A stretch of DNA of 64,000 nt, from NCBI RefSeq assembly GCF_003014555.1, contig NZ_PYGE01000003.1, positions 258,206-322,205 on the forward strand, in the 5' to 3' direction. This DNA is from Haloactinopolyspora alba. GTDB lineage: Bacteria > Actinomycetota > Actinomycetes > Jiangellales > Jiangellaceae. The notes under the pieces were generated by a model. The model ran no database searches and was not told the DNA's origin. It was given only the letters and a program-made list of their open reading frames with translations. Positions 1 through 64,000 of this stretch are shown one piece after another; position 1 is the first letter of the stretch; every line of letters begins with the position of its first letter. The translations under genes and the position numbers were made by a program.

Positions 1-189
1 CCGTCGTGTGGGCACAGGTACGAACGCACCAGCCGCGGCCAGCCCGATCAGGCATACGCGGTCTCGGCCACGACGCAGTGGAGCGTCGAGTGGGAGGCGT
101 CGACGGGCGCTACCGGCACACTCGAGGTCGACCCGCTGACGTCGACCGTGCACGTCCGCATCGGTGAGCGGCAGGTGATCGAACAGTAG
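1..189 (+). CDS. Conserved actinobacterial protein, C-terminal fragment
   Basis: The reading frame is open from the first base to a TAG stop and gives the last 62 residues of a protein that starts outside the window. The piece begins PSCGHRYERTS and is rich in Thr, Ser, Val and Trp with alternating polar/hydrophobic residues, as in an exported beta-rich domain. It resembles the C-terminus of proteins often labelled 'ATP/GTP-binding' in actinobacterial genomes, but that label says little about function. It converges with the minus-strand MFS gene that ends at 215. Function unknown. Confidence 0.6.
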   Translation, partial: PSCGHRYERTSRGQPDQAYAVSATTQWSVEWEASTGATGTLEVDPLTSTVHVRIGERQVIEQ

Positions 190-214
190 GAGTCACCCCA
201 CGGTCGTGCATGCG

Positions 215-1417
215 TTACGCATGGGAGGGACGGCTGCGCCCGTCGCGGCCCAGTAGCGGTAGCGCCAACACACCCAGTACGGCACCCGCGAGCGGCACCG
301 CGAAGGCGTCGATGCCACCAAGCAGCACGCCGCCGAGAATGCCTCCGAGCGTGGTTCCGAGGAACAGCCCGGTCGTCTGCAACGACAGCACCTGCGGTCC
401 TGCGTCGGGCGCGGCGCGCAGCAGGAGCATCTGCACGGGTGGGTTGAACGCCCACGAACCCAGTGACTGGACCGCGAACAACGACCCGAGCAGAACCAGC
501 GGGACGTCTCCCCGCCAGGCGGCCCAGCTGATCAGCCCCAGCAGCGAAATGTGCAGTGTCAACGCACGCCACAGCGTCGGGCGCGGCCCCCAGTTGTCGG
601 CCCCGTGCCCGCCGAGCCATGCGGCGGCGATCCCGACCACGCCGACGACGGTGAAGATCGCCGCGACCGCACGGTAGTCGACGGAACTTGCCGCATGCAC
701 GGTCGGTGCGATGTAGGCCAGCTGCATCATCCCGCCGGTTCCGCACACGACGAGGAAGGCCACCGTCCGCAGGACTGCCGGGTTCCGCAGCGGTGCGATG
801 CGCGCTCGAAGGCTCTCGCTCGCCGAACCGGGAACGGCCGGCACGGCTACGAGCCCGGCACCGGCCACCGCTCCGACGCCGGCGACGAACAGCATCGTGG
901 CCTGCCAGCCGAGACTGCCGCCGAGCCAGGTTCCGAGCGGAACGCCCGCGACCAGCGACACCGGTAATCCGCTCGTCACCAGACCGAGGTAGCGCCCGCG
1001 CCGGTGTTCCGGCGCCATCTCGGCGGCGATCGCGAATGCCGCGGGGGTCATCGCCGCGGCGGCGAGCCCTGCCGCCAGCCGAAGGGCGAACAGGACGGCG
1101 TACACGGTCGTGACGGCGGCCAGCAGGTTGACCGTGACGAACGCCGCGAGCCCGCACGCCAGGACACTGCGACGAGGCAAGCGCGCCGTCAGCACCGCGA
1201 CGACCGGCGTCGCCAGGGCGTACATCAGCGCATAGACGGTGATGAGCTGGCCGGCGACGGGCTGGCTCACGTCCAGGTCGGTGGAGATCTCGGGCAGGAC
1301 GCCCGCGATCACCATGTCGTCGGTACCGGCAGCGAACGAGACGAGGGCGAGCGGCAGGACGCGCACGATCGACGCGGCACCGCCGGTCTGCGCGGGCCGC
1401 GTGGTGACTGCCGCCAT
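215..1417 (-). CDS. MFS transporter (DHA1-like exporter)
   Basis: A 400-residue membrane protein with about twelve hydrophobic segments. Near the first helix is GTDDMVIAGVLPEIS, typical of sugar-efflux/Ara-J-like DHA1 exporters, followed by the basic loop RLPRRSV after helix 2 and a matching motif in the second half. The frame stays open upstream, but the ATG at 1417 is the natural start because it overlaps the MerR stop (TGATG), so the two genes are translationally coupled. The product probably exports a small hydrophobic or drug-like compound from the inner membrane. The neighbouring MerR regulator and its promoter suggest induction by the substrate. The substrate cannot be read from the sequence. 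Confidence 0.85.
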   Translation of the reverse strand: MAAVTTRPAQTGGAASIVRVLPLALVSFAAGTDDMVIAGVLPEISTDLDVSQPVAGQLITVYALMYALATPVVAVLTARLPRRSVLACGLAAFVTVNLLAAVTTVYAVLFALRLAAGLAAAAMTPAAFAIAAEMAPEHRRGRYLGLVTSGLPVSLVAGVPLGTWLGGSLGWQATMLFVAGVGAVAGAGLVAVPAVPGSASESLRARIAPLRNPAVLRTVAFLVVCGTGGMMQLAYIAPTVHAASSVDYRAVAAIFTVVGVVGIAAAWLGGHGADNWGPRPTLWRALTLHISLLGLISWAAWRGDVPLVLLGSLFAVQSLGSWAFNPPVQMLLLRAAPDAGPQVLSLQTTGLFLGTTLGGILGGVLLGGIDAFAVPLAGAVLGVLALPLLGRDGRSRPSHA

Positions 1418-1797
1418 CAGCCGTCGTCCTGCTCGGCGAGCGCCTCCTGGTGGCGGCCGATGTAGTCGACGAGGCGTTCGCGGTACTCGCTCAGTGACGC
1501 GATCTGATGGTCGAGCTTCTCCAGCCGGTGCAGGCCCGAACGGATCGCCTCGGCACATGCCGACGCCTCGGTGAGCGGCTCGTCGAGGCAGCCCATCTCG
1601 AGCGAGGGACGGATGTCGTCCAGAGTGAGACCGGCGTGCACCAGGTCACGGATGTTGGCTGCGCGGACCGCGGCGAGTTCGTCGTACTCGCGGTAGCCGT
1701 TCGCGGCTCGCCGCGCCGTGATCATCCCTTCCTGTTCGTAGTAGCGAAGAGAACGGCGGCTGACGCCGGTTCGTTCGGCGAGTTCGCCGATCCGCAT
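1417..1797 (-). CDS. MerR-family transcriptional regulator
   Basis: A 126-residue regulator starting MRIGELAERTGVSRRSLRYYE, the standard MerR winged-helix DNA-binding head, followed by a long helical dimerisation region (residues ~75-120) and a short C-terminal tail. I chose the ATG at 1797, not the in-frame one at 1821, because a GGAG lies 9 bases upstream and because the probable transcript starts near 1825. There is no Cys pair of the metal-sensing type; Cys occurs only around MGCLDEP and SACAE, so an organic inducer is likelier. It precedes and is coupled to the MFS gene, which it probably controls. Confidence 0.88.
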   Translation of the reverse strand: MRIGELAERTGVSRRSLRYYEQEGMITARRAANGYREYDELAAVRAANIRDLVHAGLTLDDIRPSLEMGCLDEPLTEASACAEAIRSGLHRLEKLDHQIASLSEYRERLVDYIGRHQEALAEQDDG

Positions 1798-1830
1798 CGT
1801 CGTGAACTCCAGAATCGTCATGCCGTGGAC

Positions 1831-1861
1831 GCTAAAACCGTGACACGGGTGTCAACGTCAA
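1831..1861 (-). promoter_or_regulatory. MerR-type promoter with operator inside a long spacer
   Basis: On the minus strand, a -35 TTGACG (1856-1861) and a -10 TTTAGC (1831-1836) are 19 bp apart. The spacer holds an inverted repeat, TGACAC-2 bp-GTGTCA (1841-1854). A lengthened spacer filled by a dyad is the hallmark of promoters activated by MerR proteins. It lies just upstream of the merR start, so it should drive both merR and the MFS gene. Choosing TTTTAG as the -10 would give an 18-bp spacer. Confidence 0.7.
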
Positions 1862-1904
1862 GCGCGATCGTGATCGTCCTGCTCCCGGCGCGTCCCAACG
1901 CCGG

Positions 1905-3017
1905 TCAGGCCGCAGCCAGAGTGGACGCGGACCTTGCCTGCCGCAGGCCGAGCAGCTCCGCGATCTCGACCGCCGCTGCCCGTCCGGCTCGGTTGGCGCC
2001 GACGGTGCTCGCCGACGGGCCGTAACCGACCAGGTGCACCCGAGGCTCGGCGACCACGCGGGTGCCGTCCATCCGGATCCCGCCTCCGGGTTCCCGCAGG
2101 CCAAGCGGCGCGAGGTGCCCGAGCGCGGGCCGGAATCCAGTTGCCCAGACGATGACGTCGGCCGGGATCACCGATCCGTCGTCCCACTGTGCGCCGCCGG
2201 TGACCAGGCGCGAGAACATGGGCAGCCGCTGCAGCGCCCCTTTCTCCAGCGCGTCACGGACCACCGAGGTGTACGCCAGTCCGGTCACGCTCACCACGCT
2301 GCGCGGCGGCAGGCCGGCCCGCACTCGTTCGTCCACCGCGGCGACGACAGCGCGGCCAATGTCGCGGGTGAACTCGTCGTCGCGGAACTCCGGCGGGCGC
2401 CGCGTCACCCACGTGGTCGAGGCGGCGACGTCGGCGATCTCGGACAGGATCTGTGCGGCCGAGTTCCCACCGCCGACGACGATGACGCGCGCCCCGGCGA
2501 ACTCGTCCGGTCCGCGGTAGTTCACCGAGTGCAGTTGCCGCCCAGCGAATTCGGCGGCTCCCGGGTACGACGGCCAGTACGGGCGGGTCCAGGTTCCGGT
2601 GGCGTTGACGACGGCCCGGGCCGCCCAGGTGCCGCCGGACGACGTCACGACCAGGCGGCCGTCGTGGCCGTACCGGACCGACCGGACCCGCACCGGACGC
2701 CGGACCGACAGCCCGTAGCGCTCTTCGTAGTCCGCGTAGTAGTCCCCCACCACGTCGGCAGCAGGACGGTCCGCGTCCGCTCCGGACTCGGGCCGGGACG
2801 CGCCGGGCAGGTCGAAGATGCCGTGGACCTTCGCCATGGTCAGCGTGGCCGGGCGCTGCGCCCACGCTCCGCCGGGGCGCGTGCCCGCGTCGAGCACCAC
2901 GACGTCGTCACCGGGTTCGAATCCGAGCCGGCGCAGGTGGTGCGCCGCCGAAAGGCCCGCCTGCCCGGCGCCGATCACGACGACGTCGACGTCACGGCTC
3001 TCGATCGCTTCGGTCAT
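1905..3017 (-). CDS. FAD/NAD(P)-dependent flavin monooxygenase-like oxidoreductase
   Basis: A 370-residue soluble flavoprotein. An N-terminal FAD dinucleotide-binding motif, VIGAGQAGLSAAHHLR (residues ~14-29), is followed by a second Rossmann motif, VVGGGNSAAQI (~180-190), for NADPH, and a C-terminal FAD-contact motif, VIWATGFRPALG. This is the layout of flavin-containing monooxygenase/CzcO-like enzymes. NADPH reduces the flavin, which can oxygenate a soft nucleophile or reduce a partner. It lies 83 bp upstream of merR on the same strand, so the three genes may respond to the same compound. Substrate unknown. Confidence 0.85.
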   Translation of the reverse strand: MTEAIESRDVDVVVIGAGQAGLSAAHHLRRLGFEPGDDVVVLDAGTRPGGAWAQRPATLTMAKVHGIFDLPGASRPESGADADRPAADVVGDYYADYEERYGLSVRRPVRVRSVRYGHDGRLVVTSSGGTWAARAVVNATGTWTRPYWPSYPGAAEFAGRQLHSVNYRGPDEFAGARVIVVGGGNSAAQILSEIADVAASTTWVTRRPPEFRDDEFTRDIGRAVVAAVDERVRAGLPPRSVVSVTGLAYTSVVRDALEKGALQRLPMFSRLVTGGAQWDDGSVIPADVIVWATGFRPALGHLAPLGLREPGGGIRMDGTRVVAEPRVHLVGYGPSASTVGANRAGRAAAVEIAELLGLRQARSASTLAAA

Positions 3018-3060
3018 GCCAAGGTCAACGCCGCACCGCCCTGCCGGCTTCCCGCGCGGC

Positions 3061-3801
3061 TCAGGCGAGCGCGTCCAGAACCATCGTCACGCCGAACCAC
3101 GCGCAGGCTCCGATCGCCAGCGCGAACGTGAACAGCCACACCCCGCCGGGCACGGCCGACTGCCGGCTCATCATGTACGCGTCGGAGCTTTGGATCCCGC
3201 GCCTGCTGGTGTGCGACTTCAGGACGGCACCGAGTCCACGGACGCCGCCGACGTTGAGCAGCCACGCGAACGCGAACACCACCGCCGTGCACGCGGCGGC
3301 CGACCCGTACCAGCCGACCAGTCCGAACGTCGCGCCGGTCAGCAGCACGACGCCGACGGTGTGCCAACTGCGCGAGAGCAGGAACACGAACGCCAGGCAC
3401 ACCACCAGCACGCCCAGTGCCAGCCGCGCCCAGCCGTTCGCCGCGGCCCAGATCAACGCCAGTCCGACGGCCGACGGCGCCGGATAGCCCCACCACATGG
3501 TCCACAACGTGCCCAGCGCACTGTGCGACGAGAAGTTGGTCGCGCCGGACATGTCGCCGTTGACGGTGACGCCGCGCAGCCGGAACCCCGCGGTCAGCGC
3601 CGCGAGCACGTGCCCGAGCTCGTGCACGATGGTCACCGGGTAGCCCACGATCCGCCACGTCACCGGATGCAGCGCGACCACGATGGCCGCGACGGCGATA
3701 CCGGCGACGACCTCGGCCGACATGGTGGACAGGGTCTCGGCGACGCGGACGTCGTCGAACCAGTCGCCGACGCGGTCGGGCCAGTCCTGCGCGCCGTTCA
3801 C
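3061..3801 (-). CDS. M50-type membrane zinc metalloprotease family protein
   Basis: A 246-residue membrane protein with about six hydrophobic segments. A zinc-binding HELGH (HExxH form) lies near residue 60, in VTIVHELGHVLAALTAG. This is the pattern of the M50B peptidase-like family of actinobacteria, which lack the PDZ domain of RseP-type site-2 proteases. A third zinc ligand of the NxxPxxDG type is not obvious, so activity is uncertain. The protein may cut or bind membrane segments. The gene follows gatB by 46 bp and precedes the oxidoreductase by 43 bp on the same strand. Confidence 0.75.
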   Translation of the reverse strand: MNGAQDWPDRVGDWFDDVRVAETLSTMSAEVVAGIAVAAIVVALHPVTWRIVGYPVTIVHELGHVLAALTAGFRLRGVTVNGDMSGATNFSSHSALGTLWTMWWGYPAPSAVGLALIWAAANGWARLALGVLVVCLAFVFLLSRSWHTVGVVLLTGATFGLVGWYGSAAACTAVVFAFAWLLNVGGVRGLGAVLKSHTSRRGIQSSDAYMMSRQSAVPGGVWLFTFALAIGACAWFGVTMVLDALA

Positions 3802-3847
3802 TGCCGGCTCCCGACGCCGACGGACGTCGTCACCGGACGTTGCTCAC

Positions 3848-5386
3848 TCAGCCGCCCAGCCTCTCGATGATCAGCTCGCGGGCGCGCTTCGCGTCGGCCT
3901 GCCCCTGCGTCGCCTTCATCACCGAGCCGATGATCGCGCCGACGGCGCCCATGTTGCCGCCGCGGATCTTCTCGGCCACGTCCGGGTTGGCGGCGATGGC
4001 GTCGTCGACGGCCGCGCCGAGCGCCGAGTCGTCGGAGACCACGGCGAGCCCGCGGGCCTCGACGACGACGTCCGGCGCACCCTCACCGGCGAGGACACCC
4101 TCGACGACCTGACGGGCGAGCTTGTCGTTCAGCGAACCGGCAGCCACCAGCTCCTCGACCCGGGCCACGTCGGCGGGTGTGATGCCCGCGTCCTCGAGAG
4201 CCGTGCCGCGTTCGTTGGCGGTGCGCGAGATCTCGCCGAGCCACCACTTCTTCGCGCCCGCGGCATCGGCGCCGGCGGTGATGGTCGCCTCGATCAACGG
4301 CATCGCACCGGCGTTGACGACGTCACGCATCTCGAGGTCGGTGAAGCCCCACTCGGCCTGCAGCCGGGCGCGCCGGGCGGCCGGCGGTTCCGGCAACGTC
4401 GTGCGCAGCTGCTCGACCCACTCGCGCGACGGCGCGATGGGCACCAGGTCCGGCTCGGGGAAGTACCGGTAGTCCTCGGCCTCCTCCTTCGCCCGGCCGG
4501 CGGTGGTCTCGCCGGTGTCCTCGTGCCAGTGCCTGGTCTCCTGCACGATGGAGCCGCCCTCGGTCAGCACCGCCGCCTGCCGGCGGACCTCGTAGGTCAC
4601 CGCACGCTCGACCGAGCGCATCGAGTTGACGTTCTTGGTCTCGGTGCGGGTGCCGAACGCGGTGGTACCCACGGGGCGCAGCGACACGTTGGCGTCGCAG
4701 CGCATCTGCCCCAGCTCCATGCGCGCCTCGGACACCGCCAGCGCCTTGATCAGCTCACGCAGCTCGGTGACGTAGGCGCGCGCGACGGCCGGCGCCACGG
4801 CCGGCGGCACCTCGATCGGCTTGGTGACGATCTCGATCAGCGGGATACCGGAGCGGTTGTAGTCCAGCAGCGAGTGGCTGGCGCCGTGGATACGCCCGGT
4901 GGCCCCGCCGACGTGCAGCGACTTGCCGGTGTCCTCTTCCATGTGGGCGCGCTCGATGCCGATGCGGTACACGTCGGGCTCCGCTGTCGCGTCCGCACCG
5001 GGCACGGTCACGTCCAGCCAGCCGTCGAACGCGATGGGCTCGTCGTACTGCGAGACCTGGAAGTTCTTCGGCATGTCCGGGTAGAAGTAGTTCTTCCGCG
5101 CGAACCGGCACCACTCGGCGATGTCGCAGTTCAGCGCGAGCCCGATGCAGATCGCGGACTCGACGGCGGTGCCGTTGACGACCGGCAGTGACCCCGGCAG
5201 CCCCAGGCAGACCGGGCAGACCTGCGAGTTCGGGTCGCCGCCGAACTCGGTGGAGCAACCGCAGAACATCTTGGTCGCGGTGCCCAGCTCGACGTGCACC
5301 TCCATGCCCATGACCGGCTCGAAACGGGCAATCGCATCGTCGAAGCCGGGCAACGACGAGGGGTTGACACGTTCAGCTGTGGTCAT
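3848..5386 (-). CDS. gatB: Asp-tRNA(Asn)/Glu-tRNA(Gln) amidotransferase subunit B
   Basis: A 512-residue GatB, close to the usual ~500. It shows the family start [19 protein letters not shown], the metal-site cysteines (FCGC and CPVCLGLPG), the kinase core with [13 protein letters not shown], and a C-terminal helical/YqeY tail. GatB phosphorylates misacylated Glu-tRNA(Gln) (and Asp-tRNA(Asn)) so that ammonia from GatA can amidate it. The start overlaps the stop of the preceding 73-codon ORF as ATGA. Part of the gatC-gatA-ORF-gatB operon. Confidence 0.97.
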
Positions 5387-5604
5387 GACCGGTCCTCGAT
5401 GTCGATCAGTTGTGTCTCGGCCTCGTCGCCGGCGCGCATCTCGCGGACGACGATGGCGATGGTCACGGCGGCGGACGCCACGCTCAGCAGCGCATCGACC
5501 ATGCGCAGCCGGTCGCTCTCGCGCTTCGCCTTGGCGAAACTGCGCGCAGCCGACCCGGCGCCGAGCGCGGAACCGGCGAACTTGGCCACGGTCTTGACGT
5601 TCAT
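5383..5604 (-). CDS. Small single-pass membrane protein inside the gat operon
   Basis: A 73-residue [20 protein letters not shown]..., with a Lys/Arg-rich N-terminal half ([11 protein letters not shown]), one hydrophobic segment (about residues 39-53, [15 protein letters not shown]) and an acidic C-terminus ending IDIEDRS. It overlaps gatA by four bases (ATGA) and gatB by four bases (ATGA), so it is almost certainly translated with them. It is not part of GatA or GatB: both neighbours are full length. The basic face beside a membrane helix suggests a membrane-associated protein. Function unknown. Confidence 0.75.
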
Positions 5605-7142
5605 GATGCGCTCTCCTTCAGCTCCGGCGCCTGGTTCAGCAGCAGCCCGCCCCACGATCCCGCATAGGCCTGCTCGAGAGCGGCACCCACGCGGTAGAGG
5701 CGGTCGTCGGCCAGGACGGGCGCCATGACGTGCAGCCCGACCGGAAGGCCGTCCTCGTCGGCCAGCCCGCACGGGAACGACGCGGACGCGTTCCCGGCGA
5801 GATTGCTCGGGATGGTGCACAGGTCGTTCCTGTACATCGCCAGCGGGTCGTCGACCCGCTCCCCGATCGGGAAGGCGGTCGTCGGCGTCGTGGGCGACAC
5901 GAGGACGTCGACCCTGCCGAACGCCGCCTCGAAGTCGCGGGCGACCAGCGTACGGACCTTCTGCGCCTGTCCGTAGTACGCGTCGTAGTACCCGGACGAC
6001 AGCGCGTACGTACCGAGCATGATGCGCCGCTTGGCCTCGGCGCCGAAGCCCGCGCCGCGGGTGCGGTTCATGACCTCCTCGGCGCTGCGCGTGCCGTCGT
6101 CGCCGACCCGCAGGCCGTAGCGCATCGCGTCGAAACGCGCCAGGTTCGACGACACCTCGCTGGGCAGGATCAGGTAGTACGCGGGCAGCGCGTAGACGAA
6201 GTTCGGGCAGGACACCTCGACGACCTCGGCGCCGAGCTTGGACAGCTGCGCCACGGCGTCGTTGAACCGCGCCTCGACCCCGGCCTGGTAGCCCTCGCCG
6301 CCGAACTCCTTGACGACGCCGACCCGCAGGCCGGTCAGGTCGCCCTCGGCGCCACGCCGGGCCGCGCCCACCACATCGGGCACCGGCTGGTCGATGCTCG
6401 TGGCGTCCAGCGCGTCGTGCCCGGCCACGACGCTGTGCAGCAGGGCGGCGTCGAGGACGGTGCGCGCGCACGGCCCGGCCTGGTCGAGGCTGGAGGCGCA
6501 GGCGATCAGCCCGTACCGGCTGACCCCGCCGTACGTCGGCTTGACACCGACGGTTCCGGTCAGTGCGGCGGGCTGGCGGATCGACCCGCCGGTGTCGGTG
6601 CCGATGGCCAGCGGCGCCTCGTACGCCGCGAGCGACGCCGCCGAGCCGCCGCCGGAACCGCCCGGGATGCGCGTCATGTCCCACGGGTTGCGGGTGGGGC
6701 CGAACGCGGAGTTCTCCGTCGACGACCCCATGGCGAACTCGTCCATGTTGGTCTTGCCGAGCACGACGACGTCGGCTTCGCGCAGCCGCCGGGCGATGGT
6801 CGCGTCGTACGGCGGGCGCCAGCCGTCGAGGATTCTCGAGCCGGCCGTCGTCGGCATGTCGCTGGTGGTGATGACGTCCTTGAGCGCCAGCGGCACACCC
6901 GCAAGCGGGCCGAGGCGTTCACCCGCGGCACGGCGCGCATCGACGTCGGCCGCCGCGGCCAGCGCCCCGTCCGCGTCGACGTGCAGGAACGCGTGCACCC
7001 CGGACTCGGCCGGACCGTCGACGGCGTCGACGCGGTCCAGGTGCGCCTGGGTGACCTCGACCGCGCTGACCTCGCCGGAGGCGATGGACGTCGCCAGTTC
7101 GGCCGCGGTACGGCCGACCAGGCCGTGCTCGGTGCCGCTCAC
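5601..7142 (-). CDS. gatA: Asp-tRNA(Asn)/Glu-tRNA(Gln) amidotransferase subunit A
   Basis: A 513-residue amidase-signature protein. The catalytic triad is visible as Lys in PLALKDV and the two Ser in the motif [14 protein letters not shown] followed by [12 protein letters not shown]. Length and motifs match GatA, which hydrolyses glutamine and channels ammonia to GatB. The GTG start overlaps the gatC stop (GTGA), and its stop overlaps the start of the small downstream ORF (ATGA). Confidence 0.97.
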
Positions 7143-7438
7143 TGTTCCTCCCCCAGGATCTGCGGGACGCGGAAGCGGCCGTCCTCGGCCGCCGGAGCAC
7201 CGGCCAGCGCCGACTCCGGCGTCAGACTGGGGCGCGGCAGGTCGTCACGGAACACGTTGGTCACCGGCAACGCGTGCGACGTCGGCGGGATATCGTCGGC
7301 GGCGACCTCCGCGACCTGCGCGACGGCGCCGAGGATCTGGTCGAGCTGGCCGGACAGATGGTCCAGCTCGTCGGGTTCGAGGTCCAGGCGAGCCAGCCGC
7401 GCCAGGTGCGCGACCTCCTCGCGGCTGATCGAGGGCAT
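7139..7438 (-). CDS. gatC: Asp-tRNA(Asn)/Glu-tRNA(Gln) amidotransferase subunit C
   Basis: A 99-residue protein beginning [20 protein letters not shown], the standard GatC start, and ending with the FRVPQIL segment that wraps the GatA/GatB interface. It has no catalytic site; it stabilises the complex. It is the first gene of the operon and diverges from the first sensor kinase across about 290 bp, which should hold both promoters. I could not assign -35/-10 boxes there with confidence. Confidence 0.95.
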
Positions 7439-7731
7439 GCGTGCTGCGCTCCTCCACGGTCGGTGACGTGGACGATCCTACGAGTCCCGGCGGCGCGGAG
7501 CTCGTCCGGTCGGCCGGTCCGGGTTGACCCGGCGATCCTACGTCAGCCGGCGCCTGAGCCGAGCGGCGATCGGCCCGAGTCGAGCGCCGTCTCACGGCCC
7601 GCCACGGCCGGTGGCTTCGGCGTGCTCGGTCCTGCCCGGCCTGGCCACCGATGCGTGGTGGGGACAGCCCCACCCCCGGTTCACCGGATTCCCGGCTCGT
7701 CCGTCCACGCCAATCGCGACATGCTCATGAC

Positions 7732-9021
7732 ATGGACACGACAACCTCGACCAGCCCTCGCGCCGGCTGGAATCAGGTCGGGCGCGACATCGGCTACCTG
7801 CTTCCCGGCCTGCCGATCGCCATCGCCTCCTTCGTCGTCATGGTCACCGGGTTCTGGCTCGGTGCCGGCCTCTTCGTCCTCGCCTTCCTCGGCCTGGTCG
7901 TCTGGGTCGCCATGCTCGGCGCCGCCCGCGGGTTCGCCACCGCCGAGCGGTCCAGAGTGTCGCTGATGGAGCAGCGCCCCGTCGGCCCGGTGCAGCGGCG
8001 GCCGGTCACCGGCAGCGGCATGGGCCGGCTGCTCAGCTTCATCCGGGACCCGATGGCGTGGCGGGAGTGGGGATACTGCGTCCTGATCCTGCCGCTGCGC
8101 GTGTTCACCTGGTCACTGACCATCGCGTGGCTGTCGGCGTCGCTCGGCGGCACCAGCTACGCCCTGTGGGAGTGGTCACTGCCACACGACGACGAGACCA
8201 ACGACACGCTGGCCGAGCTGATCGGCATCGGCGACGGCGCGCTCGCCGACGTCGCGCTGAACACCGCCATCGGCCTGGTGTTCCTGCTGACCCTGCCGTA
8301 CGTGCTCCGAGCGCTGGCACTGGCCGAATCCGCCCTGGTGTGGGGGATGCTCACCAACGAGAACGCCGAGCTCCGCGCCCGCACCGAGGAACTCAGCCGC
8401 AGCCGCAGCGCCGTCGTCGCCGCCGAGGCGGACACGTTGCGTCGCGTCGAACGCGACATCCACGACGGACCCCAACAACGCCTCGTCCGCCTCACCATGG
8501 ACCTCGAATCCGCCCAACGCCGCTTCGACAACCACGACCACAACACCGCCCTCCCCCTCCTCGAAGGCGCCGTCAACCAAACCAAAGAAGCCCTCGCCGA
8601 ACTCCGCGCCGTCTCCCGCGGCATCGCCCCACCCATCCTCACCGACCGCGGACTGCCCGCAGCCCTCGCCGCCGCCACCGCACGCAACCCCATCCCCACC
8701 ACCCTCGACACCACCCTCCACGACAACGAACGACTCCCCAGCTCCATCGAAAACGCCGCCTACTTCGTCGTCACCGAAGCCCTCACCAACGCCGCCAAAC
8801 ACGCCGACGCCACCCAATGCACCGTCACCGTCCACCGCCTCGACAACACCCTCCACGTCCAAATCACCGACAACGGACGCGGCGGCGCCCACCCCGGCAA
8901 AGGCCACGGACTCACCGGCCTCAACGACCGCCTCACCGGCATCGACGCCACCCTCGACATCACCAGCCCACCCGGCAACGGCACCACCATCACCGCCCAA
9001 CTCCCCATCCCCACCCAGTAG
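7732..9021 (+). CDS. Sensor histidine kinase (HisKA_3 type), copy 1
   Basis: A 429-residue membrane kinase starting MDTTTSTSPRAGW. The N-terminal half has four hydrophobic segments of the 'sensor domain' type (ending near residue 210). After the linker come the dimerisation/phosphotransfer box RDIHDGPQQR (phospho-His at 244), the N box EALTNAAKHA, and the ATP-binding glycine boxes DNGRGG and GHGLTGLNDR. From residue ~231 to the end the DNA is identical to the next gene. That shared part uses CAA, GAA, AAA, CCC and CTC codons, while the sensor half uses CAG, GAG, CCG and CTG. No response regulator is adjacent; the NarL-type regulator at 15993 is a candidate. Confidence 0.92.
   Translation: MDTTTSTSPRAGWNQVGRDIGYLLPGLPIAIASFVVMVTGFWLGAGLFVLAFLGLVVWVAMLGAARGFATAERSRVSLMEQRPVGPVQRRPVTGSGMGRLLSFIRDPMAWREWGYCVLILPLRVFTWSLTIAWLSASLGGTSYALWEWSLPHDDETNDTLAELIGIGDGALADVALNTAIGLVFLLTLPYVLRALALAESALVWGMLTNENAELRARTEELSRSRSAVVAAEADTLRRVERDIHDGPQQRLVRLTMDLESAQRRFDNHDHNTALPLLEGAVNQTKEALAELRAVSRGIAPPILTDRGLPAALAAATARNPIPTTLDTTLHDNERLPSSIENAAYFVVTEALTNAAKHADATQCTVTVHRLDNTLHVQITDNGRGGAHPGKGHGLTGLNDRLTGIDATLDITSPPGNGTTITAQLPIPTQ
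8422..9017 (+). repeat. 596-bp perfect direct repeat, copy 1 (kinase catalytic module)
   Basis: Bases 8422-9017 are identical, base for base, to 9681-10276 when the two are compared line by line. The unit begins a few codons before the phospho-His box and ends one base before the last sense codon is complete (CAG here, CAA in copy 2). Sequence before the left border differs between the two genes. This points to recent gene conversion or duplication of the catalytic module alone. Confidence 0.97.
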
Positions 9022-9065
9022 GCGGCACCCGAGCCACACCCACGACGACATGAGAGGCTCACGAC

Positions 9066-10280
9066 GTGAGCACGACAGAGCCCGGCCGCCCGGAGGCCAG
9101 TTGGCGCCAGATCTGGCGCGACCTCGGGTACATGCTGCCCGGCCTGCCGATCGCGGTCGCGTCGTTCGTCGTCGCGATCGCCGGGCTCGCGCTCGGCGTC
9201 GGCCTGTTCGTCGTCGCGTTCGCCGGGCTGGCCATCATGGTCGGCACGCTGGCTGCCGCACGCGGCTTCGCCCACACCGAACGGCGGCGCGTGGGATGGG
9301 TCGAGCGGCGCGAGGTGCGGCCGTTCCACTACCGGCAGGTGAACGGCAACCTCTTGGGCCGGCTGCTCGGCCGGCTGCGTGACCAGCAGAGCTGGCGGGA
9401 CTGGACCTTCGCGGTACTGATACTGCCGGTGCGGGTGCTCACGTGGTCACTGACCATCGTCTGGCTGGCGCTGTCCATCGCCCTGACGCCACTGACCCTG
9501 CTGGCGTGGGCGGTCAGCGGCGGCGGAGGGTTCCGCGGGTTGCCACGGGTGTTCGCCTACGTCCTCCGCGGCCTGGTGACGCTGGAGTCGATGCTGGTGT
9601 GGGGGATGTTGACGGACGAGAACGCGGAGCTGCGCGCCCGGGCGGAGGCGCTCACGCACAGCCGGGCCTCAGCGGTGCAGGCCGAGGCGGACACGTTGCG
9701 TCGCGTCGAACGCGACATCCACGACGGACCCCAACAACGCCTCGTCCGCCTCACCATGGACCTCGAATCCGCCCAACGCCGCTTCGACAACCACGACCAC
9801 AACACCGCCCTCCCCCTCCTCGAAGGCGCCGTCAACCAAACCAAAGAAGCCCTCGCCGAACTCCGCGCCGTCTCCCGCGGCATCGCCCCACCCATCCTCA
9901 CCGACCGCGGACTGCCCGCAGCCCTCGCCGCCGCCACCGCACGCAACCCCATCCCCACCACCCTCGACACCACCCTCCACGACAACGAACGACTCCCCAG
10001 CTCCATCGAAAACGCCGCCTACTTCGTCGTCACCGAAGCCCTCACCAACGCCGCCAAACACGCCGACGCCACCCAATGCACCGTCACCGTCCACCGCCTC
10101 GACAACACCCTCCACGTCCAAATCACCGACAACGGACGCGGCGGCGCCCACCCCGGCAAAGGCCACGGACTCACCGGCCTCAACGACCGCCTCACCGGCA
10201 TCGACGCCACCCTCGACATCACCAGCCCACCCGGCAACGGCACCACCATCACCGCCCAACTCCCCATCCCCACCCAATAG
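9066..10280 (+). CDS. Sensor histidine kinase (HisKA_3 type), copy 2
   Basis: A 404-residue membrane kinase, GTG start, 44 bp after copy 1. Its sensor half is clearly related to copy 1 (LGYMLPGLPIAVASFVV versus IGYLLPGLPIAIASFVV) but diverged, and it carries a shorter fourth-segment loop. The phospho-His is 219, in RDIHDGPQQR, and the whole catalytic half is identical to copy 1. Two different sensors sharing one output module should feed the same response regulator. The codon-use break at the module border is as sharp as in copy 1. Confidence 0.92.
   Translation: MSTTEPGRPEASWRQIWRDLGYMLPGLPIAVASFVVAIAGLALGVGLFVVAFAGLAIMVGTLAAARGFAHTERRRVGWVERREVRPFHYRQVNGNLLGRLLGRLRDQQSWRDWTFAVLILPVRVLTWSLTIVWLALSIALTPLTLLAWAVSGGGGFRGLPRVFAYVLRGLVTLESMLVWGMLTDENAELRARAEALTHSRASAVQAEADTLRRVERDIHDGPQQRLVRLTMDLESAQRRFDNHDHNTALPLLEGAVNQTKEALAELRAVSRGIAPPILTDRGLPAALAAATARNPIPTTLDTTLHDNERLPSSIENAAYFVVTEALTNAAKHADATQCTVTVHRLDNTLHVQITDNGRGGAHPGKGHGLTGLNDRLTGIDATLDITSPPGNGTTITAQLPIPTQ
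9681..10276 (+). repeat. 596-bp perfect direct repeat, copy 2 (kinase catalytic module)
   Basis: Second copy of the unit at 8422-9017, offset by exactly 1259 bp. The perfect match starts at a GCC GAG GCG GAC stretch and runs nearly to the stop codon. The plus strand here is strongly C-rich and G-poor (about 29 C to 11 G in a sampled 60 bases), unlike the flanks, where C and G are balanced. Confidence 0.97.
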
Positions 10281-10308
10281 GCGGACCCTCGGGAGTCGCG
10301 GCAGGACG

Positions 10309-10866
10309 TCAGCGGGCGCGTAGACCTTCGACGGCGACACCGAGCAGGGTCTCGAACGAGTCAGGGGCCGCCTCGGCCGCCGTGCCGATGCCGTGCGCCA
10401 GGACCAGGACGTCTCGCGGTGTGAGGTCGGAACGGACGACGCCGGCCTCTTGCCCGGCCGTCAGCAGCGCCGATGCCGCGCCCGTCAACATCGCCTTGCA
10501 CGCTGCGAACGTCTCCGAGTCGGGCCCGAGGGTGGCCTTCAGCGTGCTCGCCAGACCGCGGCGACGGACCAGGTAGTCGACCTGCTCGCGCAGCCACTGC
10601 GCCAGCGCGTCGCCCGGCGGGTACTCGTCGAGCAGTTCTTGCGCGCGCCGGCTCAGACCGGCGACGTCGTCGCGGTAGACCGCCTCCATGAGTGCCTGGC
10701 GCTGCGGAAAGTGCCGGTAGAGCGTACCGGGCCCGACCTCCGCGCGCCGGGCGATCTCGTCCAGCGACGCCTCCACCCCGTGCTCGGCGAACGCCTCACG
10801 GGCCACGGCCACGATGCGCTCGTGGTTGCGCCGGGCGTCCGCGCGCATCGGACGCGCTGTCGTCAT
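10309..10866 (-). CDS. TetR/AcrR-family repressor
   Basis: A 185-residue regulator with a TetR helix-turn-helix at residues ~10-55 (IVAVAREAFAEHGV ... GPGTLYRHFP) and a helical ligand-binding C-terminal domain. I chose the ATG at 10866 because a GAGG lies 8 bases upstream; a GTG three codons earlier is possible. It diverges from a 14-helix MFS exporter, and two identical 17-bp palindromes lie in the shared promoter region. This is the usual set-up of a self-regulated drug-efflux repressor. Confidence 0.9.
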   Translation of the reverse strand: MTTARPMRADARRNHERIVAVAREAFAEHGVEASLDEIARRAEVGPGTLYRHFPQRQALMEAVYRDDVAGLSRRAQELLDEYPPGDALAQWLREQVDYLVRRRGLASTLKATLGPDSETFAACKAMLTGAASALLTAGQEAGVVRSDLTPRDVLVLAHGIGTAAEAAPDSFETLLGVAVEGLRAR

Positions 10867-10881
10867 CGCTGCCACCTCGAT

Positions 10882-10898
10882 CCGGAGACTATCTCCGG
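10882..10898. promoter_or_regulatory. TetR operator 1 (17-bp palindrome)
   Basis: CCGGAGACTATCTCCGG, with 7-bp arms around CTA; the symmetry extends to 9-bp arms with flanking AT/AT. It lies 16 bp upstream of the tetR start codon, where binding would block tetR expression. The same 17 bases recur at 10949-10965. Confidence 0.75.
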
Positions 10899-10904
10899 AT
10901 AGTC

Positions 10905-10934
10905 TTGCGTAACCGGAGCAGTACTCCGTATGCT
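10905..10934 (+). promoter_or_regulatory. Likely efflux promoter overlapped by a degenerate palindrome
   Basis: TTGCGT (10905-10910) and TATGCT (10929-10934) are 18 bp apart and point toward the MFS gene. Between them lies ACCGGAG-4 bp-ACTCCGT (10912-10929), an imperfect relative of the two flanking operators. A repressor bound at the three sites would cover this promoter. Confidence 0.5.
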
Positions 10935-10948
10935 AACTCCCGTCCTAA

Positions 10949-10965
10949 CCGGAGACTATCTCCGG
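10949..10965. promoter_or_regulatory. TetR operator 2 (17-bp palindrome)
   Basis: Exact copy of CCGGAGACTATCTCCGG, here with arms extended to 9 bp by AA/TT. Its start is 67 bp from that of operator 1, and it lies in the 5' leader of the efflux gene, just downstream of the predicted promoter. Confidence 0.75.
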
Positions 10966-11044
10966 TTTGCTCGGTCGATCGCCCTCCTCGCGCCCCGTGC
11001 ACCGATGCCGGGCGCCGGGCGACACGCACCCCTCGGGAGCTTCA

Positions 11045-12487
11045 GTGTCCGAACGAACCCTGCCGAGCCCCCGGCCGGCACCCGAAGACAGCGCCGAACG
11101 CGCCGGGACACGGCCCGGCCTGGCGCTGGCCGTCCTGCTCACGTGCCAGCTGATGATCGTGCTGGACATCACCGTCATGAACGTCGCGCTGCCGCACATC
11201 CGCGCCGACCTCGGCTTCAGCACCACCGGCCTGTCCTGGGTCATGAACGCCTACACGCTCGCGTTCGGCGGCATGCTGCTGCTCGGCGGCCGCGCAGGCG
11301 ACCTGTTCGGCCGACGGCGGCTGTTCATCGGCGGCATCGCCGTGTTCACGGTCGCGTCGTTCGTCGGCGGGACCGCGGACACCCCCGCCCTGCTGATCGC
11401 CGCGCGCATCGCGCAAGGCCTGGGCTCGGCCGCCGCCGGGCCGAGCACGCTGGCGCTGATCACCACCACGTTCACCGAGCCGCAGCGACGGATGCGGGCC
11501 CTGGCGTTGTTCGGCGGCGTGTCCAGCGCCGGGTTCGCCATCGGGCTCATTCTCGGCGGTCTGCTCACCGAGCTCTTCTCCTGGCGGTCCGTGCTGTTCA
11601 TCAACGTCCCGTTCGGCATCGCCATCGCCGTCCTCGCCCGCCGAATCCTCGCCGAGCCCGAACGGCGCCCGTCCCGCCTGGACCTTCCCGGCGCCGTGAC
11701 CGCGAGTGCGGGCGTGGCGTCGCTGGTCTACGGGTTCATCCGCGCCGGCGACGAGGGGTGGAGTGATCCGGGCAGTCAGATCCTGCTGGTGGCGGGAGCA
11801 CTGCTGCTCGCCGCGTTCGTGACCATCGAAGCCCGGACCCGCCACCCGCTGTTGCCGCTACGGCTGTTCGCCGACCGCAACCGTGCGACCGGTTACGCGA
11901 TGTTCTTCCTCGGGCCGATGTCGGCCATGTCGACGTTCTTCTTCCTCACCCAGTACCTGCAGGACGTTCGTGAGTTCAGCTCGCTGGCCACGGGGTTCGC
12001 GTTCGTGCCGCTGGCGGCGGTGTTGTTCACGATGACCCGGCTGGCGCCACGGCTCCTGCCCCGTTTCGGTCCGCGGCCGCTGGCGGTGGCCGGAACGACG
12101 TCGCTGGCGCTGGCGCTGGCCTGGCTGACCCGGCTGACCCCGGACAGCGCGTACCTGCCCGGCATGTTCGGCCCGATGGTGTTGATGGGCCTGGGCATGG
12201 GCCTGGCGTTCGCGCCGATGAACATCGTGATCATGAGCTCCGTCCCGGCCGACGACGCCGGCGCCGCCGGCGGCGCACTGCAGACACTGCAGCAGACCGG
12301 CGGCGCGCTGGGCCTGGCCGTGCTGGTCACCGTCTACGGGACCACGACGCAGGACGCGGCGGCCGACGGACGCTCGGGTGCGGACGTCCTGGTCGACGGG
12401 ATGACGTCGGTGTTCACCGCCGCCGTCGGCATCGCGGCGATCGCGTTCCTGGTGGCGTTGACGTTCCGGCGCCGCGAGAGGACGTGA
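11045..12487 (+). CDS. MFS multidrug transporter, DHA2 (EmrB/QacA) family
   Basis: A 480-residue protein with about 14 hydrophobic segments. Family signatures are LDITVMNVALPHI in helix 1, the loop GRAGDLFGRRR after helix 2, and motif C (SSAGFAIGLILGGLLTEL) in helix 5. I chose the GTG at 11045 because a GGGAG lies just upstream and the residues from there match normal N-termini; an in-frame start at 10967 would place the protein start inside the operator region. It should use the proton gradient to export drugs and is probably repressed by the divergent TetR protein. Confidence 0.9.
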   Translation: MSERTLPSPRPAPEDSAERAGTRPGLALAVLLTCQLMIVLDITVMNVALPHIRADLGFSTTGLSWVMNAYTLAFGGMLLLGGRAGDLFGRRRLFIGGIAVFTVASFVGGTADTPALLIAARIAQGLGSAAAGPSTLALITTTFTEPQRRMRALALFGGVSSAGFAIGLILGGLLTELFSWRSVLFINVPFGIAIAVLARRILAEPERRPSRLDLPGAVTASAGVASLVYGFIRAGDEGWSDPGSQILLVAGALLLAAFVTIEARTRHPLLPLRLFADRNRATGYAMFFLGPMSAMSTFFFLTQYLQDVREFSSLATGFAFVPLAAVLFTMTRLAPRLLPRFGPRPLAVAGTTSLALALAWLTRLTPDSAYLPGMFGPMVLMGLGMGLAFAPMNIVIMSSVPADDAGAAGGALQTLQQTGGALGLAVLVTVYGTTTQDAAADGRSGADVLVDGMTSVFTAAVGIAAIAFLVALTFRRRERT

Positions 12488-12510
12488 CGCCGGGCGAGGC
12501 GAGGCGAGTG

Positions 12511-12572
12511 CACGCATCACCAGGGCTGTACGGGTGGTGACGCATGGAATTCCATGGTGAACGTGGTCATTT
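12511..12572. repeat. 62-bp dispersed intergenic repeat, copy A
   Basis: Matches 39098-39159 at 58 of 62 positions, with a 38-bp core that is identical. The core contains the perfect palindrome CATGGAATTCCATG. A GCATCACC arm faces a near-complementary GGTGACGC, so the left half can form a stem. Both copies sit about 15 bp past the stop codon of a minus-strand gene (here the LamG gene), which suggests a 3'-end element of REP or terminator type. Confidence 0.8.
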
Positions 12573-12584
12573 CCACCGTGCGGG

Positions 12585-14486
12585 TCATGTGAACGGGACG
12601 ACGAACTCGGCCGGGGTCAGCGCGCGGTCGCTGATCCGCACGTCGCCGAGGTAGCCGTAGAAGCCCTGGCCGAACGCGTTGTCGAAGGCGTTCGCACCGA
12701 GCGTGAACGGCAGGCCCAGGGTCGCGATGCCGTGCGCGGGCTGGGCCGGGTTGCGCGCGATCCGCGAGCCCTCGACCCACACGACCGAGGTCGACCCGTC
12801 GTTCACCACCGCCACGTGGAACCAGCGCCCGACCGGCAGCGCGTGGCTCCACGACGTCGGCGAGGCGTTCTGCACGTGCGGGTACAACACGAACTGCAGG
12901 AACCGCTCCCCCGACAGGTTCAGGCTGCACACCGACTCCAGCGGCGAGTAGCCCTCGGTCTTGCCCGCGTCGCCGGCCCGGCCCTGCCAGCTGAGGATCC
13001 CCATCCAGGCATGGTCGCCCTCGAACGGCTCGGGCAGTTTGACGAACAGCTCGATGGTGAACCCGTCCAGGAACGTCGCCGAGTTGATCGCGGCGTCGGC
13101 CACCGCCTCGAGCACGGCGCCGCGATCGGGACTCTGGCCGCCGTCGAAGCGCAGGCTCGCGTGCGCCGGCGCGCCCTCGTGGTGCTCCACCGAGCGGGTC
13201 AGCACGCCCGGGCCGCTGGAGTGCAGGCGCCGCACCACCAGATCGTTGCCGTTGCGGGTCAGATCGGCGGCGACGGCGCCGTCGTCGACCACCGCGCCGT
13301 CCTCGACCCGGCCGCGCAGGCCGACCGTGTCGAAGCGCCAGTACGCCACCGTGTGGCGGCCGATGACCCGCCGCGGCGGCCGCGGGCGCGGCGACGTGTC
13401 CGGCGCGAACCCGGCGAAGCGGGCCTCGGTGTCCAGGGGCAGGCTGAACCGGTCGACGTCACCGGTCAGCTCGATGACCTCGGCCCCGAGCGGCGGGCGC
13501 TCGGCTGCGTCCCGGGTGAGGAACCACGGCGCGAACGTCTCAACGTCGATCACGCCGCGCGCCAGGTCGAACTGGTAGAGCCGGATCATGCCGGCACCGC
13601 CGTAGTAACGGTCCTGGTAGTTGGTGATGTGCACGTGGACGTCGTTGCCGGCGTCGTTGGTGAGCACGGTCCGCCCGGGCGGCCAGTAGTGCCCGCCGAG
13701 CGCCATGAACACCTGATCGTTACGGCGGATCAGGCCGTCCCACAGCCGCTCGCCGTTCGGCGACAGCGTCGCCGCGCCGTCGTCGTCGGCGTAGGCGAGG
13801 TCGTGCGTGGTGACTACCACCGGTGTGCTCGCATGCTTGTCAATGACCCCCTGCGCCCAGGCCAGCCCGGCATCCGAGACGCGCCAGTCCAGTGCCAGCA
13901 CCAGCCAGCCGCGGTCGGCCGCGGTGAGCACGTGGTAGCTGTTGTAGCCGTCCGGCGACGCACCGCCGAACGTGTCGTTGCCGGCGAAGCGCGACGGCCC
14001 GAACGCCCGCAGGTACGCGCTGTCGCCGCGCTGGTCGTCGGTGGACGAATCGACGTCGTGGTTGCCCGCCAGGACGCTGAACGGCACGACGCCGTCCAGC
14101 GCGGCGAACGTCTGGTCGGCCAGCTCGATCTCGTCGGCGTCGCCGTGCTCGGTGACGTCGCCGAGGTGGGTCATGAACGCGACGTTCGCGAGGCCGCGCT
14201 GCTCGGCCAGGTAGCCGAAGGTCGACTCCAGCGGCGCCGGGTCCGACCGGTCCTGGTCGAACAGGTACTGCGTGTCGGGCAGCACCGCGATCGCGAACCT
14301 GGGACTGTGCGGATCGAACACGCCGGGCTCGGGGGGCGCCACCGGCGCCGCGCCGGCGCCGCTGGTCGCGTCCACCAGACTCGGCAGCGCCGCGGCCGCG
14401 GGGGTCGCCATCGCGCCGAGCAGCAGGTGCCGGCGACGGACACCGCTGGTCCGCCCCGTGGGCGCCGGGACGTGGGACTCGGACAT
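12585..14486 (-). CDS. Tat-exported metallophosphoesterase with C-terminal LamG-like domain
   Basis: A 633-residue secreted protein. The N-terminus carries a twin-arginine signal (RRRHLLLG at 17-24, then an Ala-rich stretch). The phosphoesterase motifs follow: PDTQ (Asp71), GDVTEHG (Asp109), GNHD (140-143), then TTHD and GGHYW. A C-terminal region of ~200 residues (AYWRFDT ... DGFTIELFVKLPEP ... YGYLGDVRISDRALTP) has the pattern of LamG/concanavalin-like domains, which bind sugars or surfaces. The start at 14486 has a GGAGG 7 bases upstream; the frame stays open further upstream without a better signal. It probably hydrolyses a phosphoester outside the cell. Confidence 0.85.
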   Translation of the reverse strand: MSESHVPAPTGRTSGVRRRHLLLGAMATPAAAALPSLVDATSGAGAAPVAPPEPGVFDPHSPRFAIAVLPDTQYLFDQDRSDPAPLESTFGYLAEQRGLANVAFMTHLGDVTEHGDADEIELADQTFAALDGVVPFSVLAGNHDVDSSTDDQRGDSAYLRAFGPSRFAGNDTFGGASPDGYNSYHVLTAADRGWLVLALDWRVSDAGLAWAQGVIDKHASTPVVVTTHDLAYADDDGAATLSPNGERLWDGLIRRNDQVFMALGGHYWPPGRTVLTNDAGNDVHVHITNYQDRYYGGAGMIRLYQFDLARGVIDVETFAPWFLTRDAAERPPLGAEVIELTGDVDRFSLPLDTEARFAGFAPDTSPRPRPPRRVIGRHTVAYWRFDTVGLRGRVEDGAVVDDGAVAADLTRNGNDLVVRRLHSSGPGVLTRSVEHHEGAPAHASLRFDGGQSPDRGAVLEAVADAAINSATFLDGFTIELFVKLPEPFEGDHAWMGILSWQGRAGDAGKTEGYSPLESVCSLNLSGERFLQFVLYPHVQNASPTSWSHALPVGRWFHVAVVNDGSTSVVWVEGSRIARNPAQPAHGIATLGLPFTLGANAFDNAFGQGFYGYLGDVRISDRALTPAEFVVPFT

Positions 14487-14647
14487 GTGTGGACCTCCGG
14501 ACCGGACGGTGCGGCCAGGTCGCTCGATACCGAGCACCTGGACGATTTGGCGGTGTTCCTGGACATTTCGCTCGCCTATCGGATCAGCACCGGGTGGACG
14601 GTCAGCGGCCAGGGTGTGACAGCACGCGATCCCCTCGATGAACGACA

Positions 14648-14722
14648 CCGACTTCGATACCGCCAGGTGCCGGGGATCAGGTCGATGCGGCCGACGAGGG
14701 CAACCGGCGGTATCGAAGTCGG
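14648..14722. repeat. Hairpin repeat 1, left copy (upstream of DUF559-type gene)
   Basis: A perfect 17-bp inverted repeat, CCGACTTCGATACCGCC (14648-14664) and its complement (14706-14722), around a 41-bp centre. Weaker pairing extends about 7 bp further in. The first 23 bases recur exactly at 15886-15908 in the same orientation beyond the gene. It lies in the 299-bp gene-free stretch 14487-14785, which otherwise must hold the phosphoesterase promoter. Confidence 0.85.
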
Positions 14723-14785
14723 GGCAACCGCAGTTGTCCACAGACTGTCCGCGCTCGGTTCCGCCACGCGCGGCGGCCGAGCACC

Positions 14786-15871
14786 GTGGCGGAGATCATG
14801 GGCCGCAGAACTCACCTCCCCTCCGACATCCTGACGTTCCTCCGAGAGCACGAAGGGCTGATCGACGTCCGGACCGCTCGTGCGTCCGGCATTGCACGAG
14901 ACCGCCTGCACCGGCTGGCCCGGGCGAAGCTGCTGGTGCGCGTGGCCGAGGGGGTGTACGCGTCCGCCGACACCGTCGACGGGCTAAGCGGCTGGGCACT
15001 GTACGAGCTGCGGGCCCGGGCGTTCGTGCTGTCCTGCAGCCCGGACGCCTTCCTGACCGGCTGGTCCGCAGCTGCCGTGTGGCGGCTGCCCACCCTGGGC
15101 AGGCCCCCTGCCCGTCCGGTCGTGGTCCGGCCGAAACAGCCGGGGCGAGGAAGCAAGAACGGTGTCTTCGGCCGGATCCTCACCGCCGACACACCGCCGC
15201 ACCACCGATGGCAGCGTGGCCGCTCTCGAGTGGTCAGCCCAGAGTGGGCAGCCGCGACCATCGCACTGACGGCACCCGTACCGGCGGCGTTGATCGTCGC
15301 CGACGCTGTCACACGCCAGGGCGGCGACATCGCCGACGTCGTGGCGCACATGCGCCATTGGCCGGGCGTGTCCCGGGCAAGCTGGGTCGCCACCCATGCC
15401 GACCCGTTGGCCGAGAGCCCGCTCGAGACGCTCGGCCGGTTCGGCATCATCGCAGGTGCGCTGCCAATGCCGGTGTCCAACGCGTGGGTCGGCGCCGGTC
15501 GGCCCGAGTACCGAGTCGACGGGCTGTGGCCGCATCACCATGCCGCCCACGAGGCGGACGGCGACGTCAAGTACAACAACCGCCCCGATGCTGCCGCCGT
15601 CGTCGCCGACGAGAAGGAACGTGAGTGGCGCCTGCGCCGGCTCGGGCTCGACATCGTGCGCTACGGATTCACCATCGCGGCCTACCGCCGCCACGAGCTC
15701 ATCGGCCGGTTCACCCAGTTGCTGCGCGACAACCCGCCGCACGGCGAGCCGATCCGATGGTGGAAACACGTTCCCGGCGTCGGCCCGGTCGAGCCCGAGC
15801 CGGACGACTGGCCGTCTCCGCTGCCCACTTCCGTCGTCCTGCCCGCGAGGTGGTGGCTCGATCACGGCTGA
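14786..15871 (+). CDS. AbiEi-domain / DUF559-type nuclease-fold protein, unit 1
   Basis: A 361-residue protein. The N-terminal ~100 residues look like the AbiEi-type winged helix (LREHEGLIDVRTARASGI ... GVYASADT). The C-terminal ~130 residues look like DUF559/Vsr-like restriction-endonuclease folds: ESPLETLGRFG, then RVDGLWP followed by HEADGDVKY (E-x-D with a following Lys), then REWRLRRLGLDIVRYGF. No partner toxin (AbiEii nucleotidyltransferase) is adjacent, so this is not a normal type IV toxin-antitoxin pair. The gene lies between two direct copies of a hairpin (14648-14722 and 15886-15958). The start is a GTG; an ATG at 14798 is an alternative. Role unknown; possibly a DNA nuclease linked to mobility of the unit. 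Confidence 0.8.
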   Translation: MAEIMGRRTHLPSDILTFLREHEGLIDVRTARASGIARDRLHRLARAKLLVRVAEGVYASADTVDGLSGWALYELRARAFVLSCSPDAFLTGWSAAAVWRLPTLGRPPARPVVVRPKQPGRGSKNGVFGRILTADTPPHHRWQRGRSRVVSPEWAAATIALTAPVPAALIVADAVTRQGGDIADVVAHMRHWPGVSRASWVATHADPLAESPLETLGRFGIIAGALPMPVSNAWVGAGRPEYRVDGLWPHHHAAHEADGDVKYNNRPDAAAVVADEKEREWRLRRLGLDIVRYGFTIAAYRRHELIGRFTQLLRDNPPHGEPIRWWKHVPGVGPVEPEPDDWPSPLPTSVVLPARWWLDHG

Positions 15872-15885
15872 GGCCCGGCAACCCG

Positions 15886-15958
15886 CCGACTTCGATACCG
15901 CCAGGTGCAACCAAGCGGCCGCAATCGGCCGTCGCCCGCAACCTGCGGTATCGCAGTC
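15886..15958. repeat. Hairpin repeat 1, right copy (downstream of DUF559-type gene)
   Basis: The first 23 bases equal those of the left copy. The 14-bp arm GACTTCGATACCGC (15888-15901) pairs with GCGGTATCGCAGTC (15945-15958) with one mismatch. The centre differs from the left copy. It starts 14 bp after the gene's stop and ends 34 bp before the response-regulator start. Confidence 0.8.
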
Positions 15959-15992
15959 ACCACGAATGGACGGGACCTGGCAGGATGTGTGC

Positions 15993-16640
15993 GTGCGCGT
16001 CGTTCTGGCTGAAGATTCCATGCTGCTCCGCGAGGGGCTCGTCCGTCTGCTCGGTGAGGCCGGGGCGGAGGTGCTGGACGCCGTCGGGGACGGGGACTCG
16101 CTGGTCACGTCCGTGGTGAAACACCAACCGGACGTGGCCGTCGTCGACGTCCGGATGCCGCCGACGTTCACCGACGAAGGGCTGCGCGCCGCGTTGTCGG
16201 CCCGCGAGCAGGTACCGGGGACCTGCGTGCTGGTGCTGTCGCAGTACGTCGAGGAGTCGTACGCGGGCGACCTGCTCGCCGGCGGCGGTGGCGGCGTCGG
16301 CTACCTGCTGAAGGACCGGGTCTCGGCGCTCGGCGACCTCTCCGACGCGCTGGAACGGGTGGCCTCCGGCGGGACGGTGCTCGACCCCGAGGTGGTCTCG
16401 CAGCTGTTCGCCCGGCGACGCCGCGACCCGCTGGAGACGCTGACCACCCGCGAGCGCGACGTGCTCGCGCTCATGGCCGAGGGGCGAACGAACACCGCCA
16501 TCGCGCGGATGCTCGTGGTCACCCACGGCGCGGTCGAGAAGCACATCTCCTCGATCCTCACCAAGCTGGACCTCGGGCCGTCCGACGACGACCACCGACG
16601 GGTCCTGGCCGTGCTGGCCTGGCTGCAGTCGGAGCAGTGA
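15993..16640 (+). CDS. NarL/LuxR-family response regulator
   Basis: A 215-residue two-component regulator. Receiver domain: acidic pocket AED (residues 6-8), phospho-Asp52 in VVDVRMPP, Ser83, and Lys107 in YLLKDR. LuxR-type helix-turn-helix near residues 150-200 (LTTRERDVLALMAEGRTNTAIA ... VEKHISSILTKL). The GTG at 15993 is chosen because AGGA lies 7 bases upstream and receiver domains start right there. No kinase is adjacent. This subfamily normally pairs with HisKA_3 kinases like those at 7732 and 9066, which lie on the same strand 5.7 kb upstream. Confidence 0.9.
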   Translation: MRVVLAEDSMLLREGLVRLLGEAGAEVLDAVGDGDSLVTSVVKHQPDVAVVDVRMPPTFTDEGLRAALSAREQVPGTCVLVLSQYVEESYAGDLLAGGGGGVGYLLKDRVSALGDLSDALERVASGGTVLDPEVVSQLFARRRRDPLETLTTRERDVLALMAEGRTNTAIARMLVVTHGAVEKHISSILTKLDLGPSDDDHRRVLAVLAWLQSEQ

Positions 16641-17361
16641 TAAGCGCCACCACCGACACCCGCGGGCGCGCAATACCGCCGTGACACTCGTGTGACACGC
16701 TGTCGAGGTGTCGATTCTTCTCCGTGTCGTGGTGCCCGACCAGCCCGGATCGCTGGGTGCGGTCGCGTCGGCCGTGGGCATGGCAGGCGGTGACATCGTC
16801 GGCGTGGACGTGGTGGAGCACCGCGCGGACGGGACCGCCGTGGACGACTTCCTCATCGACCTGCCCGCCGGAAAGCTGCCGGACACCCTGGTCAGCGCAT
16901 GCCTGTCGGTGGACGACGTGGACGTCGAGTTCGTCGGGCACTACAGCCCCGGCGCGGGCCTGCACCGCGACCTGGAGGCCGTCGAGGCGATGACCGAGGA
17001 CCCACGCCGGGCGCTCGAGGTGCTGGTGGACCTGCTGCCTGGTGTGTTCCGGTCCGGGTGGGCGTTGCTGCTCGCCGCGGACGGCTCCACGCTGCGCGTC
17101 GAGCGGGCCGCCGGCGGCGCGCCCGAAGCGGATGGGTACGAGGCGCCGTGGCTGCCGCTGGCGACGGCCGCCCGGCTGCCGACGCACGAGGGGTGGGCGC
17201 CCGAGTCGTGGCACGACGTCGTCGCCGTCGGCGCGCCGGTGGCCAGCACCGGCCAGACCGTGGTGTTCGGCCGGGACGGCGGCCCGCGCATCCTCGACTC
17301 CGAGCTGGCGCGGCTGGCGCACCTGGTGGCGCTGGCGCAGGTCGTCGGCCGCGGCCCGCAG

Positions 17362-21833
<4,472 letters not shown>

Positions 21834-22802
21834 CTACTTCGACGTCACCGCCGCCGGCGGGGTGGTCGAGCTCTCGAGCGCTGCCCGGGCCCTGTCCCAC
21901 GCCGGGTCGCCCGGGTACAGGGACGAGCGCAGGAACGCCCAGATCAGCGACCGGACAGCCGCGACCCGCTCCGGGTTCTCGTCGGTGGTCTCGGCCCCGT
22001 CCCACATCGAGATGCCGCCGAAGCCGTGCTCGGCGCCGTACACGTACAGCCGTGTCTTCGGGGACGGGCCGAGGTCGTAGGGCTGCTCGCGCCACCTCGC
22101 GTTGTCCGAGAACATCGGGTTCTGGTCGTTCTCGCCGACCACCACCATCATCGCTGCGGTCATGGCGTCGAACCGCAACGACCGCAGCGCCGGGTAGTTC
22201 GTGTCCGCGAACTCCGCCAGCTCACGACCGTCGCCCGGGCCGGCGATGTCGACACCGACGGCGATGCGGTCGTCGTTGAACGAGACGACCTCCTGGGTGG
22301 CAGGGTGCTCCATCTCCGCGCCCCGCAGCATGCTGACGGTGTGCCCGCCCAGCGAGTGCCCGACAGCGGCGATCCTCGTGCGGTCGGTCCGGCCGGCCAG
22401 GCCCGGCACGGCCGCTTCGATGTCGTCGAGGTGGTCGAGGATGAACACCATGTCGTCGGCCCGCGAAACGGAGTACAGCGGGGCGTCCGGATCGTCGAGG
22501 CCCCGCAGCCCGAGAGCGAGCGAGTCCTGGTGCGTCGGCTGCACGACGACGAACCCCCGGGCCGCCCAGAAGTTCGTCAACGGGCCGTAGCCGTTGAACG
22601 ACGACACGAACGTCGACGGGCCGTGTCCGTGCGAGAACAGCAGGATGGGCAGGTCATCGCCGGTCGCCGGCATGGTGACCTTGACCTGCAGGTCGACGTG
22701 CCGGCCGGGCACGTTCAGCGTCACCGGCAGGTAGCTGACGATGGGCGTCGGAGTGGTCGTGGGGATGCCGGCGTCTTCGGTGACCGGTGTGGGGACGCTC
22801 AT
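21834..22802 (-). CDS. Alpha/beta hydrolase, chlorophyllase/platelet-activating-factor acetylhydrolase-like
   Basis: A 322-residue hydrolase without a signal peptide. The nucleophile elbow is GHSLGGH (catalytic Ser). The oxyanion region is LLFSHGHGPS. A later Asp (in VVVGENDQNPMF) and the His in YGAEHGFGG complete a plausible triad. The ATG at 22802 has GGAG upstream; the open frame before it lacks a start signal. It belongs to a minus-strand run with MFS, aldehyde dehydrogenase and SDR genes, which may be read together. Substrate unknown; an ester is likely. Confidence 0.85.
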   Translation of the reverse strand: MSVPTPVTEDAGIPTTTPTPIVSYLPVTLNVPGRHVDLQVKVTMPATGDDLPILLFSHGHGPSTFVSSFNGYGPLTNFWAARGFVVVQPTHQDSLALGLRGLDDPDAPLYSVSRADDMVFILDHLDDIEAAVPGLAGRTDRTRIAAVGHSLGGHTVSMLRGAEMEHPATQEVVSFNDDRIAVGVDIAGPGDGRELAEFADTNYPALRSLRFDAMTAAMMVVVGENDQNPMFSDNARWREQPYDLGPSPKTRLYVYGAEHGFGGISMWDGAETTDENPERVAAVRSLIWAFLRSSLYPGDPAWDRARAALESSTTPPAAVTSK

Positions 22803-22882
22803 GGGGTGTGACTCCTTCGATCGGATGGTGGTCTGACGATTGCGCCGAGCCCGGTGGGCTCGTCTTCGATGTGTCCGTCCGC

Positions 22883-24163
22883 TCAAACCTGCTCGACAGC
22901 GGCTGGACGTTGACTACTCGGCAGTCCCGACTTCTTGCGTGACAGTCCGGCAGTGGTCTTCGCGCGGTCCTGGACGGCGATCGCGGCCAGGGCGATTCCG
23001 CCGGCCACCGCGGAGCCCGTCATGGCCGTCGCGGTGGCGGTGCCGTCGTTGCCGAGCATCCCGACGGCCGGGGCGACGAGCGCACCGAGGCTGAACTGGA
23101 TCGCCCCGACGACGGCCGCGGCGGTCCCGGCCGCCTCACCGTGCCGGGACAGCGCCAGTGCCGTCGTGTTCGGGACGACGAGCGCACCTCCGGCCAGCAT
23201 GCACAGCACCGGGACGACGAAGCCCGCCAGACCTCCGGCTCCGGCGACCTGCAGCGCCGTCATGACGACACCGGAGGCGACGACCGTCGCCAGCGCGCCG
23301 CCCGCGATCGCCTGCGAGCCGAACCGGCGTAGCAGTGGAGGGTTGAGCTGGGCGCCGCCGATCAAGGCGAAGGCCGAGGCACCGAAGACCAGGCCGAACT
23401 GCTGCTCGTCGAGGCCGAACTGCTGCTGCAGCACGAAGCTGGACCCGGCGACGTAGGAGAAGATCGCGCCGAAGGCCAGCCCGGTGACCAGCGCCAGCAG
23501 GACGAACCGGCCATCGCCGAGGAGCGGCCGGTAGGCGCGCCACACCTGGACCGTGCCGGCGTGCCGGCGCCGCTGCGACGGGAGCGTCTCGGGCAGCGCA
23601 GCGGCCGCGAGGACGATCAGGGCGGCGCCGAGCACCGCCAGCGCGCCGAACACCCATCGCCACGATCCGGCGAGCAGCACCGCGCTGCCCAGCGTCGGGG
23701 CGAGGATCGGCGCGGCGCCCATGACGAGCATGAGCCGAGAGATCGCCGTCGCGGCGGCGCGCCCGTCGAACAGGTCGCGCACGACGGCCATCGCCACGAC
23801 GGTGGCGGCCGCCGCACCCACGCCCTGCAGGACCCTCAGGGCGCCCAGGACCCAGATGTCCCACGCGACGACCGACAGCAACGACGCCGCGACGTGCAGG
23901 GCGAGACCGGCCAGGAGAGGACGGCGCCGGCCCGCGACGTCGGACAGCGGGCCGATGAGCAGCTGACCGAGTCCCAGCCCGAGCAGGGTCCCGGTCAGGG
24001 TGAACTGGACCAGGGCTTCGGTGGTGCCGAGGTCGTCGACGATCGCGGGCAGGGCCGGTAGGTACATGTCGATGGTGAGCGGGCCGACGGCGACGAGGGC
24101 GCCGAGCAGCAGGATGATGCCGGCGACGCTGGTGGGGGTGGGCCGTTCGGAGACGGTGGTCAT
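22883..24163 (-). CDS. MFS transporter, Bcr/CflA-type multidrug exporter
   Basis: A 426-residue, ~12-helix protein starting MTTVSERPTPTS. The first helix contains GPLTIDMYLPALPAI, the Bcr/CflA signature, and the loop after helix 2 is GPLSDVAGRRRPLL. An AAAGGCAG-like ribosome-binding site precedes the ATG. It should export drugs or metabolites by proton antiport. It lies 80 bp upstream of the hydrolase gene on the same strand and 65 bp after the aldehyde dehydrogenase. Confidence 0.88.
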   Translation of the reverse strand: MTTVSERPTPTSVAGIILLLGALVAVGPLTIDMYLPALPAIVDDLGTTEALVQFTLTGTLLGLGLGQLLIGPLSDVAGRRRPLLAGLALHVAASLLSVVAWDIWVLGALRVLQGVGAAAATVVAMAVVRDLFDGRAAATAISRLMLVMGAAPILAPTLGSAVLLAGSWRWVFGALAVLGAALIVLAAAALPETLPSQRRRHAGTVQVWRAYRPLLGDGRFVLLALVTGLAFGAIFSYVAGSSFVLQQQFGLDEQQFGLVFGASAFALIGGAQLNPPLLRRFGSQAIAGGALATVVASGVVMTALQVAGAGGLAGFVVPVLCMLAGGALVVPNTTALALSRHGEAAGTAAAVVGAIQFSLGALVAPAVGMLGNDGTATATAMTGSAVAGGIALAAIAVQDRAKTTAGLSRKKSGLPSSQRPAAVEQV

Positions 24164-24228
24164 CGTTCTGCCTTTCGAGAGGGCGGAAGACCCGGGCGGC
24201 CGGCGGAACCGGCCGCCCGGGCGAGGTG

Positions 24229-25743
24229 TCACAGCGCGAGGAGGACGGCCTTGTGTTTCGTGAAGGCGTCCATCACTTCCGGACCGCCTTCGCCGCCGAC
24301 ACCGGACTGTTTGAATCCGGAGAACGGCATCGGGCCGGTGGTCATCTCGTGGTGGGTGTTGACCCAGACGGTGCCGGCGTCGACGCCGTCGGCGACCCGG
24401 TGGGCGGTGGTGAGGTCGCTCGTCCACACCGACGCCGCCAGTCCGTACTCGGTCTGGTTGGCCTTGGTGATCGCGTCGGCGGTGTCGGTGAAGCTCATCA
24501 ACGCGCCGACCGGGCCGAAGATCTCCTCCCGCACCACCCGCATGTCCGGGGTGACCTCGTCCAGCAGGGTGGGCTCGACGAAGAACCCGCGGTCGCCGTA
24601 CCGCGAGCCGCCGGTGCGGGTGTGCGCCCCTTCCTGGGCGGCGACGTCGAGGTAGCCGGTCACGTGGTCGAAGTGCTGCCGGGTGGCCAGCGGCCCCATC
24701 ATCGTGGCCGGGTCGAACGGGTCACCGACCGTGAACGCCGCGACGGCGGCGGACAACCGCTCGGCGAACTCCTCGCGGACGCTCTCCTGGACGAGGATGC
24801 GGGTCCCGGCGGTGCAGGCCTGCCCGCTGCCGCCCAGGAGCGCGATCGCGACGCCGCGCGCGGTCGCTTCCAGGTCGGCGTCGGCGAACACGACGACGGG
24901 CGACTTGCCGCCCAGCTCCAGGGTGAGCCGCTTGAGGTCGGCGCTGGCCACCTCGTGCACGTGCCTGCCCACCCGGGTCGACCCGGTGAAGGCGATCTTG
25001 GCCACGCCGGGGTGGCGGACCAGCGCCTCCCCCACCACGCTGCCCGACCCGGTGACGACGTTGACGACGCCTGCGGGTAGGTCCGTCTCCTGGTGCAGGA
25101 GCTCGGCGAAGCGCAGAGTCGTCAGCGACGCCCACTCCGGCGGCTTGAGCACCGCGGTGTTGCCCGCCGCCAGCGCCGGGGCCAGCTTCAGCGCGAGTTG
25201 CGGCATGGGGCCGTTCCAGCCCCAGATGCACCCGACGACGCCGAGCGGCTCCTTGCGGGTGTACCCCAGCCGGTCCGGTCCGAGCGCGACGGTGTGCCCG
25301 TTGAGCCTGGTCGGCCAGCCGGCGAAGTGCCGGTAGGTCTGGGCGACCGCGCCCATCATGTGCCGCGTCATGCGGTGGGGCATGCCCATGGTGCGCGACT
25401 CGATGTTCGCCAGTTCGTCGCCGTGCTCGTCGAAGACGTCGGCGACCTGGGTGAGGATCCGGCCGCGGCGGTCCGGGTCGATGCCGGACCAGGACGGGTC
25501 GGTGAACGCCCGCTGGGCGGCCCGGACGGCCGTGTCGACGTCGTCGGCGGTGCCGCGGCCGATGCCGGCCAGCTTCTCCTCGGTGGTGGGGTCGATGGTC
25601 GCCAGCGTCTCCCCCGACGAGCCGGGGGTCTGGCGGCCGTCGATCCACATGAGGTGGTCACCGGCGCGGACGAAGTCGGGGACGGTCCTCCGCGCCTCCT
25701 CGGCGACCGGCGGTGTGGTTCCGATCGTGGTGGACGTGGACAT
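24229..25743 (-). CDS. NAD(P)-dependent aldehyde dehydrogenase
   Basis: A 504-residue enzyme with all ALDH landmarks: GWNGPMPQL, KPPEWASLTTLR, FTGSTRVG, catalytic Glu in LTLELGGKSP, catalytic Cys in GSGQACTAGTR, and EEIFGPVGALMSF. It oxidises an aldehyde to the acid. The ATG at 25743 follows an AGGAGGAG by about 8 bases. The SDR gene lies 55 bp upstream on the same strand; alcohol to aldehyde to acid would be a sensible pair of steps. Substrate not evident. Confidence 0.93.
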   Translation of the reverse strand: MSTSTTIGTTPPVAEEARRTVPDFVRAGDHLMWIDGRQTPGSSGETLATIDPTTEEKLAGIGRGTADDVDTAVRAAQRAFTDPSWSGIDPDRRGRILTQVADVFDEHGDELANIESRTMGMPHRMTRHMMGAVAQTYRHFAGWPTRLNGHTVALGPDRLGYTRKEPLGVVGCIWGWNGPMPQLALKLAPALAAGNTAVLKPPEWASLTTLRFAELLHQETDLPAGVVNVVTGSGSVVGEALVRHPGVAKIAFTGSTRVGRHVHEVASADLKRLTLELGGKSPVVVFADADLEATARGVAIALLGGSGQACTAGTRILVQESVREEFAERLSAAVAAFTVGDPFDPATMMGPLATRQHFDHVTGYLDVAAQEGAHTRTGGSRYGDRGFFVEPTLLDEVTPDMRVVREEIFGPVGALMSFTDTADAITKANQTEYGLAASVWTSDLTTAHRVADGVDAGTVWVNTHHEMTTGPMPFSGFKQSGVGGEGGPEVMDAFTKHKAVLLAL

Positions 25744-25798
25744 GTCGATCACTCCTCCTGGTGTGCCGTTTCCGGCGGACGTCGTGTGCCGCGGCGGG

Positions 25799-26824
25799 TC
25801 AGGCGTCGAGCAGCTGCTCGCTGAGGTCCCAGAGCCGCCGCGCGGAGTCCGGGTCGATGGCGTGCGGTGCGACGTCGGTGGGCGGAGGACCGTCGAACTC
25901 GGCGGTCGGCGGTGTGGGGTCGACCGGCGAGATGTCGTTGTCCTTGAGGTAGACGCCGCCGATGCCGGCGAGCAACGGGCTGGTCGCCGCGAACACCGCG
26001 GTGCTGGCCCCCTGCGCAGGCGTCTTCAGCCCGTGTTCCGGCGCGATGACCGGATTGCCGGCCTCATCGATGATGCCGCTGTCGCGCAGCACCTCTTCGG
26101 GCAGCGAGAGCTCCGGCGCCTCACCCGCGCCGCGCGCCGGCCCCAGGTTCGTGCCCATGATGATGCCCGGGTGCACGACATAGCCCCGGATCCCGTCACC
26201 GGAGCACCGCCGGTCCAGCTCGACCGCGAACAGCACGTTGGCGGTCTTCGACTGGCCGTAGGCGACATGACCGTCGTAGTCGGTCGTGGTGAAGTTCGGG
26301 TCGTCCCACCGGATGTCGGCGAGGCGATGCGCCCCCGACGTCATGGTGACGACCCGGGCGCCGTGAGCGGCGCGCAACGCGGCCAGCAGGCCGTTGGTGA
26401 GCTGGAAGTGGCCCAGATGGTTGGTCGCGAGGTGCGACTCGTACCCGCGGGCGTCGCGCACCAGCGGACCGCCCATGACGCCGGCGTTGTTGATCAGGAC
26501 GTGCAGCCGACGCTCCGTCTCGAGGTAACGGGCCACGAACTCGTCGACCGACGCGGGATCGATCAGGTCCAGCCGCTCCACCTCGACGCGCTCGATACCT
26601 TCCACGGCGACGGCGGCACGGTCCGGGTTGCGGGCACCGATCGTGACCGCGGCACCCGCCCCGCTGAGCGCGCGCGTCATCTCGAGACCGAGACCGACGT
26701 GCCCGCCGGTGATCACGACGTTCGTTCCGGACAGGTCGAGGCCCTCCAGGACGTCATCGACGGTGGACGCGGCGGTGAATCCGGTTCCGATGGGCTGCTG
26801 TCGCCGAACAGTGGGTGTGGACAT
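25799..26824 (-). CDS. Short-chain dehydrogenase/reductase (retinol-dehydrogenase-like)
   Basis: A 341-residue SDR. The cofactor loop is TGGHVGLG, followed by NNAGVMGG and the active-site pair YGQSK; Ser of MTSGAHR completes the triad. The insertion before the C-terminus and the length match the WW-oxidoreductase/retinol dehydrogenase-like subgroup. The ATG at 26824 has GGAAGGAA upstream. It is the first gene of the minus-strand run and is divergent from a large LuxR regulator across 151 bp. Confidence 0.9.
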   Translation of the reverse strand: MSTPTVRRQQPIGTGFTAASTVDDVLEGLDLSGTNVVITGGHVGLGLEMTRALSGAGAAVTIGARNPDRAAVAVEGIERVEVERLDLIDPASVDEFVARYLETERRLHVLINNAGVMGGPLVRDARGYESHLATNHLGHFQLTNGLLAALRAAHGARVVTMTSGAHRLADIRWDDPNFTTTDYDGHVAYGQSKTANVLFAVELDRRCSGDGIRGYVVHPGIIMGTNLGPARGAGEAPELSLPEEVLRDSGIIDEAGNPVIAPEHGLKTPAQGASTAVFAATSPLLAGIGGVYLKDNDISPVDPTPPTAEFDGPPPTDVAPHAIDPDSARRLWDLSEQLLDA

Positions 26825-26915
26825 GCCTGGCGTTCCTTCCTGTGCGCTTCCCGGGCATGGCCGCCCGGTAGGCATCAGGTTCGTCCGGCCGGGCACGCGT
26901 CGGCATCGGCGATCG

Positions 26916-26966
26916 TCGCCTAGTCGTGCGGCGGCGATCGCCTACTCGACCGGCGTCGCACTAGGC
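26916..26966. promoter_or_regulatory. Repeated sites in the SDR/LuxR divergent region
   Basis: TCGCCTAGTCG (26916-26926) and TCGCCTACTCG (26938-26948) are direct repeats 22 bp apart, two helical turns. ACTAGGC (26960-26966) is the inverse of the GCCTAGT in the first copy. They lie just upstream of the LuxR gene and are candidates for its own binding sites. Not proven. Confidence 0.4.
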
Positions 26967-26975
26967 TGTCGAGCG

Positions 26976-29711
26976 ATGAGAGGCCGCCATGCCGAGCGCG
27001 AGGCAGTGGACCGCCTGCTCGCGCACGCGCAGGCCGGCCGCAGTGGCGTGCTCGTCGTGCGCGGCGAGGCCGGCATCGGCAAGACGGCGCTGCTACGCCA
27101 CGCACGCGACGCCGCGTCCGGGTTCCGCGTGGTGCACGCGGTGGGCGTCGAGGCGGAGTCCGGGTTCGCGTTCGCGGGACTGCATCAGCTCTGCGCCCCG
27201 GTCCTGGAGCACCTCGGCGCCCTGCCCGAACCGCAGCAGAGCGCCCTCGCTGTGGGGCTGGGCCGCCGCAGCGGCGATCGGCCCGATCCGTTCCTCGTCG
27301 GGCTCGCCACCCTCGGCCTGCTGGCCGAGGCGGCGGACGAGCGCCCGCTTCTGTGCGTGGTGGACGACGCCCAGTGGCTCGACACGGTGTCGCTGCAGAT
27401 GCTGGCGTTCGTGGCGCGCCGGGTGCACGCGGACCCCCTGGCGCTCGTGTTCGGGCTACGCGACCCGGCACGTGACAGCGAAACCGGAGCGCTGCTCGCC
27501 GACCTGCCGGTCCTGGACGTCGGCGGCCTGCCCGACGACGATGCTCGCTCCGTCCTGACCGCGGCGGTCCACGAACCGCTCGACGCCGGCGTACGCGACC
27601 GCATCGTCGCCGAGGCGCGGGGGAACCCACTGGCTCTGCTCGAGCTGGCCCAGCACGCCGGGCCGACGGAACTGGCCGGCGGGTTCGGCCTGCCGGACGC
27701 CGTGACCGTACCGGAGGGCATCGAGGAGAGCTTCCGGCGGCGTATCGCCGTGCTGCCCGAGCCGACGCAGCTGATGTTGCTCGTAGCGGCGGCAGAGCCC
27801 TTCGGTGACGTGGAGTTCTTCCGACGCGCCTGCGACCACCTCGGTCTCGGCGTGGACGACGCGGAGCCCGCGCAGGCCGCCGGGCTGCTGGAGTTGGGGA
27901 CGCGCGTGCAGTTCCCGCACCCGTTGGCGCGCTCGGCCGTCTACGGAGCGGCGGCCGCCGCCGATCGCCGCCGGGCTCACGGCGCGATCGCCGCCTCGAT
28001 CGACGCGCGGACCGACCCCGACCGCCACACCTGGCACCAGGCCCAGGCGGTGCTCGGCACCGACGAGGCGATCGCCGCCGAACTGCAGCTCGCCGCGGGC
28101 CGGGCCAGAGCGCGAGGCGGCCCTGCGGCGGCGGCACTGTTCCTGGAGCGGTCGGCCGCGCTGAGCCCTGACCCCGCCACCCGGGCGCGCCGCACCCTGG
28201 ACGCGGCCTACGCCAAGCACCAGGCCGGCGCGTCCGACGCCGCCGTGCAGCTGCTCGCCGCCGCCACGCGCGGAACCCTCGACGAGGCCGGCCGCGCCCG
28301 GGCGGAGCTCCTGCGGGCACAGGTCGCGTTCCACACGACCCGCGGCAGCGACGTGCCGGGGAAGTTGCTGGACGCGGCGAAGTTGCTCGGCCCCTTCGAC
28401 GCCGCGCTGTCCCGCGAGACCGCGCTGCACGCCATCGAGGCGGCAATGCTCGTCGGCAGGTTCGGCCAGGGCGGAGGGGTGACGGAGGTCGCCGAGGCAG
28501 CACGGACAGCGCCCCCGCCCGCCACGCCACCCCGACCGCTGGACCTTCTGCTCGACGGTCTGGTGACGCACTTCGTGGCGGGATACCCGCAGAGCGTGCC
28601 CGCTCTGCGCCGGGCGGTCGAGTCCTGCGGCGACACGCCAGCACCCGCCGACGAGGACGGGTTCGGCCGGCAGTGGCTGTTCTGCCATACCGCCCTGGGC
28701 CTGTGGGACGCCGCCGCAGCCCGTGCTCTCGGCACGGACTTCGTACGGCACGCCCGTGAGAGGGGCGCGCTGACGACGCTGCCGTTCGCGCTCAACTTCC
28801 TCGCGACGGTGCTGGTGCAGGACGGCGAACTGAGCCGCGTCGCCGAGCTCATCGACGAGTCCGACACGATCGCCGGGGCGACGCGCAGCGCACCGATCCC
28901 ACACGGCAGGCTCTTGCTGGCGGCCTGGCGGGGGGACCACGCCGAGGCCACCGAGTTGCACCGCACGAGCGTCGACGACGCGACCCGGCGAGGCGAGGGC
29001 ACGGCGATCACCATCGCCGACTACGCGCTCGCTGTGCTGCACAACGGCCTGGACGACCACGACACGGCCTTGGAGGCCGCCGAGCGGGTACGGGACTCCG
29101 GCGAGATGGTGCACGCGGCGATGGCGCTGCCGGAGCTCGTCGAGGCGGCCGTCCGCGCGAGCCGACCAGAGCGGGTCGCCTCCGCCGTGGAGGACCTCGG
29201 TGTCCAGGCACGCGCCACGGGTGCACCGTGGGCACGCGGACTGCATGCGCGCTCACGAGCGCTGACCACGGACGGACCGGACGCCGAGGCGCTGTTCCGC
29301 GAGTCGGTCGAGGACCTCAGCCGCGCAGGGACGACAGCGCATCTCGCCCGCACCCGGCTGCTCTACGGCGAGTGGTTGCGCCGCGAAGGCCGGCGCCGCG
29401 ACGCGCGTGAACAGCTCCGGACCGCCCACGAGCTGCTGTCCGCCATGGGCGCGGAGGGGTTCGCGGCCCGTGCCGCCGACGAGCTGCGAGCCACCGGCGA
29501 TCAGCCCCGCATGCGCTCCGCCCAGCCCTCCGACGCCCTCACCGTCCAGGAGCTTCGTATCGCGCGGCTGGTCGCCACCGGCGCCACCTCCAAGGAGGCC
29601 GGTGCCCAGCTCTTCCTCAGCCCGCGCACCATCGACGCCCACCTTCGCAGCGTCTTCCGCAAGCTCGGCGTCACTTCACGCCGACAGCTCCGCGACCTGC
29701 ACCTCGCTTGA
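26976..29711 (+). CDS. Large ATP-binding LuxR-family (LAL) regulator
   Basis: A 911-residue regulator starting MRGRHAEREAVDRLL. Walker A is GEAGIGKTALL (~residues 29-39) and Walker B is LCVVDDAQWLD. A long tetratricopeptide-like helical region fills the middle. The C-terminal 65 residues are a LuxR helix-turn-helix (LTVQELRIARLVATGATSKE ... LFLSPRTIDAHLRSVFRKLG). LAL proteins act as ATP-dependent activators, often of catabolic or secondary-metabolite genes. Position suggests control of the divergent SDR-ALDH-MFS-hydrolase run. The frame is open upstream, but the ATG at 26976 matches family N-termini. Confidence 0.9.
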   Translation: MRGRHAEREAVDRLLAHAQAGRSGVLVVRGEAGIGKTALLRHARDAASGFRVVHAVGVEAESGFAFAGLHQLCAPVLEHLGALPEPQQSALAVGLGRRSGDRPDPFLVGLATLGLLAEAADERPLLCVVDDAQWLDTVSLQMLAFVARRVHADPLALVFGLRDPARDSETGALLADLPVLDVGGLPDDDARSVLTAAVHEPLDAGVRDRIVAEARGNPLALLELAQHAGPTELAGGFGLPDAVTVPEGIEESFRRRIAVLPEPTQLMLLVAAAEPFGDVEFFRRACDHLGLGVDDAEPAQAAGLLELGTRVQFPHPLARSAVYGAAAAADRRRAHGAIAASIDARTDPDRHTWHQAQAVLGTDEAIAAELQLAAGRARARGGPAAAALFLERSAALSPDPATRARRTLDAAYAKHQAGASDAAVQLLAAATRGTLDEAGRARAELLRAQVAFHTTRGSDVPGKLLDAAKLLGPFDAALSRETALHAIEAAMLVGRFGQGGGVTEVAEAARTAPPPATPPRPLDLLLDGLVTHFVAGYPQSVPALRRAVESCGDTPAPADEDGFGRQWLFCHTALGLWDAAAARALGTDFVRHARERGALTTLPFALNFLATVLVQDGELSRVAELIDESDTIAGATRSAPIPHGRLLLAAWRGDHAEATELHRTSVDDATRRGEGTAITIADYALAVLHNGLDDHDTALEAAERVRDSGEMVHAAMALPELVEAAVRASRPERVASAVEDLGVQARATGAPWARGLHARSRALTTDGPDAEALFRESVEDLSRAGTTAHLARTRLLYGEWLRREGRRRDAREQLRTAHELLSAMGAEGFAARAADELRATGDQPRMRSAQPSDALTVQELRIARLVATGATSKEAGAQLFLSPRTIDAHLRSVFRKLGVTSRRQLRDLHLA

Positions 29712-29859
29712 TCGGCCACCTGTTCTCTCGCCGCCACCGGAGCGCCATTCCGCTCTGGCACTGCCGGTGACGGACGGCCGCTCCTCGAGCGAGCTCGGAA
29801 CGAGGCCCTGATCACGGCCTTTCTGGACGGCCTGGCCGACTGACCCGACGCGGTTGGGC

Positions 29860-30870
29860 TCAGCCCACCGCCATGTCGGCGAAGGCTCGAGCCGTCGACG
29901 ACGCCAGCGCATACGCCTCGCGCGCCCACCCGGCGTCCGCGCGGGCCAGGCCACACGCCGGCGTCACGACGGTGCGCGCCGCCGTCATCGCCGGGTCCTG
30001 GTCGAGCCGGCGCCACAGGCCGACGATGCGCTGTGCCAGCTCCCGTTCGGTCGGCGGTGTCGCGGGTCGCGTCGACGGAACCACGCCCGGCCACACGGCC
30101 AGACCCTCGTCCACGGCGGCGGCGAGCTCGTCCAGCACGGGGCCACCGAGCACGGACGGGTCCACACTGACGGCCGTCGCACCGGCCCGCCGCAGCAGCG
30201 ACACCGGCACGTCGGGGGCACAACTGTGCACGACGACGGGCACGTCCGCAGCCTGCACGACCAGCGCGAGCAGCGACTCCGCCTCGTGTGCCTCGACCGG
30301 ACGCAGCCGCCCGTACCCGCTGATGGTGGGGATGCTCCCGGCCAGAACCGCCGGCAGGCTCGGCTCGTCGAGCTGCAGCAGCACCTGCGTGCCGGGCAAC
30401 CGGCGCCGGACGTCGGCGACGTGCGTCCGGACGCCCTCGGCCAGCGACTCGGCCAGATCGCGGCGAGCGCCGTGATCGGAGACGGCACGGTCGCCGCGCA
30501 TCTTCTCCAGACTCGCCGCCAGCGTCGACGGGCCGCAGACCTGGACCTTCACCGGGCCGGTGAGCCCGTGCCCGGCGATCTCGAGCGCGTCCAGGTCGGC
30601 GGCGAGCGCCGATCGCGCACGCCGCTCGTCCGCACCCTCACGCTCGATCAGCCGCCAGCCGGACGGCTGGAGGTCGACGTGCAGGTCGATCAGTAGCGCG
30701 GCCGTGCGCGCGACCATGCTCGCGACGGCGCCGCGGTTCGGCAGCTCCGGCAGGTGCGGCAGGTCCGGGAGTTCACCGAGGACGATGCGCGCGGCCTCGT
30801 CCCGGTCGTCGTACGGCAGTGAGCCGACGCCGGTCGCGGCGCCGGTGGTCCAGGGGAAGTCCACGGACAC
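29860..30870 (-). CDS. Methionine-synthase-like protein (MetE C-terminal family)
   Basis: A ~336-residue TIM-barrel protein: FPWTTGAATGVGSLPYDD at the start, VQVCGPSTLAASL, QLDEPSLPAVL, VVHSCAP, and the C-terminal VTPACGLARADAGWA, whose Cys matches a zinc ligand of cobalamin-independent methionine synthase. It is about half the length of MetE and has only the catalytic-half fold. Such short proteins are common in actinobacteria; whether they methylate homocysteine from another donor is not settled. GTG starts at 30870 or 30864 are both possible. It follows thioredoxin by 38 bp. Confidence 0.75.
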   Translation of the reverse strand: MSVDFPWTTGAATGVGSLPYDDRDEAARIVLGELPDLPHLPELPNRGAVASMVARTAALLIDLHVDLQPSGWRLIEREGADERRARSALAADLDALEIAGHGLTGPVKVQVCGPSTLAASLEKMRGDRAVSDHGARRDLAESLAEGVRTHVADVRRRLPGTQVLLQLDEPSLPAVLAGSIPTISGYGRLRPVEAHEAESLLALVVQAADVPVVVHSCAPDVPVSLLRRAGATAVSVDPSVLGGPVLDELAAAVDEGLAVWPGVVPSTRPATPPTERELAQRIVGLWRRLDQDPAMTAARTVVTPACGLARADAGWAREAYALASSTARAFADMAVG

Positions 30871-30908
30871 CGACCCTACGACGGCGCCGCGACCGGCGTC
30901 CGGTGCCC

Positions 30909-31277
30909 TCAACCCGTCTCGGCCTGCTCGGCCGCCTGCCGGGTCACCTCGTCCATGTCCAGGGCGCGGACCTGCGAGATGAGGTCCTCCAGCGCGTGCT
31001 CGGGCAGCGCGCCGGGCTCGGCGTACAGCACGACCCCGTCCCTGATCGCCATCAGCGTGGGGATCGAGGTGATCTGCATCGCACCGGCCAGCTCACGTTC
31101 GGCCTCGGTGTCGACCTTCGCGAACACGATGTCCTCGTGCCGTTCCGACGCCTTCTCGTACACGGGGGCGAACTGCCGGCACGGCCCGCACCAGGCTGCC
31201 CAGAAGTCCACCAGCGTGATGCCGTCCGAGGTCGTCACGTCGTTGAACGTCTCTTTGGTGATGTCGACCGTCGCCAT
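30909..31277 (-). CDS. Thioredoxin
   Basis: A 122-residue thioredoxin fold with the redox site WAAWCGPCRQF and the cis-Pro segment SIPTLMA. It lacks a signal peptide, so it acts in the cytoplasm. The ATG at 31277 follows GGAG. The C-terminal tail (~12 residues, RQAAEQAETG) is longer than in the minimal family. It reduces disulfides in target proteins; it could serve the arsenate-reductase-like genes nearby, though they are not in the same transcript. Confidence 0.93.
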   Translation of the reverse strand: MATVDITKETFNDVTTSDGITLVDFWAAWCGPCRQFAPVYEKASERHEDIVFAKVDTEAERELAGAMQITSIPTLMAIRDGVVLYAEPGALPEHALEDLISQVRALDMDEVTRQAAEQAETG

Positions 31278-31406
31278 TGTCTCCGCTCCCTTCACGGTGT
31301 CCGGGGACGGAACGCGGCGGCCGGCTCGCGAATTCCCCCGGCCGGTGTCCACGTCCCGTCCCCCACGGAGTCCGTGCGGCGACGATCCGCCGGCGACGAC
31401 GCCGGG

Positions 31407-32825
31407 TCAGAACGACGGGCGCAGCGACCGTGGCGGCCGGAACTCGGTGAACGCCGGCGGCAGCGCCCAACCGGGCTGGTACGCGAAGTCCAGCACCCGC
31501 TCGTACCGATCGTCGAACCGGCTCACCGCCGCGTTCAGGTGGCTCGGGCTCGTCGGGCCCCAGCGGCCGGTCTGCACCCGCTGCAGCAGCGTCCGGAGCG
31601 CGACGATCTCGTCCGCGGCGCTGAACGCGCAGTGGTTGCCCCGCTGCACCCACAGTTGCCGCAGGTCGCCGCGGTCACCGTTGCGGCGGACCTGGCGCGC
31701 GTACCAGCCCTGCTGATCCGGGAGGGCGCCACCGTCGCCGGTGTTGTGCACGGTGAGTACCGGAGCGGGCGTGGTGCCGCGCACGCTGAGTTCGTCGATG
31801 GCCCGCCGTGCCTGCGGATCGGCGCTGATCCGCGGAGCCGCCGCGAGGCTGCGCAGGTCGGCGGCGAGCTGCCGGCGGTCTCCGCCGTATGCCTGCACCG
31901 CCAGGTCACGCCGGGCGGAGTGCGCGAACAGCCGGCGGTAGTTGACGCCGGTGTTCCACGACGGGTTTCCGCCCGCTCGCGCCTCGAGGTCGCCGCGGCC
32001 GGCCGGGCCGAGGCCCATGACGTACGCGTAGCGGATCCAGTCGAGCTGCTGACGCAGGCGGGCGCCGAGATCCGTGGGCTCGGGATCGGGCGTGGAGTAC
32101 CAGCCGGGGACGTTGCCGATCGCGCCGGCCAGGGCGAGCCGGGCCCGGCCCAGCTCCGTCGTCGTCGCCTCGTCGATGGCGGCGAGCAGGAGCTCGGTGC
32201 TGCGTGCCGGATCACGCGCCTCGACCAGATCGATGTCCTGGCCCGGAGCCAGCAGCGTCCTGATGACGTAGGCGATGTCCAGCGCGGTGTTCCACGATGC
32301 GTTGAAGTCGTACTCGGCGCACACGGTGAGCACGCCGTCGAAGCGTCGCGGACGGAGCTCGGAGAGCTTGGCCGCGATGCCGCCGCCCATCGACATCCCG
32401 CTGGACACCGTGGTCTCGGGGGTGCCGACGTGCTCGTCGAACCAGTCCAGAACCGCGACCTGGTCCTGCAGCGCGTCCTCCACCACGAAACCGGTCCTGC
32501 CCGTGAAGTCCGACGCGGCGAGCGCGTACCCGTGTTCCAGCAGCCACTGCTCGGTCCGCGAGTGAGTGGACAGCGCGACGCCCGGGGGCATCTGCATGCC
32601 CGGCGGGTAGTACCCGTGGCTGAACAGCACGAGCGTGCCGTTCCACTGTGCCGGGACCTCGACGCGGAAGTCGGCACCGTCGATGGTTCCGGTGTAACTG
32701 CGGCCGTCCTCCGTTGCCACGGCCGCCGTCGCGGCGCCCGGCGCGGCGGCTGCCGGTGCAGCGGTGGCCAGCACCAGTCCGAGTAGGGTGCACAGCGCCG
32801 TCCAGCGCCCACGCATGCTTCTCAT
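31407..32825 (-). CDS. Secreted alpha/beta hydrolase
   Basis: A 472-residue protein with a Sec signal peptide (MRSMRGRWTALCTLLGLVL, Ala-rich cleavage zone ending near residue 28). The hydrolase core starts TLVLFSHGYYPPG; the nucleophile is Ser in SGMSMGGG; an Asp in VHNTGDGGA and the His in RGNHCAF are plausible triad members. It is probably an extracellular esterase or peptidase-like hydrolase. The ATG at 32825 follows GGAGG by 7 bases. It is divergent from the universal stress protein gene. Confidence 0.85.
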   Translation of the reverse strand: MRSMRGRWTALCTLLGLVLATAAPAAAAPGAATAAVATEDGRSYTGTIDGADFRVEVPAQWNGTLVLFSHGYYPPGMQMPPGVALSTHSRTEQWLLEHGYALAASDFTGRTGFVVEDALQDQVAVLDWFDEHVGTPETTVSSGMSMGGGIAAKLSELRPRRFDGVLTVCAEYDFNASWNTALDIAYVIRTLLAPGQDIDLVEARDPARSTELLLAAIDEATTTELGRARLALAGAIGNVPGWYSTPDPEPTDLGARLRQQLDWIRYAYVMGLGPAGRGDLEARAGGNPSWNTGVNYRRLFAHSARRDLAVQAYGGDRRQLAADLRSLAAAPRISADPQARRAIDELSVRGTTPAPVLTVHNTGDGGALPDQQGWYARQVRRNGDRGDLRQLWVQRGNHCAFSAADEIVALRTLLQRVQTGRWGPTSPSHLNAAVSRFDDRYERVLDFAYQPGWALPPAFTEFRPPRSLRPSF

Positions 32826-32980
32826 CGTCCTGCCTCCTGTCTGTCGGTTGTCGACTCACCTCCGCGTCGAACGTGACGTCGCGAAATCGACACGGCAGGA
32901 ACGCCCGCACCGGCCTGTTTGCATGATCCGGGAGCGGGTAAGCCCTTGCGCGTTTCCGGATCCGGCGGTGAGCTGGTGCA

Positions 32981-33913
32981 ATGACGAACACAGGAGATCG
33001 CGAAGAGGCCGGCCGAACCCGCTCCGACCCCGAACGCACCATCGTCGTGGGCGTGGACGGCTCGCCTGCCGCACTGAACGCCACCCACTGGGCCGCCCGC
33101 GAAGCGCAGGCACACGGTGATGCGCTCCGCCTGGTCCATGCCTATCCCATCCAGGTGTATCCGGTGCCGCACCCGGTGTCCGGGCCGGACCATGCCGCGA
33201 ACGTGTTCCGCATGACCGAGGACCTGCTCGCCGCGCGGGGGTACGGCGACCTCGAGGTGTCCACGGTCACCGAGGAGGGCCCGGCGCCGCAGGCGCTGCT
33301 GCGGCACGGCTCCGAGGGCCGCATGCTCGTGGTCGGGCGCTCCACGCAGCCACCGTTGGCGACGTTGTTCCTCGGCTCCACCGCGACGGCCAGCGCCACC
33401 CACGCGCACGTGCCCGTCACCGTGGTCCCGACCGAGTGGGAGCCCGGAAACACCCCCGCGGACGTGCTGCTCGGCGTCGACGGGTCGAAACGGTCGCGCT
33501 CGGCCGTCGAGTACGCGTTCGCGCTGGCCGCCGCTCGCGGCACCCGGGTGATCGCCGTGCACGCGGTCGAGCTGCCCTACGGCTACCCGCAGGCCAAGCC
33601 GTTGCGCAGCGACGAGACCGTGTTCGAGGAATACTCCTCGAAGGTGTTCAGCACCGCGCTGGACGCGCAGCGCCGCGCCCACCCCGACGTCGAGGTCACG
33701 ACCGCCGTCGAGTACGCGAACCCGTCGAACGCGCTGGCCAAACATGTCGAGTCGGCGGACGTCGCGGTGATCGGCGGGCGCGGGCACGGCGTCATCACCG
33801 GCCTGTTGCTGGGCTCGGCGGCGCGGTCACTGCTGCACCGGCTCCCCTGCCCGGTCACCGTCGTCCACGAGCCGCGCGAGGCCCGCAAGGAGGAACCGGC
33901 CACCGACTCCTGA
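32981..33913 (+). CDS. Tandem universal stress protein (UspA x2)
   Basis: A 310-residue protein made of two Usp domains. The first begins TIVVGVDGSPAALNATHWA, with the ATP loop VGRSTQPPLATLFLGSTA. The second begins DVLLGVDGSKRSRSAVEYA and ends with GGRGHGVITGLLLGSAARSLL, a good G2xG9G(S/T)-type ATP-binding motif. Two-domain Usps in actinobacteria bind ATP and respond to stress or hypoxia. It is followed by a TetR gene 27 bp downstream on the same strand. Confidence 0.93.
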   Translation: MTNTGDREEAGRTRSDPERTIVVGVDGSPAALNATHWAAREAQAHGDALRLVHAYPIQVYPVPHPVSGPDHAANVFRMTEDLLAARGYGDLEVSTVTEEGPAPQALLRHGSEGRMLVVGRSTQPPLATLFLGSTATASATHAHVPVTVVPTEWEPGNTPADVLLGVDGSKRSRSAVEYAFALAAARGTRVIAVHAVELPYGYPQAKPLRSDETVFEEYSSKVFSTALDAQRRAHPDVEVTTAVEYANPSNALAKHVESADVAVIGGRGHGVITGLLLGSAARSLLHRLPCPVTVVHEPREARKEEPATDS

Positions 33914-33917
33914 CCGA

Positions 33918-33933
33918 ACGATCGTGCTATTCT
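33918..33933 (+). promoter_or_regulatory. Probable TetR autoregulatory site and -10
   Basis: The 8-bp palindrome ACGATCGT (33918-33925), inside GAACGATCGTGC, is followed by TATTCT (33928-33933), a likely -10 for the tetR gene starting at 33941. The complement of the same 12-mer occurs inside the next gene at 34596-34607. A repressor bound here would block the promoter. Confidence 0.5.
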
Positions 33934-33940
33934 CGGCAGC

Positions 33941-34537
33941 GTGACCAAAGGATCGGACACCCGCCGAGTGATCCTCGGGCACGGCGTCGACGCCGCGTAC
34001 CGAGTGGGGCTCGGCGGGCTGAGCATCGGTCACCTGGCCACGGCCACCGGCATGTCGAAGAGCGGCCTGTTCGCGCACTTCAGGTCCAAGGAACAGTTAC
34101 AGCTCGAGGTGCTGCGCGAGGCACGCGAGCAGTTCGTCGACGCCGTCGTCCGCCCGGCGCTGGCCGCACCACGCGGCGAACCGCGGGTACGCGAACTCTT
34201 CGAACGGTGGGTGACCTGCGGAAAGGCGCGCATGCCCGGCGGCTGTCTGTTCGTGAAGGCGGCGACCGAGCTGGACGAGCAGCTCGGCCCGGTGCGCGAC
34301 CAGCTCGCCCGTGACCACCGCGACCTCTACGACACCATCGCGCGCATGTTCCGCGGAGGCATCACCGAAGGGCACTTCCGCGCGGACGCGGACCCGGTCC
34401 AGTTCGCCGCCGACCTCGACGGCGTCATGCTGTCGTACTACCACGCGCACCGGCTGCTCGACGACGACGGCGCCGAGGCCCGCGCCCGGCGCGCACTCGA
34501 CACGCTGCTCGACGCCGCGCGCTCGCCCGCTCGCTGA
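33941..34537 (+). CDS. TetR/AcrR-family regulator
   Basis: A 198-residue regulator. The helix-turn-helix is at residues ~10-55 (GLGGLSIGHLATATGMSKSGLFAHFRSKEQL); the C-terminal domain has the TetR_C_6-like pattern MPGGCLFVKAATELDEQLGPVRD. GTG start. It precedes a hydrolase gene by 33 bp on the same strand, and a matching palindrome occurs in both its promoter and the start of that hydrolase gene, so it probably represses both. Confidence 0.9.
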   Translation: MTKGSDTRRVILGHGVDAAYRVGLGGLSIGHLATATGMSKSGLFAHFRSKEQLQLEVLREAREQFVDAVVRPALAAPRGEPRVRELFERWVTCGKARMPGGCLFVKAATELDEQLGPVRDQLARDHRDLYDTIARMFRGGITEGHFRADADPVQFAADLDGVMLSYYHAHRLLDDDGAEARARRALDTLLDAARSPAR

Positions 34538-34570
34538 CACACCCACCGCACCTGCTGGAGGCACACCGAG

Positions 34571-35458
34571 ATGACCGACGACTCTCCCAAAAAACGCACG
34601 ATCGTTCGTGCGAACGATCGCCTCCGGGTCGCCTCCGTCCGGGCATCGTTCGGCCTGCTCGAACGGTTCGCCCCGAAGGCGGCCGGCGCCAGGGCGGCAC
34701 GGCTGTGGTGCACCCTGCCCGGCAACGCGGGCCGGCGCCGCGACGAGCGGCCAGACGCCGGCGAACGCTCCTGGCTGGACATCGGCGACGGCAGGCACGT
34801 CGCCGTCGAGACCTGGGGGTTCGGTCCGCCGGTCTACCTGATGCACGGGTGGGGAGGCTGGCGCGGCCAGCTGGGCGCGTTCGTCACACCGCTCGTCGAC
34901 GCCGGGTTTCGGGTGATCGCCGTCGACGCGCCCAGCCACGGCGAGTCCGCGCCCGGCCGGCTGGGCGCCGGCCGCTCACTCGGCCCGGAACTGACCGACA
35001 CCCTCGTCGCCGCCACCGGACGACACGGGAAGCCGGCCGCCGTCGTCGCCCACTCGCTCGGCTGCGCGACGACCGCGCTCGCGGTACACGACGGCATGCC
35101 CGCCGCGCGCCTGGTGCTGATCGCACCGAGCATCGCCGTCGAACCCGTGGCCTCGGCGTTCTGCCGCACCGTCGGTCTGGGACCTCGCGGACGGCAGGCG
35201 ATGATGGCGCGGCTGGAGATGCTCGCCGGACGCCCGATGTCGGACTACGACATCGCCGGGCTCGGCACACGCACCGAGCTGCCGCCCACCCTCGTCGTGC
35301 ACGACCGCGACGACAAGGAGGTTCCGTACGACCAAGGGGTGCGGCTCGCCTCCGACTGGCCGAGCGCGGAACTCGCCACCACCGAAGGGCTCGGACACCA
35401 GCGGATCCTGCGCGACCGCGGCGTCGTCGACCTGGTCGTCGGCTACGTCGCCGGCTGA
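34571..35458 (+). CDS. Alpha/beta hydrolase
   Basis: A 295-residue hydrolase. The oxyanion region is VYLMHGWGGWRGQ, the nucleophile elbow is VAHSLGCATTA, Asp in VVHDRDDKEVP and His in TEGLGHQRIL complete the triad. The N-terminal ~50 residues form a basic helix (KKRTIVRANDRLRVASVRASFGLLERF is interrupted by the operator-like DNA that encodes it). GGAGG lies 10 bases before the ATG. Its 3' end overlaps the convergent arsC-like gene by 16 bp. Substrate unknown. Confidence 0.85.
   Translation: MTDDSPKKRTIVRANDRLRVASVRASFGLLERFAPKAAGARAARLWCTLPGNAGRRRDERPDAGERSWLDIGDGRHVAVETWGFGPPVYLMHGWGGWRGQLGAFVTPLVDAGFRVIAVDAPSHGESAPGRLGAGRSLGPELTDTLVAATGRHGKPAAVVAHSLGCATTALAVHDGMPAARLVLIAPSIAVEPVASAFCRTVGLGPRGRQAMMARLEMLAGRPMSDYDIAGLGTRTELPPTLVVHDRDDKEVPYDQGVRLASDWPSAELATTEGLGHQRILRDRGVVDLVVGYVAG
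34599..34620. promoter_or_regulatory. 22-bp palindrome inside the start of the hydrolase gene
   Basis: CGATCGTTCG (34599-34608), then TG, then CGAACGATCG (34611-34620): perfect 10-bp arms. It lies 28 bases into the coding sequence. The core ACGATCGT matches the site in the tetR promoter. It fits a TetR operator that would block elongation or an internal promoter. Confidence 0.6.
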
Positions 35459-35949
35459 CCCCGCCCGGTCGCGCTGGACACCGGGACGTCAAGGCGCTCG
35501 AGCAGATCGCGGACCCGCCGCTCGATCTCGTCGCGGATCGGCCGCACCGCGTCGACGTCCCGACCGGCCGGGTCGTCCAGCGCCCAGTCCTCGTACCGGG
35601 TTCCGGGAAAGACCGGGCAGGTGTCGCCGCAGCCCATGGTGACGACGACGTCGGCCGCGCGGACGACCTCGTCGTTCCACGGCTTCGGGACCTCCGTGCC
35701 GATGTCGATGCCCCGCTCGGCCATGACCTCGACCGCCACCGGGTTCACCTCGCTCGCCGGCTCGGAGCCGCCGGAACGGGCCAGCGCCCGCTCACCCGCC
35801 AGATGCCGGAAGAACCCGAGCGCCATCTGGGACCGCCCGGCGTTGTGCACGCACAGAAACACCACCGTCGGTCGCCCGCCGTCGTGCGTCCGTTCGTCTC
35901 GCGGCAGGTCGCGAGCGGCTGCGGGTGGCGTGCTGGCGGGCTCGGTCAT
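35443..35949 (-). CDS. Arsenate reductase-like low-molecular-weight phosphatase
   Basis: A 168-residue protein with the P-loop VFLCVHNAGRSQMA (Cys-x5-Arg-Ser), later TMGCGDTCPVFPG (a second Cys pair typical of thioredoxin-coupled ArsC) and YEDWALDDPAG with the general-acid Asp. This suits reduction of arsenate, with thioredoxin as reductant. The start overlaps the upstream ArsR-fusion stop (ATGA). No arsenite pump (ArsB or Acr3) follows, so arsenic detoxification here would need a pump elsewhere. Confidence 0.88.
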   Translation of the reverse strand: MTEPASTPPAAARDLPRDERTHDGGRPTVVFLCVHNAGRSQMALGFFRHLAGERALARSGGSEPASEVNPVAVEVMAERGIDIGTEVPKPWNDEVVRAADVVVTMGCGDTCPVFPGTRYEDWALDDPAGRDVDAVRPIRDEIERRVRDLLERLDVPVSSATGRGQPAT

Positions 35950-36674
35950 GACGTCCTCCGTCGGGTGGGGTGCGTGGCGTGGGCGGGGTGCTCGGTGTGG
36001 ACGACCTGGCCGGCCAGCCGCGGAACCCGGCTGGTGAGATCGGCGACAACAGCGTCGAACGCCTGGTCGGAGGCCTCGCGGACCGGATCCGGGATCGACC
36101 AGTGCAGCCGGTCGTCGTCCGGCAGCTCCTCGTGTGCCTGGTCGCAGACCGCCACGACGAGATCGCCGGGCCGGATCACCGCCGCGACGTGCCGCGTCGT
36201 GGGCGCGTGCAAGGTGACGCCATGCCGGCGAGCGACCGCCAGTGCGCCGGGATGGACCCGCTCGGCCGGGTGCGTTCCCGCCGACGTCACCGGGAACGGG
36301 CTCCACCGTCGCCACAGCCCAGCGGCGAGCTGCGACCGCGCGGAGTTGCGGCTGCACACGAACACCACACGCGAGATGTCGTGCTGTGACGCCTTCGGCT
36401 GTGCCGTCGGCGACGACACGACGGAGGCCGCGTCGGTCAGGGTGACGTAGCTGCGCCGCCGGTCGCCTTCGGAGCGCCGGCGGCGGACGAGCCCGACTTC
36501 CTCGAGGACCCGGAGATGGTGCGCGAGCAGGTTCGAACCGACGTCGAGCCGCTCGGCCAGCTCACCGGGGGTCAGATCGCCGACCGCCAGAGCGTCGACG
36601 ATCGCGAGCCGCCCCGCGTCGCCCAGCGCCGCGTGGACGGCGGCCCGCCGCTCCAGCGATACCTCAACATCCAT
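35946..36674 (-). CDS. ArsR-type repressor fused to an arsenate-reductase-like phosphatase domain
   Basis: A 242-residue fusion. Residues ~5-85 are an ArsR winged helix (LGDAGRLAIVDALAVGDLTPGELAERLDVGSNLLAHHLRVLEE is the recognition region). After a short linker the second half is a low-molecular-weight phosphatase: VVFVCSRNSARSQLA (P-loop Cys and Arg), DLVVAVCDQAHEEL, and IPDPVREASDQAFDA. No Cys-x-Cys metal site of ArsR is seen in the DNA-binding helix. The ATG at 36674 is preceded by GAGG. It is coupled to the arsC-like gene. Confidence 0.85.
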   Translation of the reverse strand: MDVEVSLERRAAVHAALGDAGRLAIVDALAVGDLTPGELAERLDVGSNLLAHHLRVLEEVGLVRRRRSEGDRRRSYVTLTDAASVVSSPTAQPKASQHDISRVVFVCSRNSARSQLAAGLWRRWSPFPVTSAGTHPAERVHPGALAVARRHGVTLHAPTTRHVAAVIRPGDLVVAVCDQAHEELPDDDRLHWSIPDPVREASDQAFDAVVADLTSRVPRLAGQVVHTEHPAHATHPTRRRTS

Positions 36675-36725
36675 TGCCTCAATACTCACTGACCTTTCTA
36701 TCCCCGTCAAGCGGACGCGGAATGA

Positions 36726-37823
36726 TCACGACGGGACGGGTGCGGCAGCGCGGGTGGTGTCGATCGTGGCCGAGCCGATGACGCGGGAGTCCTGGTAGAG
36801 GACGACGGCCTGGCCCGGCGCCACACCTTCCTGCGGCTCGTCGAACTGCACCACCACCTCGGAACCGTCGGCCGAGACCGCCACCGACGCGTCGACGGGC
36901 GTGCCGTGCGCCCGGAACTGCGCCGAACATCGCATCGACGACGCCGGTGCGGCACCGCACCACCGCGGCGACACGCCGGTCAACTCGCCGACGGCCAGTT
37001 CCTCGCGCGGCCCCACCGTCACCCGGCGGTCGACCGGCGAGATGTCGAGGACGTACCGCGGCCGCCCGTCCGCGGCCGGGGTGCCGATCCGCAGGCCGCG
37101 CCGCTGGCCGATGGTGAACCCGTAGGTGCCGTCGTGCTCGCCCACGACCTGCCCGTCGGTGTCGACGACCTCGCCGGGAGCCTCTCCCAGCTGGTCACGG
37201 AGGAAGCCGGCGGTGTCCCCGTCGGAGATGAAACAGATGTCGTGGCTGTCGGGCTTACGCGCGACCGCGAGGTCGCGGCGCTCGGCCTCGGCCCGGATGT
37301 CCGTCTTGACGGTGTCACCGAGCGGGAACATCGCGTGCGCGAGCTGCTCGCCGGTCAGCACGCCCAGCACGTACGACTGGTCCTTCTCGGGGTCGACGGC
37401 GCGGTGCAGCTCACGCCCGGACGGCGTGTCGACCACGCGTGCGTAGTGGCCTGTGCCCACCGCGTCGAACCCGAGCGCCAGCGCCCGGTCCAGCACGGCC
37501 GCGAACTTGATCTTCTCGTTGCAGCGCAGGCACGGGTTCGGCGTCCGCCCGGCGGCGTACTCGGCGACGAAGTCGTCGACGACGTCGGCACGGAACCGTT
37601 CCGCGAGATCCCAGACGTAGAACGGGATACCCAGCACGTCCGCGGCGCGGCGGGCGTCCCGGGAGTCCTCGATGGTGCAGCATCCCCGCGCCCCCGACCG
37701 AAAGGACTGCGGATTGGACGACAACGCCAGATGGACCCCGGTGACGTCGTGGCCGGCCTCGACCAGCCGGGCCGCGGCCACGGCGGAGTCCACACCGCCG
37801 GACATCGCCGCCAGGACACGCAT
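36726..37823 (-). CDS. mnmA: tRNA 2-thiouridylase MnmA
   Basis: A 365-residue enzyme. The PP-loop is [13 protein letters not shown]; the first catalytic Cys is in [12 protein letters not shown] and the second in [19 protein letters not shown] precedes the C-terminal barrel. It thiolates U34 in Lys/Glu/Gln tRNAs with sulfur from a cysteine desulfurase. That enzyme is encoded seven bases upstream. The ATG at 37823 lies eight bases after GAGGTG, which overlaps the end of the upstream gene. Confidence 0.96.
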
Positions 37824-37830
37824 GATCACT

Positions 37831-39030
37831 TCACCTCGTTCGGGACATCGTCACGTTCATCAAGCCTGCCGCGCGGGCGCGTTCGGCCACCGGGCCGATG
37901 GCGTCGACCAGCGCATCGACGTCCGCGCGCGTGGACGTCTGCCCGAGCGTGAACCGTAGCGACCCACGCGCGATCTCGGGGTCGACGCCCATGGCCAGCA
38001 GCACGTGTGACGGCTGAGGCACGCCCGCCGTGCACGCGCTACCCGTGGAGCAGTCGATGCCCGCGGCGTCGAGCAGCAGCAGCATCGCGTCACCCTCGCA
38101 CCCCGGGAACGAGAAGTGCGCGTGCCCGGGCAGGCTACGCGCCGGGTCGCCGTTGCGCACGGCGTCGGGCACGGCCGCTCGCACGCCGTCGACCAGCGCG
38201 TCTCGCAGCCGCGCCAGCTCGCCCGCCCGTTCACGGACGTCGGGGACGCCGGCGCGCAAGGCCGCCGCGAAGCCGGCCGCCGCCGGCGCGTCGAGCGTGC
38301 CCGACCTGACGTCGCGCTCCTGGCCGCCGCCGTGCTGGACGGGGACGAGGTCGAGCTCGCGCCGTGCGAGCAGGGCACCGGAGCCCACGGGGCCGCCGAT
38401 CTTGTGGCCCGACACGGTCAGGGCGTCCAGCCGCGACTCCGCGAAGTCGACGGGCACGTTGCCGACGGCCTGCACGGCGTCGGAGTGCACGGGCACGCCG
38501 TGCTCGCGTGCCACCGCGGTCACCTCGCCGACCGGCTGCAGCGACCCGACCTCGTTGTTCGCCCACATCACGGTGACGAGGGCGACCGACTCCGGGTCGG
38601 CGGTGACCGCGCGCCGCAACGCGTCCACGTCCACCCGGCCCGCGTGGTCGACCGGCAGCCACTCGACCTTGGCGCCCTGCTCCGCGGCCAGCCAGTCGAG
38701 CGCGTCGAGGACGGCGTGGTGCTCGACCGCGGAGGCAAGGATGCGAACCCGGCGCGGGTCGGCTGCCCGGCGCGCCCAGAAGATGCCCTTGACGGCCAGG
38801 TTGTCCGCCTCGGTGCCGCCGGAGGTGAACACGACCTCGCTCGGCCGTGCACCCAGGCTGGCGGCGACGGATTCGCGCGACTCCTCGACAAGCTTGCGAG
38901 CACGACGCCCGGAGGCGTGCAACGACGACGGGTTGCCGAGAGTAGCCATCGTCGTGGCGACGACGTCGATCACCTCGGGCAGGATCGGCGCCGTCGCCGC
39001 GTGGTCGAGGTACACCCGGCGCTCAGACAT
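37831..39030 (-). CDS. Cysteine desulfurase (IscS/NifS family)
   Basis: A 399-residue PLP enzyme: [14 protein letters not shown] at the start, [15 protein letters not shown]-binding Lys in [11 protein letters not shown], and catalytic Cys in [18 protein letters not shown]. It removes sulfur from cysteine as a persulfide. The seven-base gap to mnmA shows that tRNA thiolation is the main task here. The ATG at 39030 gives the normal N-terminus ([10 protein letters not shown]). Confidence 0.95.
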
Positions 39031-39097
39031 GACCACGCCAGTCTACGTCGTCACGCTGGGTGCCCCGCCCGGAGCGATGGCCGTCACCATGCGACTC

Positions 39098-39159
39098 CAC
39101 GCATCACGAGGCTTGTAGGGGTGGTGACGCATGGAATTCCATGGTGAACGTGGTCATTT
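39098..39159. repeat. 62-bp dispersed intergenic repeat, copy B
   Basis: Partner of 12511-12572 (58 of 62 identical). Like copy A it holds CATGGAATTCCATG and lies about 12 bp past the stop of a minus-strand gene, here etfA. The region between etfA and the cysteine desulfurase start contains little else. Confidence 0.8.
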
Positions 39160-39171
39160 GCGCCGCAGCGG

Positions 39172-40134
39172 TCAGGAGCGGGAGCGGATCTCCTCGACCG
39201 CTTGGGGCAGCACGGTGTGCAGGTCGCCGACGACGCCGAAGTCCGCCATGGCGAAGATGGGCGCCTCGGCGTCCTTGTTGACGACCACGATGGTCTTCGA
39301 CGTCTGCATCCCGGCCCGGTGCTGAATGGCGCCGGAGATGCCGGCCGCCAGGTACAGCTGCGGCGACACGGTCTTGCCGGTCTGCCCGACCTGGTACGCG
39401 TGCGGATACCAGCCGGAGTCGACGGCGGCGCGGGAGGCGCCCACGGCACCGCCGAGCGCGTCGGCCATCGCCTCGACCGGGACGAAGTCGCCCGCGGTGC
39501 CGCGGCCTCCGGACACCACGACGCCGGCCTCGGTCAGCTCGGGCCGTCCGGTCGCCACCCGCGGCGTCCGCTCGACCACACGCGCCTTGCGCGCGGACTC
39601 CGAGATCGACACGTCGACCTTCTCGTCGACGGGCGTCACCTCGGCCGGTTCCGGCGTGGCGGCGTTCGGCTTGACGGTCACGATCGGCGTGCCGACGTTG
39701 ACCCGCGCCGCCACCGTGTATCCGCCGGCGAACACCGACTGGGTGGTGGTCACACCGCCGTCGCCACCGTCGCCGGGCGCGACGTCGACGGCGTCGGTGA
39801 TCAGCCCGGATCCGAGCTTGACGGCGAGCCGTCCGGCGATCTCCTTGCCGTCGGCGTTCGACGTCAGCAGCACCGCGGCCGGCCGCACCTCGCCGGCGAT
39901 CTGCGCGAGCGCCTCGGCCTTCGGCGCGACCAGGTACTCGTCGAGCTCCGGGGTGTCGACGACGTAGGCCTTGGCGGCGCCGAACCGTCCCAGCGTCTCC
40001 TTCGCGACGTCGTATCCCGGGCCGAGGAAGACCGCGGCCGGCTCGCCGACTCGCCGCGCGAGAGTGAGCAGTTCGGTGGTGGTCTTGCGGACGTCGCCGT
40101 CGACGTGGTCGACGAGGACGAGGATCTCTGCCAT
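39172..40134 (-). CDS. etfA: Electron transfer flavoprotein, alpha subunit
   Basis: A 320-residue EtfA. The N-terminal half has the Rossmann-like subunit-contact domain; the C-terminal FAD domain shows VSGGRGTAGDF, VGASRAAVDSGW, QVGQTGKTVSPQLYLAAGISGAIQH and VVVNKDAEAPIF, all family motifs. It passes electrons from acyl-CoA dehydrogenases to the respiratory chain. It follows etfB by 11 bp. Confidence 0.97.
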   Translation of the reverse strand: MAEILVLVDHVDGDVRKTTTELLTLARRVGEPAAVFLGPGYDVAKETLGRFGAAKAYVVDTPELDEYLVAPKAEALAQIAGEVRPAAVLLTSNADGKEIAGRLAVKLGSGLITDAVDVAPGDGGDGGVTTTQSVFAGGYTVAARVNVGTPIVTVKPNAATPEPAEVTPVDEKVDVSISESARKARVVERTPRVATGRPELTEAGVVVSGGRGTAGDFVPVEAMADALGGAVGASRAAVDSGWYPHAYQVGQTGKTVSPQLYLAAGISGAIQHRAGMQTSKTIVVVNKDAEAPIFAMADFGVVGDLHTVLPQAVEEIRSRS

Positions 40135-40145
40135 CGCGGGTCTCC

Positions 40146-40928
40146 CTACACGAACTTCTGCGCGGCCAGGTACTCGACGAGGCGGGTTCCGCCGTCGCCC
40201 TCGTCGGTGACGATCTCGCCCTGCGTCCGCTCGGGGCGCTTGGTGACCTCGTCGACGACCGACGTCGCGGCGGCGAGCCCGACGGTCGACGGGTCGATGT
40301 CCAGGTCGGCCAGCGACAACGTCTCGACCGGCTTCTTCTTGGCCGCCATGATGCCCTTGAACGACGGGTAACGCGGCTCGTTGATCTGGTCGGTGACGGA
40401 GACGATCGCCGGTAGCGCCGCCTCGACGCTCTCGGAGGCGGTGTCGCCGTCGCGACGGCAGCGCACGGTGCCGTCGTCGACGGAGAACTCACCGACGAAC
40501 CCCACGTGCGCGAGGTCGAGGTGCTCGGCGAGCATCGCCGGCACGACGCTCATGCCGCCGTCGGTCGAGGCCATCCCGGTGAGGACGAGGTCGACGTCGC
40601 CGATGCGGCGCAGCGCCGCGGCCAGTACCCGCGCCGTCGCCGGCGCGTCCGAGCCGTGCAGCGCGTCGTCACTGATGTGCACACCGGAGTCGGCGCCCAT
40701 CTGCAGCGCCTTCTTGATCGCGTCCGCGGCGCCGGACGGGCCCATGGTGAGCGCGACCACCTCGGCGTCGCCGCCGTCGGCGACGGTCAGCGCTGATTCG
40801 ATGGCGTACTCGTCGAGCTCGGACAGCAGCCCGTCGACGCCGGTCCGGTCGGTGGTGTGGTCCGCGTCGTCGAACGTCCGCTCCGCGGTGGCGTCCGGGA
40901 CGTGCTTGACCAGGGCGACGATCTTCAT
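40146..40928 (-). CDS. etfB: Electron transfer flavoprotein, beta subunit
   Basis: A 260-residue EtfB starting MKIVALVKHVPD, with LTMGPSGAADAIKKALQMGAD, LTGMASTDGG and the recognition-loop region INEPRYPSFKGIMAAKKK. It binds AMP and, with EtfA, carries electrons from beta-oxidation. AGGAGG lies 10 bases before the ATG at 40928. An 18-bp perfect palindrome lies 104 bp upstream of the start. Confidence 0.97.
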   Translation of the reverse strand: MKIVALVKHVPDATAERTFDDADHTTDRTGVDGLLSELDEYAIESALTVADGGDAEVVALTMGPSGAADAIKKALQMGADSGVHISDDALHGSDAPATARVLAAALRRIGDVDLVLTGMASTDGGMSVVPAMLAEHLDLAHVGFVGEFSVDDGTVRCRRDGDTASESVEAALPAIVSVTDQINEPRYPSFKGIMAAKKKPVETLSLADLDIDPSTVGLAAATSVVDEVTKRPERTQGEIVTDEGDGGTRLVEYLAAQKFV

Positions 40929-41031
40929 GGCCGCTACGACCTCCTGTCGATGGGTCCGCAACGTGGCTAGCGTGCCACCTCCGCGCGCCGGGCCGGCGGA
41001 CGGGGTTTTCGCGGTGTGCGAATGCTCCGTA

Positions 41032-41049
41032 GGTTACCGGCCGGTAACC
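41032..41049. promoter_or_regulatory. 18-bp perfect palindrome upstream of etfBA
   Basis: GGTTACCGGCCGGTAACC is its own complement. It lies in the 226-bp region between divergent etfB and a glycosyltransferase gene. Its form (TTACCGGCCGGTAA core) is like operators of TetR-type regulators of fatty-acid metabolism, which would suit etfBA. The regulator is not in the adjacent genes. Confidence 0.55.
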
Positions 41050-41154
41050 GGTCGCACCAAGCGGCGCCGGCGTGCAACGCGTCACAGTCCGCACTCCGCG
41101 CGGATGCCCGCGAAACCCTACGGTACGGCGACCCGGCTGTGAGACCATCACGCG

Positions 41155-42447
41155 ATGCGGATCCTCGTCGTCTCGTGGGAGTACCCCCCGGTCATCTACG
41201 GCGGGCTGGGGCGGCACGTGCAACGCCTCACCGAAGGTCTCGTCAGCGACGGACACGACGTCAGTGTCGTCACCCAGACCCACCCGGACGCCCCGGACGA
41301 AGAGGACGTGCACGGGGTCCGGGTGCTGCGCGTCCGCCCGGACCCGCCTGCCGGCCCGGAACGGCCCACGGACCTCGTGCCGTGGGTCCTCGCGCTCAAC
41401 ACCAGCCTCATCCGCGCCGCACACCACCTGACCCGCGAGTGGCTGCCCGACGTGGTGCACGCACACGACTGGGTCGACGCCCACGCCGGCATCAACCTCG
41501 CCCGCGCCCTCGACCGTCCGCTCGTGGCCACCGTGCACGCCACCGAAGCCGGGCTTTGGGACGGCTGGCTGTCGACGCCGCTGTCGCGCGCCCGGCACGA
41601 CATCGAGGCATGGATGGTCGCCGAGGCCGGCCGGACCATCGTCTGCTCCGAGGCGATGCGCGTCGAGGCCTCCGCCGCGTTCGACGTCCCGCCCGACGAC
41701 CTGACGGTCATCCTCAACGCCGTGGACCAGCCGGCGTGGAGCACCCCGCCGCGGGCACGCGAGCAGATGCGCGAACGGTTCGGCATCCCGCCGACGACAC
41801 CGATGCTGGTCTTCGGCGGCCGGCTCGAGTGGGAGAAGGGCGCCGACATCTGCATCGAGGCGCTGGCCCAGGTGCGTCAGCGCCACCACGACGCACGGCT
41901 CGTCCTCGCGGGCGCGGGCAGCCAGGAGGTGGAGCTGCGCCGGCTGGCCCAGCGGCTGCAGATCGACCACGTCGTGCAGTTCGCCGGGCGCCTCGACCAG
42001 TCCGACCTGGCGGCGTTGTTCGGGACGGCCGACGTCGCCCTCGTCCCCAGCTCGTACGAGCCGTTCGGCATCGTCGCGCTGGAGGCCGGCGCCGCCGGCA
42101 CACCGGTGATCGCCGGCGACAGCGGTGGGCTGCGCGAAGTCGTCGAGCACGACGTCACCGGCCTGCTGGTCCCGCCGCGCGACACGATGGATCTCGCCGC
42201 CGCGGTGCTGCGCGTGCTGGACGAGCCCGGGCTCTCCGACCGCCTGGTCCAGGCCGCGCACCAGCGCACCGCGAAGGATTTCGTGTGGTCCGTGGTGGCG
42301 CGGGAAACCGAGAAGGTCTACGCCTCCGCCATCACCGAGCCGCGACCGCCACGGCCCCGGCCCGCTCCCGCCGTCGACGGCAACGTGCTGGCCGACCGGC
42401 CGGAGTCAGTCCGGCAGGCGTGGCGGCGTGCCCGCGGCGACCTCTGA
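41155..42447 (+). CDS. Family 4 glycosyltransferase
   Basis: A 430-residue GT-B enzyme. The N-terminal domain starts MRILVVSWEYPPVIYGGLGRH (acceptor loop) and has VVHAHDWVD. The C-terminal donor domain has FGGRLEWEKGADICIEAL and the nucleotide-sugar E-x7-E motif in SSYEPFGIVALEAGAAGTP. It probably transfers a glucose-type sugar from a nucleotide donor in the cytoplasm. Glycogen or maltosyl synthesis is possible given glgX 12 kb away, but this is not shown. Its 3' end overlaps the HTTM-1 gene by 42 bp. Confidence 0.9.
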   Translation: MRILVVSWEYPPVIYGGLGRHVQRLTEGLVSDGHDVSVVTQTHPDAPDEEDVHGVRVLRVRPDPPAGPERPTDLVPWVLALNTSLIRAAHHLTREWLPDVVHAHDWVDAHAGINLARALDRPLVATVHATEAGLWDGWLSTPLSRARHDIEAWMVAEAGRTIVCSEAMRVEASAAFDVPPDDLTVILNAVDQPAWSTPPRAREQMRERFGIPPTTPMLVFGGRLEWEKGADICIEALAQVRQRHHDARLVLAGAGSQEVELRRLAQRLQIDHVVQFAGRLDQSDLAALFGTADVALVPSSYEPFGIVALEAGAAGTPVIAGDSGGLREVVEHDVTGLLVPPRDTMDLAAAVLRVLDEPGLSDRLVQAAHQRTAKDFVWSVVARETEKVYASAITEPRPPRPRPAPAVDGNVLADRPESVRQAWRRARGDL

Positions 42448-43551
42448 GCCGTCCGCCGGGCGTTCGCGCCGGCTCGGCGCCGTCGGCACCGGCTCGCCGG
42501 GCGCCCCGCTGTCCGTGCCGTCCCCGGCCGTCGCGTCTCCGTCCCCGGCCGTCGCGTCTCCGTCCCCGGCCGTGGCGTCCCCTTCGCCGCGCCGGGACCG
42601 CCGGAGCCACCGCGCGAGCGCCCGGTACGTCACGTCACGGACGAAGACGGCGTCAGCGGCGATCATCGCCAGCGAGAACCACGGCAGCGCCATCGTCACC
42701 GCGATGCCCACGTGCATCGAGAAGATCAGCAGCAGCGCGACCACCCGGGTGCCGCGGCGCATGAGCAGCAGCGGGAACAGCACCTGCACGAACACCGTCA
42801 CGTAGCTGCCGGCGGTGACGAACAGTCCGCTCGCGTAGACGATCTCGTTCAGCGCGGGCCACGAGACGTACTGGTCGATCTGCAGCGGGTAGTAGAGCCC
42901 GACCCCCTCCTGCCACATGTCGCCCTGGACCTTCGACAGCCCGGACGTCATGTAGACGATGAAGATCTGGGCGGACACCGCCAGCAGCGCGACGTTGTGG
43001 AACAGCACCCCCGTCCACGACGGCAGCGGCACCAGCGGCCGGTAGTCCTCTCGGGCGCGGCGGCGCGCGTCGAGTGACCAGTGCCTCGCGGTGTCGGCGA
43101 AGCACAGGAACAGCAGCATGATGCGGACCAGGTTGTCGCCGGCATCGTCGGCGATCGGGTTCAGCCGCATCAGCGAGGCGACGGCGATCATCAGCAGCGG
43201 CGTCACGACCCTGGTCCGCCAACCCAGCATGAACGCCACAGCCAGCGCCATGAGCAGCAGATACTTCAGCGTGAACACGGCCGCCGGGTCACCGGCGCCG
43301 AACACCCAGGTGAACGGGAACCCGTAGTCGTCGACGGTCAGCCACGGCGAGAGCCAGCGTGCGCCGGGGCCCCACACGTAGTGCCGGTCGGCGAAGTTCA
43401 CCGTCAACGTGCCGAGGATCATGACGCCGAACAGGATCCGCATGACGGCGAGCCCGTACGTCGCCTTCTTGCCGTCGAAGAGCCACCGCTCACCGGAGTC
43501 GAGGACGCGGCCCATTCCGGCGGTGATCTCCCGCCACGCTTCGCCGATCAT
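42406..43551 (-). CDS. HTTM-domain (gamma-carboxylase-like) membrane protein 1
   Basis: A 381-residue multi-pass membrane protein of the HTTM family, related to vitamin-K-dependent gamma-glutamyl carboxylase. Landmarks: SGERWLFDGKKATYGLA, DRHYVWGP, LGWRTRVVTPLLM, and YMTSGLSKVQGDMW. The Lys in SGLSKVQ (residue 207) lines up by eye with the catalytic Lys218 segment of human GGCX (GVKKLDADW). The tail after the last helix carries three 7-residue repeats (GDATAGD). Its ATG overlaps the stop of DUF5819-1 (ATGA). True carboxylase activity is not shown. Confidence 0.85.
   Translation of the reverse strand: MIGEAWREITAGMGRVLDSGERWLFDGKKATYGLAVMRILFGVMILGTLTVNFADRHYVWGPGARWLSPWLTVDDYGFPFTWVFGAGDPAAVFTLKYLLLMALAVAFMLGWRTRVVTPLLMIAVASLMRLNPIADDAGDNLVRIMLLFLCFADTARHWSLDARRRAREDYRPLVPLPSWTGVLFHNVALLAVSAQIFIVYMTSGLSKVQGDMWQEGVGLYYPLQIDQYVSWPALNEIVYASGLFVTAGSYVTVFVQVLFPLLLMRRGTRVVALLLIFSMHVGIAVTMALPWFSLAMIAADAVFVRDVTYRALARWLRRSRRGEGDATAGDGDATAGDGDATAGDGTDSGAPGEPVPTAPSRRERPADGSEVAAGTPPRLPD
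42520..42582 (-). repeat. Three 21-bp tandem repeats encoding the HTTM-1 tail
   Basis: Units at 42520-42540, 42541-42561 and 42562-42582. The first two are identical and the third has two changes. They encode GDATAGD-type heptapeptides in a cytoplasmic or exposed acidic tail. The period is a multiple of three, so copy-number change would not shift the frame. Confidence 0.85.
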
Positions 43552-44375
43552 TCCTGCAGTCCTTCGACGGTGCGGGCGAACGCCGACTCGTCCTGCTCGC
43601 TGTCGACCAGGACCGGCCGCCAGCCGAACTCGCGGGTGCTGTGCGACGGGTGCTGCGGCTCCGGCTCCATGCGCTCGTCCCATCGCGGCACCGGGGTGCG
43701 CCGCAGCTCGAACTGGACGGCGACGACGTCACGCCCCCAGATCGCCTTCGCGAACTGCGTGGCGTACCCGGTCGTGACCCGGTCGGCGCGGACGACGTTG
43801 GCCACCTCCGACGACGTCTCCCCGCCCTGAGAGTCGATGAGATCGCCGGCGAGCGGGCGCCAGTCGGCCATGTCCCGGTAGTCGTCGGCCACGATCTCCT
43901 GCTGCTCGTCGGTCAGGTCGTACCAGGCCGAGCTGAGCCGCCGGTGCAGGTTGGACGAGAGGCGGCTCGCCCGCGACGGCGCGGGGTTGTGATGGACGAG
44001 ACTCCACTCCAACTGGGTGGGGTTGCGCCATTCGGTGACCTCGACGTCGCCGGTCTGCGGATCACGCACCTGCGCCCGCACCAGCAGCTCGTCCTCGGCG
44101 TTGATCGGGTTGGGCGCGAACAGGCTCCAGTTCTGCACGAAGAACGGCCGCATGTAGCCGTTGACCTCGGCGGCGACCGACTCACTGACCGGGCTGGACG
44201 GCGCGTTCCACAGGAACGTGGCCGCGAAGTGGATCCCCACGAGACCGACGAGGAAGAACGCGAGCCCCTTTGCGACAGGCGGGGGCTCAGCCGCGCGCCG
44301 GCCACCGTCCGCGGCGTGCGGACCTGCGGCGTCCTCGCGGCGCACCGGCTTGCCCGGCGAGTTCTCCTCCGACAC
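43548..44375 (-). CDS. DUF5819-family protein 1 (partner of HTTM-1)
   Basis: A 275-residue protein with a disordered basic N-terminus (~35 residues), one hydrophobic segment (GLAFFLVGLVGIHFAATFLW), then a soluble domain on the outer face: FFVQNWSLFAPNPINAEDELLVRAQVRD and YATQFAKAIWGRDVVAVQFELRRTPVP. The motif (Q)(N/D)W(S/N)LFAP-P is shared with the second copy. DUF5819 proteins are known as neighbours of HTTM proteins; function is unknown. Coupled to HTTM-1 by ATGA and separated from HTTM-2 by 11 bp. Confidence 0.85.
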   Translation of the reverse strand: MSEENSPGKPVRREDAAGPHAADGGRRAAEPPPVAKGLAFFLVGLVGIHFAATFLWNAPSSPVSESVAAEVNGYMRPFFVQNWSLFAPNPINAEDELLVRAQVRDPQTGDVEVTEWRNPTQLEWSLVHHNPAPSRASRLSSNLHRRLSSAWYDLTDEQQEIVADDYRDMADWRPLAGDLIDSQGGETSSEVANVVRADRVTTGYATQFAKAIWGRDVVAVQFELRRTPVPRWDERMEPEPQHPSHSTREFGWRPVLVDSEQDESAFARTVEGLQE

Positions 44376-44386
44376 GGGAGGCCAGG

Positions 44387-45529
44387 CTAGTAGATGAGCT
44401 CACCGGCCGGTTGCCGACGTTCCGGTCCCGGACCGGCGGGTTCGGTCGGGTGCGCGTCGAGCGAGTCGTCCGCCGGTTCGCCGCTGTCCGGTGGCTCGTC
44501 CGGCGCCGGGCGCCGGCGCCGTCTGCGCTGCCAGGCACCGCGGACCTGCTGCGCCACCGCGCGGTAGGTGCTGTCGCGCACGAACACCTGATCGCCGGCC
44601 ATGATGAACAGCGAGAAGAACGGCAGCCCCATGATCACCGCGATGCCCGCGTGCATCCCCAGGACGCCGACGAGGCCGAACACCCGGGTGGTGCGCCGCA
44701 TCAGCAGCAGCGGGAAGAACAGCTGGATGAACACCGAGAAGTACGACACCGCCAGCACGCCGAAGGCGTTGGCCGACAACAGGTCGTTGAGGAACGGCCA
44801 CGGCCGGTAGTGGCTCACCTGCAACGGGTAGAAGACCGCGGTGCCGTCCTGCCAGTACTCGCCCTGGATCTTGTACATGGCCGAGGCGACGTAGATGATG
44901 CAGACCTGTCCGGCCACGGCGAGCACGGACAGGTTGTGCAGCAGGGTCGCCAGCAGGCTCGCGTTCCGCCGCACCCGCGCCGGCGGCGTCGGCAACGTGG
45001 CCAGCAACCGGCCCGCCGTGCCACGTGCCGCGCGGGCGCGGCGCCGCGCGTCCAGCGACCATCGTCCGGAAATGTCGGCGAAGCACAGGTAGATCAGCAG
45101 GATCCGGAAGATGTTGTCGCTCTGGTCGCCGTAGAGCGGGTTGGACTCGATCAGGCTGACCCAGCAGACGAGCAACAGCGGCGCGACGACCCGGGTCCGC
45201 CACCCGAGCGTCAGCGCAATCGCCAGCGCCAGCACGACCAGCAGCTTCACGGTGAGCTCTGTCGGCGCGCTGCCGCCCGCGAACAGCGTGAACGGCCAGT
45301 CGAACCCGCCGTTGCGCTCCAGCGGCGACATCCACTGGGATGCGTCACCCCAGAGGTAGTGCCGGTTGCTCCAGTTCGCCAGCAGGAACCAGACGGCGCC
45401 GAGCCCGAAGATGATCCGGACGACCGCGACACCGTAGCTGGCTCGCCTCGCGTCCAGAAGCCACCGTTCACCGAACTCGATCCGGCCGCCGATGTGGTCC
45501 AGCGCGGCGTCGTACGCCCTTCTGATCAC
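44387..45529 (-). CDS. HTTM-domain (gamma-carboxylase-like) membrane protein 2
   Basis: A 380-residue paralogue of HTTM-1 with the same landmarks: FGERWLLDARRASYGVA, NRHYLWGD, LGWRTRVVAPLLL and YVASAMYKIQGEYW (Lys220 equivalent to HTTM-1 Lys207). The GTG start overlaps the stop of DUF5819-2 (GTGA). The tail is Arg/Pro/acidic (RRRRRRPAPDEPPDSGEP) and lacks the heptad repeats of HTTM-1. The two HTTM/DUF5819 pairs form a four-gene run made by tandem duplication and clear divergence. Confidence 0.85.
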   Translation of the reverse strand: MIRRAYDAALDHIGGRIEFGERWLLDARRASYGVAVVRIIFGLGAVWFLLANWSNRHYLWGDASQWMSPLERNGGFDWPFTLFAGGSAPTELTVKLLVVLALAIALTLGWRTRVVAPLLLVCWVSLIESNPLYGDQSDNIFRILLIYLCFADISGRWSLDARRRARAARGTAGRLLATLPTPPARVRRNASLLATLLHNLSVLAVAGQVCIIYVASAMYKIQGEYWQDGTAVFYPLQVSHYRPWPFLNDLLSANAFGVLAVSYFSVFIQLFFPLLLMRRTTRVFGLVGVLGMHAGIAVIMGLPFFSLFIMAGDQVFVRDSTYRAVAQQVRGAWQRRRRRRPAPDEPPDSGEPADDSLDAHPTEPAGPGPERRQPAGELIY

Positions 45530-46275
45530 GACCCGAACCTCTCGATCGCGTCCGTGAACGCGCCCTCGTCCTGCGCGTCGTAGCGGTAGAGCGGCCGCCG
45601 GCCGAACTGCCGCTCGGTCACCTCGGGTTCGTCGCCGCGATCGTCGAACCGGGGCGCCCGGGTCACGCGGATCTTGAACTCGACGTAGGCGAAGTCTTGG
45701 TCCCTGCCCCACCGGGCCCATACGAACTGCGTCGCGTAGGCGGCCATCGCCCGGTCCAGCCGCAGCACGTACGAGATCCGCTCGTCCGAACTGTGCTCGT
45801 CCAGGGCGACCATCCGCGCTTCCATCCGGTCCCAGGCGTCGGTGTGGTAGTCACCCGAGAGCACGGACCGTTCCGCCGGCGTGACCTCGCGGTACTGCTC
45901 GCGCATGTGGCCGGCGAGGCGACGGGTGACGATGCCGGCGCGCGACGGCGCGAGGCTGTGCAGGACGTTGCCGTCCACCTCGGTCTCGGTCGCGCTGACC
46001 CAGTCGGTGGAACGCTCGTCGTCGTACCATCCGCGGACCAGCAGGTCGTACTCGACGCTGATGGGCGTCGGAGCGAACAGGTTCCAGTCCTGCTGGAACA
46101 TCGGGTACATGTACGACGTCAACGACTCGCCGAGGCTCTGCTTGGCCGCGTTGGCCGGGCCGACGTAGACGGCGGTGGCGAACAGGTGCGCGCAGAGCAA
46201 CGCGCCCAGCATCCCCGCGACGACCTTGATCCAGATGGGCCGGTTGCCCGGCGTCTCTTCGGTTCGCTTGCTCAC
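45526..46275 (-). CDS. DUF5819-family protein 2 (partner of HTTM-2)
   Basis: A 249-residue paralogue of DUF5819-1: one hydrophobic segment near the N-terminus (IKVVAGMLGALLCAHLFATAV), then MFQQDWNLFAPTPISVEYDLLVRG and YATQFVWARWGRDQDFAYVEFKIRVTRAPRF. First gene of the four-gene run. It starts 116 bp after the stop of an LPDTG surface-protein gene on the same strand, with a strong hairpin between them. Confidence 0.85.
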   Translation of the reverse strand: MSKRTEETPGNRPIWIKVVAGMLGALLCAHLFATAVYVGPANAAKQSLGESLTSYMYPMFQQDWNLFAPTPISVEYDLLVRGWYDDERSTDWVSATETEVDGNVLHSLAPSRAGIVTRRLAGHMREQYREVTPAERSVLSGDYHTDAWDRMEARMVALDEHSSDERISYVLRLDRAMAAYATQFVWARWGRDQDFAYVEFKIRVTRAPRFDDRGDEPEVTERQFGRRPLYRYDAQDEGAFTDAIERFGS

Positions 46276-46319
46276 GTGCCGCCCCTCACGGGTACCGAGT
46301 CAGGCGTGGACGTACCGAG

Positions 46320-46360
46320 ACCGGCGGGCCCACCGTCACGCACGTGGTGGGCCCGCCGGT
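46320..46360 (-). terminator. Strong hairpin downstream of surface protein 1
   Basis: Perfect 15-bp arms, ACCGGCGGGCCCACC (46320-46334) and its complement (46346-46360), around an 11-base loop. It starts 31 bases after the stop of the choice-of-anchor-like gene. There is no T-run, as is common in high-GC actinobacteria. It could partly separate the surface-protein transcript from the DUF5819/HTTM run. Confidence 0.75.
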
Positions 46361-46391
46361 TCATCGTGTCAACGACAGTGCGACCGGCGCC

Positions 46392-47996
46392 TCAGGCCTC
46401 GGTCACACCGCGCTTGCGGGACACGGCGTACGCCGCGAGCCCGCCGGCGAGCATCAGGCCCAGGCCGATGATGAGCAGCTGGCTGGAGCCGGCACCGGTG
46501 TCGGGCAGCTCGTCGCCGCCGTTCTCGGCGCCGCCGGCGTCAGCCTCACCGTCGGTCTCGGTGCCGTCGACCTCAGTGCCGTCGACCTCGGTCCCGTCGA
46601 CCTCAGTGCCGTCGACCTCGGTCCCGTCGACCTCAGTGCCGTCCACCTCGGTCCCGTCGACCTCGGTCCCGTCGACCTCAGTGCCGTCCACCTCAGTGCC
46701 GTCCACCTCAGTGCCGTCCACCTCAGTGCCGTCCACCTCAGTGCCGTCCACCTCAGTGCCGTCGACCTCAGTGCCGTCGACCTCAGTGCCGTCGACCTCC
46801 GTGCCGTCGACCTCAGTGCCGTCGACCTCAGTGCCGTCCACCTCGGTCTCCTGACCGGGGTCGGCGAGCGTGTTCGGGCCGACCGTCGACTCGGCGAGAG
46901 TCAGCGAGACGCCACCCTGAACGTCGGGCAGCAGCGTCGCCTGCAGAGCGGCCACGCTGTACTCCTCCGACATGGTGTCCCGGGTCTCGATCGCGGACTG
47001 TCCGTCCGACGGGGCCGGCTGGTCCGGCTGCACGTTCACCTTGACCGACACGAGGCCGGACAGCGCCTCCGACAGGCCGTCGGTCAGGTTCTCGACGCCG
47101 AGGCTGCCGAGCAGGTCGCCCAGCGCACCGCCGAGCTCGTCGCCGAGCAGGCCGGACAGGATGCTGTCGATCGCGTCGAACAGCGCCGGCCCGATCAGCT
47201 CGGTGTTCGGGGGGAGCGTGTTGAGCCCCTCGAACACCTTGTCGAGGTCGATCGTGATGGTGCCGTTCTCGAGGTCGACGTCGACGCCCTGCGCCTTTGC
47301 CTCCTCCAGCTCCGGCACGGTCGGGCCGTTGGCGCCCAGCCCGAGCGGCCCGCCGGTCTGGCCGCCGAGCAGCGGCACCGTGATCACCAGCTTGCCACCG
47401 GCGATCTCGTAGTCCCGCTGGACTTCGAACGCGTCGCTGTCGTTCGGCTGCAGATGCGCCTCGGACGAGATCGCGCCCAGCTCCAGCTGGACATCGGCGA
47501 TGAGGTCAGTGAACTCCTCACCCAGCAGATCGGTCAGGTTGAACGTCGCATTGGCCGGGAAGCCCGCGTCGACGCCGGTACCGATGGCTCCGTTGTCGGC
47601 GACGGCGCCGGTCGCGGCATGCGACGTGGCGCCGTCCTCGGCGGTGGCCCACTGGTTGGCCGCCCCGAGTTCGAGGATGTCGCTCAACGGCAGCTGGACG
47701 CCACCGGGAACGTTGACGTTGATCGCGTCGAGCACGGTCACGTCGAAGGGATTTGCGTCAGTGACCGGCTCCGGGTCGCCGAGGTTCTCGACCTCGACGC
47801 CCGCGACCTCGACGATCTCGTCCAGGTCCTGACCCAGGACCTGGCCGTCGAGGAACCGCGCAGCAGCGCGAGATTCATCGCCCTCGGCCGCTGCGGCGGG
47901 TGCAAGCCACGCACCCATCGCGAATACCGGGGCAAAACCAGCGACGAGCAGCGTTTTCGCAGCTCGGCGCCGGTGAACAACAGGTGTTGCAGGCAT
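46392..47996 (-). CDS. LPDTG wall-anchored surface protein with VDGTE repeats (choice-of-anchor-G-like)
   Basis: A 534-residue exported protein. A Sec signal ends near AAAAEGDESRA; the body (ARFLDGQVLGQDLD ... INVNVPGGVQLPLSDIL) resembles choice-of-anchor G proteins. Residues ~384-480 are 19 copies of VDGTE, an acidic stalk. The end is ELPDTGAGSSQLL, a helix and SRKRG, a sortase signal. I chose the ATG at 47996 because AGGAGA lies just upstream. Sortase would fix it to the cell wall. The next gene upstream, at 48562-50400, is a paralogue. Confidence 0.85.
   Translation of the reverse strand: MPATPVVHRRRAAKTLLVAGFAPVFAMGAWLAPAAAAEGDESRAAARFLDGQVLGQDLDEIVEVAGVEVENLGDPEPVTDANPFDVTVLDAINVNVPGGVQLPLSDILELGAANQWATAEDGATSHAATGAVADNGAIGTGVDAGFPANATFNLTDLLGEEFTDLIADVQLELGAISSEAHLQPNDSDAFEVQRDYEIAGGKLVITVPLLGGQTGGPLGLGANGPTVPELEEAKAQGVDVDLENGTITIDLDKVFEGLNTLPPNTELIGPALFDAIDSILSGLLGDELGGALGDLLGSLGVENLTDGLSEALSGLVSVKVNVQPDQPAPSDGQSAIETRDTMSEEYSVAALQATLLPDVQGGVSLTLAESTVGPNTLADPGQETEVDGTEVDGTEVDGTEVDGTEVDGTEVDGTEVDGTEVDGTEVDGTEVDGTEVDGTEVDGTEVDGTEVDGTEVDGTEVDGTEVDGTEVDGTEVDGTETDGEADAGGAENGGDELPDTGAGSSQLLIIGLGLMLAGGLAAYAVSRKRGVTEA
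46561..46845 (-). repeat. 19 x 15-bp tandem repeat (VDGTE)n
   Basis: Nineteen in-frame 15-bp units, GT(G/C)CCGTC(G/C)ACCTC(A/G/C) on the plus strand, many exact copies in runs (for example units 9-13). The order of variants shows block duplication by slippage. Each unit codes for Val-Asp-Gly-Thr-Glu. Confidence 0.97.
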
Positions 47997-48026
47997 GCCT
48001 TCTCCTCTTGGCATTTTGGCGGGCTC

Positions 48027-48061
48027 CTCCGTGGCCGTCAGATACGCCCTGGCCCACGGAG
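48027..48061 (-). promoter_or_regulatory. Leader inverted repeat upstream of surface protein 1
   Basis: CTCCGTGG (48027-48034) pairs with CCACGGAG (48054-48061), with GGCC extending the stem across a one-base bulge. It lies 31 bases before the start codon and may form an mRNA leader hairpin or an operator. The rest of the 48015-48494 stretch is less GC-rich than its surroundings and shows no ORF with coding character. Confidence 0.4.
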
Positions 48062-48494
48062 CGTGATCATGAACCTACAACCACCCCGGGAACGTGTCTC
48101 GTTCTTGGCGATATTCGGCCCCGAGGCCGTTGACCACCCAATCGGCACGCCCCGTTCGCAAAGTCGCACAACAGACATCTATGACATACCTCGCGAAGTG
48201 GTACAAAAATCGGACAAACCGACCTGTCGGACCTAAAGAGCAGACCGTCAGGAACGCCGACAAATCCATGCGGATCAATCGGACATTCCGTACAGGAACC
48301 CGAGCGAAGAAGGCACCAATGGTCTAAACCCAGCCGTAGGTTCTCTTAATCGAATCGTTATCTCAATTGAGAGCCCCGGTGGCGCCGTCACTCGCGCGAC
48401 ATTGGAACCTTCGTCGCAGCTCAGCGTCCGTGTAGGCGAGGCCGGCGTAGGCCGTTCGGGCGATGTCAGCCCAGCCGGCGTTCGTGCAACAGCC

Positions 48495-48530
48495 ACGGGT
48501 CCGTATCCGGCCGCCCGGACACGGACCCGT
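48495..48530 (-). terminator. Strong hairpin downstream of surface protein 2
   Basis: ACGGGTCCGT (48495-48504) pairs with ACGGACCCGT (48521-48530); TCCGG/CCGGA continues the stem after one mismatch, leaving a 4-base loop. It starts 31 bases after the stop of the surface-protein gene. No T-run. Probable terminator. Confidence 0.75.
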
Positions 48531-48561
48531 CGGCTGCGGTCACCTCAGCGACGACATCGCA

Positions 48562-50400
48562 TCATCGCTGCGGCAATCCCCGGCGGCGGCTGACCGCATA
48601 GGCCGCGATGCCGCCGGCGAGCATGAGTGCGAGACCCAGGATCAGGAGCTGATTGGACGACGACCCGGTGTCGGGCAGTCCCGTACCGGCTCCGGCGCCA
48701 CCGGCACCACCGGCCGCGGCGTCACCACCGACAGCGCCACCAACGGCGCCGCCGACAGCGCCACCGTTCCGGGCCACGTCGGCCCCGGTCTCCTGACCGG
48801 CCTCGGCCACCGTGTTCTCGCCGACCTCGGAACGGGCCAGCGTCACGACCGCGGCCGGGTTCGCCGGCAGCACGGTGACCTGGACGGCGGCCACTCTGTA
48901 CGGACCGTCGCTCACCCGAGGCTCGGCCGTCGTGGACGGCAGCTGCGAGTGGTGCTCGTCGACCGGTTCCGCGGACACGTCCGGCTGGACGTTCAGCTTG
49001 ATGGACAGCAGCTGCGCCAGCGCCTCGCCGACGGGCGCGAGCGTGTCGGTCAGCCCTCCGAGCAGCCCGGCCGCCGTCTCACCCAGCGTGGTGAGCACGC
49101 CGCCCTCGGCGAACACCGTCTCGTCGATCGTGCCGCCGACCACCGCGAGGATCTGGTTCATCGTCTCGGCGATCACCGGCGCGATGAGGCCGGGGACGGT
49201 GCCGGTGCTGTTGTCCTCGATCTGCGCCTTGCCGCTGACGATGTTGCCGAGCGTGTCGTTCAGCACCAGGTCCAGCGTGCCGACCTGCGTCCCCAGGACG
49301 GGGTCGGTCACCTCTGCGTAGATCGCCAGGTCGAGCTCCGCCTTCTGCAGGGCGTCCTCGACCACGGCCACCAGGTCCTGGACGGCCTTGTCGAGCACCT
49401 CACCGACGGTCGCGGCCAGCTCGTCGAGGACCGCCTGGCTCAGGACCTCGGTGTTCGGAGCCTGCCCGTTCAGGTCGCCGAGCAGAACGCCCAGGTCGAC
49501 GACGAGCGTCCCTTCGGCCAGGTTCAGCTGGACCCCGGTCCCCTCGCCGATCGGGGTGGCGAGGAACTCCTGGACCGCGCTCTGCAGGTCGGTCTCGAGC
49601 GTCGCGGTCACGTCGACCTTCTCGGCGCCGATCAACGCCAGCAGGTCGGTCAGCGCCGACAGGCTCTCGACGGCGCCGGTGACCGAGCCCTCGGGTCCGA
49701 CGAGCCCGTTGACCGTCTCGTCGACCGTCCCGACCGCCTGCTCGACCTTGGGGCCGAGATCGGCCAGCGCGGGCACGCCGAGCTTCAGCTTCCCGTTGGC
49801 GATCTCGTAGTCGCGGGTCAGCTCGAAGGCGCCGTCGGCCGATTCCGGTCCCACGAGGTGGGCCTCGGACGAGACGGCGCCGAGCTCGAGCTCGACGTCG
49901 GCCACCAGGCCGGTGAGCTTGTCACCCAGGACGTCGCTGAGGTCGAACGTGGCGTTGCCCGGGAAGCCCGCGTCGACGCCGGTGCCCACACCGCCGTTGT
50001 CGGCCACGGCGCCGGTCGCCGCGTGCGAGGCGCCCGCGTCCTCGGCGGTGGCCCACTGGTTCACCGCGCCGAGCTGAACGATGTCGCTCAGCGGGAGCTG
50101 CACGCCGCCGGGAACGTTGACATTGATCGAGTCGAGAACCGTCAGGTCGAGCGGGTTCGTCGCCGTCACGGGGTCCGGCTCACCGAGATTCTCGACCTCG
50201 ACGCCGGCCAGTTCGGCCGTGTCGTCCAGATTCGTTCCGAGGATCTCACCGGAAAGAAACCGCGCCCCGGCACGGGACGAGTCACCTTCGGCCGCGGACG
50301 CCGGCGTCAGCGACGCGCCTACGGCGAGTACCGGAGCCAGACCCAGCGCGAGCAGGGCGCGCGTCGTTCGTCGCCGACCGTGTGTCTCCGTGTGTGCCAT
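48562..50400 (-). CDS. LPDTG wall-anchored surface protein 2 (choice-of-anchor-G-like)
   Basis: A 612-residue paralogue of the protein at 46392. Shared blocks include ARFLSGEILGTNLDD, VEVENLGEPDPVT, INVNVPGGVQLPLSDIVQLGA and VDAGFPGNATFDLSD. The signal peptide ends near TPASAAEGDSSRA. It lacks the VDGTE stalk; in its place is a Gly/Ala linker (GGAVGGAVGGAVGGDAAAGG). The end is TGLPDTGSSSNQLL, a helix and SRRRG. AGGAG lies 6-7 bases before the ATG. Probably displayed on the cell wall; binding partner unknown. Confidence 0.85.
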   Translation of the reverse strand: MAHTETHGRRRTTRALLALGLAPVLAVGASLTPASAAEGDSSRAGARFLSGEILGTNLDDTAELAGVEVENLGEPDPVTATNPLDLTVLDSINVNVPGGVQLPLSDIVQLGAVNQWATAEDAGASHAATGAVADNGGVGTGVDAGFPGNATFDLSDVLGDKLTGLVADVELELGAVSSEAHLVGPESADGAFELTRDYEIANGKLKLGVPALADLGPKVEQAVGTVDETVNGLVGPEGSVTGAVESLSALTDLLALIGAEKVDVTATLETDLQSAVQEFLATPIGEGTGVQLNLAEGTLVVDLGVLLGDLNGQAPNTEVLSQAVLDELAATVGEVLDKAVQDLVAVVEDALQKAELDLAIYAEVTDPVLGTQVGTLDLVLNDTLGNIVSGKAQIEDNSTGTVPGLIAPVIAETMNQILAVVGGTIDETVFAEGGVLTTLGETAAGLLGGLTDTLAPVGEALAQLLSIKLNVQPDVSAEPVDEHHSQLPSTTAEPRVSDGPYRVAAVQVTVLPANPAAVVTLARSEVGENTVAEAGQETGADVARNGGAVGGAVGGAVGGDAAAGGAGGAGAGTGLPDTGSSSNQLLILGLALMLAGGIAAYAVSRRRGLPQR

Positions 50401-50424
50401 GCGCTCTCCTCACATCAACGGTCC

Positions 50425-50440
50425 CACCGAATGTTCGGTG
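50425..50440. promoter_or_regulatory. Palindrome upstream of surface protein 2
   Basis: CACCGAATGTTCGGTG has 7-bp arms around TG and lies 24 bases before the start codon, in the leader. It could be an operator or a leader hairpin. The surrounding 325-bp gene-free stretch (50401-50725) is lower in GC, also holds the palindrome AACGGCCGTT (50496-50505), and shows no convincing ORF; it must contain the promoter of this gene and the end of the acyltransferase transcript. Confidence 0.4.
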
Positions 50441-50725
50441 CTTCGCGCCATCCGCATGCCACCACCGGGACGACTGGCGCATACGAAATGAACGTAACGG
50501 CCGTTCCGGCGCTCCGCCACCGTGAATACGACCGCGGCTATGACTAGAAGAAATGGCTATCTTGACGACGCTCGGCGCAAGCTCGACCGATATCGCCAAT
50601 CAGGCGCAACCCTGACAATCCGAACGGCTGGAAACGGTCACTCAGGAACATTCTTCGTAACCGTGTGGCTCCGGTCCGCGCGCCCGGTCAGCGCCACCTC
50701 GTCACGCTGCGCCGACGAACGTGTC

Positions 50726-51442
50726 TCAATCGTTACCGAGAGTGTTCGTGCCCGCGCCCGGCCGGTACTTCAGCACCTCGGCCGGCACCCCGCCCACGAC
50801 CGCGCCGTCGGGAACGGTCCCGCGCACCACGGCGTGCGCCGCGACGACACAGCCCTGCCCGACGACCGACCCCCGCAGCACACTGACCTTCGTCCCCAGC
50901 CAGCCGTCGGTGCCGATACGCACCGGCGACTTGGCGATCCCCTGATCCTTGATCGGCCTCGTCACGTCGTCGAAGCGGTGGTCGAAGTCCGTCACGTACA
51001 CCCAGTCGGCCACCAGGGTCCGGCCGCCCACCTCGACGTCCAGATAGCAGCTGACCAGCACCTCGCGACCGAAAACCGCCTTCTCGCCGACACGCAGCGT
51101 GCCCTCGTGCGCGATCAGCCGCGTCAGGTCACCCACATGCACCCACGGGCCGAGCACGACACGGCCGTAGCCGGGACGGCCGCGCACCTGCACCCCGCGG
51201 CCCAGGAACACCAGGCCCTCGACCACGACCTCGGGATGCCGCAGCCGCAACGCCAGCAACCTCGCGTACCGCACGAGATACCACGGCGTCCAGGCACGAT
51301 GCCGGACCATCCAGCGCAGCCCGGCCCAGGTGACCAGTCGAGCTCGGCGTGGAGGGCGTCGGCGGAACACACCCGCACGGTAGCCGAGACCGTGACGGCG
51401 CGGAGACGTGCGGGAGACCGGGACGGGCCGGGCTCGATGCAT
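50726..51442 (-). CDS. Hexapeptide-repeat (left-handed beta-helix) acyltransferase
   Basis: Up to 238 residues. The C-terminal part has LbH repeats, with PVRIGTDGWLGTKVSVLRGSVVG, GCVVAAHAVVRGTVPDGAVVGGVPAEVLK, the typical end of maltose/galactoside O-acetyltransferase-like enzymes. YVTDFDHRFDDVTRPI holds the usual catalytic-site His. It transfers an acetyl group from acetyl-CoA to a sugar or cell-surface molecule. The start is uncertain: 51442 gives the longest form, but GTG at 51370 is also possible; neither has a good ribosome-binding site. It follows a methyltransferase gene. Confidence 0.8.
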   Translation of the reverse strand: MHRARPVPVSRTSPRRHGLGYRAGVFRRRPPRRARLVTWAGLRWMVRHRAWTPWYLVRYARLLALRLRHPEVVVEGLVFLGRGVQVRGRPGYGRVVLGPWVHVGDLTRLIAHEGTLRVGEKAVFGREVLVSCYLDVEVGGRTLVADWVYVTDFDHRFDDVTRPIKDQGIAKSPVRIGTDGWLGTKVSVLRGSVVGQGCVVAAHAVVRGTVPDGAVVGGVPAEVLKYRPGAGTNTLGND

Positions 51443-51466
51443 GAACAGTCGGGGCGGCGTGACCGG

Positions 51467-52453
51467 TCACCCGGCCGGCTTCACCCCGGTCACCGAGACG
51501 TTGTAGAACAACTGCGCCGGGACGACCCGGTCGAGCACCCGGTCCACCGCCGACAGCCGCAACCAGCTCTTGTAGGCGAACATCGACCACCGCGCGCCCA
51601 GCCGCTCCGGGTTGACCGCGTACTCCAGCGTCCGCGCCGGCCAGCCGAACCAGGCCGCGGTGAGCTCCTCGGTGACCGTCGACACGTCGGCTACGCCGGC
51701 GCGCCGGACCGTCGCCTCCAGCTCGCCGGGGTCGAAGGTGTGCAGGTCGACCACCGCTTCCAGTGCGGCGGCCCGGGACGACTCGTCCAGCTCGGACCGC
51801 GGCCGGGCCCACCGGTCACGAAGCATCGGCAGGTGCGACGCACGCGTCGCCGCCCACCACGTCGCCCGCGAGAGCGTCCGCGCGATCCGGTCGCCGTACC
51901 GGGTCGGCTCGCCGCAGATGACGATGCGCCCGCCCGGTCGCAGCACGCGGAGCATCTCGCGGAAGGCGAGCTCGACGTCGACGATGTGATGGATGACGGC
52001 GTGCCCGACGACGACGTCGAACGTGTCGTCGTCGTACGGCAGCCGTTCCGCGTCGGCGACGCGCCCCTCGATCTCGAAGCCGAGCCGACGTGCGTTCTCC
52101 AGCGCCGCGTCGACCATGCCCGGCGCGATGTCGGTGACGCTGACCTCGTCGAGCACGCCCGCGAGCCGCAGGTTCAGCGAGAAGAACCCGGTTCCGGCGC
52201 CGACCTCGAGCGCGTGCCCGAACGGAGCACCGGGCGCACCGGCCACCGCGGCGAACCGGTCACGCGCGTAGCTCACGCACCGCTCGTCGAACGAGATGGA
52301 CCACTTGTCGTCGTAACTGCCGGCTTCCCAGTCGTGGTAGAGCACCTGGGCGAGCTTGGTGTCGTGCCACGCGCGCTCGACGTCCTCGGCCGAGGCGGCG
52401 GGGCGGCGGTGTCCGTGCTCGGTGTCGTCGGTGTCGTCGGTGTCGCCGGCCAC
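51467..52453 (-). CDS. SAM-dependent class I methyltransferase
   Basis: A 328-residue protein. The SAM motif is ALEVGAGTGFFSLNLRLAG (~residues 80-98), with post-I Asp in VTDIAPGMV, motif II DTFDVVVGHAVIHHI and motif III VLRPGGRIVICGEP. This resembles ubiquinone/tRNA-type or sugar methyltransferases; the substrate is not evident. The GTG at 52453 lies one base past the stop of the enoyl-CoA hydratase and is preceded by GAGGG. The N-terminal ~20 residues are Asp/Thr-rich and disordered. Confidence 0.85.
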   Translation of the reverse strand: MAGDTDDTDDTEHGHRRPAASAEDVERAWHDTKLAQVLYHDWEAGSYDDKWSISFDERCVSYARDRFAAVAGAPGAPFGHALEVGAGTGFFSLNLRLAGVLDEVSVTDIAPGMVDAALENARRLGFEIEGRVADAERLPYDDDTFDVVVGHAVIHHIVDVELAFREMLRVLRPGGRIVICGEPTRYGDRIARTLSRATWWAATRASHLPMLRDRWARPRSELDESSRAAALEAVVDLHTFDPGELEATVRRAGVADVSTVTEELTAAWFGWPARTLEYAVNPERLGARWSMFAYKSWLRLSAVDRVLDRVVPAQLFYNVSVTGVKPAG

Positions 52454-52454
52454 G

Positions 52455-53243
52455 TCACCGTCCCTCGAACTCGGCGTGTCCCGGGCCGTTCTCGACGAAC
52501 GAGCGCATCCCGATGGTGCGATCGGCGGTCGCGAACAACCCCGCGAACTGCTGCCGCTCGATCGCGAGCCCGGTGTCCAGGTCGGTCTCGAGGCCACGGT
52601 CGATGGCCTCCTTCGCCGCACGTAGCGCGTAGGCGGGTCCGCCGACGAACCGCTCGGCCCACGCCCGTGCGGCCGGGTACACCTCTTCGGCCGGGACCAC
52701 CTGTTCGACCAGGCCGATCGACTGTGCCTGCGCCGCCGGGACGAACCTGCCGGTGAAGATCAGATCCTTCGCCCGCGCCGGTCCGACCAGCCGGGCCAGC
52801 CGCTGGGTGCCTCCCGCGCCCGGGATGATGCCGAGCTGGATCTCCGGCTGGCCGAGGGTCGCGTCGTCGGCGGCCACCCGGACGTCGCACGCCAGCGCCA
52901 GCTCGCATCCGCCGCCGAGCGCATAACCGGTGACGGCGGCGACGGTGGGCTTCGGGATCCGCGCGATCGCTGTGAACGCCTCCTGCAGCGCGCTCGAGCG
53001 GTCCACCATGTCGGTGTAGGACCAGCGGGCCATCTCCTTGACGTCCGCGCCGGCGGCGAACACCTTCTCGCCTCCGTACACGACGACCGCACGGACGTCC
53101 GCGCGCTCGCCGGCCTCACCCGCCGCGGCGGCCAGGCCGTCCTGCATCGCCGCGTTCAGTGCGTTCATCGGCGGCCGGTCGAGGCGGATCGTCCCTACCC
53201 CGTCATCGACGTCGAGCCGCACGAGAGGCCGATCGTTCACCAT
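52455..53243 (-). CDS. Enoyl-CoA hydratase/isomerase family protein
   Basis: A 262-residue crotonase. The oxyanion loop is FAAGADVKEM, then GYALGGGCELALACDVRVA and GIIPGAGGTQRLARLVG, where the two catalytic Glu residues of enoyl-CoA hydratase (in GGCELA and in PEIQLG) are present. It adds water to trans-2-enoyl-CoA in fatty-acid breakdown. It starts the minus-strand run with the methyltransferase and acyltransferase and is divergent from glgX. Confidence 0.92.
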   Translation of the reverse strand: MVNDRPLVRLDVDDGVGTIRLDRPPMNALNAAMQDGLAAAAGEAGERADVRAVVVYGGEKVFAAGADVKEMARWSYTDMVDRSSALQEAFTAIARIPKPTVAAVTGYALGGGCELALACDVRVAADDATLGQPEIQLGIIPGAGGTQRLARLVGPARAKDLIFTGRFVPAAQAQSIGLVEQVVPAEEVYPAARAWAERFVGGPAYALRAAKEAIDRGLETDLDTGLAIERQQFAGLFATADRTIGMRSFVENGPGHAEFEGR

Positions 53244-53341
53244 GTCCCCTTACCCTCGCGAACCGCACCGTGCGATCACTGTAACGGGTTGCCGCCACCC
53301 GCCCCGGGGGAATCACAACGGTGTCGGCGCAATAGGACACA

Positions 53342-55492
53342 ATGCCCCGGGTGAACGACGCGACACTTCCCTGGCCCGGCCACTGGACGCCGCTCGGCGC
53401 GACGTACGGTCCCGAGTCGACCAACTTCGCGTTGTGGGCGCCGAACGCCGAGCGCGTCGACGTGTGCCTGTTCGACGACGACGGGGCCGAGACACAACAC
53501 ACGTTGATCAACAAGACGTTCGACGTCTGGCACGGACGGCTGCCCGGTCTGCGGCCCGGAACGCGTTACGGGTTCCGGCTGCACGGCCCGTGGGACCCGG
53601 CGAACGGTCAGCGCTTCAACCCGGCGAAACTGCTGCTCGACCCGTACGCACGGGCCGTCGACGGCGACCTGGTGGCCCACCCGGCGGCGTTCGGGCACCT
53701 GCGCGCGTCCATGGACGCCGGCGGCGACCACACCGTCCGCGACGACCGTGACTCCGCTCCGTACGTCCCGAAGAGCGTGATCGTCGACAACGCGCCGTTC
53801 GACTGGCGCGGCGACGCCGCACCGCGGGTGCCGTGGGCGCGGACGGTCCTGTACGAGGCGCACGTCCGCGGGTTCACTATGCGCCACCCGGACGTCCCCG
53901 AGCAGCTGCGCGGCACGTACGCGGGGCTGGCGCATCCCGCCGTCGTCGAGCACCTCACCTCGCTGGGTGTCACCACGGTCGAGCTGATGCCCGTACACCA
54001 GTACGTCAGCGAACCCGACCTGCAGCACCGCGGCCTGGTCAACTACTGGGGCTACAACTCGCTGGCGTTCTTCGCCCCGCACGGCGGCTACTCCTCGTCG
54101 GGCACGCGGGGCGAGCAGGTCACCGAGTTCAAGTCCATGGTGCGGGCGCTGCACGAAGCCGGCCTCGAGGTCATCCTGGACGTCGTCTACAACCACACCG
54201 CCGAACAGGGCGACGGCGGGCCCACGCTCTCGTACCGGGGCATCGCCAACGACGCCTACTATCACCTCGATCCGGACGACCCGGCGCGCTACTCCGACTA
54301 CACCGGAACCGGCAACACGTTCCATGTCGCCCATCCGTCCGTCCTGGGCATGGTCATGGATTCGCTGCGGTACTGGGTCGGCGAGATGCACGTCGACGGG
54401 TTCCGGTTCGACCTCGCCTCGGCGCTGGCACGGTCGATGCACGACGTCGACATGCTCGGGTCGTTCATGACCGTGATCCAGCAGGACCCGGTGCTGCGCG
54501 AGGTCAAGCTGATCGCCGAGCCCTGGGACGTCGGCCCCGGCGGATACCAGGTCGGCGAGTTCCCGCACCTGTGGACCGAATGGAACGACCGCTACCGCAA
54601 CACCGTGCGCGACCACTGGCGCGGCCAGGCCGGCGGCGTGCACGACCTCGCCTACCGGCTGTCCGGCTCGTCGGACCTGTACGCCGACGACGGCCGGCGC
54701 CCGTACGCGTCCATCAACTTCGTCACCGCGCACGACGGTTTCACCATGCGCGACCTGGTCTCGTACGACGCCAAGCACAACGAGGCCAACGGCGAGGACA
54801 ACCACGACGGCTCCGACGACAACCGGTCCTGGAACCACGGCGTCGAAGGTCTCGCTGGTGACGACGACCCGGGCGTGTTCGAACTGCGGCAGCGCCAGAT
54901 CCGCAACTTCATGACCACTCTGCTGCTGTCCACCGGGGTTCCGATGATCACCGCGGGCGACGAGATGGGCCGCACGCAGCACGGCAACAACAACGCCTAC
55001 TGCCTCGACGACGAGACCACCTGGCTGGACTGGTCGCTACGCGAGCGGTTCCCGCAGTTGCTGGAGTTCGTCCGCGGGCTGCTGCAGCTGCGCGCCGAGC
55101 ATCCGGTGGTCCGCCAGCGGCGCTTCTTCGAGGGTGAGCCGCTGGTCGACGGTGGCCGCAAGGACATCGCCTGGTTCGCCCCGTCCGGCGCCGAGATGGC
55201 CGACGACGACTGGCGCGACGCGTCGCGGCAGACCCTCGGGATGTTCCTCAACGGCGACGGCATCCGTTCCCGGGACGCGTGGGGCCGGCCGATCACCGAC
55301 GACTCGTTCCTGCTGTGGCTGCATTCGGGTGCGGAGCCGGCGCAGGTCACGCTGCCGGCCGGGGTGTGGCCGGGCCGCTACGAGGTCGTGCTCGACACCG
55401 CGGACGAACTCGGCGGCAACGTCGAGCCCGGCGCCGGCACCACCCTCACCCTGGCCCCGCGCAGCTCCCTGCTCCTGCGCGCCCTCGACTGA
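53342..55492 (+). CDS. glgX: Glycogen debranching enzyme GlgX
   Basis: A 716-residue GH13 enzyme. An N-terminal CBM48 domain (TNFALWAPNAERVDVCLFDDDG) is followed by the barrel with EVILDVVYNHT, DGFRFDLASAL (nucleophile Asp), LIAEPWD (acid Glu) and FVTAHDGFTM (His-Asp). These are the GH13 catalytic regions, and the length is normal for GlgX. It cuts alpha-1,6 branches of glycogen. The stop is four bases before a hairpin repeat. Confidence 0.95.
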   Translation: MPRVNDATLPWPGHWTPLGATYGPESTNFALWAPNAERVDVCLFDDDGAETQHTLINKTFDVWHGRLPGLRPGTRYGFRLHGPWDPANGQRFNPAKLLLDPYARAVDGDLVAHPAAFGHLRASMDAGGDHTVRDDRDSAPYVPKSVIVDNAPFDWRGDAAPRVPWARTVLYEAHVRGFTMRHPDVPEQLRGTYAGLAHPAVVEHLTSLGVTTVELMPVHQYVSEPDLQHRGLVNYWGYNSLAFFAPHGGYSSSGTRGEQVTEFKSMVRALHEAGLEVILDVVYNHTAEQGDGGPTLSYRGIANDAYYHLDPDDPARYSDYTGTGNTFHVAHPSVLGMVMDSLRYWVGEMHVDGFRFDLASALARSMHDVDMLGSFMTVIQQDPVLREVKLIAEPWDVGPGGYQVGEFPHLWTEWNDRYRNTVRDHWRGQAGGVHDLAYRLSGSSDLYADDGRRPYASINFVTAHDGFTMRDLVSYDAKHNEANGEDNHDGSDDNRSWNHGVEGLAGDDDPGVFELRQRQIRNFMTTLLLSTGVPMITAGDEMGRTQHGNNNAYCLDDETTWLDWSLRERFPQLLEFVRGLLQLRAEHPVVRQRRFFEGEPLVDGGRKDIAWFAPSGAEMADDDWRDASRQTLGMFLNGDGIRSRDAWGRPITDDSFLLWLHSGAEPAQVTLPAGVWPGRYEVVLDTADELGGNVEPGAGTTLTLAPRSSLLLRALD

Positions 55493-55495
55493 CGT

Positions 55496-55545
55496 GATGA
55501 GGGCGTCGCTACTGGGGCCATGACACCACCAACGACGCCCTCATC
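55496..55545. repeat. Hairpin repeat 2, copy A (between glgX and DUF559-type gene)
   Basis: Perfect 13-bp arms, GATGAGGGCGTCG (55496-55508) and CGACGCCCTCATC (55533-55545), around 24 bases. The right arm overlaps the stop codon of the minus-strand gene at 55541. It may work as a bidirectional terminator for glgX and that gene. A near-identical copy in the same orientation lies at 56590-56636. Confidence 0.9.
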
Positions 55546-56578
55546 GCCCGAGACCGGCCAGGTACGCGGCCTCGAGCTCGGCCAGTACGGCGTCCGGATC
55601 GGCGCGGATCCGGGCCGGCGACACCGGCAGCACCCGCCAGCCGAGCGCCGCGTAGCGAGCTCGACGCTCCTCCGTGCGGCGCGGCGCGTCGCCGAACCCG
55701 TGCCAGCTGCGTGAGTCGACCTCGACCACGAGCCGCGCCCGCGGCCAGCACGCGTCGGGATGGATACCGCGGCTGCCCGGCAGCACGCGGTTCCATCGCG
55801 GCTCGGGCAGCACACGGCTGCGGCGTACCAGGTCGCGCAGTTCGCACTCCGGCGCCGAGCGGCATCCTGCGTCGATGTCGCGCATCGCCAGACGGGCCAG
55901 CGCACCGCCGCGCCGGGGAGCGGCGGCCACCTCGGCGCGCAGGTCGGCCACACTCGCGCGGCGACGTTGGACGACCTCGCACATCAGGGCGCGGACGTTG
56001 CGTAGCGCACTCGCCCGGTGCAGCCGGCCTCCGCGGCAGTCAGGGCAGTCCGTCCGGCGCGGCGAACAGGCCGGGCGCCAGTCCATCGGGAGTCGATCCG
56101 GCCGGACGACGGTGTCGATCACGACACGGGCCGCAGGCGCCATCGGGATGACGCCGGGCGAAGCGCTGGGCGCGAGCGGGTCGAGCGTCACGTCCAGCGG
56201 CGGACCGGATCCGCGGGCGTCCTCGAGACGTTCCTCGTCGACCCACCGTCGCGCGTCGGGCATGCGCCGGGTGCGGACCAGACGCACGCGAGCTGTACTG
56301 CCGCGGCCGCGTCCGTGCCCGACCAGGACGTCGACCGCGTCACCCAGGGGCGGTCCGTATCGCAGCCCGATCATGTCGCAGCCCCAGGGACCTGTCACGA
56401 CGGCTTCGTCGCCTGCGTACAGAACCGCCACGCGGAGCCGGTGCAGCGTGTTCAGCGGTCCGCTGAACGTCGCGTAGACACCGGGAAGCACGCGCTGCCA
56501 CGGGCCGCCCGAGCGGATCGCGTGCCTGAGCATGTCGAGCGTCATGCCGGCCGCGAGCGCTTGGCTCCTGGTGATCAT
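55541..56578 (-). CDS. AbiEi-domain / DUF559-type nuclease-fold protein, unit 2
   Basis: A 345-residue protein with the same layout as the one at 14786 but very different sequence. The N-terminal domain is AbiEi-like (MITRSQALAAGMTLDML ... VLPGVYATFSG). The C-terminal part is DUF559/Vsr-like: APECELRDLVRR (first acidic residue), ARLVVEVDSRSWHGFG (E-x-D), RRARYAALGWRVLPVSP. No toxin partner is adjacent. The gene is bracketed by two direct copies of a hairpin: one overlaps its stop, the other begins 11 bp before its start codon. Function unknown; nuclease activity is likely from the fold. Confidence 0.82.
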   Translation of the reverse strand: MITRSQALAAGMTLDMLRHAIRSGGPWQRVLPGVYATFSGPLNTLHRLRVAVLYAGDEAVVTGPWGCDMIGLRYGPPLGDAVDVLVGHGRGRGSTARVRLVRTRRMPDARRWVDEERLEDARGSGPPLDVTLDPLAPSASPGVIPMAPAARVVIDTVVRPDRLPMDWRPACSPRRTDCPDCRGGRLHRASALRNVRALMCEVVQRRRASVADLRAEVAAAPRRGGALARLAMRDIDAGCRSAPECELRDLVRRSRVLPEPRWNRVLPGSRGIHPDACWPRARLVVEVDSRSWHGFGDAPRRTEERRARYAALGWRVLPVSPARIRADPDAVLAELEAAYLAGLGR

Positions 56579-56589
56579 GCCGTCCTGGA

Positions 56590-56636
56590 GAGGGCGTCGC
56601 TACTGGGGCTATGACACCACCAACGACGCCCTCATC
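56590..56636. repeat. Hairpin repeat 2, copy B (between DUF559-type gene and hydroxyacid dehydrogenase)
   Basis: GAGGGCGTCG (56590-56599) pairs with CGACGCCCTC (56624-56633). The 47 bases from there to CATC differ from copy A at one position (C to T in the loop). It ends six bases past the stop of the hydroxyacid dehydrogenase gene, for which it may act as a terminator. Confidence 0.9.
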
Positions 56637-56642
56637 ACCAAA

Positions 56643-57602
56643 TCAGTAGCCGGCGGAAGGGTCGACGACGCCCTCCAGCGGCTCACCGCGGGCGAATCTC
56701 GCCGTGTTGTGGCCGACGCGCTCGGCCAGGCGCGGCAGCCGCAGCGAGAGCGGGTTCGCCGAGTGCGGCGTGATCAGCGCACGCCGCTCGGACCACAGCG
56801 GGTGACCGTCGGGCAGCGGCTCCGGGTCGGTGACGTCCAGCGCCGCTCCCCCGATCTCGCCGGACCGCAGCGCGGCCACCACCGCGTCGGTGTCGACCAG
56901 GGTTCCCCGCGCCACGTTGACCAGCCATGCCGTCGACGGCATGAGCGCCAGTTCGCGGGCACCGACCAGCGCACTCGTCCGCGCCGTCGACGGCGCCGCG
57001 ACCACGACGAAGTCCGCGTCGGCCAGCACGTCGTGCAGCCGGTCGGGGGTCGTGCACACCCGCGCGCCGGGCACCGCCCGCCCGGAGCGGGTGATGGCGA
57101 CGATGTCCGCGTCGAACGGGCCCAGCAGGGCGATCAGCGCCTGCCCGATGCCGCCGGCACCGACGATCACCACCCGCGCCCCGCGCAGCGACACCGGCTC
57201 CGGGCTCGTCCACGTCCGGGCCCTGGCCAGCTCCGGCAGCCGGCGAGCGGCCGCGAGCATCATGGCCAGCGTGTGCTCGGCCACCGAATGCGCGTAGCAG
57301 CCGGCGGCGGAGGTGAAGACGCGGTCGCCGGTCAGCACCCCCGCCGCCAGGTACGACTCGACACCCGCCGACGGGAGCTGGACCCAGCGCACACCCGGGT
57401 GCAGGTACGTACGCAACTCGTCCGCGGGGCCGCCGAACCACACCAGCGCCTCGGCCTCGTCAGCCGGCACGATCGCCGCCCCCGCGCCCCGTACCGCCTC
57501 CACCAGCGGCTCCGGAGCTTTCGGCCCCACATGGACCCGCAGCGCCGTGCCGGCCGGACCAGCGGCACCGGTGCCGTCGATCCCGTCGTCCGGCCCGCTC
57601 AC
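56643..57602 (-). CDS. D-isomer-specific 2-hydroxyacid dehydrogenase
   Basis: A 319-residue enzyme. The NAD loop is VVIVGAGGIGQAL (Gly-x-Gly-x-x-Gly form), followed by NVARGTLVDTDAVVAAL (catalytic Arg), DVTDPEPLPDGHPLW (Glu) and ITPHSANP (His). The N-terminal substrate domain includes VQLPSAGVE. It oxidises a D-2-hydroxy acid with NAD(P)+ or reduces the keto acid. The GTG start overlaps the SDR stop (GTGA). Last gene of the minus-strand catabolic operon. Confidence 0.9.
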   Translation of the reverse strand: MSGPDDGIDGTGAAGPAGTALRVHVGPKAPEPLVEAVRGAGAAIVPADEAEALVWFGGPADELRTYLHPGVRWVQLPSAGVESYLAAGVLTGDRVFTSAAGCYAHSVAEHTLAMMLAAARRLPELARARTWTSPEPVSLRGARVVIVGAGGIGQALIALLGPFDADIVAITRSGRAVPGARVCTTPDRLHDVLADADFVVVAAPSTARTSALVGARELALMPSTAWLVNVARGTLVDTDAVVAALRSGEIGGAALDVTDPEPLPDGHPLWSERRALITPHSANPLSLRLPRLAERVGHNTARFARGEPLEGVVDPSAGY

Positions 57603-58363
57603 CGGAAGTACTGCCCGCCGTTGACAGCCAGGACCTGACCGGTGACGTAACCGCTCATCGGGTCGCTGGCGAGGAAGAGCGTGGGACCGACGCACTCCTG
57701 TGCGGTCCCGGTGCGGCCGGCGGGAATCGTCGCCGCCATGGCCGCCAGCGACTCCGGCGTGGAGAACCGCTCGTGGAACGGCGTGCTGATCACGCCCGGC
57801 GAGATGGCGTTCACCCTGATGTTCACGCCGGCCAGCTCTTTGGCCAGCGCACGGGTGTAGGAGGCGACCGCGCCCTTGCTGGCGCCGTACAACGACGAGC
57901 CGGGCCCGCCGCCGTTGTCGGCCGCGATGGAACTGACGTTGACGATGACACCGCCTCCGCGCTCGCTCATCCCCGGCACGACGGCGTTGCACAGACCGAC
58001 GACGGATCCGAGGTTCAGCTCCATGACCTCGTCGTAGAAGGCGCGCTCGACCTCACCGGTGGCACGCCGGCCCACCAGGCTGCCGGCGTTGTTGACCAGG
58101 ACGTCGACGGGTCCGAGCCGGTTCTCGACGTCGGCGACGAGGTCGTCGTAGTCGCGCGGCTCGGACAGGTCGGCGGGGACGGGCACCGCCCGGCCTCCCG
58201 CGTCGACGATCCCGGCGACGACCTCGCCGGCGGCGTCCGCGTTGGTGTTGTAGTGCACGCCGACGGCAGCGCCGCAGCCGGCGAACCCCTGGGCCACGGC
58301 GGCGCCGATACCGGTGCTGGCACCGGTGACCAGCACCGTCTTTCCTTCGAACGAGATCTCCAT
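57599..58363 (-). CDS. Short-chain dehydrogenase/reductase
   Basis: A 254-residue classical SDR: cofactor loop VTGASTGIGAAVA, NNAGSLVG, catalytic SSIAADNGG...YGASKGA (Ser-Tyr-Lys) and NAISPGVISTPF. The last part, GYVTGQVLAVNGGQYF, is typical of 3-oxoacyl reductase-like enzymes. AAAGGAG lies just before the ATG at 58363. It probably oxidises a hydroxyl group of the compound brought in by the TRAP transporter. Part of the operon. Confidence 0.92.
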   Translation of the reverse strand: MEISFEGKTVLVTGASTGIGAAVAQGFAGCGAAVGVHYNTNADAAGEVVAGIVDAGGRAVPVPADLSEPRDYDDLVADVENRLGPVDVLVNNAGSLVGRRATGEVERAFYDEVMELNLGSVVGLCNAVVPGMSERGGGVIVNVSSIAADNGGGPGSSLYGASKGAVASYTRALAKELAGVNIRVNAISPGVISTPFHERFSTPESLAAMAATIPAGRTGTAQECVGPTLFLASDPMSGYVTGQVLAVNGGQYFR

Positions 58364-58383
58364 CCGGTCTCCTTTCATGCCGT

Positions 58384-59160
58384 TCACGCTCGCGTTCCCA
58401 GGAATCCCGCCACGCGGGAGCGGAACTCCGCCCCCGTCACGAGCGAGGCCACCGCGCCCGACTCGACCTGCGCCTGCGACCGGGCGTGATCGGACACGGC
58501 CGCCAGCGCCCGCTTCGCGGCGGCCAGTGCCGGCGCGCTCCGGCTCGCGAACGTCACAGCGAGCTCGGTCACCGCCGGCACGAGGCGCTCGCCCGGCACC
58601 ACGTCGTGGACCATCCCGAGCCGCGCGGCCTCCTCGGCGTCCACCAGACGCCCGGTGAGGATGAGCTCGCGGGCGCGCGCCGCGCCGACCGCTTCGGCCA
58701 GCCGCCACGTGCCGCCCCATCCCGGGATGACGCCCATGCTCACCTCGGGCAGCCCGAGCCGGGAGTGCTCGGCAGCGACGCGAACGTCGCAGGCCAGCGC
58801 CAGCTCCAGCCCGCCTCCCAGGGCGACCCCCGAGATCGCGGCGACCACGGGCACCGGCAGCCGCTGTATCCGGTCGAACACGTCGTGCCCGGTGAGGTTG
58901 GACCGGAGCACGTCCTCCGGCGGTGTCTCGGCGAGGACGCGCACGTCTGCGCCCGCGCAGAAGGCACGCTCGCCGGCTCCGCTGATCACGACGGCACGGG
59001 CGCCGGTGTCGGCGACGCCGTCCAGCGCGTCGGCCAGACCGGACAGCATCGGCGGGTCGAGCGCGTTCAGCCGCTCGCTGCGCTCGAGGGTGATCCAGCA
59101 GACGTCGTCGTCGACCCGGACGTCCACACGTCCGGCCGGCCGTTCCGGTTCCGGGGTCAT
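58384..59160 (-). CDS. Enoyl-CoA hydratase/isomerase family protein
   Basis: A 258-residue crotonase: AFCAGADVRVLAE (oxyanion loop), GVALGGGLELALACDVRVAAE and GVIPGWGGTWRLAEAVGAARA. The first catalytic Glu is present (GGLELA); the second position is less certain. The ATG overlaps the stop of dctM (ATGA). It should act on a CoA thioester made by the CoA-transferase of the same operon. Confidence 0.9.
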   Translation of the reverse strand: MTPEPERPAGRVDVRVDDDVCWITLERSERLNALDPPMLSGLADALDGVADTGARAVVISGAGERAFCAGADVRVLAETPPEDVLRSNLTGHDVFDRIQRLPVPVVAAISGVALGGGLELALACDVRVAAEHSRLGLPEVSMGVIPGWGGTWRLAEAVGAARARELILTGRLVDAEEAARLGMVHDVVPGERLVPAVTELAVTFASRSAPALAAAKRALAAVSDHARSQAQVESGAVASLVTGAEFRSRVAGFLGTRA

Positions 59161-60437
59161 TCGCCCGCCACCTCTGGCAGCCACAGCACCGTCTCCGGGA
59201 CGAGGATGGTCAGGATCAGCACGCCCACGATCACCGCGGCGAACGGCGACATCGGTTTCACCGCCCGCAGCACCGGGAGCTTGCCGATCGCCGACGACAA
59301 CAGCAGGCACAGTCCGTACGGCGGCGTGATCAGTCCGAACGCCAGCGAGATCACCGCAACGAGGGCGTACTGCACCGGGTCGACACCGGCGGCCGTGATC
59401 GCCGGAGCGAGCACCGGGACCATGATCGCCATCGCCGGGAGCGCGTCCAAGAACGTCCCCAGGACGATGAACACGACCGCGACCAGCGGAAGCAGCGCCT
59501 CGGGCGGCACGCCGGCCACCGCGTCCTGCATCAGGAACGGGATCCGGTAGAACGCCAGCAGATACGCGAACACCGACGCCGCGGCCAGCGCGAACAACGG
59601 CAGCGCCGTCAGCTGCGCGCTCTCGCGGAACACCCGGGGCAGGTCGCGCAGCCGCACCGTGCGGTACACGACCAGCCCCAGCAGCAGCGCGTAGAGCACC
59701 GCCAGCACCGACGCCTCGGTGGCGGTGACGAACCCGCCGACGATACCGCCGATGACCAGCACCGGGATGCCGAGCGCCAGCAGCGAGTCGCGCAGCGCCC
59801 GGGCCACCTTCGCCACCGACGGGCGGCTCTCCTTGGGAAAACCGTGCCGCCGCGCCTGGACGTAGGTGACGACCATCATGCCGCCGCCGATCAGAACGCC
59901 GGGGATGACGCCGGCGAGGAACATCGCCCCGATCGACGTGCTCGTCAACGAGCCCCACACGACCATCTGGATGCTCGGGGGGACGATCGTGCCGATCACG
60001 GCCGAAGCCGCGGTGATGCCGACGGCGAACTCCTTCGCGTAGCCGCGGCGCTCCATCTGCGGGATGAGCACCGAACCGAGACCGGCCACATCGGCGGTCG
60101 ACGACCCGGACACGCCGCCGAAGGCCATCGACGTGGACACGTTCACCATGCCGAGGCCACCGCGGATCGAGCCGACGACCGCCTGGGCCAGAGCCATGAG
60201 CCGGTCGGTCACCTTGGACACGTTCATGATCGCGCCCGCGAGCACGAAGAACGGCACGGCCAGCAGCACGAACGAGTCGAGCCCCGAGTACATCCGCTGC
60301 GCGAGCAGCTCCACGGTGAGCCGGTCGTTCAGCAGGAAGTACGGCAGGCACGCCAGCAGCAGCGCGAACGCGATCGGCACCCGGAACAGGCAGATCGCCA
60401 CGAAGATGACGAGCAGGGAGATGACGACGCTGAGCAC
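59157..60437 (-). CDS. dctM: TRAP transporter large permease
   Basis: A 426-residue integral membrane protein with about 12 segments and DctM landmarks: RVPIAFALLLACLPY, MNVSKVTDRLMALAQAVVGSIRGGL and FGGVSGSSTADVAGLGSVLIPQM, FGLITPPYGLCLLLSS. It moves an organic acid with Na+ once the binding protein delivers it. GTG start overlapping the TAG stop of dctQ by one base. Confidence 0.95.
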   Translation of the reverse strand: MLSVVISLLVIFVAICLFRVPIAFALLLACLPYFLLNDRLTVELLAQRMYSGLDSFVLLAVPFFVLAGAIMNVSKVTDRLMALAQAVVGSIRGGLGMVNVSTSMAFGGVSGSSTADVAGLGSVLIPQMERRGYAKEFAVGITAASAVIGTIVPPSIQMVVWGSLTSTSIGAMFLAGVIPGVLIGGGMMVVTYVQARRHGFPKESRPSVAKVARALRDSLLALGIPVLVIGGIVGGFVTATEASVLAVLYALLLGLVVYRTVRLRDLPRVFRESAQLTALPLFALAAASVFAYLLAFYRIPFLMQDAVAGVPPEALLPLVAVVFIVLGTFLDALPAMAIMVPVLAPAITAAGVDPVQYALVAVISLAFGLITPPYGLCLLLSSAIGKLPVLRAVKPMSPFAAVIVGVLILTILVPETVLWLPEVAGE

Positions 60438-60958
60438 TACTCACCACCTCCCGCCGGCACGGCGGGATGCCCGCCGCGGGTGACCGTCCCGGTGAGCGCC
60501 TTCGCGGCCAGCTCGATCGCGAAGACCACCATCAGCACCCCGGAGACCGGTATCGCGGCGTACGCCCACACCAGCCGGATGCCGGACGTGGTGGAGATCT
60601 GGTCCACCCCGTCCAGGGCGAACCTGAACCCACCGACCGTGATGACCAGGCTCATCACCAGCACGAGGGCCATGGCGACCAGTTGCACCGGCCGGGCCAG
60701 CCACGCGTCGAGGCGGGCCGGGATCAGGTCGATGACGAAGTGGTCACCACGCCGCACGGCCGCCGCAGCGCCGAGGAACACCGTCCACTCCAGGCACAGC
60801 CGCGCGATCTCCTCGGTCCACAGCGCCCGCGGGATCAGCGGCAGGTACCGGCCGAACACCTGGTAGGCGACCACCACGGTGAGCACGGCGAGCAGCACCG
60901 CGATGGCGGCGAGCAGCACCGCGTGCACCCGGTCGAGCAGGCGGGACACGGTGCTCAT
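60437..60958 (-). CDS. dctQ: TRAP transporter small permease
   Basis: A 173-residue protein with four hydrophobic segments and the DctQ motif VVAYQVFGRYL followed by WTEEIARLCLEWTVFLGAAAAVRRGDHFVID. It links the binding protein to the large permease. The ATG at 60958 overlaps the dctP stop (ATGA). Confidence 0.93.
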   Translation of the reverse strand: MSTVSRLLDRVHAVLLAAIAVLLAVLTVVVAYQVFGRYLPLIPRALWTEEIARLCLEWTVFLGAAAAVRRGDHFVIDLIPARLDAWLARPVQLVAMALVLVMSLVITVGGFRFALDGVDQISTTSGIRLVWAYAAIPVSGVLMVVFAIELAAKALTGTVTRGGHPAVPAGGGE

Positions 60959-61983
60959 GAGGTCTGCAGCTCGGCCATCTGCTCGACCGCGTCCACCATG
61001 TCCCACTGCTTCGCGTACTTCATCCATACGGGGCGCACCTTCTCGGCCATCGCCGCAGTGTCGGCTTCGGTGACGGTGGCGCCGAGCTCCTCGGTCAGCC
61101 GCTTCAGCGCCGCGTCGTCGGTCTCGCCCTCCAGCTCGCGCTCGTACGACGACGCCTCCTCGGCGGCGTCGAGCACGGCCTGACGCTGGTCGTCGGGGAG
61201 GTTGTCAAGGGTCTGACCGCTCATCATCAGCGGCCGGATGGTCACCTCGTGCTGGGTGCGCAGGATGTGCGGCGCGGGCTCGTAGAACTTCTGGCTCACG
61301 ATGTAGACCGACTCGTTCTCCGCGCCGTCCACCACGCCCTGCTGCAGCGCGTTGTAGAGCTCGTTGTACGCGACGACCGTCGGCTCCAAGCCGACGGCGC
61401 CGAACGCGTCGGTGAGCATCTCGCTCGGCTGTGTGCGGAACAGGCGTCCCTGGATGTCCTGCGGACCCGAGACGGGTTCGGTGAAGAACATGTTCCGGAT
61501 GCCGCCGCCGAAGTAGCCCACGGTCCGCACGCCGGTCTGCTCGTCGATCATCGTGGTGATCTCTTCGGCGACCGGCCCCTCGATGATCTGGTCGCGCTGT
61601 TCGCGACTGGTGACCAGGAACGGCATGGACAGCACGCTCACCTCGGGCACGAACTCCGCGATCGAGCCGGGCGCGATGACCCCGCCGTCGACCGTGCCGT
61701 CCTGCATGCCCTGGAACAGCTCCTTCTCGCTGCCGATCTCGGCGTTGGGGTGCACCTCGACCGTCACCGAGCCGTCGGTCTTCTTCTCCACCAGTTCGGC
61801 GAAGCGGTCCAGACCCTTGTCGAACGGCGTGTCGGCGGCGAGCTGGTGGCCCATCACCAGGGTGGTGCCGCCACCTCCTCCGCCGCCGCCGGACTCGGCG
61901 CCGCACGCCGTCACGCCCAGCAGGAGCACGCCGCTGACCGCTGCCGCCGTGCGCTTGCGGTTGATCGTCGTTGATCGCAACAT
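60955..61983 (-). CDS. dctP: TRAP transporter solute-binding lipoprotein
   Basis: A 342-residue DctP-family lipoprotein. The lipobox is LLGVTACG (Cys27) followed by a Gly-rich linker. The body has MGHQLAADTPFDKGLDRFAELV, the Arg-containing GRLFRTQPSEM (carboxylate-binding Arg) and VVAYNELYNALQQGVVDGAENE. It captures an organic acid outside the membrane. It follows the CoA-transferase by six bases. Confidence 0.94.
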   Translation of the reverse strand: MLRSTTINRKRTAAAVSGVLLLGVTACGAESGGGGGGGGTTLVMGHQLAADTPFDKGLDRFAELVEKKTDGSVTVEVHPNAEIGSEKELFQGMQDGTVDGGVIAPGSIAEFVPEVSVLSMPFLVTSREQRDQIIEGPVAEEITTMIDEQTGVRTVGYFGGGIRNMFFTEPVSGPQDIQGRLFRTQPSEMLTDAFGAVGLEPTVVAYNELYNALQQGVVDGAENESVYIVSQKFYEPAPHILRTQHEVTIRPLMMSGQTLDNLPDDQRQAVLDAAEEASSYERELEGETDDAALKRLTEELGATVTEADTAAMAEKVRPVWMKYAKQWDMVDAVEQMAELQTS

Positions 61984-61989
61984 GGCCGT

Positions 61990-63600
61990 TCACCTCTCGT
62001 TGTGGGTCGGCTCCACGGTGTTGACCGGTCGCCCGCCGCGGGGATCCCGCGACGGCGCCGCGCTGAATGCCGCTTCGGGCATCGGCCGCGGCGTGTCGAC
62101 GACGGGTTCGAAATCCATCCGCGCCAGCACATCGCGCTCGATGTCGGTACCCGGTGCGACCTCGACCAGCCTCAACCCGTCGCCGGTGAGTTCGAACACG
62201 GCCCGTTCGGTGACGTAGAGCACCTGCTGGCCCAGCCGCAGCGCGCGTTCCCCGCTGAACGTGACCTGCTCGACGTCGGAGACGAACTTGCGGGTCCGCC
62301 CCTCCGAACGCACCCGGATCCCGGCCGGGTCGGCCCGGACCTCGACGTCCAGTCCGCCGGCCGTGAAGGTGCCGCAGAAGACCACCCGGCGGGTGCCCTG
62401 CGTGATGTTGATGAAGCCCCCGCTGCCGGACAGCACGTCCCCGTACCGGCTGACGTTGACGTTGCCGTGCCGGTCGACCTGTGCCATGCCCAGGAACGCG
62501 ACGTCCAGGCCGCCGCCGTCGAAGAAGTCGAACTGCGAGGGCGCCTCGAGCGTCGCGGCCGCGTTGTGCACCGCGCCGAACTCGACGCCGCCGGCCGGCA
62601 CGCCCCCGACGTGCCCCTGCTCGACGGCGAAGGCGATCTCGTCGAGCAGCCCCGTCTCGGCCGCGGTGAGGGCGACCCCGTCCGGCATGCCCACGCCGAG
62701 GTTCACGACGGCGCCCGGCTCGATCTCGGCGGCGGCGCGGCGGGCCACGACCCGGCGCGGACCGGCGTCCAGCACCGGCAGCGCCCCGACGGGGACGCTG
62801 AGCTCACCGGTGAACGACGGGTCGTGCTCGCGCAGGCAGGTCTGGCGCTGCTCGGGGTCGAGGACGAGAGTGTCGACGACGACGCCCGGCACCCGGACCT
62901 GGTGCGGGTGCAGCGTGCCGCCGGAGGCGACATTTTTCACCTGCGCCACGACGGTTCCGCCGGTGGCCCGGGTCGCCTGCGCCAGCGCCAGCCCCTCCAG
63001 CAGCGCGGCCTCGTGCTCGAAGGTGAGGTTGCCGCACTCGTCGGCTGTCGTGGCGCGCAGGAGGGCCACGTCGATGCGCGGGGCCCGGTAGAACAGCGCC
63101 TCGCTGCCGGCGAGCTCGACGTGCTCGACGATGTCCTCGGTGGTGCGGGAGTTCAGCCGGCCGCCCTCGAGGCGGGGGTCCACGAACGTGCCGAGCCCGA
63201 TCGGCGTCACCAGTCCGGGCCGGCCGCCGGCCGTCTCACGCAGAAGCTGCGAGATCGCCCCCTGCGGGAGGTTGTACGCCTCGATCCGCGACTCCATCGC
63301 GAGCGCGGCCATCTCCGGGGACATGCCCCAGTGCGCGCCGACCACGCGGCGGACCAGCCGGTCGTCGGCCAGCAGCGACATCCCGCCGCCGGCACGGTCA
63401 CCGATGCCGCTGCAGTGCCACACCGTCAGCTCCCGCGGTGAACCGGTGGTTTCGAACCGGCGTGCCAGAGCTCGAAGCAGGGACGACGGCTCCTGCACCC
63501 CGCCGCCGGAGCCGCCCACGAACACGGTCGCGGCGTCGTCGATCAGCTCGACCGCCGCGTCGGCCGAGAGCACGGGTTTGACCGACCAGCTACTGAGCAC
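61990..63600 (-). CDS. Acyl-CoA:carboxylate CoA-transferase (YdiF/propionate CoA-transferase-like)
   Basis: A 536-residue fused alpha/beta CoA-transferase. The N-terminal half has FVGGSGGGVQEPSSLLRAL and IGLGTFVDPRLEGGR; the C-terminal half has VNLGVGMPDGVA and the catalytic Glu region GGVPAGGVEFG, then SGSGGFINITQGTR. It activates the imported acid by swapping CoA from another thioester. The GTG at 63600 has GGAGGG five bases upstream and overlaps the SDR stop; an ATG at 63618 is also possible. Confidence 0.9.
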   Translation of the reverse strand: MLSSWSVKPVLSADAAVELIDDAATVFVGGSGGGVQEPSSLLRALARRFETTGSPRELTVWHCSGIGDRAGGGMSLLADDRLVRRVVGAHWGMSPEMAALAMESRIEAYNLPQGAISQLLRETAGGRPGLVTPIGLGTFVDPRLEGGRLNSRTTEDIVEHVELAGSEALFYRAPRIDVALLRATTADECGNLTFEHEAALLEGLALAQATRATGGTVVAQVKNVASGGTLHPHQVRVPGVVVDTLVLDPEQRQTCLREHDPSFTGELSVPVGALPVLDAGPRRVVARRAAAEIEPGAVVNLGVGMPDGVALTAAETGLLDEIAFAVEQGHVGGVPAGGVEFGAVHNAAATLEAPSQFDFFDGGGLDVAFLGMAQVDRHGNVNVSRYGDVLSGSGGFINITQGTRRVVFCGTFTAGGLDVEVRADPAGIRVRSEGRTRKFVSDVEQVTFSGERALRLGQQVLYVTERAVFELTGDGLRLVEVAPGTDIERDVLARMDFEPVVDTPRPMPEAAFSAAPSRDPRGGRPVNTVEPTHNER

Positions 63601-64000
63601 TGAACCCTCCGTCGACATGGACGACCTCGCCGGTGACATAGCTCGACAGCGGCGAGAGCAGGAAGACGATCACGCGGGCCACCTCGACCGGCTCGGCCAC
63701 CCGGCGCATCGGAATACGTGCGCGGATCTGTTCGCCACGCTCGACGTCGTCGAGCAGTTCGCGGGTCATGGCGGTGCGGACGTAGCCGGGCGCCACCGCG
63801 TTGACGCGCACGCCGTCGGGGGCCAGTTCGACCGCGAGGCCCTTGCCCAGCTGCGCCACCGCGGCCTTGAGCGAGCCGTAGGGAACCAGCCCGGGCACCG
63901 CGACGGTGCCGGAGACGGACGCCACGTTGACGATCGCCGAGCCGGGCCGCATCCGCGACGCCGCGCTGCGGCACACGTTCAGCACGGCACGCAGGTTGGT
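63590..64000 (-). CDS. Short-chain dehydrogenase/reductase, C-terminal fragment
   Basis: 136 residues are in the window; the N-terminus lies beyond the end. Visible are NLRAVLNVC (equivalent to helix E), NVASVSGTVAVPGLVPYGSLKAAV (catalytic Ser and Tyr-x3-Lys) and the end SSYVTGEVVHVDGGFSAQ, typical of FabG-like SDRs. It is the first visible gene of the TRAP operon. Confidence 0.93.
   Translation of the reverse strand, partial: TNLRAVLNVCRSAASRMRPGSAIVNVASVSGTVAVPGLVPYGSLKAAVAQLGKGLAVELAPDGVRVNAVAPGYVRTAMTRELLDDVERGEQIRARIPMRRVAEPVEVARVIVFLLSPLSSYVTGEVVHVDGGFSAQ

Follow-up and report, generated by a model that had tools for sequence, protein, structure and literature searches.

A single gene that lies between two copies of one palindromic sequence raises the question of whether gene and palindromes belong together and, if they do, what kind of element they form. 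We address this question for a predicted nuclease gene in the actinobacterium Haloactinopolyspora alba (G000 among our genomes, 5.5 Mb), within a window, meaning the whole stretch of DNA analyzed, of 64,000 nucleotides. The closest homologs of the gene in the relatives of G000 are those of Jiangellaceae. Together with matching palindromes scattered over the genome, the gene suggests a type of small spreading element that has so far gone unnoticed.

The locus and its neighbors

The nuclease gene is an open reading frame on the plus strand that runs from a GTG at 14786 to a stop codon at 15871 and encodes 361 aa. To its left, at 14648 to 14722, lies an inverted pair of half-sites, CCGACTTCGATACCGCCAGGTGCC and GGCAACCGGCGGTATCGAAGTCGG. 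To its right, at 15886 to 15958, lies a second such pair, whose left half-site is identical over 23 nt and whose right half-site has one mismatch in its outer 13 nt; neither element is assigned a strand. A preliminary description had delimited the same reading frame and had noted that the first 23 bases, CCGACTTCGATACCGCCAGGTGC, are the same in both repeats and equally oriented (14648 to 14670 and 15886 to 15908), that the centers of the two hairpins are unlike, and that the neighboring genes are divergent, all of which agrees with what we find. Both repeats also form stems, as described, but the arms are longer than the 14 to 17 bp first given: 24 nt and 92% complementary in the left hairpin (14648 to 14722) and 21 nt and 81% complementary in the right (15888 to 15958). 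The folding z-scores are -5.5 for the left and -4.4 for the right, with 0 of 200 shuffles folding equally well. At this locus the repeats are indeed direct copies, but their orientation says little, as the element is nearly palindromic and both relative orientations are seen between the flank repeats of homologs.

Upstream, a calcineurin-like phosphoesterase gene on the minus strand (12585 to 14487, start about 14487), which by reading of its sequence carries a Tat-type signal, is outside the system. Downstream, on the plus strand, is a gene for a NarL-type response regulator (15987 to 16640, start about 15987). Elsewhere in the window, tandem histidine kinase genes at 7651 to 9021 and 9066 to 10280 have identical C-terminal halves, from about "QAEADTLRRVERDIHDGPQQRLVRL" onward, a pattern that suggests recent duplication or gene conversion beside the point at which the kinase/regulator operon is broken.

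An AbiEi-like module joined to a Vsr-type nuclease domain

Pfam places AbiEi_4 at the N terminus of the protein (E 2e-6), the only assignment from Pfam and NCBIfam together, with one other Pfam match under its cutoff. The protein fails to reach the Pfam DUF559 model, scores 12.6 against a cutoff of 150 with the NCBIfam AbiEi equivalog model, and has AbiEi-type hits only in a sequence search of the PDB (E 0.37); no relative was found in the viral contigs searched. An AlphaFold model from an input of 28 homologs (mean pLDDT 91, pTM 0.88) was compared with known structures by Foldseek. The N-terminal winged helix and the domain that follows it match the AbiEi antitoxin of S. agalactiae (E 4.5e-5) and Rv2827c (E 3.2e-4). 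The C-terminal part matches the catalytic domain of the homing endonuclease I-Bth0305I (3r3p; target TM-score 0.77, probability 0.84, E 1.0), as well as 3hrl (TM-score 0.58 on the target, probability 0.93) and 1vsr (TM-score 0.50), and the nuclease-fold matches, which include NGO0050 and Vsr, have weak E-values (0.3 to 4). The Vsr/DUF559-like nuclease fold that had been proposed from the sequence alone is supported by this confident model and its Foldseek matches.

Conservation agrees with the predicted fold in assigning the C-terminal domain to the nucleases. Across 28 aligned sequences, down to 27% identity, E210, E214, R218, R243, D245, E256, D258, G259, K262, and Y263 are invariant, and E210, E214, D245, E256, D258, and K262 are conserved putative catalytic residues of a Vsr/EDxHD-type nuclease. 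The nuclease region is also the best-conserved part of the protein, with a mean pairwise identity of 0.51, compared to 0.41 and 0.36 in the rest. Paralogs elsewhere in the G000 genome share 52 to 56% identity over most of the length, and near them are long palindromes whose sequences are of other types.

Bracketing recurs across homologs

We surveyed 60 homolog loci with flanks of up to 10 kb, using our own gene caller and palindrome thresholds, on which the following rates depend. Long hairpins cluster within 150 bp of the gene, at 1.8 per kb in Jiangellaceae and their relatives and 2.0 per kb in Microbacterium, compared to roughly 0.05 per kb farther away. A hairpin is present within 250 bp for 45 of 56 focal homologs versus 35 of 462 neighboring genes (Fisher p 2e-32); in about a fifth of homologs, none was detected. 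When upstream and downstream flanks were compared with each other independently of palindromes, counting scores of at least 18 as a shared repeat, 31 of 55 focal genes shared one, versus 2 of 413 controls. The bracketed homologs, at about 30% identity, come from Jiangellaceae, Hoyosella, and Microbacterium, and the sequences of their elements differ. In Microbacterium, the downstream element at several loci (L092, L095, L101, L104, L111, and L113) runs into the nuclease gene at its 3' end: the left half of the element encodes the nuclease C terminus, and the stop codon falls at the element center.

Bracketing also extends to some DUF559 genes across Actinomycetota whose products are about 320 aa long, on both sides at L220 and L225 and on one side in others. 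The palindromes at these two loci, which belong to other actinobacterial families, are near perfect with short loops (GAACTTCGGGTGATTAGTGTCGC... and TGGGAAGGCCCAGTCCCG...), and the shape of the element is different. Short stand-alone DUF559 proteins are mostly not bracketed; one of these, L210, has short palindromes nearby.

Could such hairpins be ordinary transcription terminators, or palindromes that arise by chance around a GC-rich gene? Some background hairpins at the same loci do look like terminators, with short loops. The elements, however, have centers of 20 to 50 nt and no T-run in the sequences inspected, and the same sequence recurs on both sides of the gene and far from it, at fixed length and with strong enrichment. 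On grounds of length, loop, symmetry, and enrichment, we reject this reading and give it next to no credence.

Dispersed elements match the resident gene

The search for further hairpins that had been proposed was productive: the 15-mer with which the hairpin starts occurs exactly 10 times in the 5.5-Mb genome of G000 and, with up to 2 mismatches, 71 times versus 4 for a reversed control pattern. By pattern searches, G000 has nine full elements of 69 to 71 bp with the form GACTTCGATACCG-N43 to N45-CGGTATCGAAGTC, two of which flank the nuclease gene, while the other seven are elsewhere, mostly intergenic and with no such nuclease gene adjacent. There are about 30 elements in each of G006 and G008 and roughly 18 to 20 in Microbacterium. 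The pattern ACTTCRMTACCGCC has 24 plus-strand and 32 minus-strand hits in G006, 26 and 24 in G008, and 6 and 5 in G000; copies are absent from most other relatives, which have 0 to 4 hits, and reversed-pattern controls give 0 to 1. A search of Rfam with the elements returned no match.

Elements found far from the gene are of the same sequence type as those beside it. In G008 all of the about 28 copies are of the GCTACC type that flanks its own gene, and in G006 there are AATACC and GATACC copies, two types that match its two genes. Among the scattered elements of Microbacterium and Humibacter, 27 of 27 best match the flanks of the resident gene among 11 candidate sets, a comparison that somewhat favors the M. 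oleivorans group, whose set is larger, with no such advantage for G067 (8/8) or G069 (5/5). The preliminary description would have been contradicted by a frequent repeat unconnected to such genes; despite the distant copies, this objection does not apply, because their sequence type follows the resident gene.

Other observations count against the explanation we favor. Over all loci the similarity of half-sites correlates with that of the proteins (Mantel r 0.35, p 0.001), but the correlation is weak except above 70% protein identity, and within Jiangellaceae half-sites are shared only by pairs above this value. Four arm matches occur in G012, and three of these are clear elements, yet there is no close cognate gene.

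Dispersal is also not universal. A second unit in the window consists of a minus-strand gene (55541 to 56578) for a divergent DUF559-like protein of 345 aa (Pfam DUF559 E 0.0023, below cutoff), with a 50-bp palindrome, GATGAGGGCGTCGTTGGTGGTGTCATGGCCCCAGTAGCGACGCCCTCATC (GATGAGGGCGTCGTTGGTGGTGTCATRGCCCCAGTAGCGACGCCCTC...), at its 3' end (55496 to 55545) and a near-identical copy on its 5' side (56588 to 56636) in equal orientation relative to the gene; no strand is assigned to either palindrome. In a search of the G000 genome, these two flanking copies are the only full-length exact matches, and a dispersed family of this palindrome in G000 is rejected.

Dispersed palindromic elements resemble REPINs (PMC3116915), and true REPs might be spread by an undetected HUH transposase of the RAYT/IS200 type encoded elsewhere, the nuclease gene merely lying between two of them. 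We think this very improbable, as dozens of loci and lineages show the bracketing, with elements that match the nuclease gene, and the nuclease protein itself is without the HUH fold by Foldseek.

Palindromes of other kinds were also encountered. An intergenic hairpin with arms like TGATCATGAACACTAGGCGACC recurs in Jiangellaceae, at L055 (about 17.9 kb), L058, L072, L077, and L151 upstream of the response regulator, with no nuclease genes nearby, and is possibly a separate dispersed palindrome family. At L059 and L061, 7.9 to 8.4 kb off the gene, are long hairpins that end in GGTGGGGAGGG...CCTCCCCACC, enclose long loops, and recur in Phytoactinopolyspora.

Elements move as discrete units

In G008, the element at C6:64587 is 97% similar to a gene-flanking element over all 68 bp, including the nonpalindromic center. 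The two sites are unrelated, their 30-nt flanks agreeing at 14 and 11 positions when about 10 is background, and homology stops at the edge of the palindrome. A second pair, the C16 and C24 elements of G000, shows 90% similarity, again between unrelated flanks (14/30 upstream and 8/30 downstream). The elements move as discrete units into unrelated sites.

The hutI gene offers a further case. In six Microbacterium genomes (L170 and L177 to L181), a 67-bp element lies inside hutI, in frame, and is translated as about 23 extra residues in imidazolonepropionase; in three further genomes, hutI is without the element and about 23 residues shorter. The element at this position in M. yannicii is of the type of its own nuclease gene, with an identity of 0.85 to the flanks of that gene and of 0.54 to 0.64 to the other hutI elements. 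This suggests a second insertion, though an ancestral insertion that underwent concerted change could also produce it. In G066 the hutI element is degenerate. Extra elements also tell close species apart at two loci.

Presence and absence extend to the gene itself. The gene with both elements lies just upstream of the same response regulator gene in G000, G006, and G008, and in G001, G002, and G014 this regulator comes straight after the histidine kinase, with no element or nuclease gene between. An empty site carrying one hairpin had been anticipated in close relatives; the empty site exists, in G001 of the same genus, but without a hairpin. G001, which has no nuclease gene, also lacks the element at three further sites that are occupied in G000. 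No target-site duplication or precise high-identity junction was found where exact junctions were sought: the intergenic regions of G000 and G001 are too diverged, and at both Microbacterium sites that were compared, each of the six close genomes carries an element.

Both the presence of gene and elements at one site in some relatives and their absence from others, and the resemblance of the C-terminal domain to the catalytic domain of I-Bth0305I, would fit homing, in which an endonuclease of this type allows the bracketed gene to invade uninvaded alleles by cutting, and the scattered elements are by-products or remnants. Homing alone would not lead one to expect many short solo elements at unrelated sites or recent copying of solo elements, and we consider it improbable.

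Probable paired half-sites rather than a selected hairpin

The geometry of the elements is rigid. Every one of the 83 Microbacterium element matches measures exactly 67 bp when spacings of 55 to 85 bp are allowed, and Jiangellaceae elements are 69 to 71 bp. Tandem repetition is frequent within the stems, with a period close to 19 nt; CGAGAC, for instance, stands at positions 1 and 20. When arms are compared inside one genome, those that belong to a single copy resemble each other no more closely than those taken from separate copies (0.732 versus 0.731 in the O group, 0.836 versus 0.861 in G067, and 0.643 versus 0.675 in G000), and so selection probably does not act on the DNA hairpin itself. 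Selection on hairpin pairing had appeared in a cross-species comparison (0 of 2,000 shuffles), a signal that vanished when halves were compared within genomes and that is attributable to species-specific consensus. On the simplest reading, what is conserved looks like an inverted pair of protein-binding half-sites at a fixed distance, with the hairpin as a by-product.

AbiEi and Rv2827c recognize duplex DNA at paired 23-bp inverted repeats (PMC7319586). The absence of covariation between arms within genomes is not in itself proof of duplex recognition, but this absence and the rigid length would suit duplex binding. The strongest rival of our explanation is that the elements are operators of the AbiEi type. 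The flanking copies would autoregulate the gene, and the scattered ones, as targets of regulation or as relics, would owe their spread to ordinary recombination and not to the protein. The N-terminal part has its best structural matches in AbiEi and Rv2827c, and these do autoregulate through such paired repeats (PMC7319586). Yet elements also lie downstream of the gene, over its stop codon in Microbacterium, and inside the hutI coding sequence; copies travel as units with sharp edges; and a protein that only binds operators would have no need of a nuclease domain whose catalytic residues are invariant. We judge the operator model unlikely as a full account; the flanking elements may autoregulate the gene as well.

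The explanation we lean toward is a single-gene selfish nuclease system with nonautonomous elements. The AbiEi-like DNA-binding module would recognize a short half-site, two of which, inverted and at a fixed distance, would make up the roughly 70-bp element; two such elements would bracket the gene, with more, nonautonomous ones scattered over the genome. From these genomic patterns and the known behavior of AbiEi-type proteins and Vsr-type nucleases, we infer that a dimer of the protein contacts the half-sites in double-stranded DNA, that the Vsr-like domain makes a nick or cut at an element or a target, or close to one, and that repair or copying at the break spreads the elements and, from time to time, the bracketed gene.

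Relation to known systems

To our knowledge, orphan genes annotated as "AbiEi antitoxin" or "DUF559" are common in actinobacteria and have no assigned role; in our sample, DUF559 is above cutoff in 56 of 149 actinobacterial genomes. If many of them are nucleases with dispersed elements of their own, a whole annotation class would be explained. They would also provide nucleases with many natural, readable site specificities, and the prediction is testable, since each genome shows the presumed binding site beside its gene. The association of nuclease and elements is undescribed in the open-access papers searched. We put about equal weight for and against the broader proposal that this is a widespread, undescribed class in Actinomycetota, in which an AbiEi module and a Vsr-type nuclease spread their own fixed-length paired-half-site elements with lineage-specific sites, a RAYT-like lifestyle evolved independently with a nuclease that binds double-stranded DNA. 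If true, the enzyme-plus-solo-palindrome lifestyle, otherwise known only from RAYT/REP, would have arisen independently a second time.

Of the known systems, AbiEi and Rv2827c (PMC7319586) share with the window protein the N-terminal winged helix with its following domain, the Pfam family AbiEi_4, and DNA sites in inverted pairs. Unlike them, this protein has an extra nuclease domain, and its sites lie on both sides of the gene and genome-wide. Nor is the locus a type IV toxin-antitoxin (AbiE) locus, since no gene for an AbiEii nucleotidyltransferase toxin is adjacent, the neighbors being a phosphoesterase and a response regulator. With the Vsr/EDxHD nucleases (I-Bth0305I, Vsr, and DUF559), the protein shares its C-terminal fold and conserved acidic and lysine residues, but here the nuclease is fused to an AbiEi-like module and tied to dispersed palindromic elements.

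The analogy with REP-associated transposases, drawn in the preliminary description, holds at the level of logic: a gene is bracketed, scattered copies match it, and copies come and go between relatives. Nunvar et al. (PMC2817692) found such genes always flanked by two REPs, with coevolution and correlated abundance of gene and REP, and REPINs were described by Bertels and Rainey (PMC3116915). As in RAYT/REP (REPIN) systems, one enzyme gene lies between two palindromic elements of a dispersed family, element abundance correlates with whether the enzyme is present, and the element type follows the resident enzyme, although half-site and protein similarity correlate weakly overall here. The enzyme, in contrast, combines an AbiEi-like module with a Vsr/DUF559-type nuclease in place of an HUH Y1 transposase, and no HUH (Y1) domain was found in the window protein by Pfam, which gave AbiEi_4 only, or by Foldseek, which gave no IS200 TnpA. 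The elements are inverted pairs of 67 to 71 bp in about 9 to 30 copies, whereas REPs are 20 to 40 bp and usually number more than 100, and here both flank orientations occur, with no sign of selected arm pairing. The absence of an HUH transposase from the protein and the differences in copy number and element size set this system apart from the RAYT/REP family; by its composition we take it to be new, and its lifestyle works like that of RAYT/REP, the system closest to it in logic.

Follow-up and report, generated by a model that had tools for sequence, protein, structure and literature searches.

DUF5819-HTTM gene pairs probably process neighbouring repeat-tailed surface proteins in actinobacteria

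Organisation of the locus

The minus strand of the 64-kb window (the whole stretch of DNA that was analysed) was found to carry, in this order, two genes for choice-of-anchor G proteins (NCBIfam NF033766; designated ChG) at 50400-48562 and 48014-46392, followed by DUF5819 a, HTTM a, DUF5819 b and HTTM b. Genes were called with a home-made GC-frame caller, which is non-standard. The features are listed below; GGCX is the human vitamin K-dependent gamma-glutamyl carboxylase, the enzyme by which clotting factors are modified.

48562..50400, minus strand: ChG paralogue with a signal peptide and LPDTG at 48664-48678 (NF033766, 256.9 bits; LPXTG match)
46392..48014, minus strand: ChG protein with a repeat tail and LPDTG at 46494-46508, the presumed partner or substrate (NF033766, 194.1 bits; Gram_pos_anchor)
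46557..46841, minus strand: 19 perfect tandem copies of Val-Asp-Gly-Thr-Glu (VDGTE), 15-base unit, residues 392-486 (TRF score 459)
45526..46275, minus strand: DUF5819 a, a single N-terminal membrane helix and an outer domain (PF19136, 96 bits)
44387..45529, minus strand: HTTM a, GTG start, 380 amino acids, with Lys220 of SAMYKIQ at 44870-44872 (PF05090, 44.5 bits)
43548..44375, minus strand: DUF5819 b (PF19136, 130 bits; residues 30-275 modelled)
42406..43551, minus strand: HTTM b, ATG start, 381 amino acids, with Lys207 of SGLSKVQ at 42931-42933 (PF05090, 56.2 bits)
43135..43146, minus strand: Asp136-x-Gly138-Asp139 of HTTM b, at the site of N158-N159-H160-S161 of GGCX (Glu pocket), the kind of residue not being conserved

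Both ChG proteins scored above the curated NF033766 cut-off (45 bits) and carried LPXTG domain matches, and the DUF5819 and HTTM proteins all scored above the gathering cut-offs of PF19136 (27.1 bits) and PF05090 (27.7 bits), respectively. The genes form two tandem DUF5819-HTTM pairs, in each of which the stop codon of DUF5819 and the start codon of HTTM share four bases (GTGA in pair a, ATGA in pair b); overlap of this kind is the usual sign of coupled translation.

An earlier note on this DNA, made from the sequence alone, had described an exported protein with 19 VDGTE copies near two HTTM genes. The operon was confirmed and the copy number was found to be exact, all copies being perfect and in tandem; the array precedes the LPDTG motif by which the protein is wall-anchored. 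The surface protein within the span given in that note is real, but the span was ended at 47996 and the gene reaches 48014. The SGLSKVQ and SAMYKIQ motifs which it placed in the HTTM proteins were both located, while the upstream ChG paralogue, the two-pair tandem layout and the order-wide conservation of DUF5819 were absent from it. The tail of the upstream paralogue is rich in Gly, Ala and Val and has no Glu repeat, amounting only to a weak Gly/Ala tail.

Gene linkage across actinobacteria

An HTTM gene was found directly downstream of DUF5819 in 80/80 named loci, which are the best 80 of 558 confirmed relatives. Within these same best 80, a strict ChG match was present in the locus in 35 and a protein with a low-complexity tail was in reach in 51, several of the others being cut by a contig end; the close relatives of DUF5819 b among them were from Jiangella and Phytoactinopolyspora, which points to a probable origin of the window in Jiangellaceae. 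Genomes of the Phytoactinopolyspora type keep the two modules apart, with a ChG gene of its own beside each pair.

DUF5819 was present in 20 of the 22 genomes of the bacterial order to which the window belongs, nearly always in two copies, and the two genomes without it are 75% and 81% complete. In a sample of 246 genomes of the class, DUF5819 was above the cut-off in 45, ChG in 26 and both in 22 (this last count was read by eye from tables); the four ChG genomes that lack DUF5819 also lack HTTM above the cut-off. The family of genome G121 was sampled with 150 genomes, with ChG in 56, DUF5819 in 19 and both in 17 (Fisher P = 8e-7, ignoring phylogeny), and 13 of its 22 above-cut-off DUF5819 places were no more than about 10 kb away from a ChG match. 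The linkage of these genes is shown, and the co-occurrence of HTTM and DUF5819 with repeat proteins, which the earlier note had proposed as a check, was found well beyond the source genome.

Tails of the linked surface proteins

The ChG proteins of G121's family were scored for a long, low-complexity (entropy <2.6 bits in 40 residues), proline-free tail. This tail type was observed in 12/12 scored ChG proteins beside DUF5819 and in 0/39 elsewhere, by a criterion that was picked after the data had been seen and in related genomes that are not independent. When only a stretch of 80 or more low-complexity residues was required, a plainer criterion, the counts were 12/12 linked vs 7/39 unlinked (P = 3e-7). 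Tail length in the 12 scored linked proteins ranged from 91 to 772 residues. The linked set comprises 13 loci, of which one (L254) was missed by the ChG profile; its tail is nevertheless present. The unlinked set was drawn as 40 regions from 75 ChG rows, and the profile found the gene in 38 of these regions; it drops L291 and L293 and adds L093 from an earlier sample, giving n = 39. At one locus cut by a contig end (L247), the ChG gene is about 4 kb downstream of DUF5819.

In a wider, script-linked set, the tail type was found in 60 of 75 rows. The 15 exceptions were mostly VDGTE-type tails diluted by Gly or by neighbouring sequence, or sequences that were masked or contig-cut; others were the window's own ChG paralogue and L199. 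The tails are built from VDGTE, VDGVE, VEGTE, VDAD, DTAAD or EATDT, or from mixtures of Ala, Asp, Ser, Thr and Asn. Among 68 tails of ChG proteins adjacent to DUF5819, proline did not exceed 2.6%, Asp reached at least 1% in 67 and Val likewise in 67, Glu was under 1% in 10, and no single residue was common to all 68. The adjacent partner at locus L088 has an NSGTD tail with zero Glu in its last stretch. The association of DUF5819-HTTM with this type of tail is shown for ChG partners.

Nine further DUF5819 loci, seven from G121's family and two Streptomyces-like, had no scoring ChG neighbour, and a tail partner was in reach in five of them (L255, L257, L258, L260 and L314). No tail partner was in reach of the DUF5819-HTTM pairs at L098, L100, L101, L103, L104, L105, L141, L143, L148, L256, L259 and L261, among others, and a client is not apparent for many of the Streptomyces pairs. 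In two Streptomyces loci (L193 and L203) the pair instead adjoins an exported protein roughly 120 residues long.

In Streptomyces-like genomes, five of seven second DUF5819 copies adjoin proteins with the PF11999 ice-binding fold. All five of these linked proteins have repeat tails (GDAAT, TTTG or NTAGN), but many unlinked PF11999 proteins are also tailed, mostly with Pro-rich sequence, so the outcome of the tail test for PF11999 is mixed. Low complexity alone failed as a client mark for PF11999, as it did not separate linked from unlinked proteins; only low proline (1-6% in the linked tails) sets the linked tails apart from most of the unlinked ones. Unlinked PF11999 proteins of the Jiangella type (L329-L331, L334, L335) have acidic tails with 2-11% Pro, and DUF5819 is located elsewhere in the genome.

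Comparison of HTTM with GGCX

When a profile of 77 HTTM proteins was compared with solved structures, GGCX was the sole match (E = 4.6e-10). A model of HTTM b (mean pLDDT 92.7) likewise gave GGCX as the sole convincing Foldseek match (E = 4.5e-7), and VIA aligned it with the membrane domain of GGCX (PDB 9wf3, 9bvk and others) over 272 residues, spanning GGCX 41-329, with Z 20.5 and an rmsd of 3.4, the next unrelated row reaching only Z 6.0. The structure comparison suggested in the earlier note thus returned the same membrane fold. HTTM b, at 381 amino acids, aligns only to GGCX 41-329, its modelled part ending at low confidence soon past that region, and the lumenal propeptide-binding domain of GGCX is absent from HTTM.

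Residues were mapped between HTTM and GGCX by four concordant alignments, and conservation was counted over the 77 HTTM proteins. The catalytic Lys218 of GGCX corresponds to K207 of HTTM b, as had been aligned by eye in the earlier note, and is Lys in 77/77. GGCX Trp223 (W213 in HTTM b) is kept in 77/77, Phe299 (F292) and His287 (H280) each in 75/77, and Val210 (V199) is V or I in 72/77; Tyr211 and a small residue at the A214 position are also retained, while F286 and F294 are aligned with Met. A cryo-EM study assigns V210, W223, F286, F294, F299, H160 and M401 to the naphthoquinone pocket of GGCX, and N159, H160 and Y395 to the holding of the substrate Glu side chain (PMC12589487). At these last positions HTTM differs: His160 corresponds to G138 of HTTM b and is G or S in 74/77, Asn159 corresponds to A137 and is Q in 57/77, and both replaced positions adjoin the invariant Asp139 of HTTM; Y395 and M401 are outside the aligned region.

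Fold and residue conservation are shown by these comparisons. Because Lys218 and several quinone residues are kept and N159/H160 are replaced, HTTM, as judged from sequence and model, appears to have the proton-abstracting machinery and much of the vitamin K pocket and to lack the Glu-specific part. The earlier note had looked to active-site residues in an HTTM model; Lys218 and several quinone residues are there, but N159 and H160 are not.

The DUF5819 protein

The model of DUF5819 b (residues 30-275; mean pLDDT 93.4) shows a single helix at the N terminus and an alpha/beta domain outside the membrane, which bears out the description in the earlier note of a single helix with an outer domain. 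Searched against solved structures, it gave a best E of 0.14 among 266 weak Foldseek matches and a best VIA Z of 4.0, covering the helix only; such a missing match is no proof of a new fold. The idea that DUF5819 supplies the missing lumenal domain of GGCX was rejected, as no resemblance was found by Foldseek or VIA.

DUF5819 and SdpA have in common a short QxWxxFxxxP motif, which in both is similarly spaced from the membrane helix. As a sign of homology between the two, hhalign gave this short motif only (E = 0.1 with a probability of 0.6%, and E = 0.0094 with 4%); no SdpA (PF17418) match was found in the window's DUF5819 proteins or in the window's genome. Open frames of 594 residues in Jiangella, which looked like a fusion of DUF5819 with HTTM, were an artefact, the gene caller having read upstream in another frame. 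In the open-licence literature no paper was found naming DUF5819, nor was any found for SdpB with HTTM, for choice-of-anchor G or for HTTM domain-containing protein.

Discussion

The HTTM proteins of bacteria are related to GGCX, and for most of them no client has been defined. The explanation that we favour, with moderate confidence, is that DUF5819 and HTTM are a dedicated maturation pair for exported proteins with low-complexity tails, and the repeat-tailed surface proteins encoded beside them are probably what they process. The two proteins would act on the product of the adjacent surface-protein gene while it is being exported or afterwards, a client being marked by a long, proline-free, low-complexity tail between its folded domain and its wall anchor. 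HTTM would be the catalytic half and DUF5819 would hold or present the client outside the membrane. Since HTTM combines the GGCX fold with the proton-abstracting Lys and a large part of the quinone pocket, it probably uses menaquinol-type base chemistry, or else a quinol-independent variant of it. We infer that the partner is modified by the pair, that the modification is in its tail and not elsewhere in the protein, and that the chemistry is of the quinol type.

The earlier note had read HTTM as a menaquinol (vitamin K)-dependent gamma-glutamyl carboxylase converting the Glu of VDGTE to Gla and so producing a calcium-binding stalk. The GGCX fold and the aligned Lys are consistent with this, as are the Glu-rich tails of Jiangella-type relatives, with as much as 32% Glu, and the VDGTE or VDGVE tails also found in Isoptericola (L167, L187). 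VKOR is present in 20/20 good genomes of the window's order, but it has other uses and was set aside as support for quinone epoxidation because it is non-specific. The invariant Lys is common to all aligned HTTM proteins and so is by itself no indicator of carboxylation. Against Gla formation, N159 and H160 of the Glu pocket have become A or Q and G or S beside an invariant Asp, the Y395 region and the lumenal domain are missing, and the window's own ChG paralogue is without a Glu repeat. Relatives with the same gene order have nearly Glu-free tails (VDAD, NSGTD, DTAAD or Ala/Asp/Ser/Thr), which makes Glu-to-Gla conversion very unlikely, and it was rejected as the main reading. Of the earlier proposal, in which a GGCX-like enzyme acts on an exported repeat, the fold, the Lys and the association with repeat tails stand, and the Glu substrate and Gla product do not. 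Its core idea has gained as an association and lost as chemistry.

The closest functional precedent, by analogy, is SdpA/SdpB of Bacillus subtilis SDP toxin maturation (and YitP-YitO), in which a single-helix exported protein and an HTTM protein are likewise encoded beside an exported client, and which, according to PMC6818787, is required for the processing of SdpC. The DUF5819-HTTM pair might by this token be required for its partner to be matured by proteolysis or released, as a surface fragment or toxin, and not for side-chain chemistry. The common pairing, the QxWxxFxxxP motif and the small exported partners in some Streptomyces agree with such a role, as does a match of both HTTM proteins to the SdpB model TIGR04033, although the scores (46.1 bits for HTTM b, 37.1 for HTTM a) do not reach its curated cut-off of 178.4 bits. 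The SdpA-DUF5819 similarity is confined to the hhalign values given above, the gene order (client, DUF5819, HTTM) differs from that of SdpA-SdpB, and the clients are large, wall-anchored tail proteins and not small toxins; we consider this role unlikely. A role as a non-modifying helper in the export, folding or anchoring of proline-free low-complexity proteins, or as co-regulated surface machinery, would fit an association that follows tail type and not one residue, and Pro/Gly-rich linkers are more frequent in unlinked wall proteins. That the Lys which abstracts the proton is almost invariant, as are several residues of the quinone pocket, points towards catalysis, and a helper of this kind therefore seems rather improbable. 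By description, not by sequence, the pair can also be likened to the HTTM protein that adjoins the ribosomal peptide precursor in linaridin clusters (CrdG, corynaridin), which has a small peptide client and other modification enzymes beside it and whose role is termed unclear in PMC9927463; grmL is named as a candidate linaridin epimerase in a review (PMC10373908).

GGCX itself differs from the DUF5819-HTTM pair in having the lumenal propeptide-binding domain, the N159/H160/Y395 Glu pocket and a Gla-type client, none of which is seen for HTTM, and in lacking a separate partner such as DUF5819. For the maturation pair proposed here, gamma-carboxylation of Glu is less favoured than a modification placed at Asp or one for which any of several small residues will do, since only Asp and Val occur in nearly all of the tails. 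Candidate chemistries are modification of Asp or inversion at the alpha-carbon of small residues, which would leave the mass unchanged; epimerisation of the tails is offered as an idea only. It is conceivable, though we would hold it only tentatively and think it doubtful, that DUF5819-HTTM is widespread in actinobacteria and that its membrane enzyme, of the GGCX fold and driven by menaquinol, makes a sequence-tolerant, undescribed modification along the proline-free low-complexity tails of wall-anchored proteins.

As the candidate clients are numerous and conserved and have an obvious common feature, the function of the vitamin K carboxylase fold in bacteria can now be tested directly, in strains of Microbacterium, Jiangella or Streptomyces that can be cultured. 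If the tails are modified, this would be a new type of surface-protein modification; if they are unmodified, the pair would be a new kind of system that assists wall proteins of low complexity.

HTTM b, the GGCX-fold membrane protein encoded on the minus strand (42406-43551), itself ends in a short GDGDATA repeat (42518-42594; 3.6 copies of a 21-base unit), and its gene overlaps convergently, at 42406-42447, with the end of a plus-strand glycosyltransferase-like gene (41155-42447; named by eye).

Among the relatives' loci, some tail partners (exported proteins with a long low-complexity tail near the DUF5819-HTTM gene pair) carry at their end, in place of a sorting signal, a Cys-containing domain which we take to be like a cell-wall-binding repeat (L146, L150 and L199). 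No tail partner was found at the main DUF5819-HTTM copy of some Streptomyces-like genomes (loci L098, L100, L101 and L105), which is adjoined by phenylacetate/acyl-CoA type genes (named by eye). In some Streptomyces-type loci the pair is preceded by a small exported-looking protein (119-158 aa):

L193, 7505-7864, small exported-looking protein
L203, 7439-7804, small exported-looking protein
L104, 6344-6820, small exported-looking protein

These proteins terminate in FD or FDR and are possibly clients resembling SDP, the Bacillus subtilis toxin matured by SdpA/SdpB.

In Jiangellaceae (L329-L331, L334 and L335), DGTE-type acidic tails and the LPDTG wall-anchor motif were observed on unlinked PF11999 (ice-binding-fold) proteins; these genomes have DUF5819-HTTM, but away from the PF11999 genes, and the proteins may be its clients in trans.
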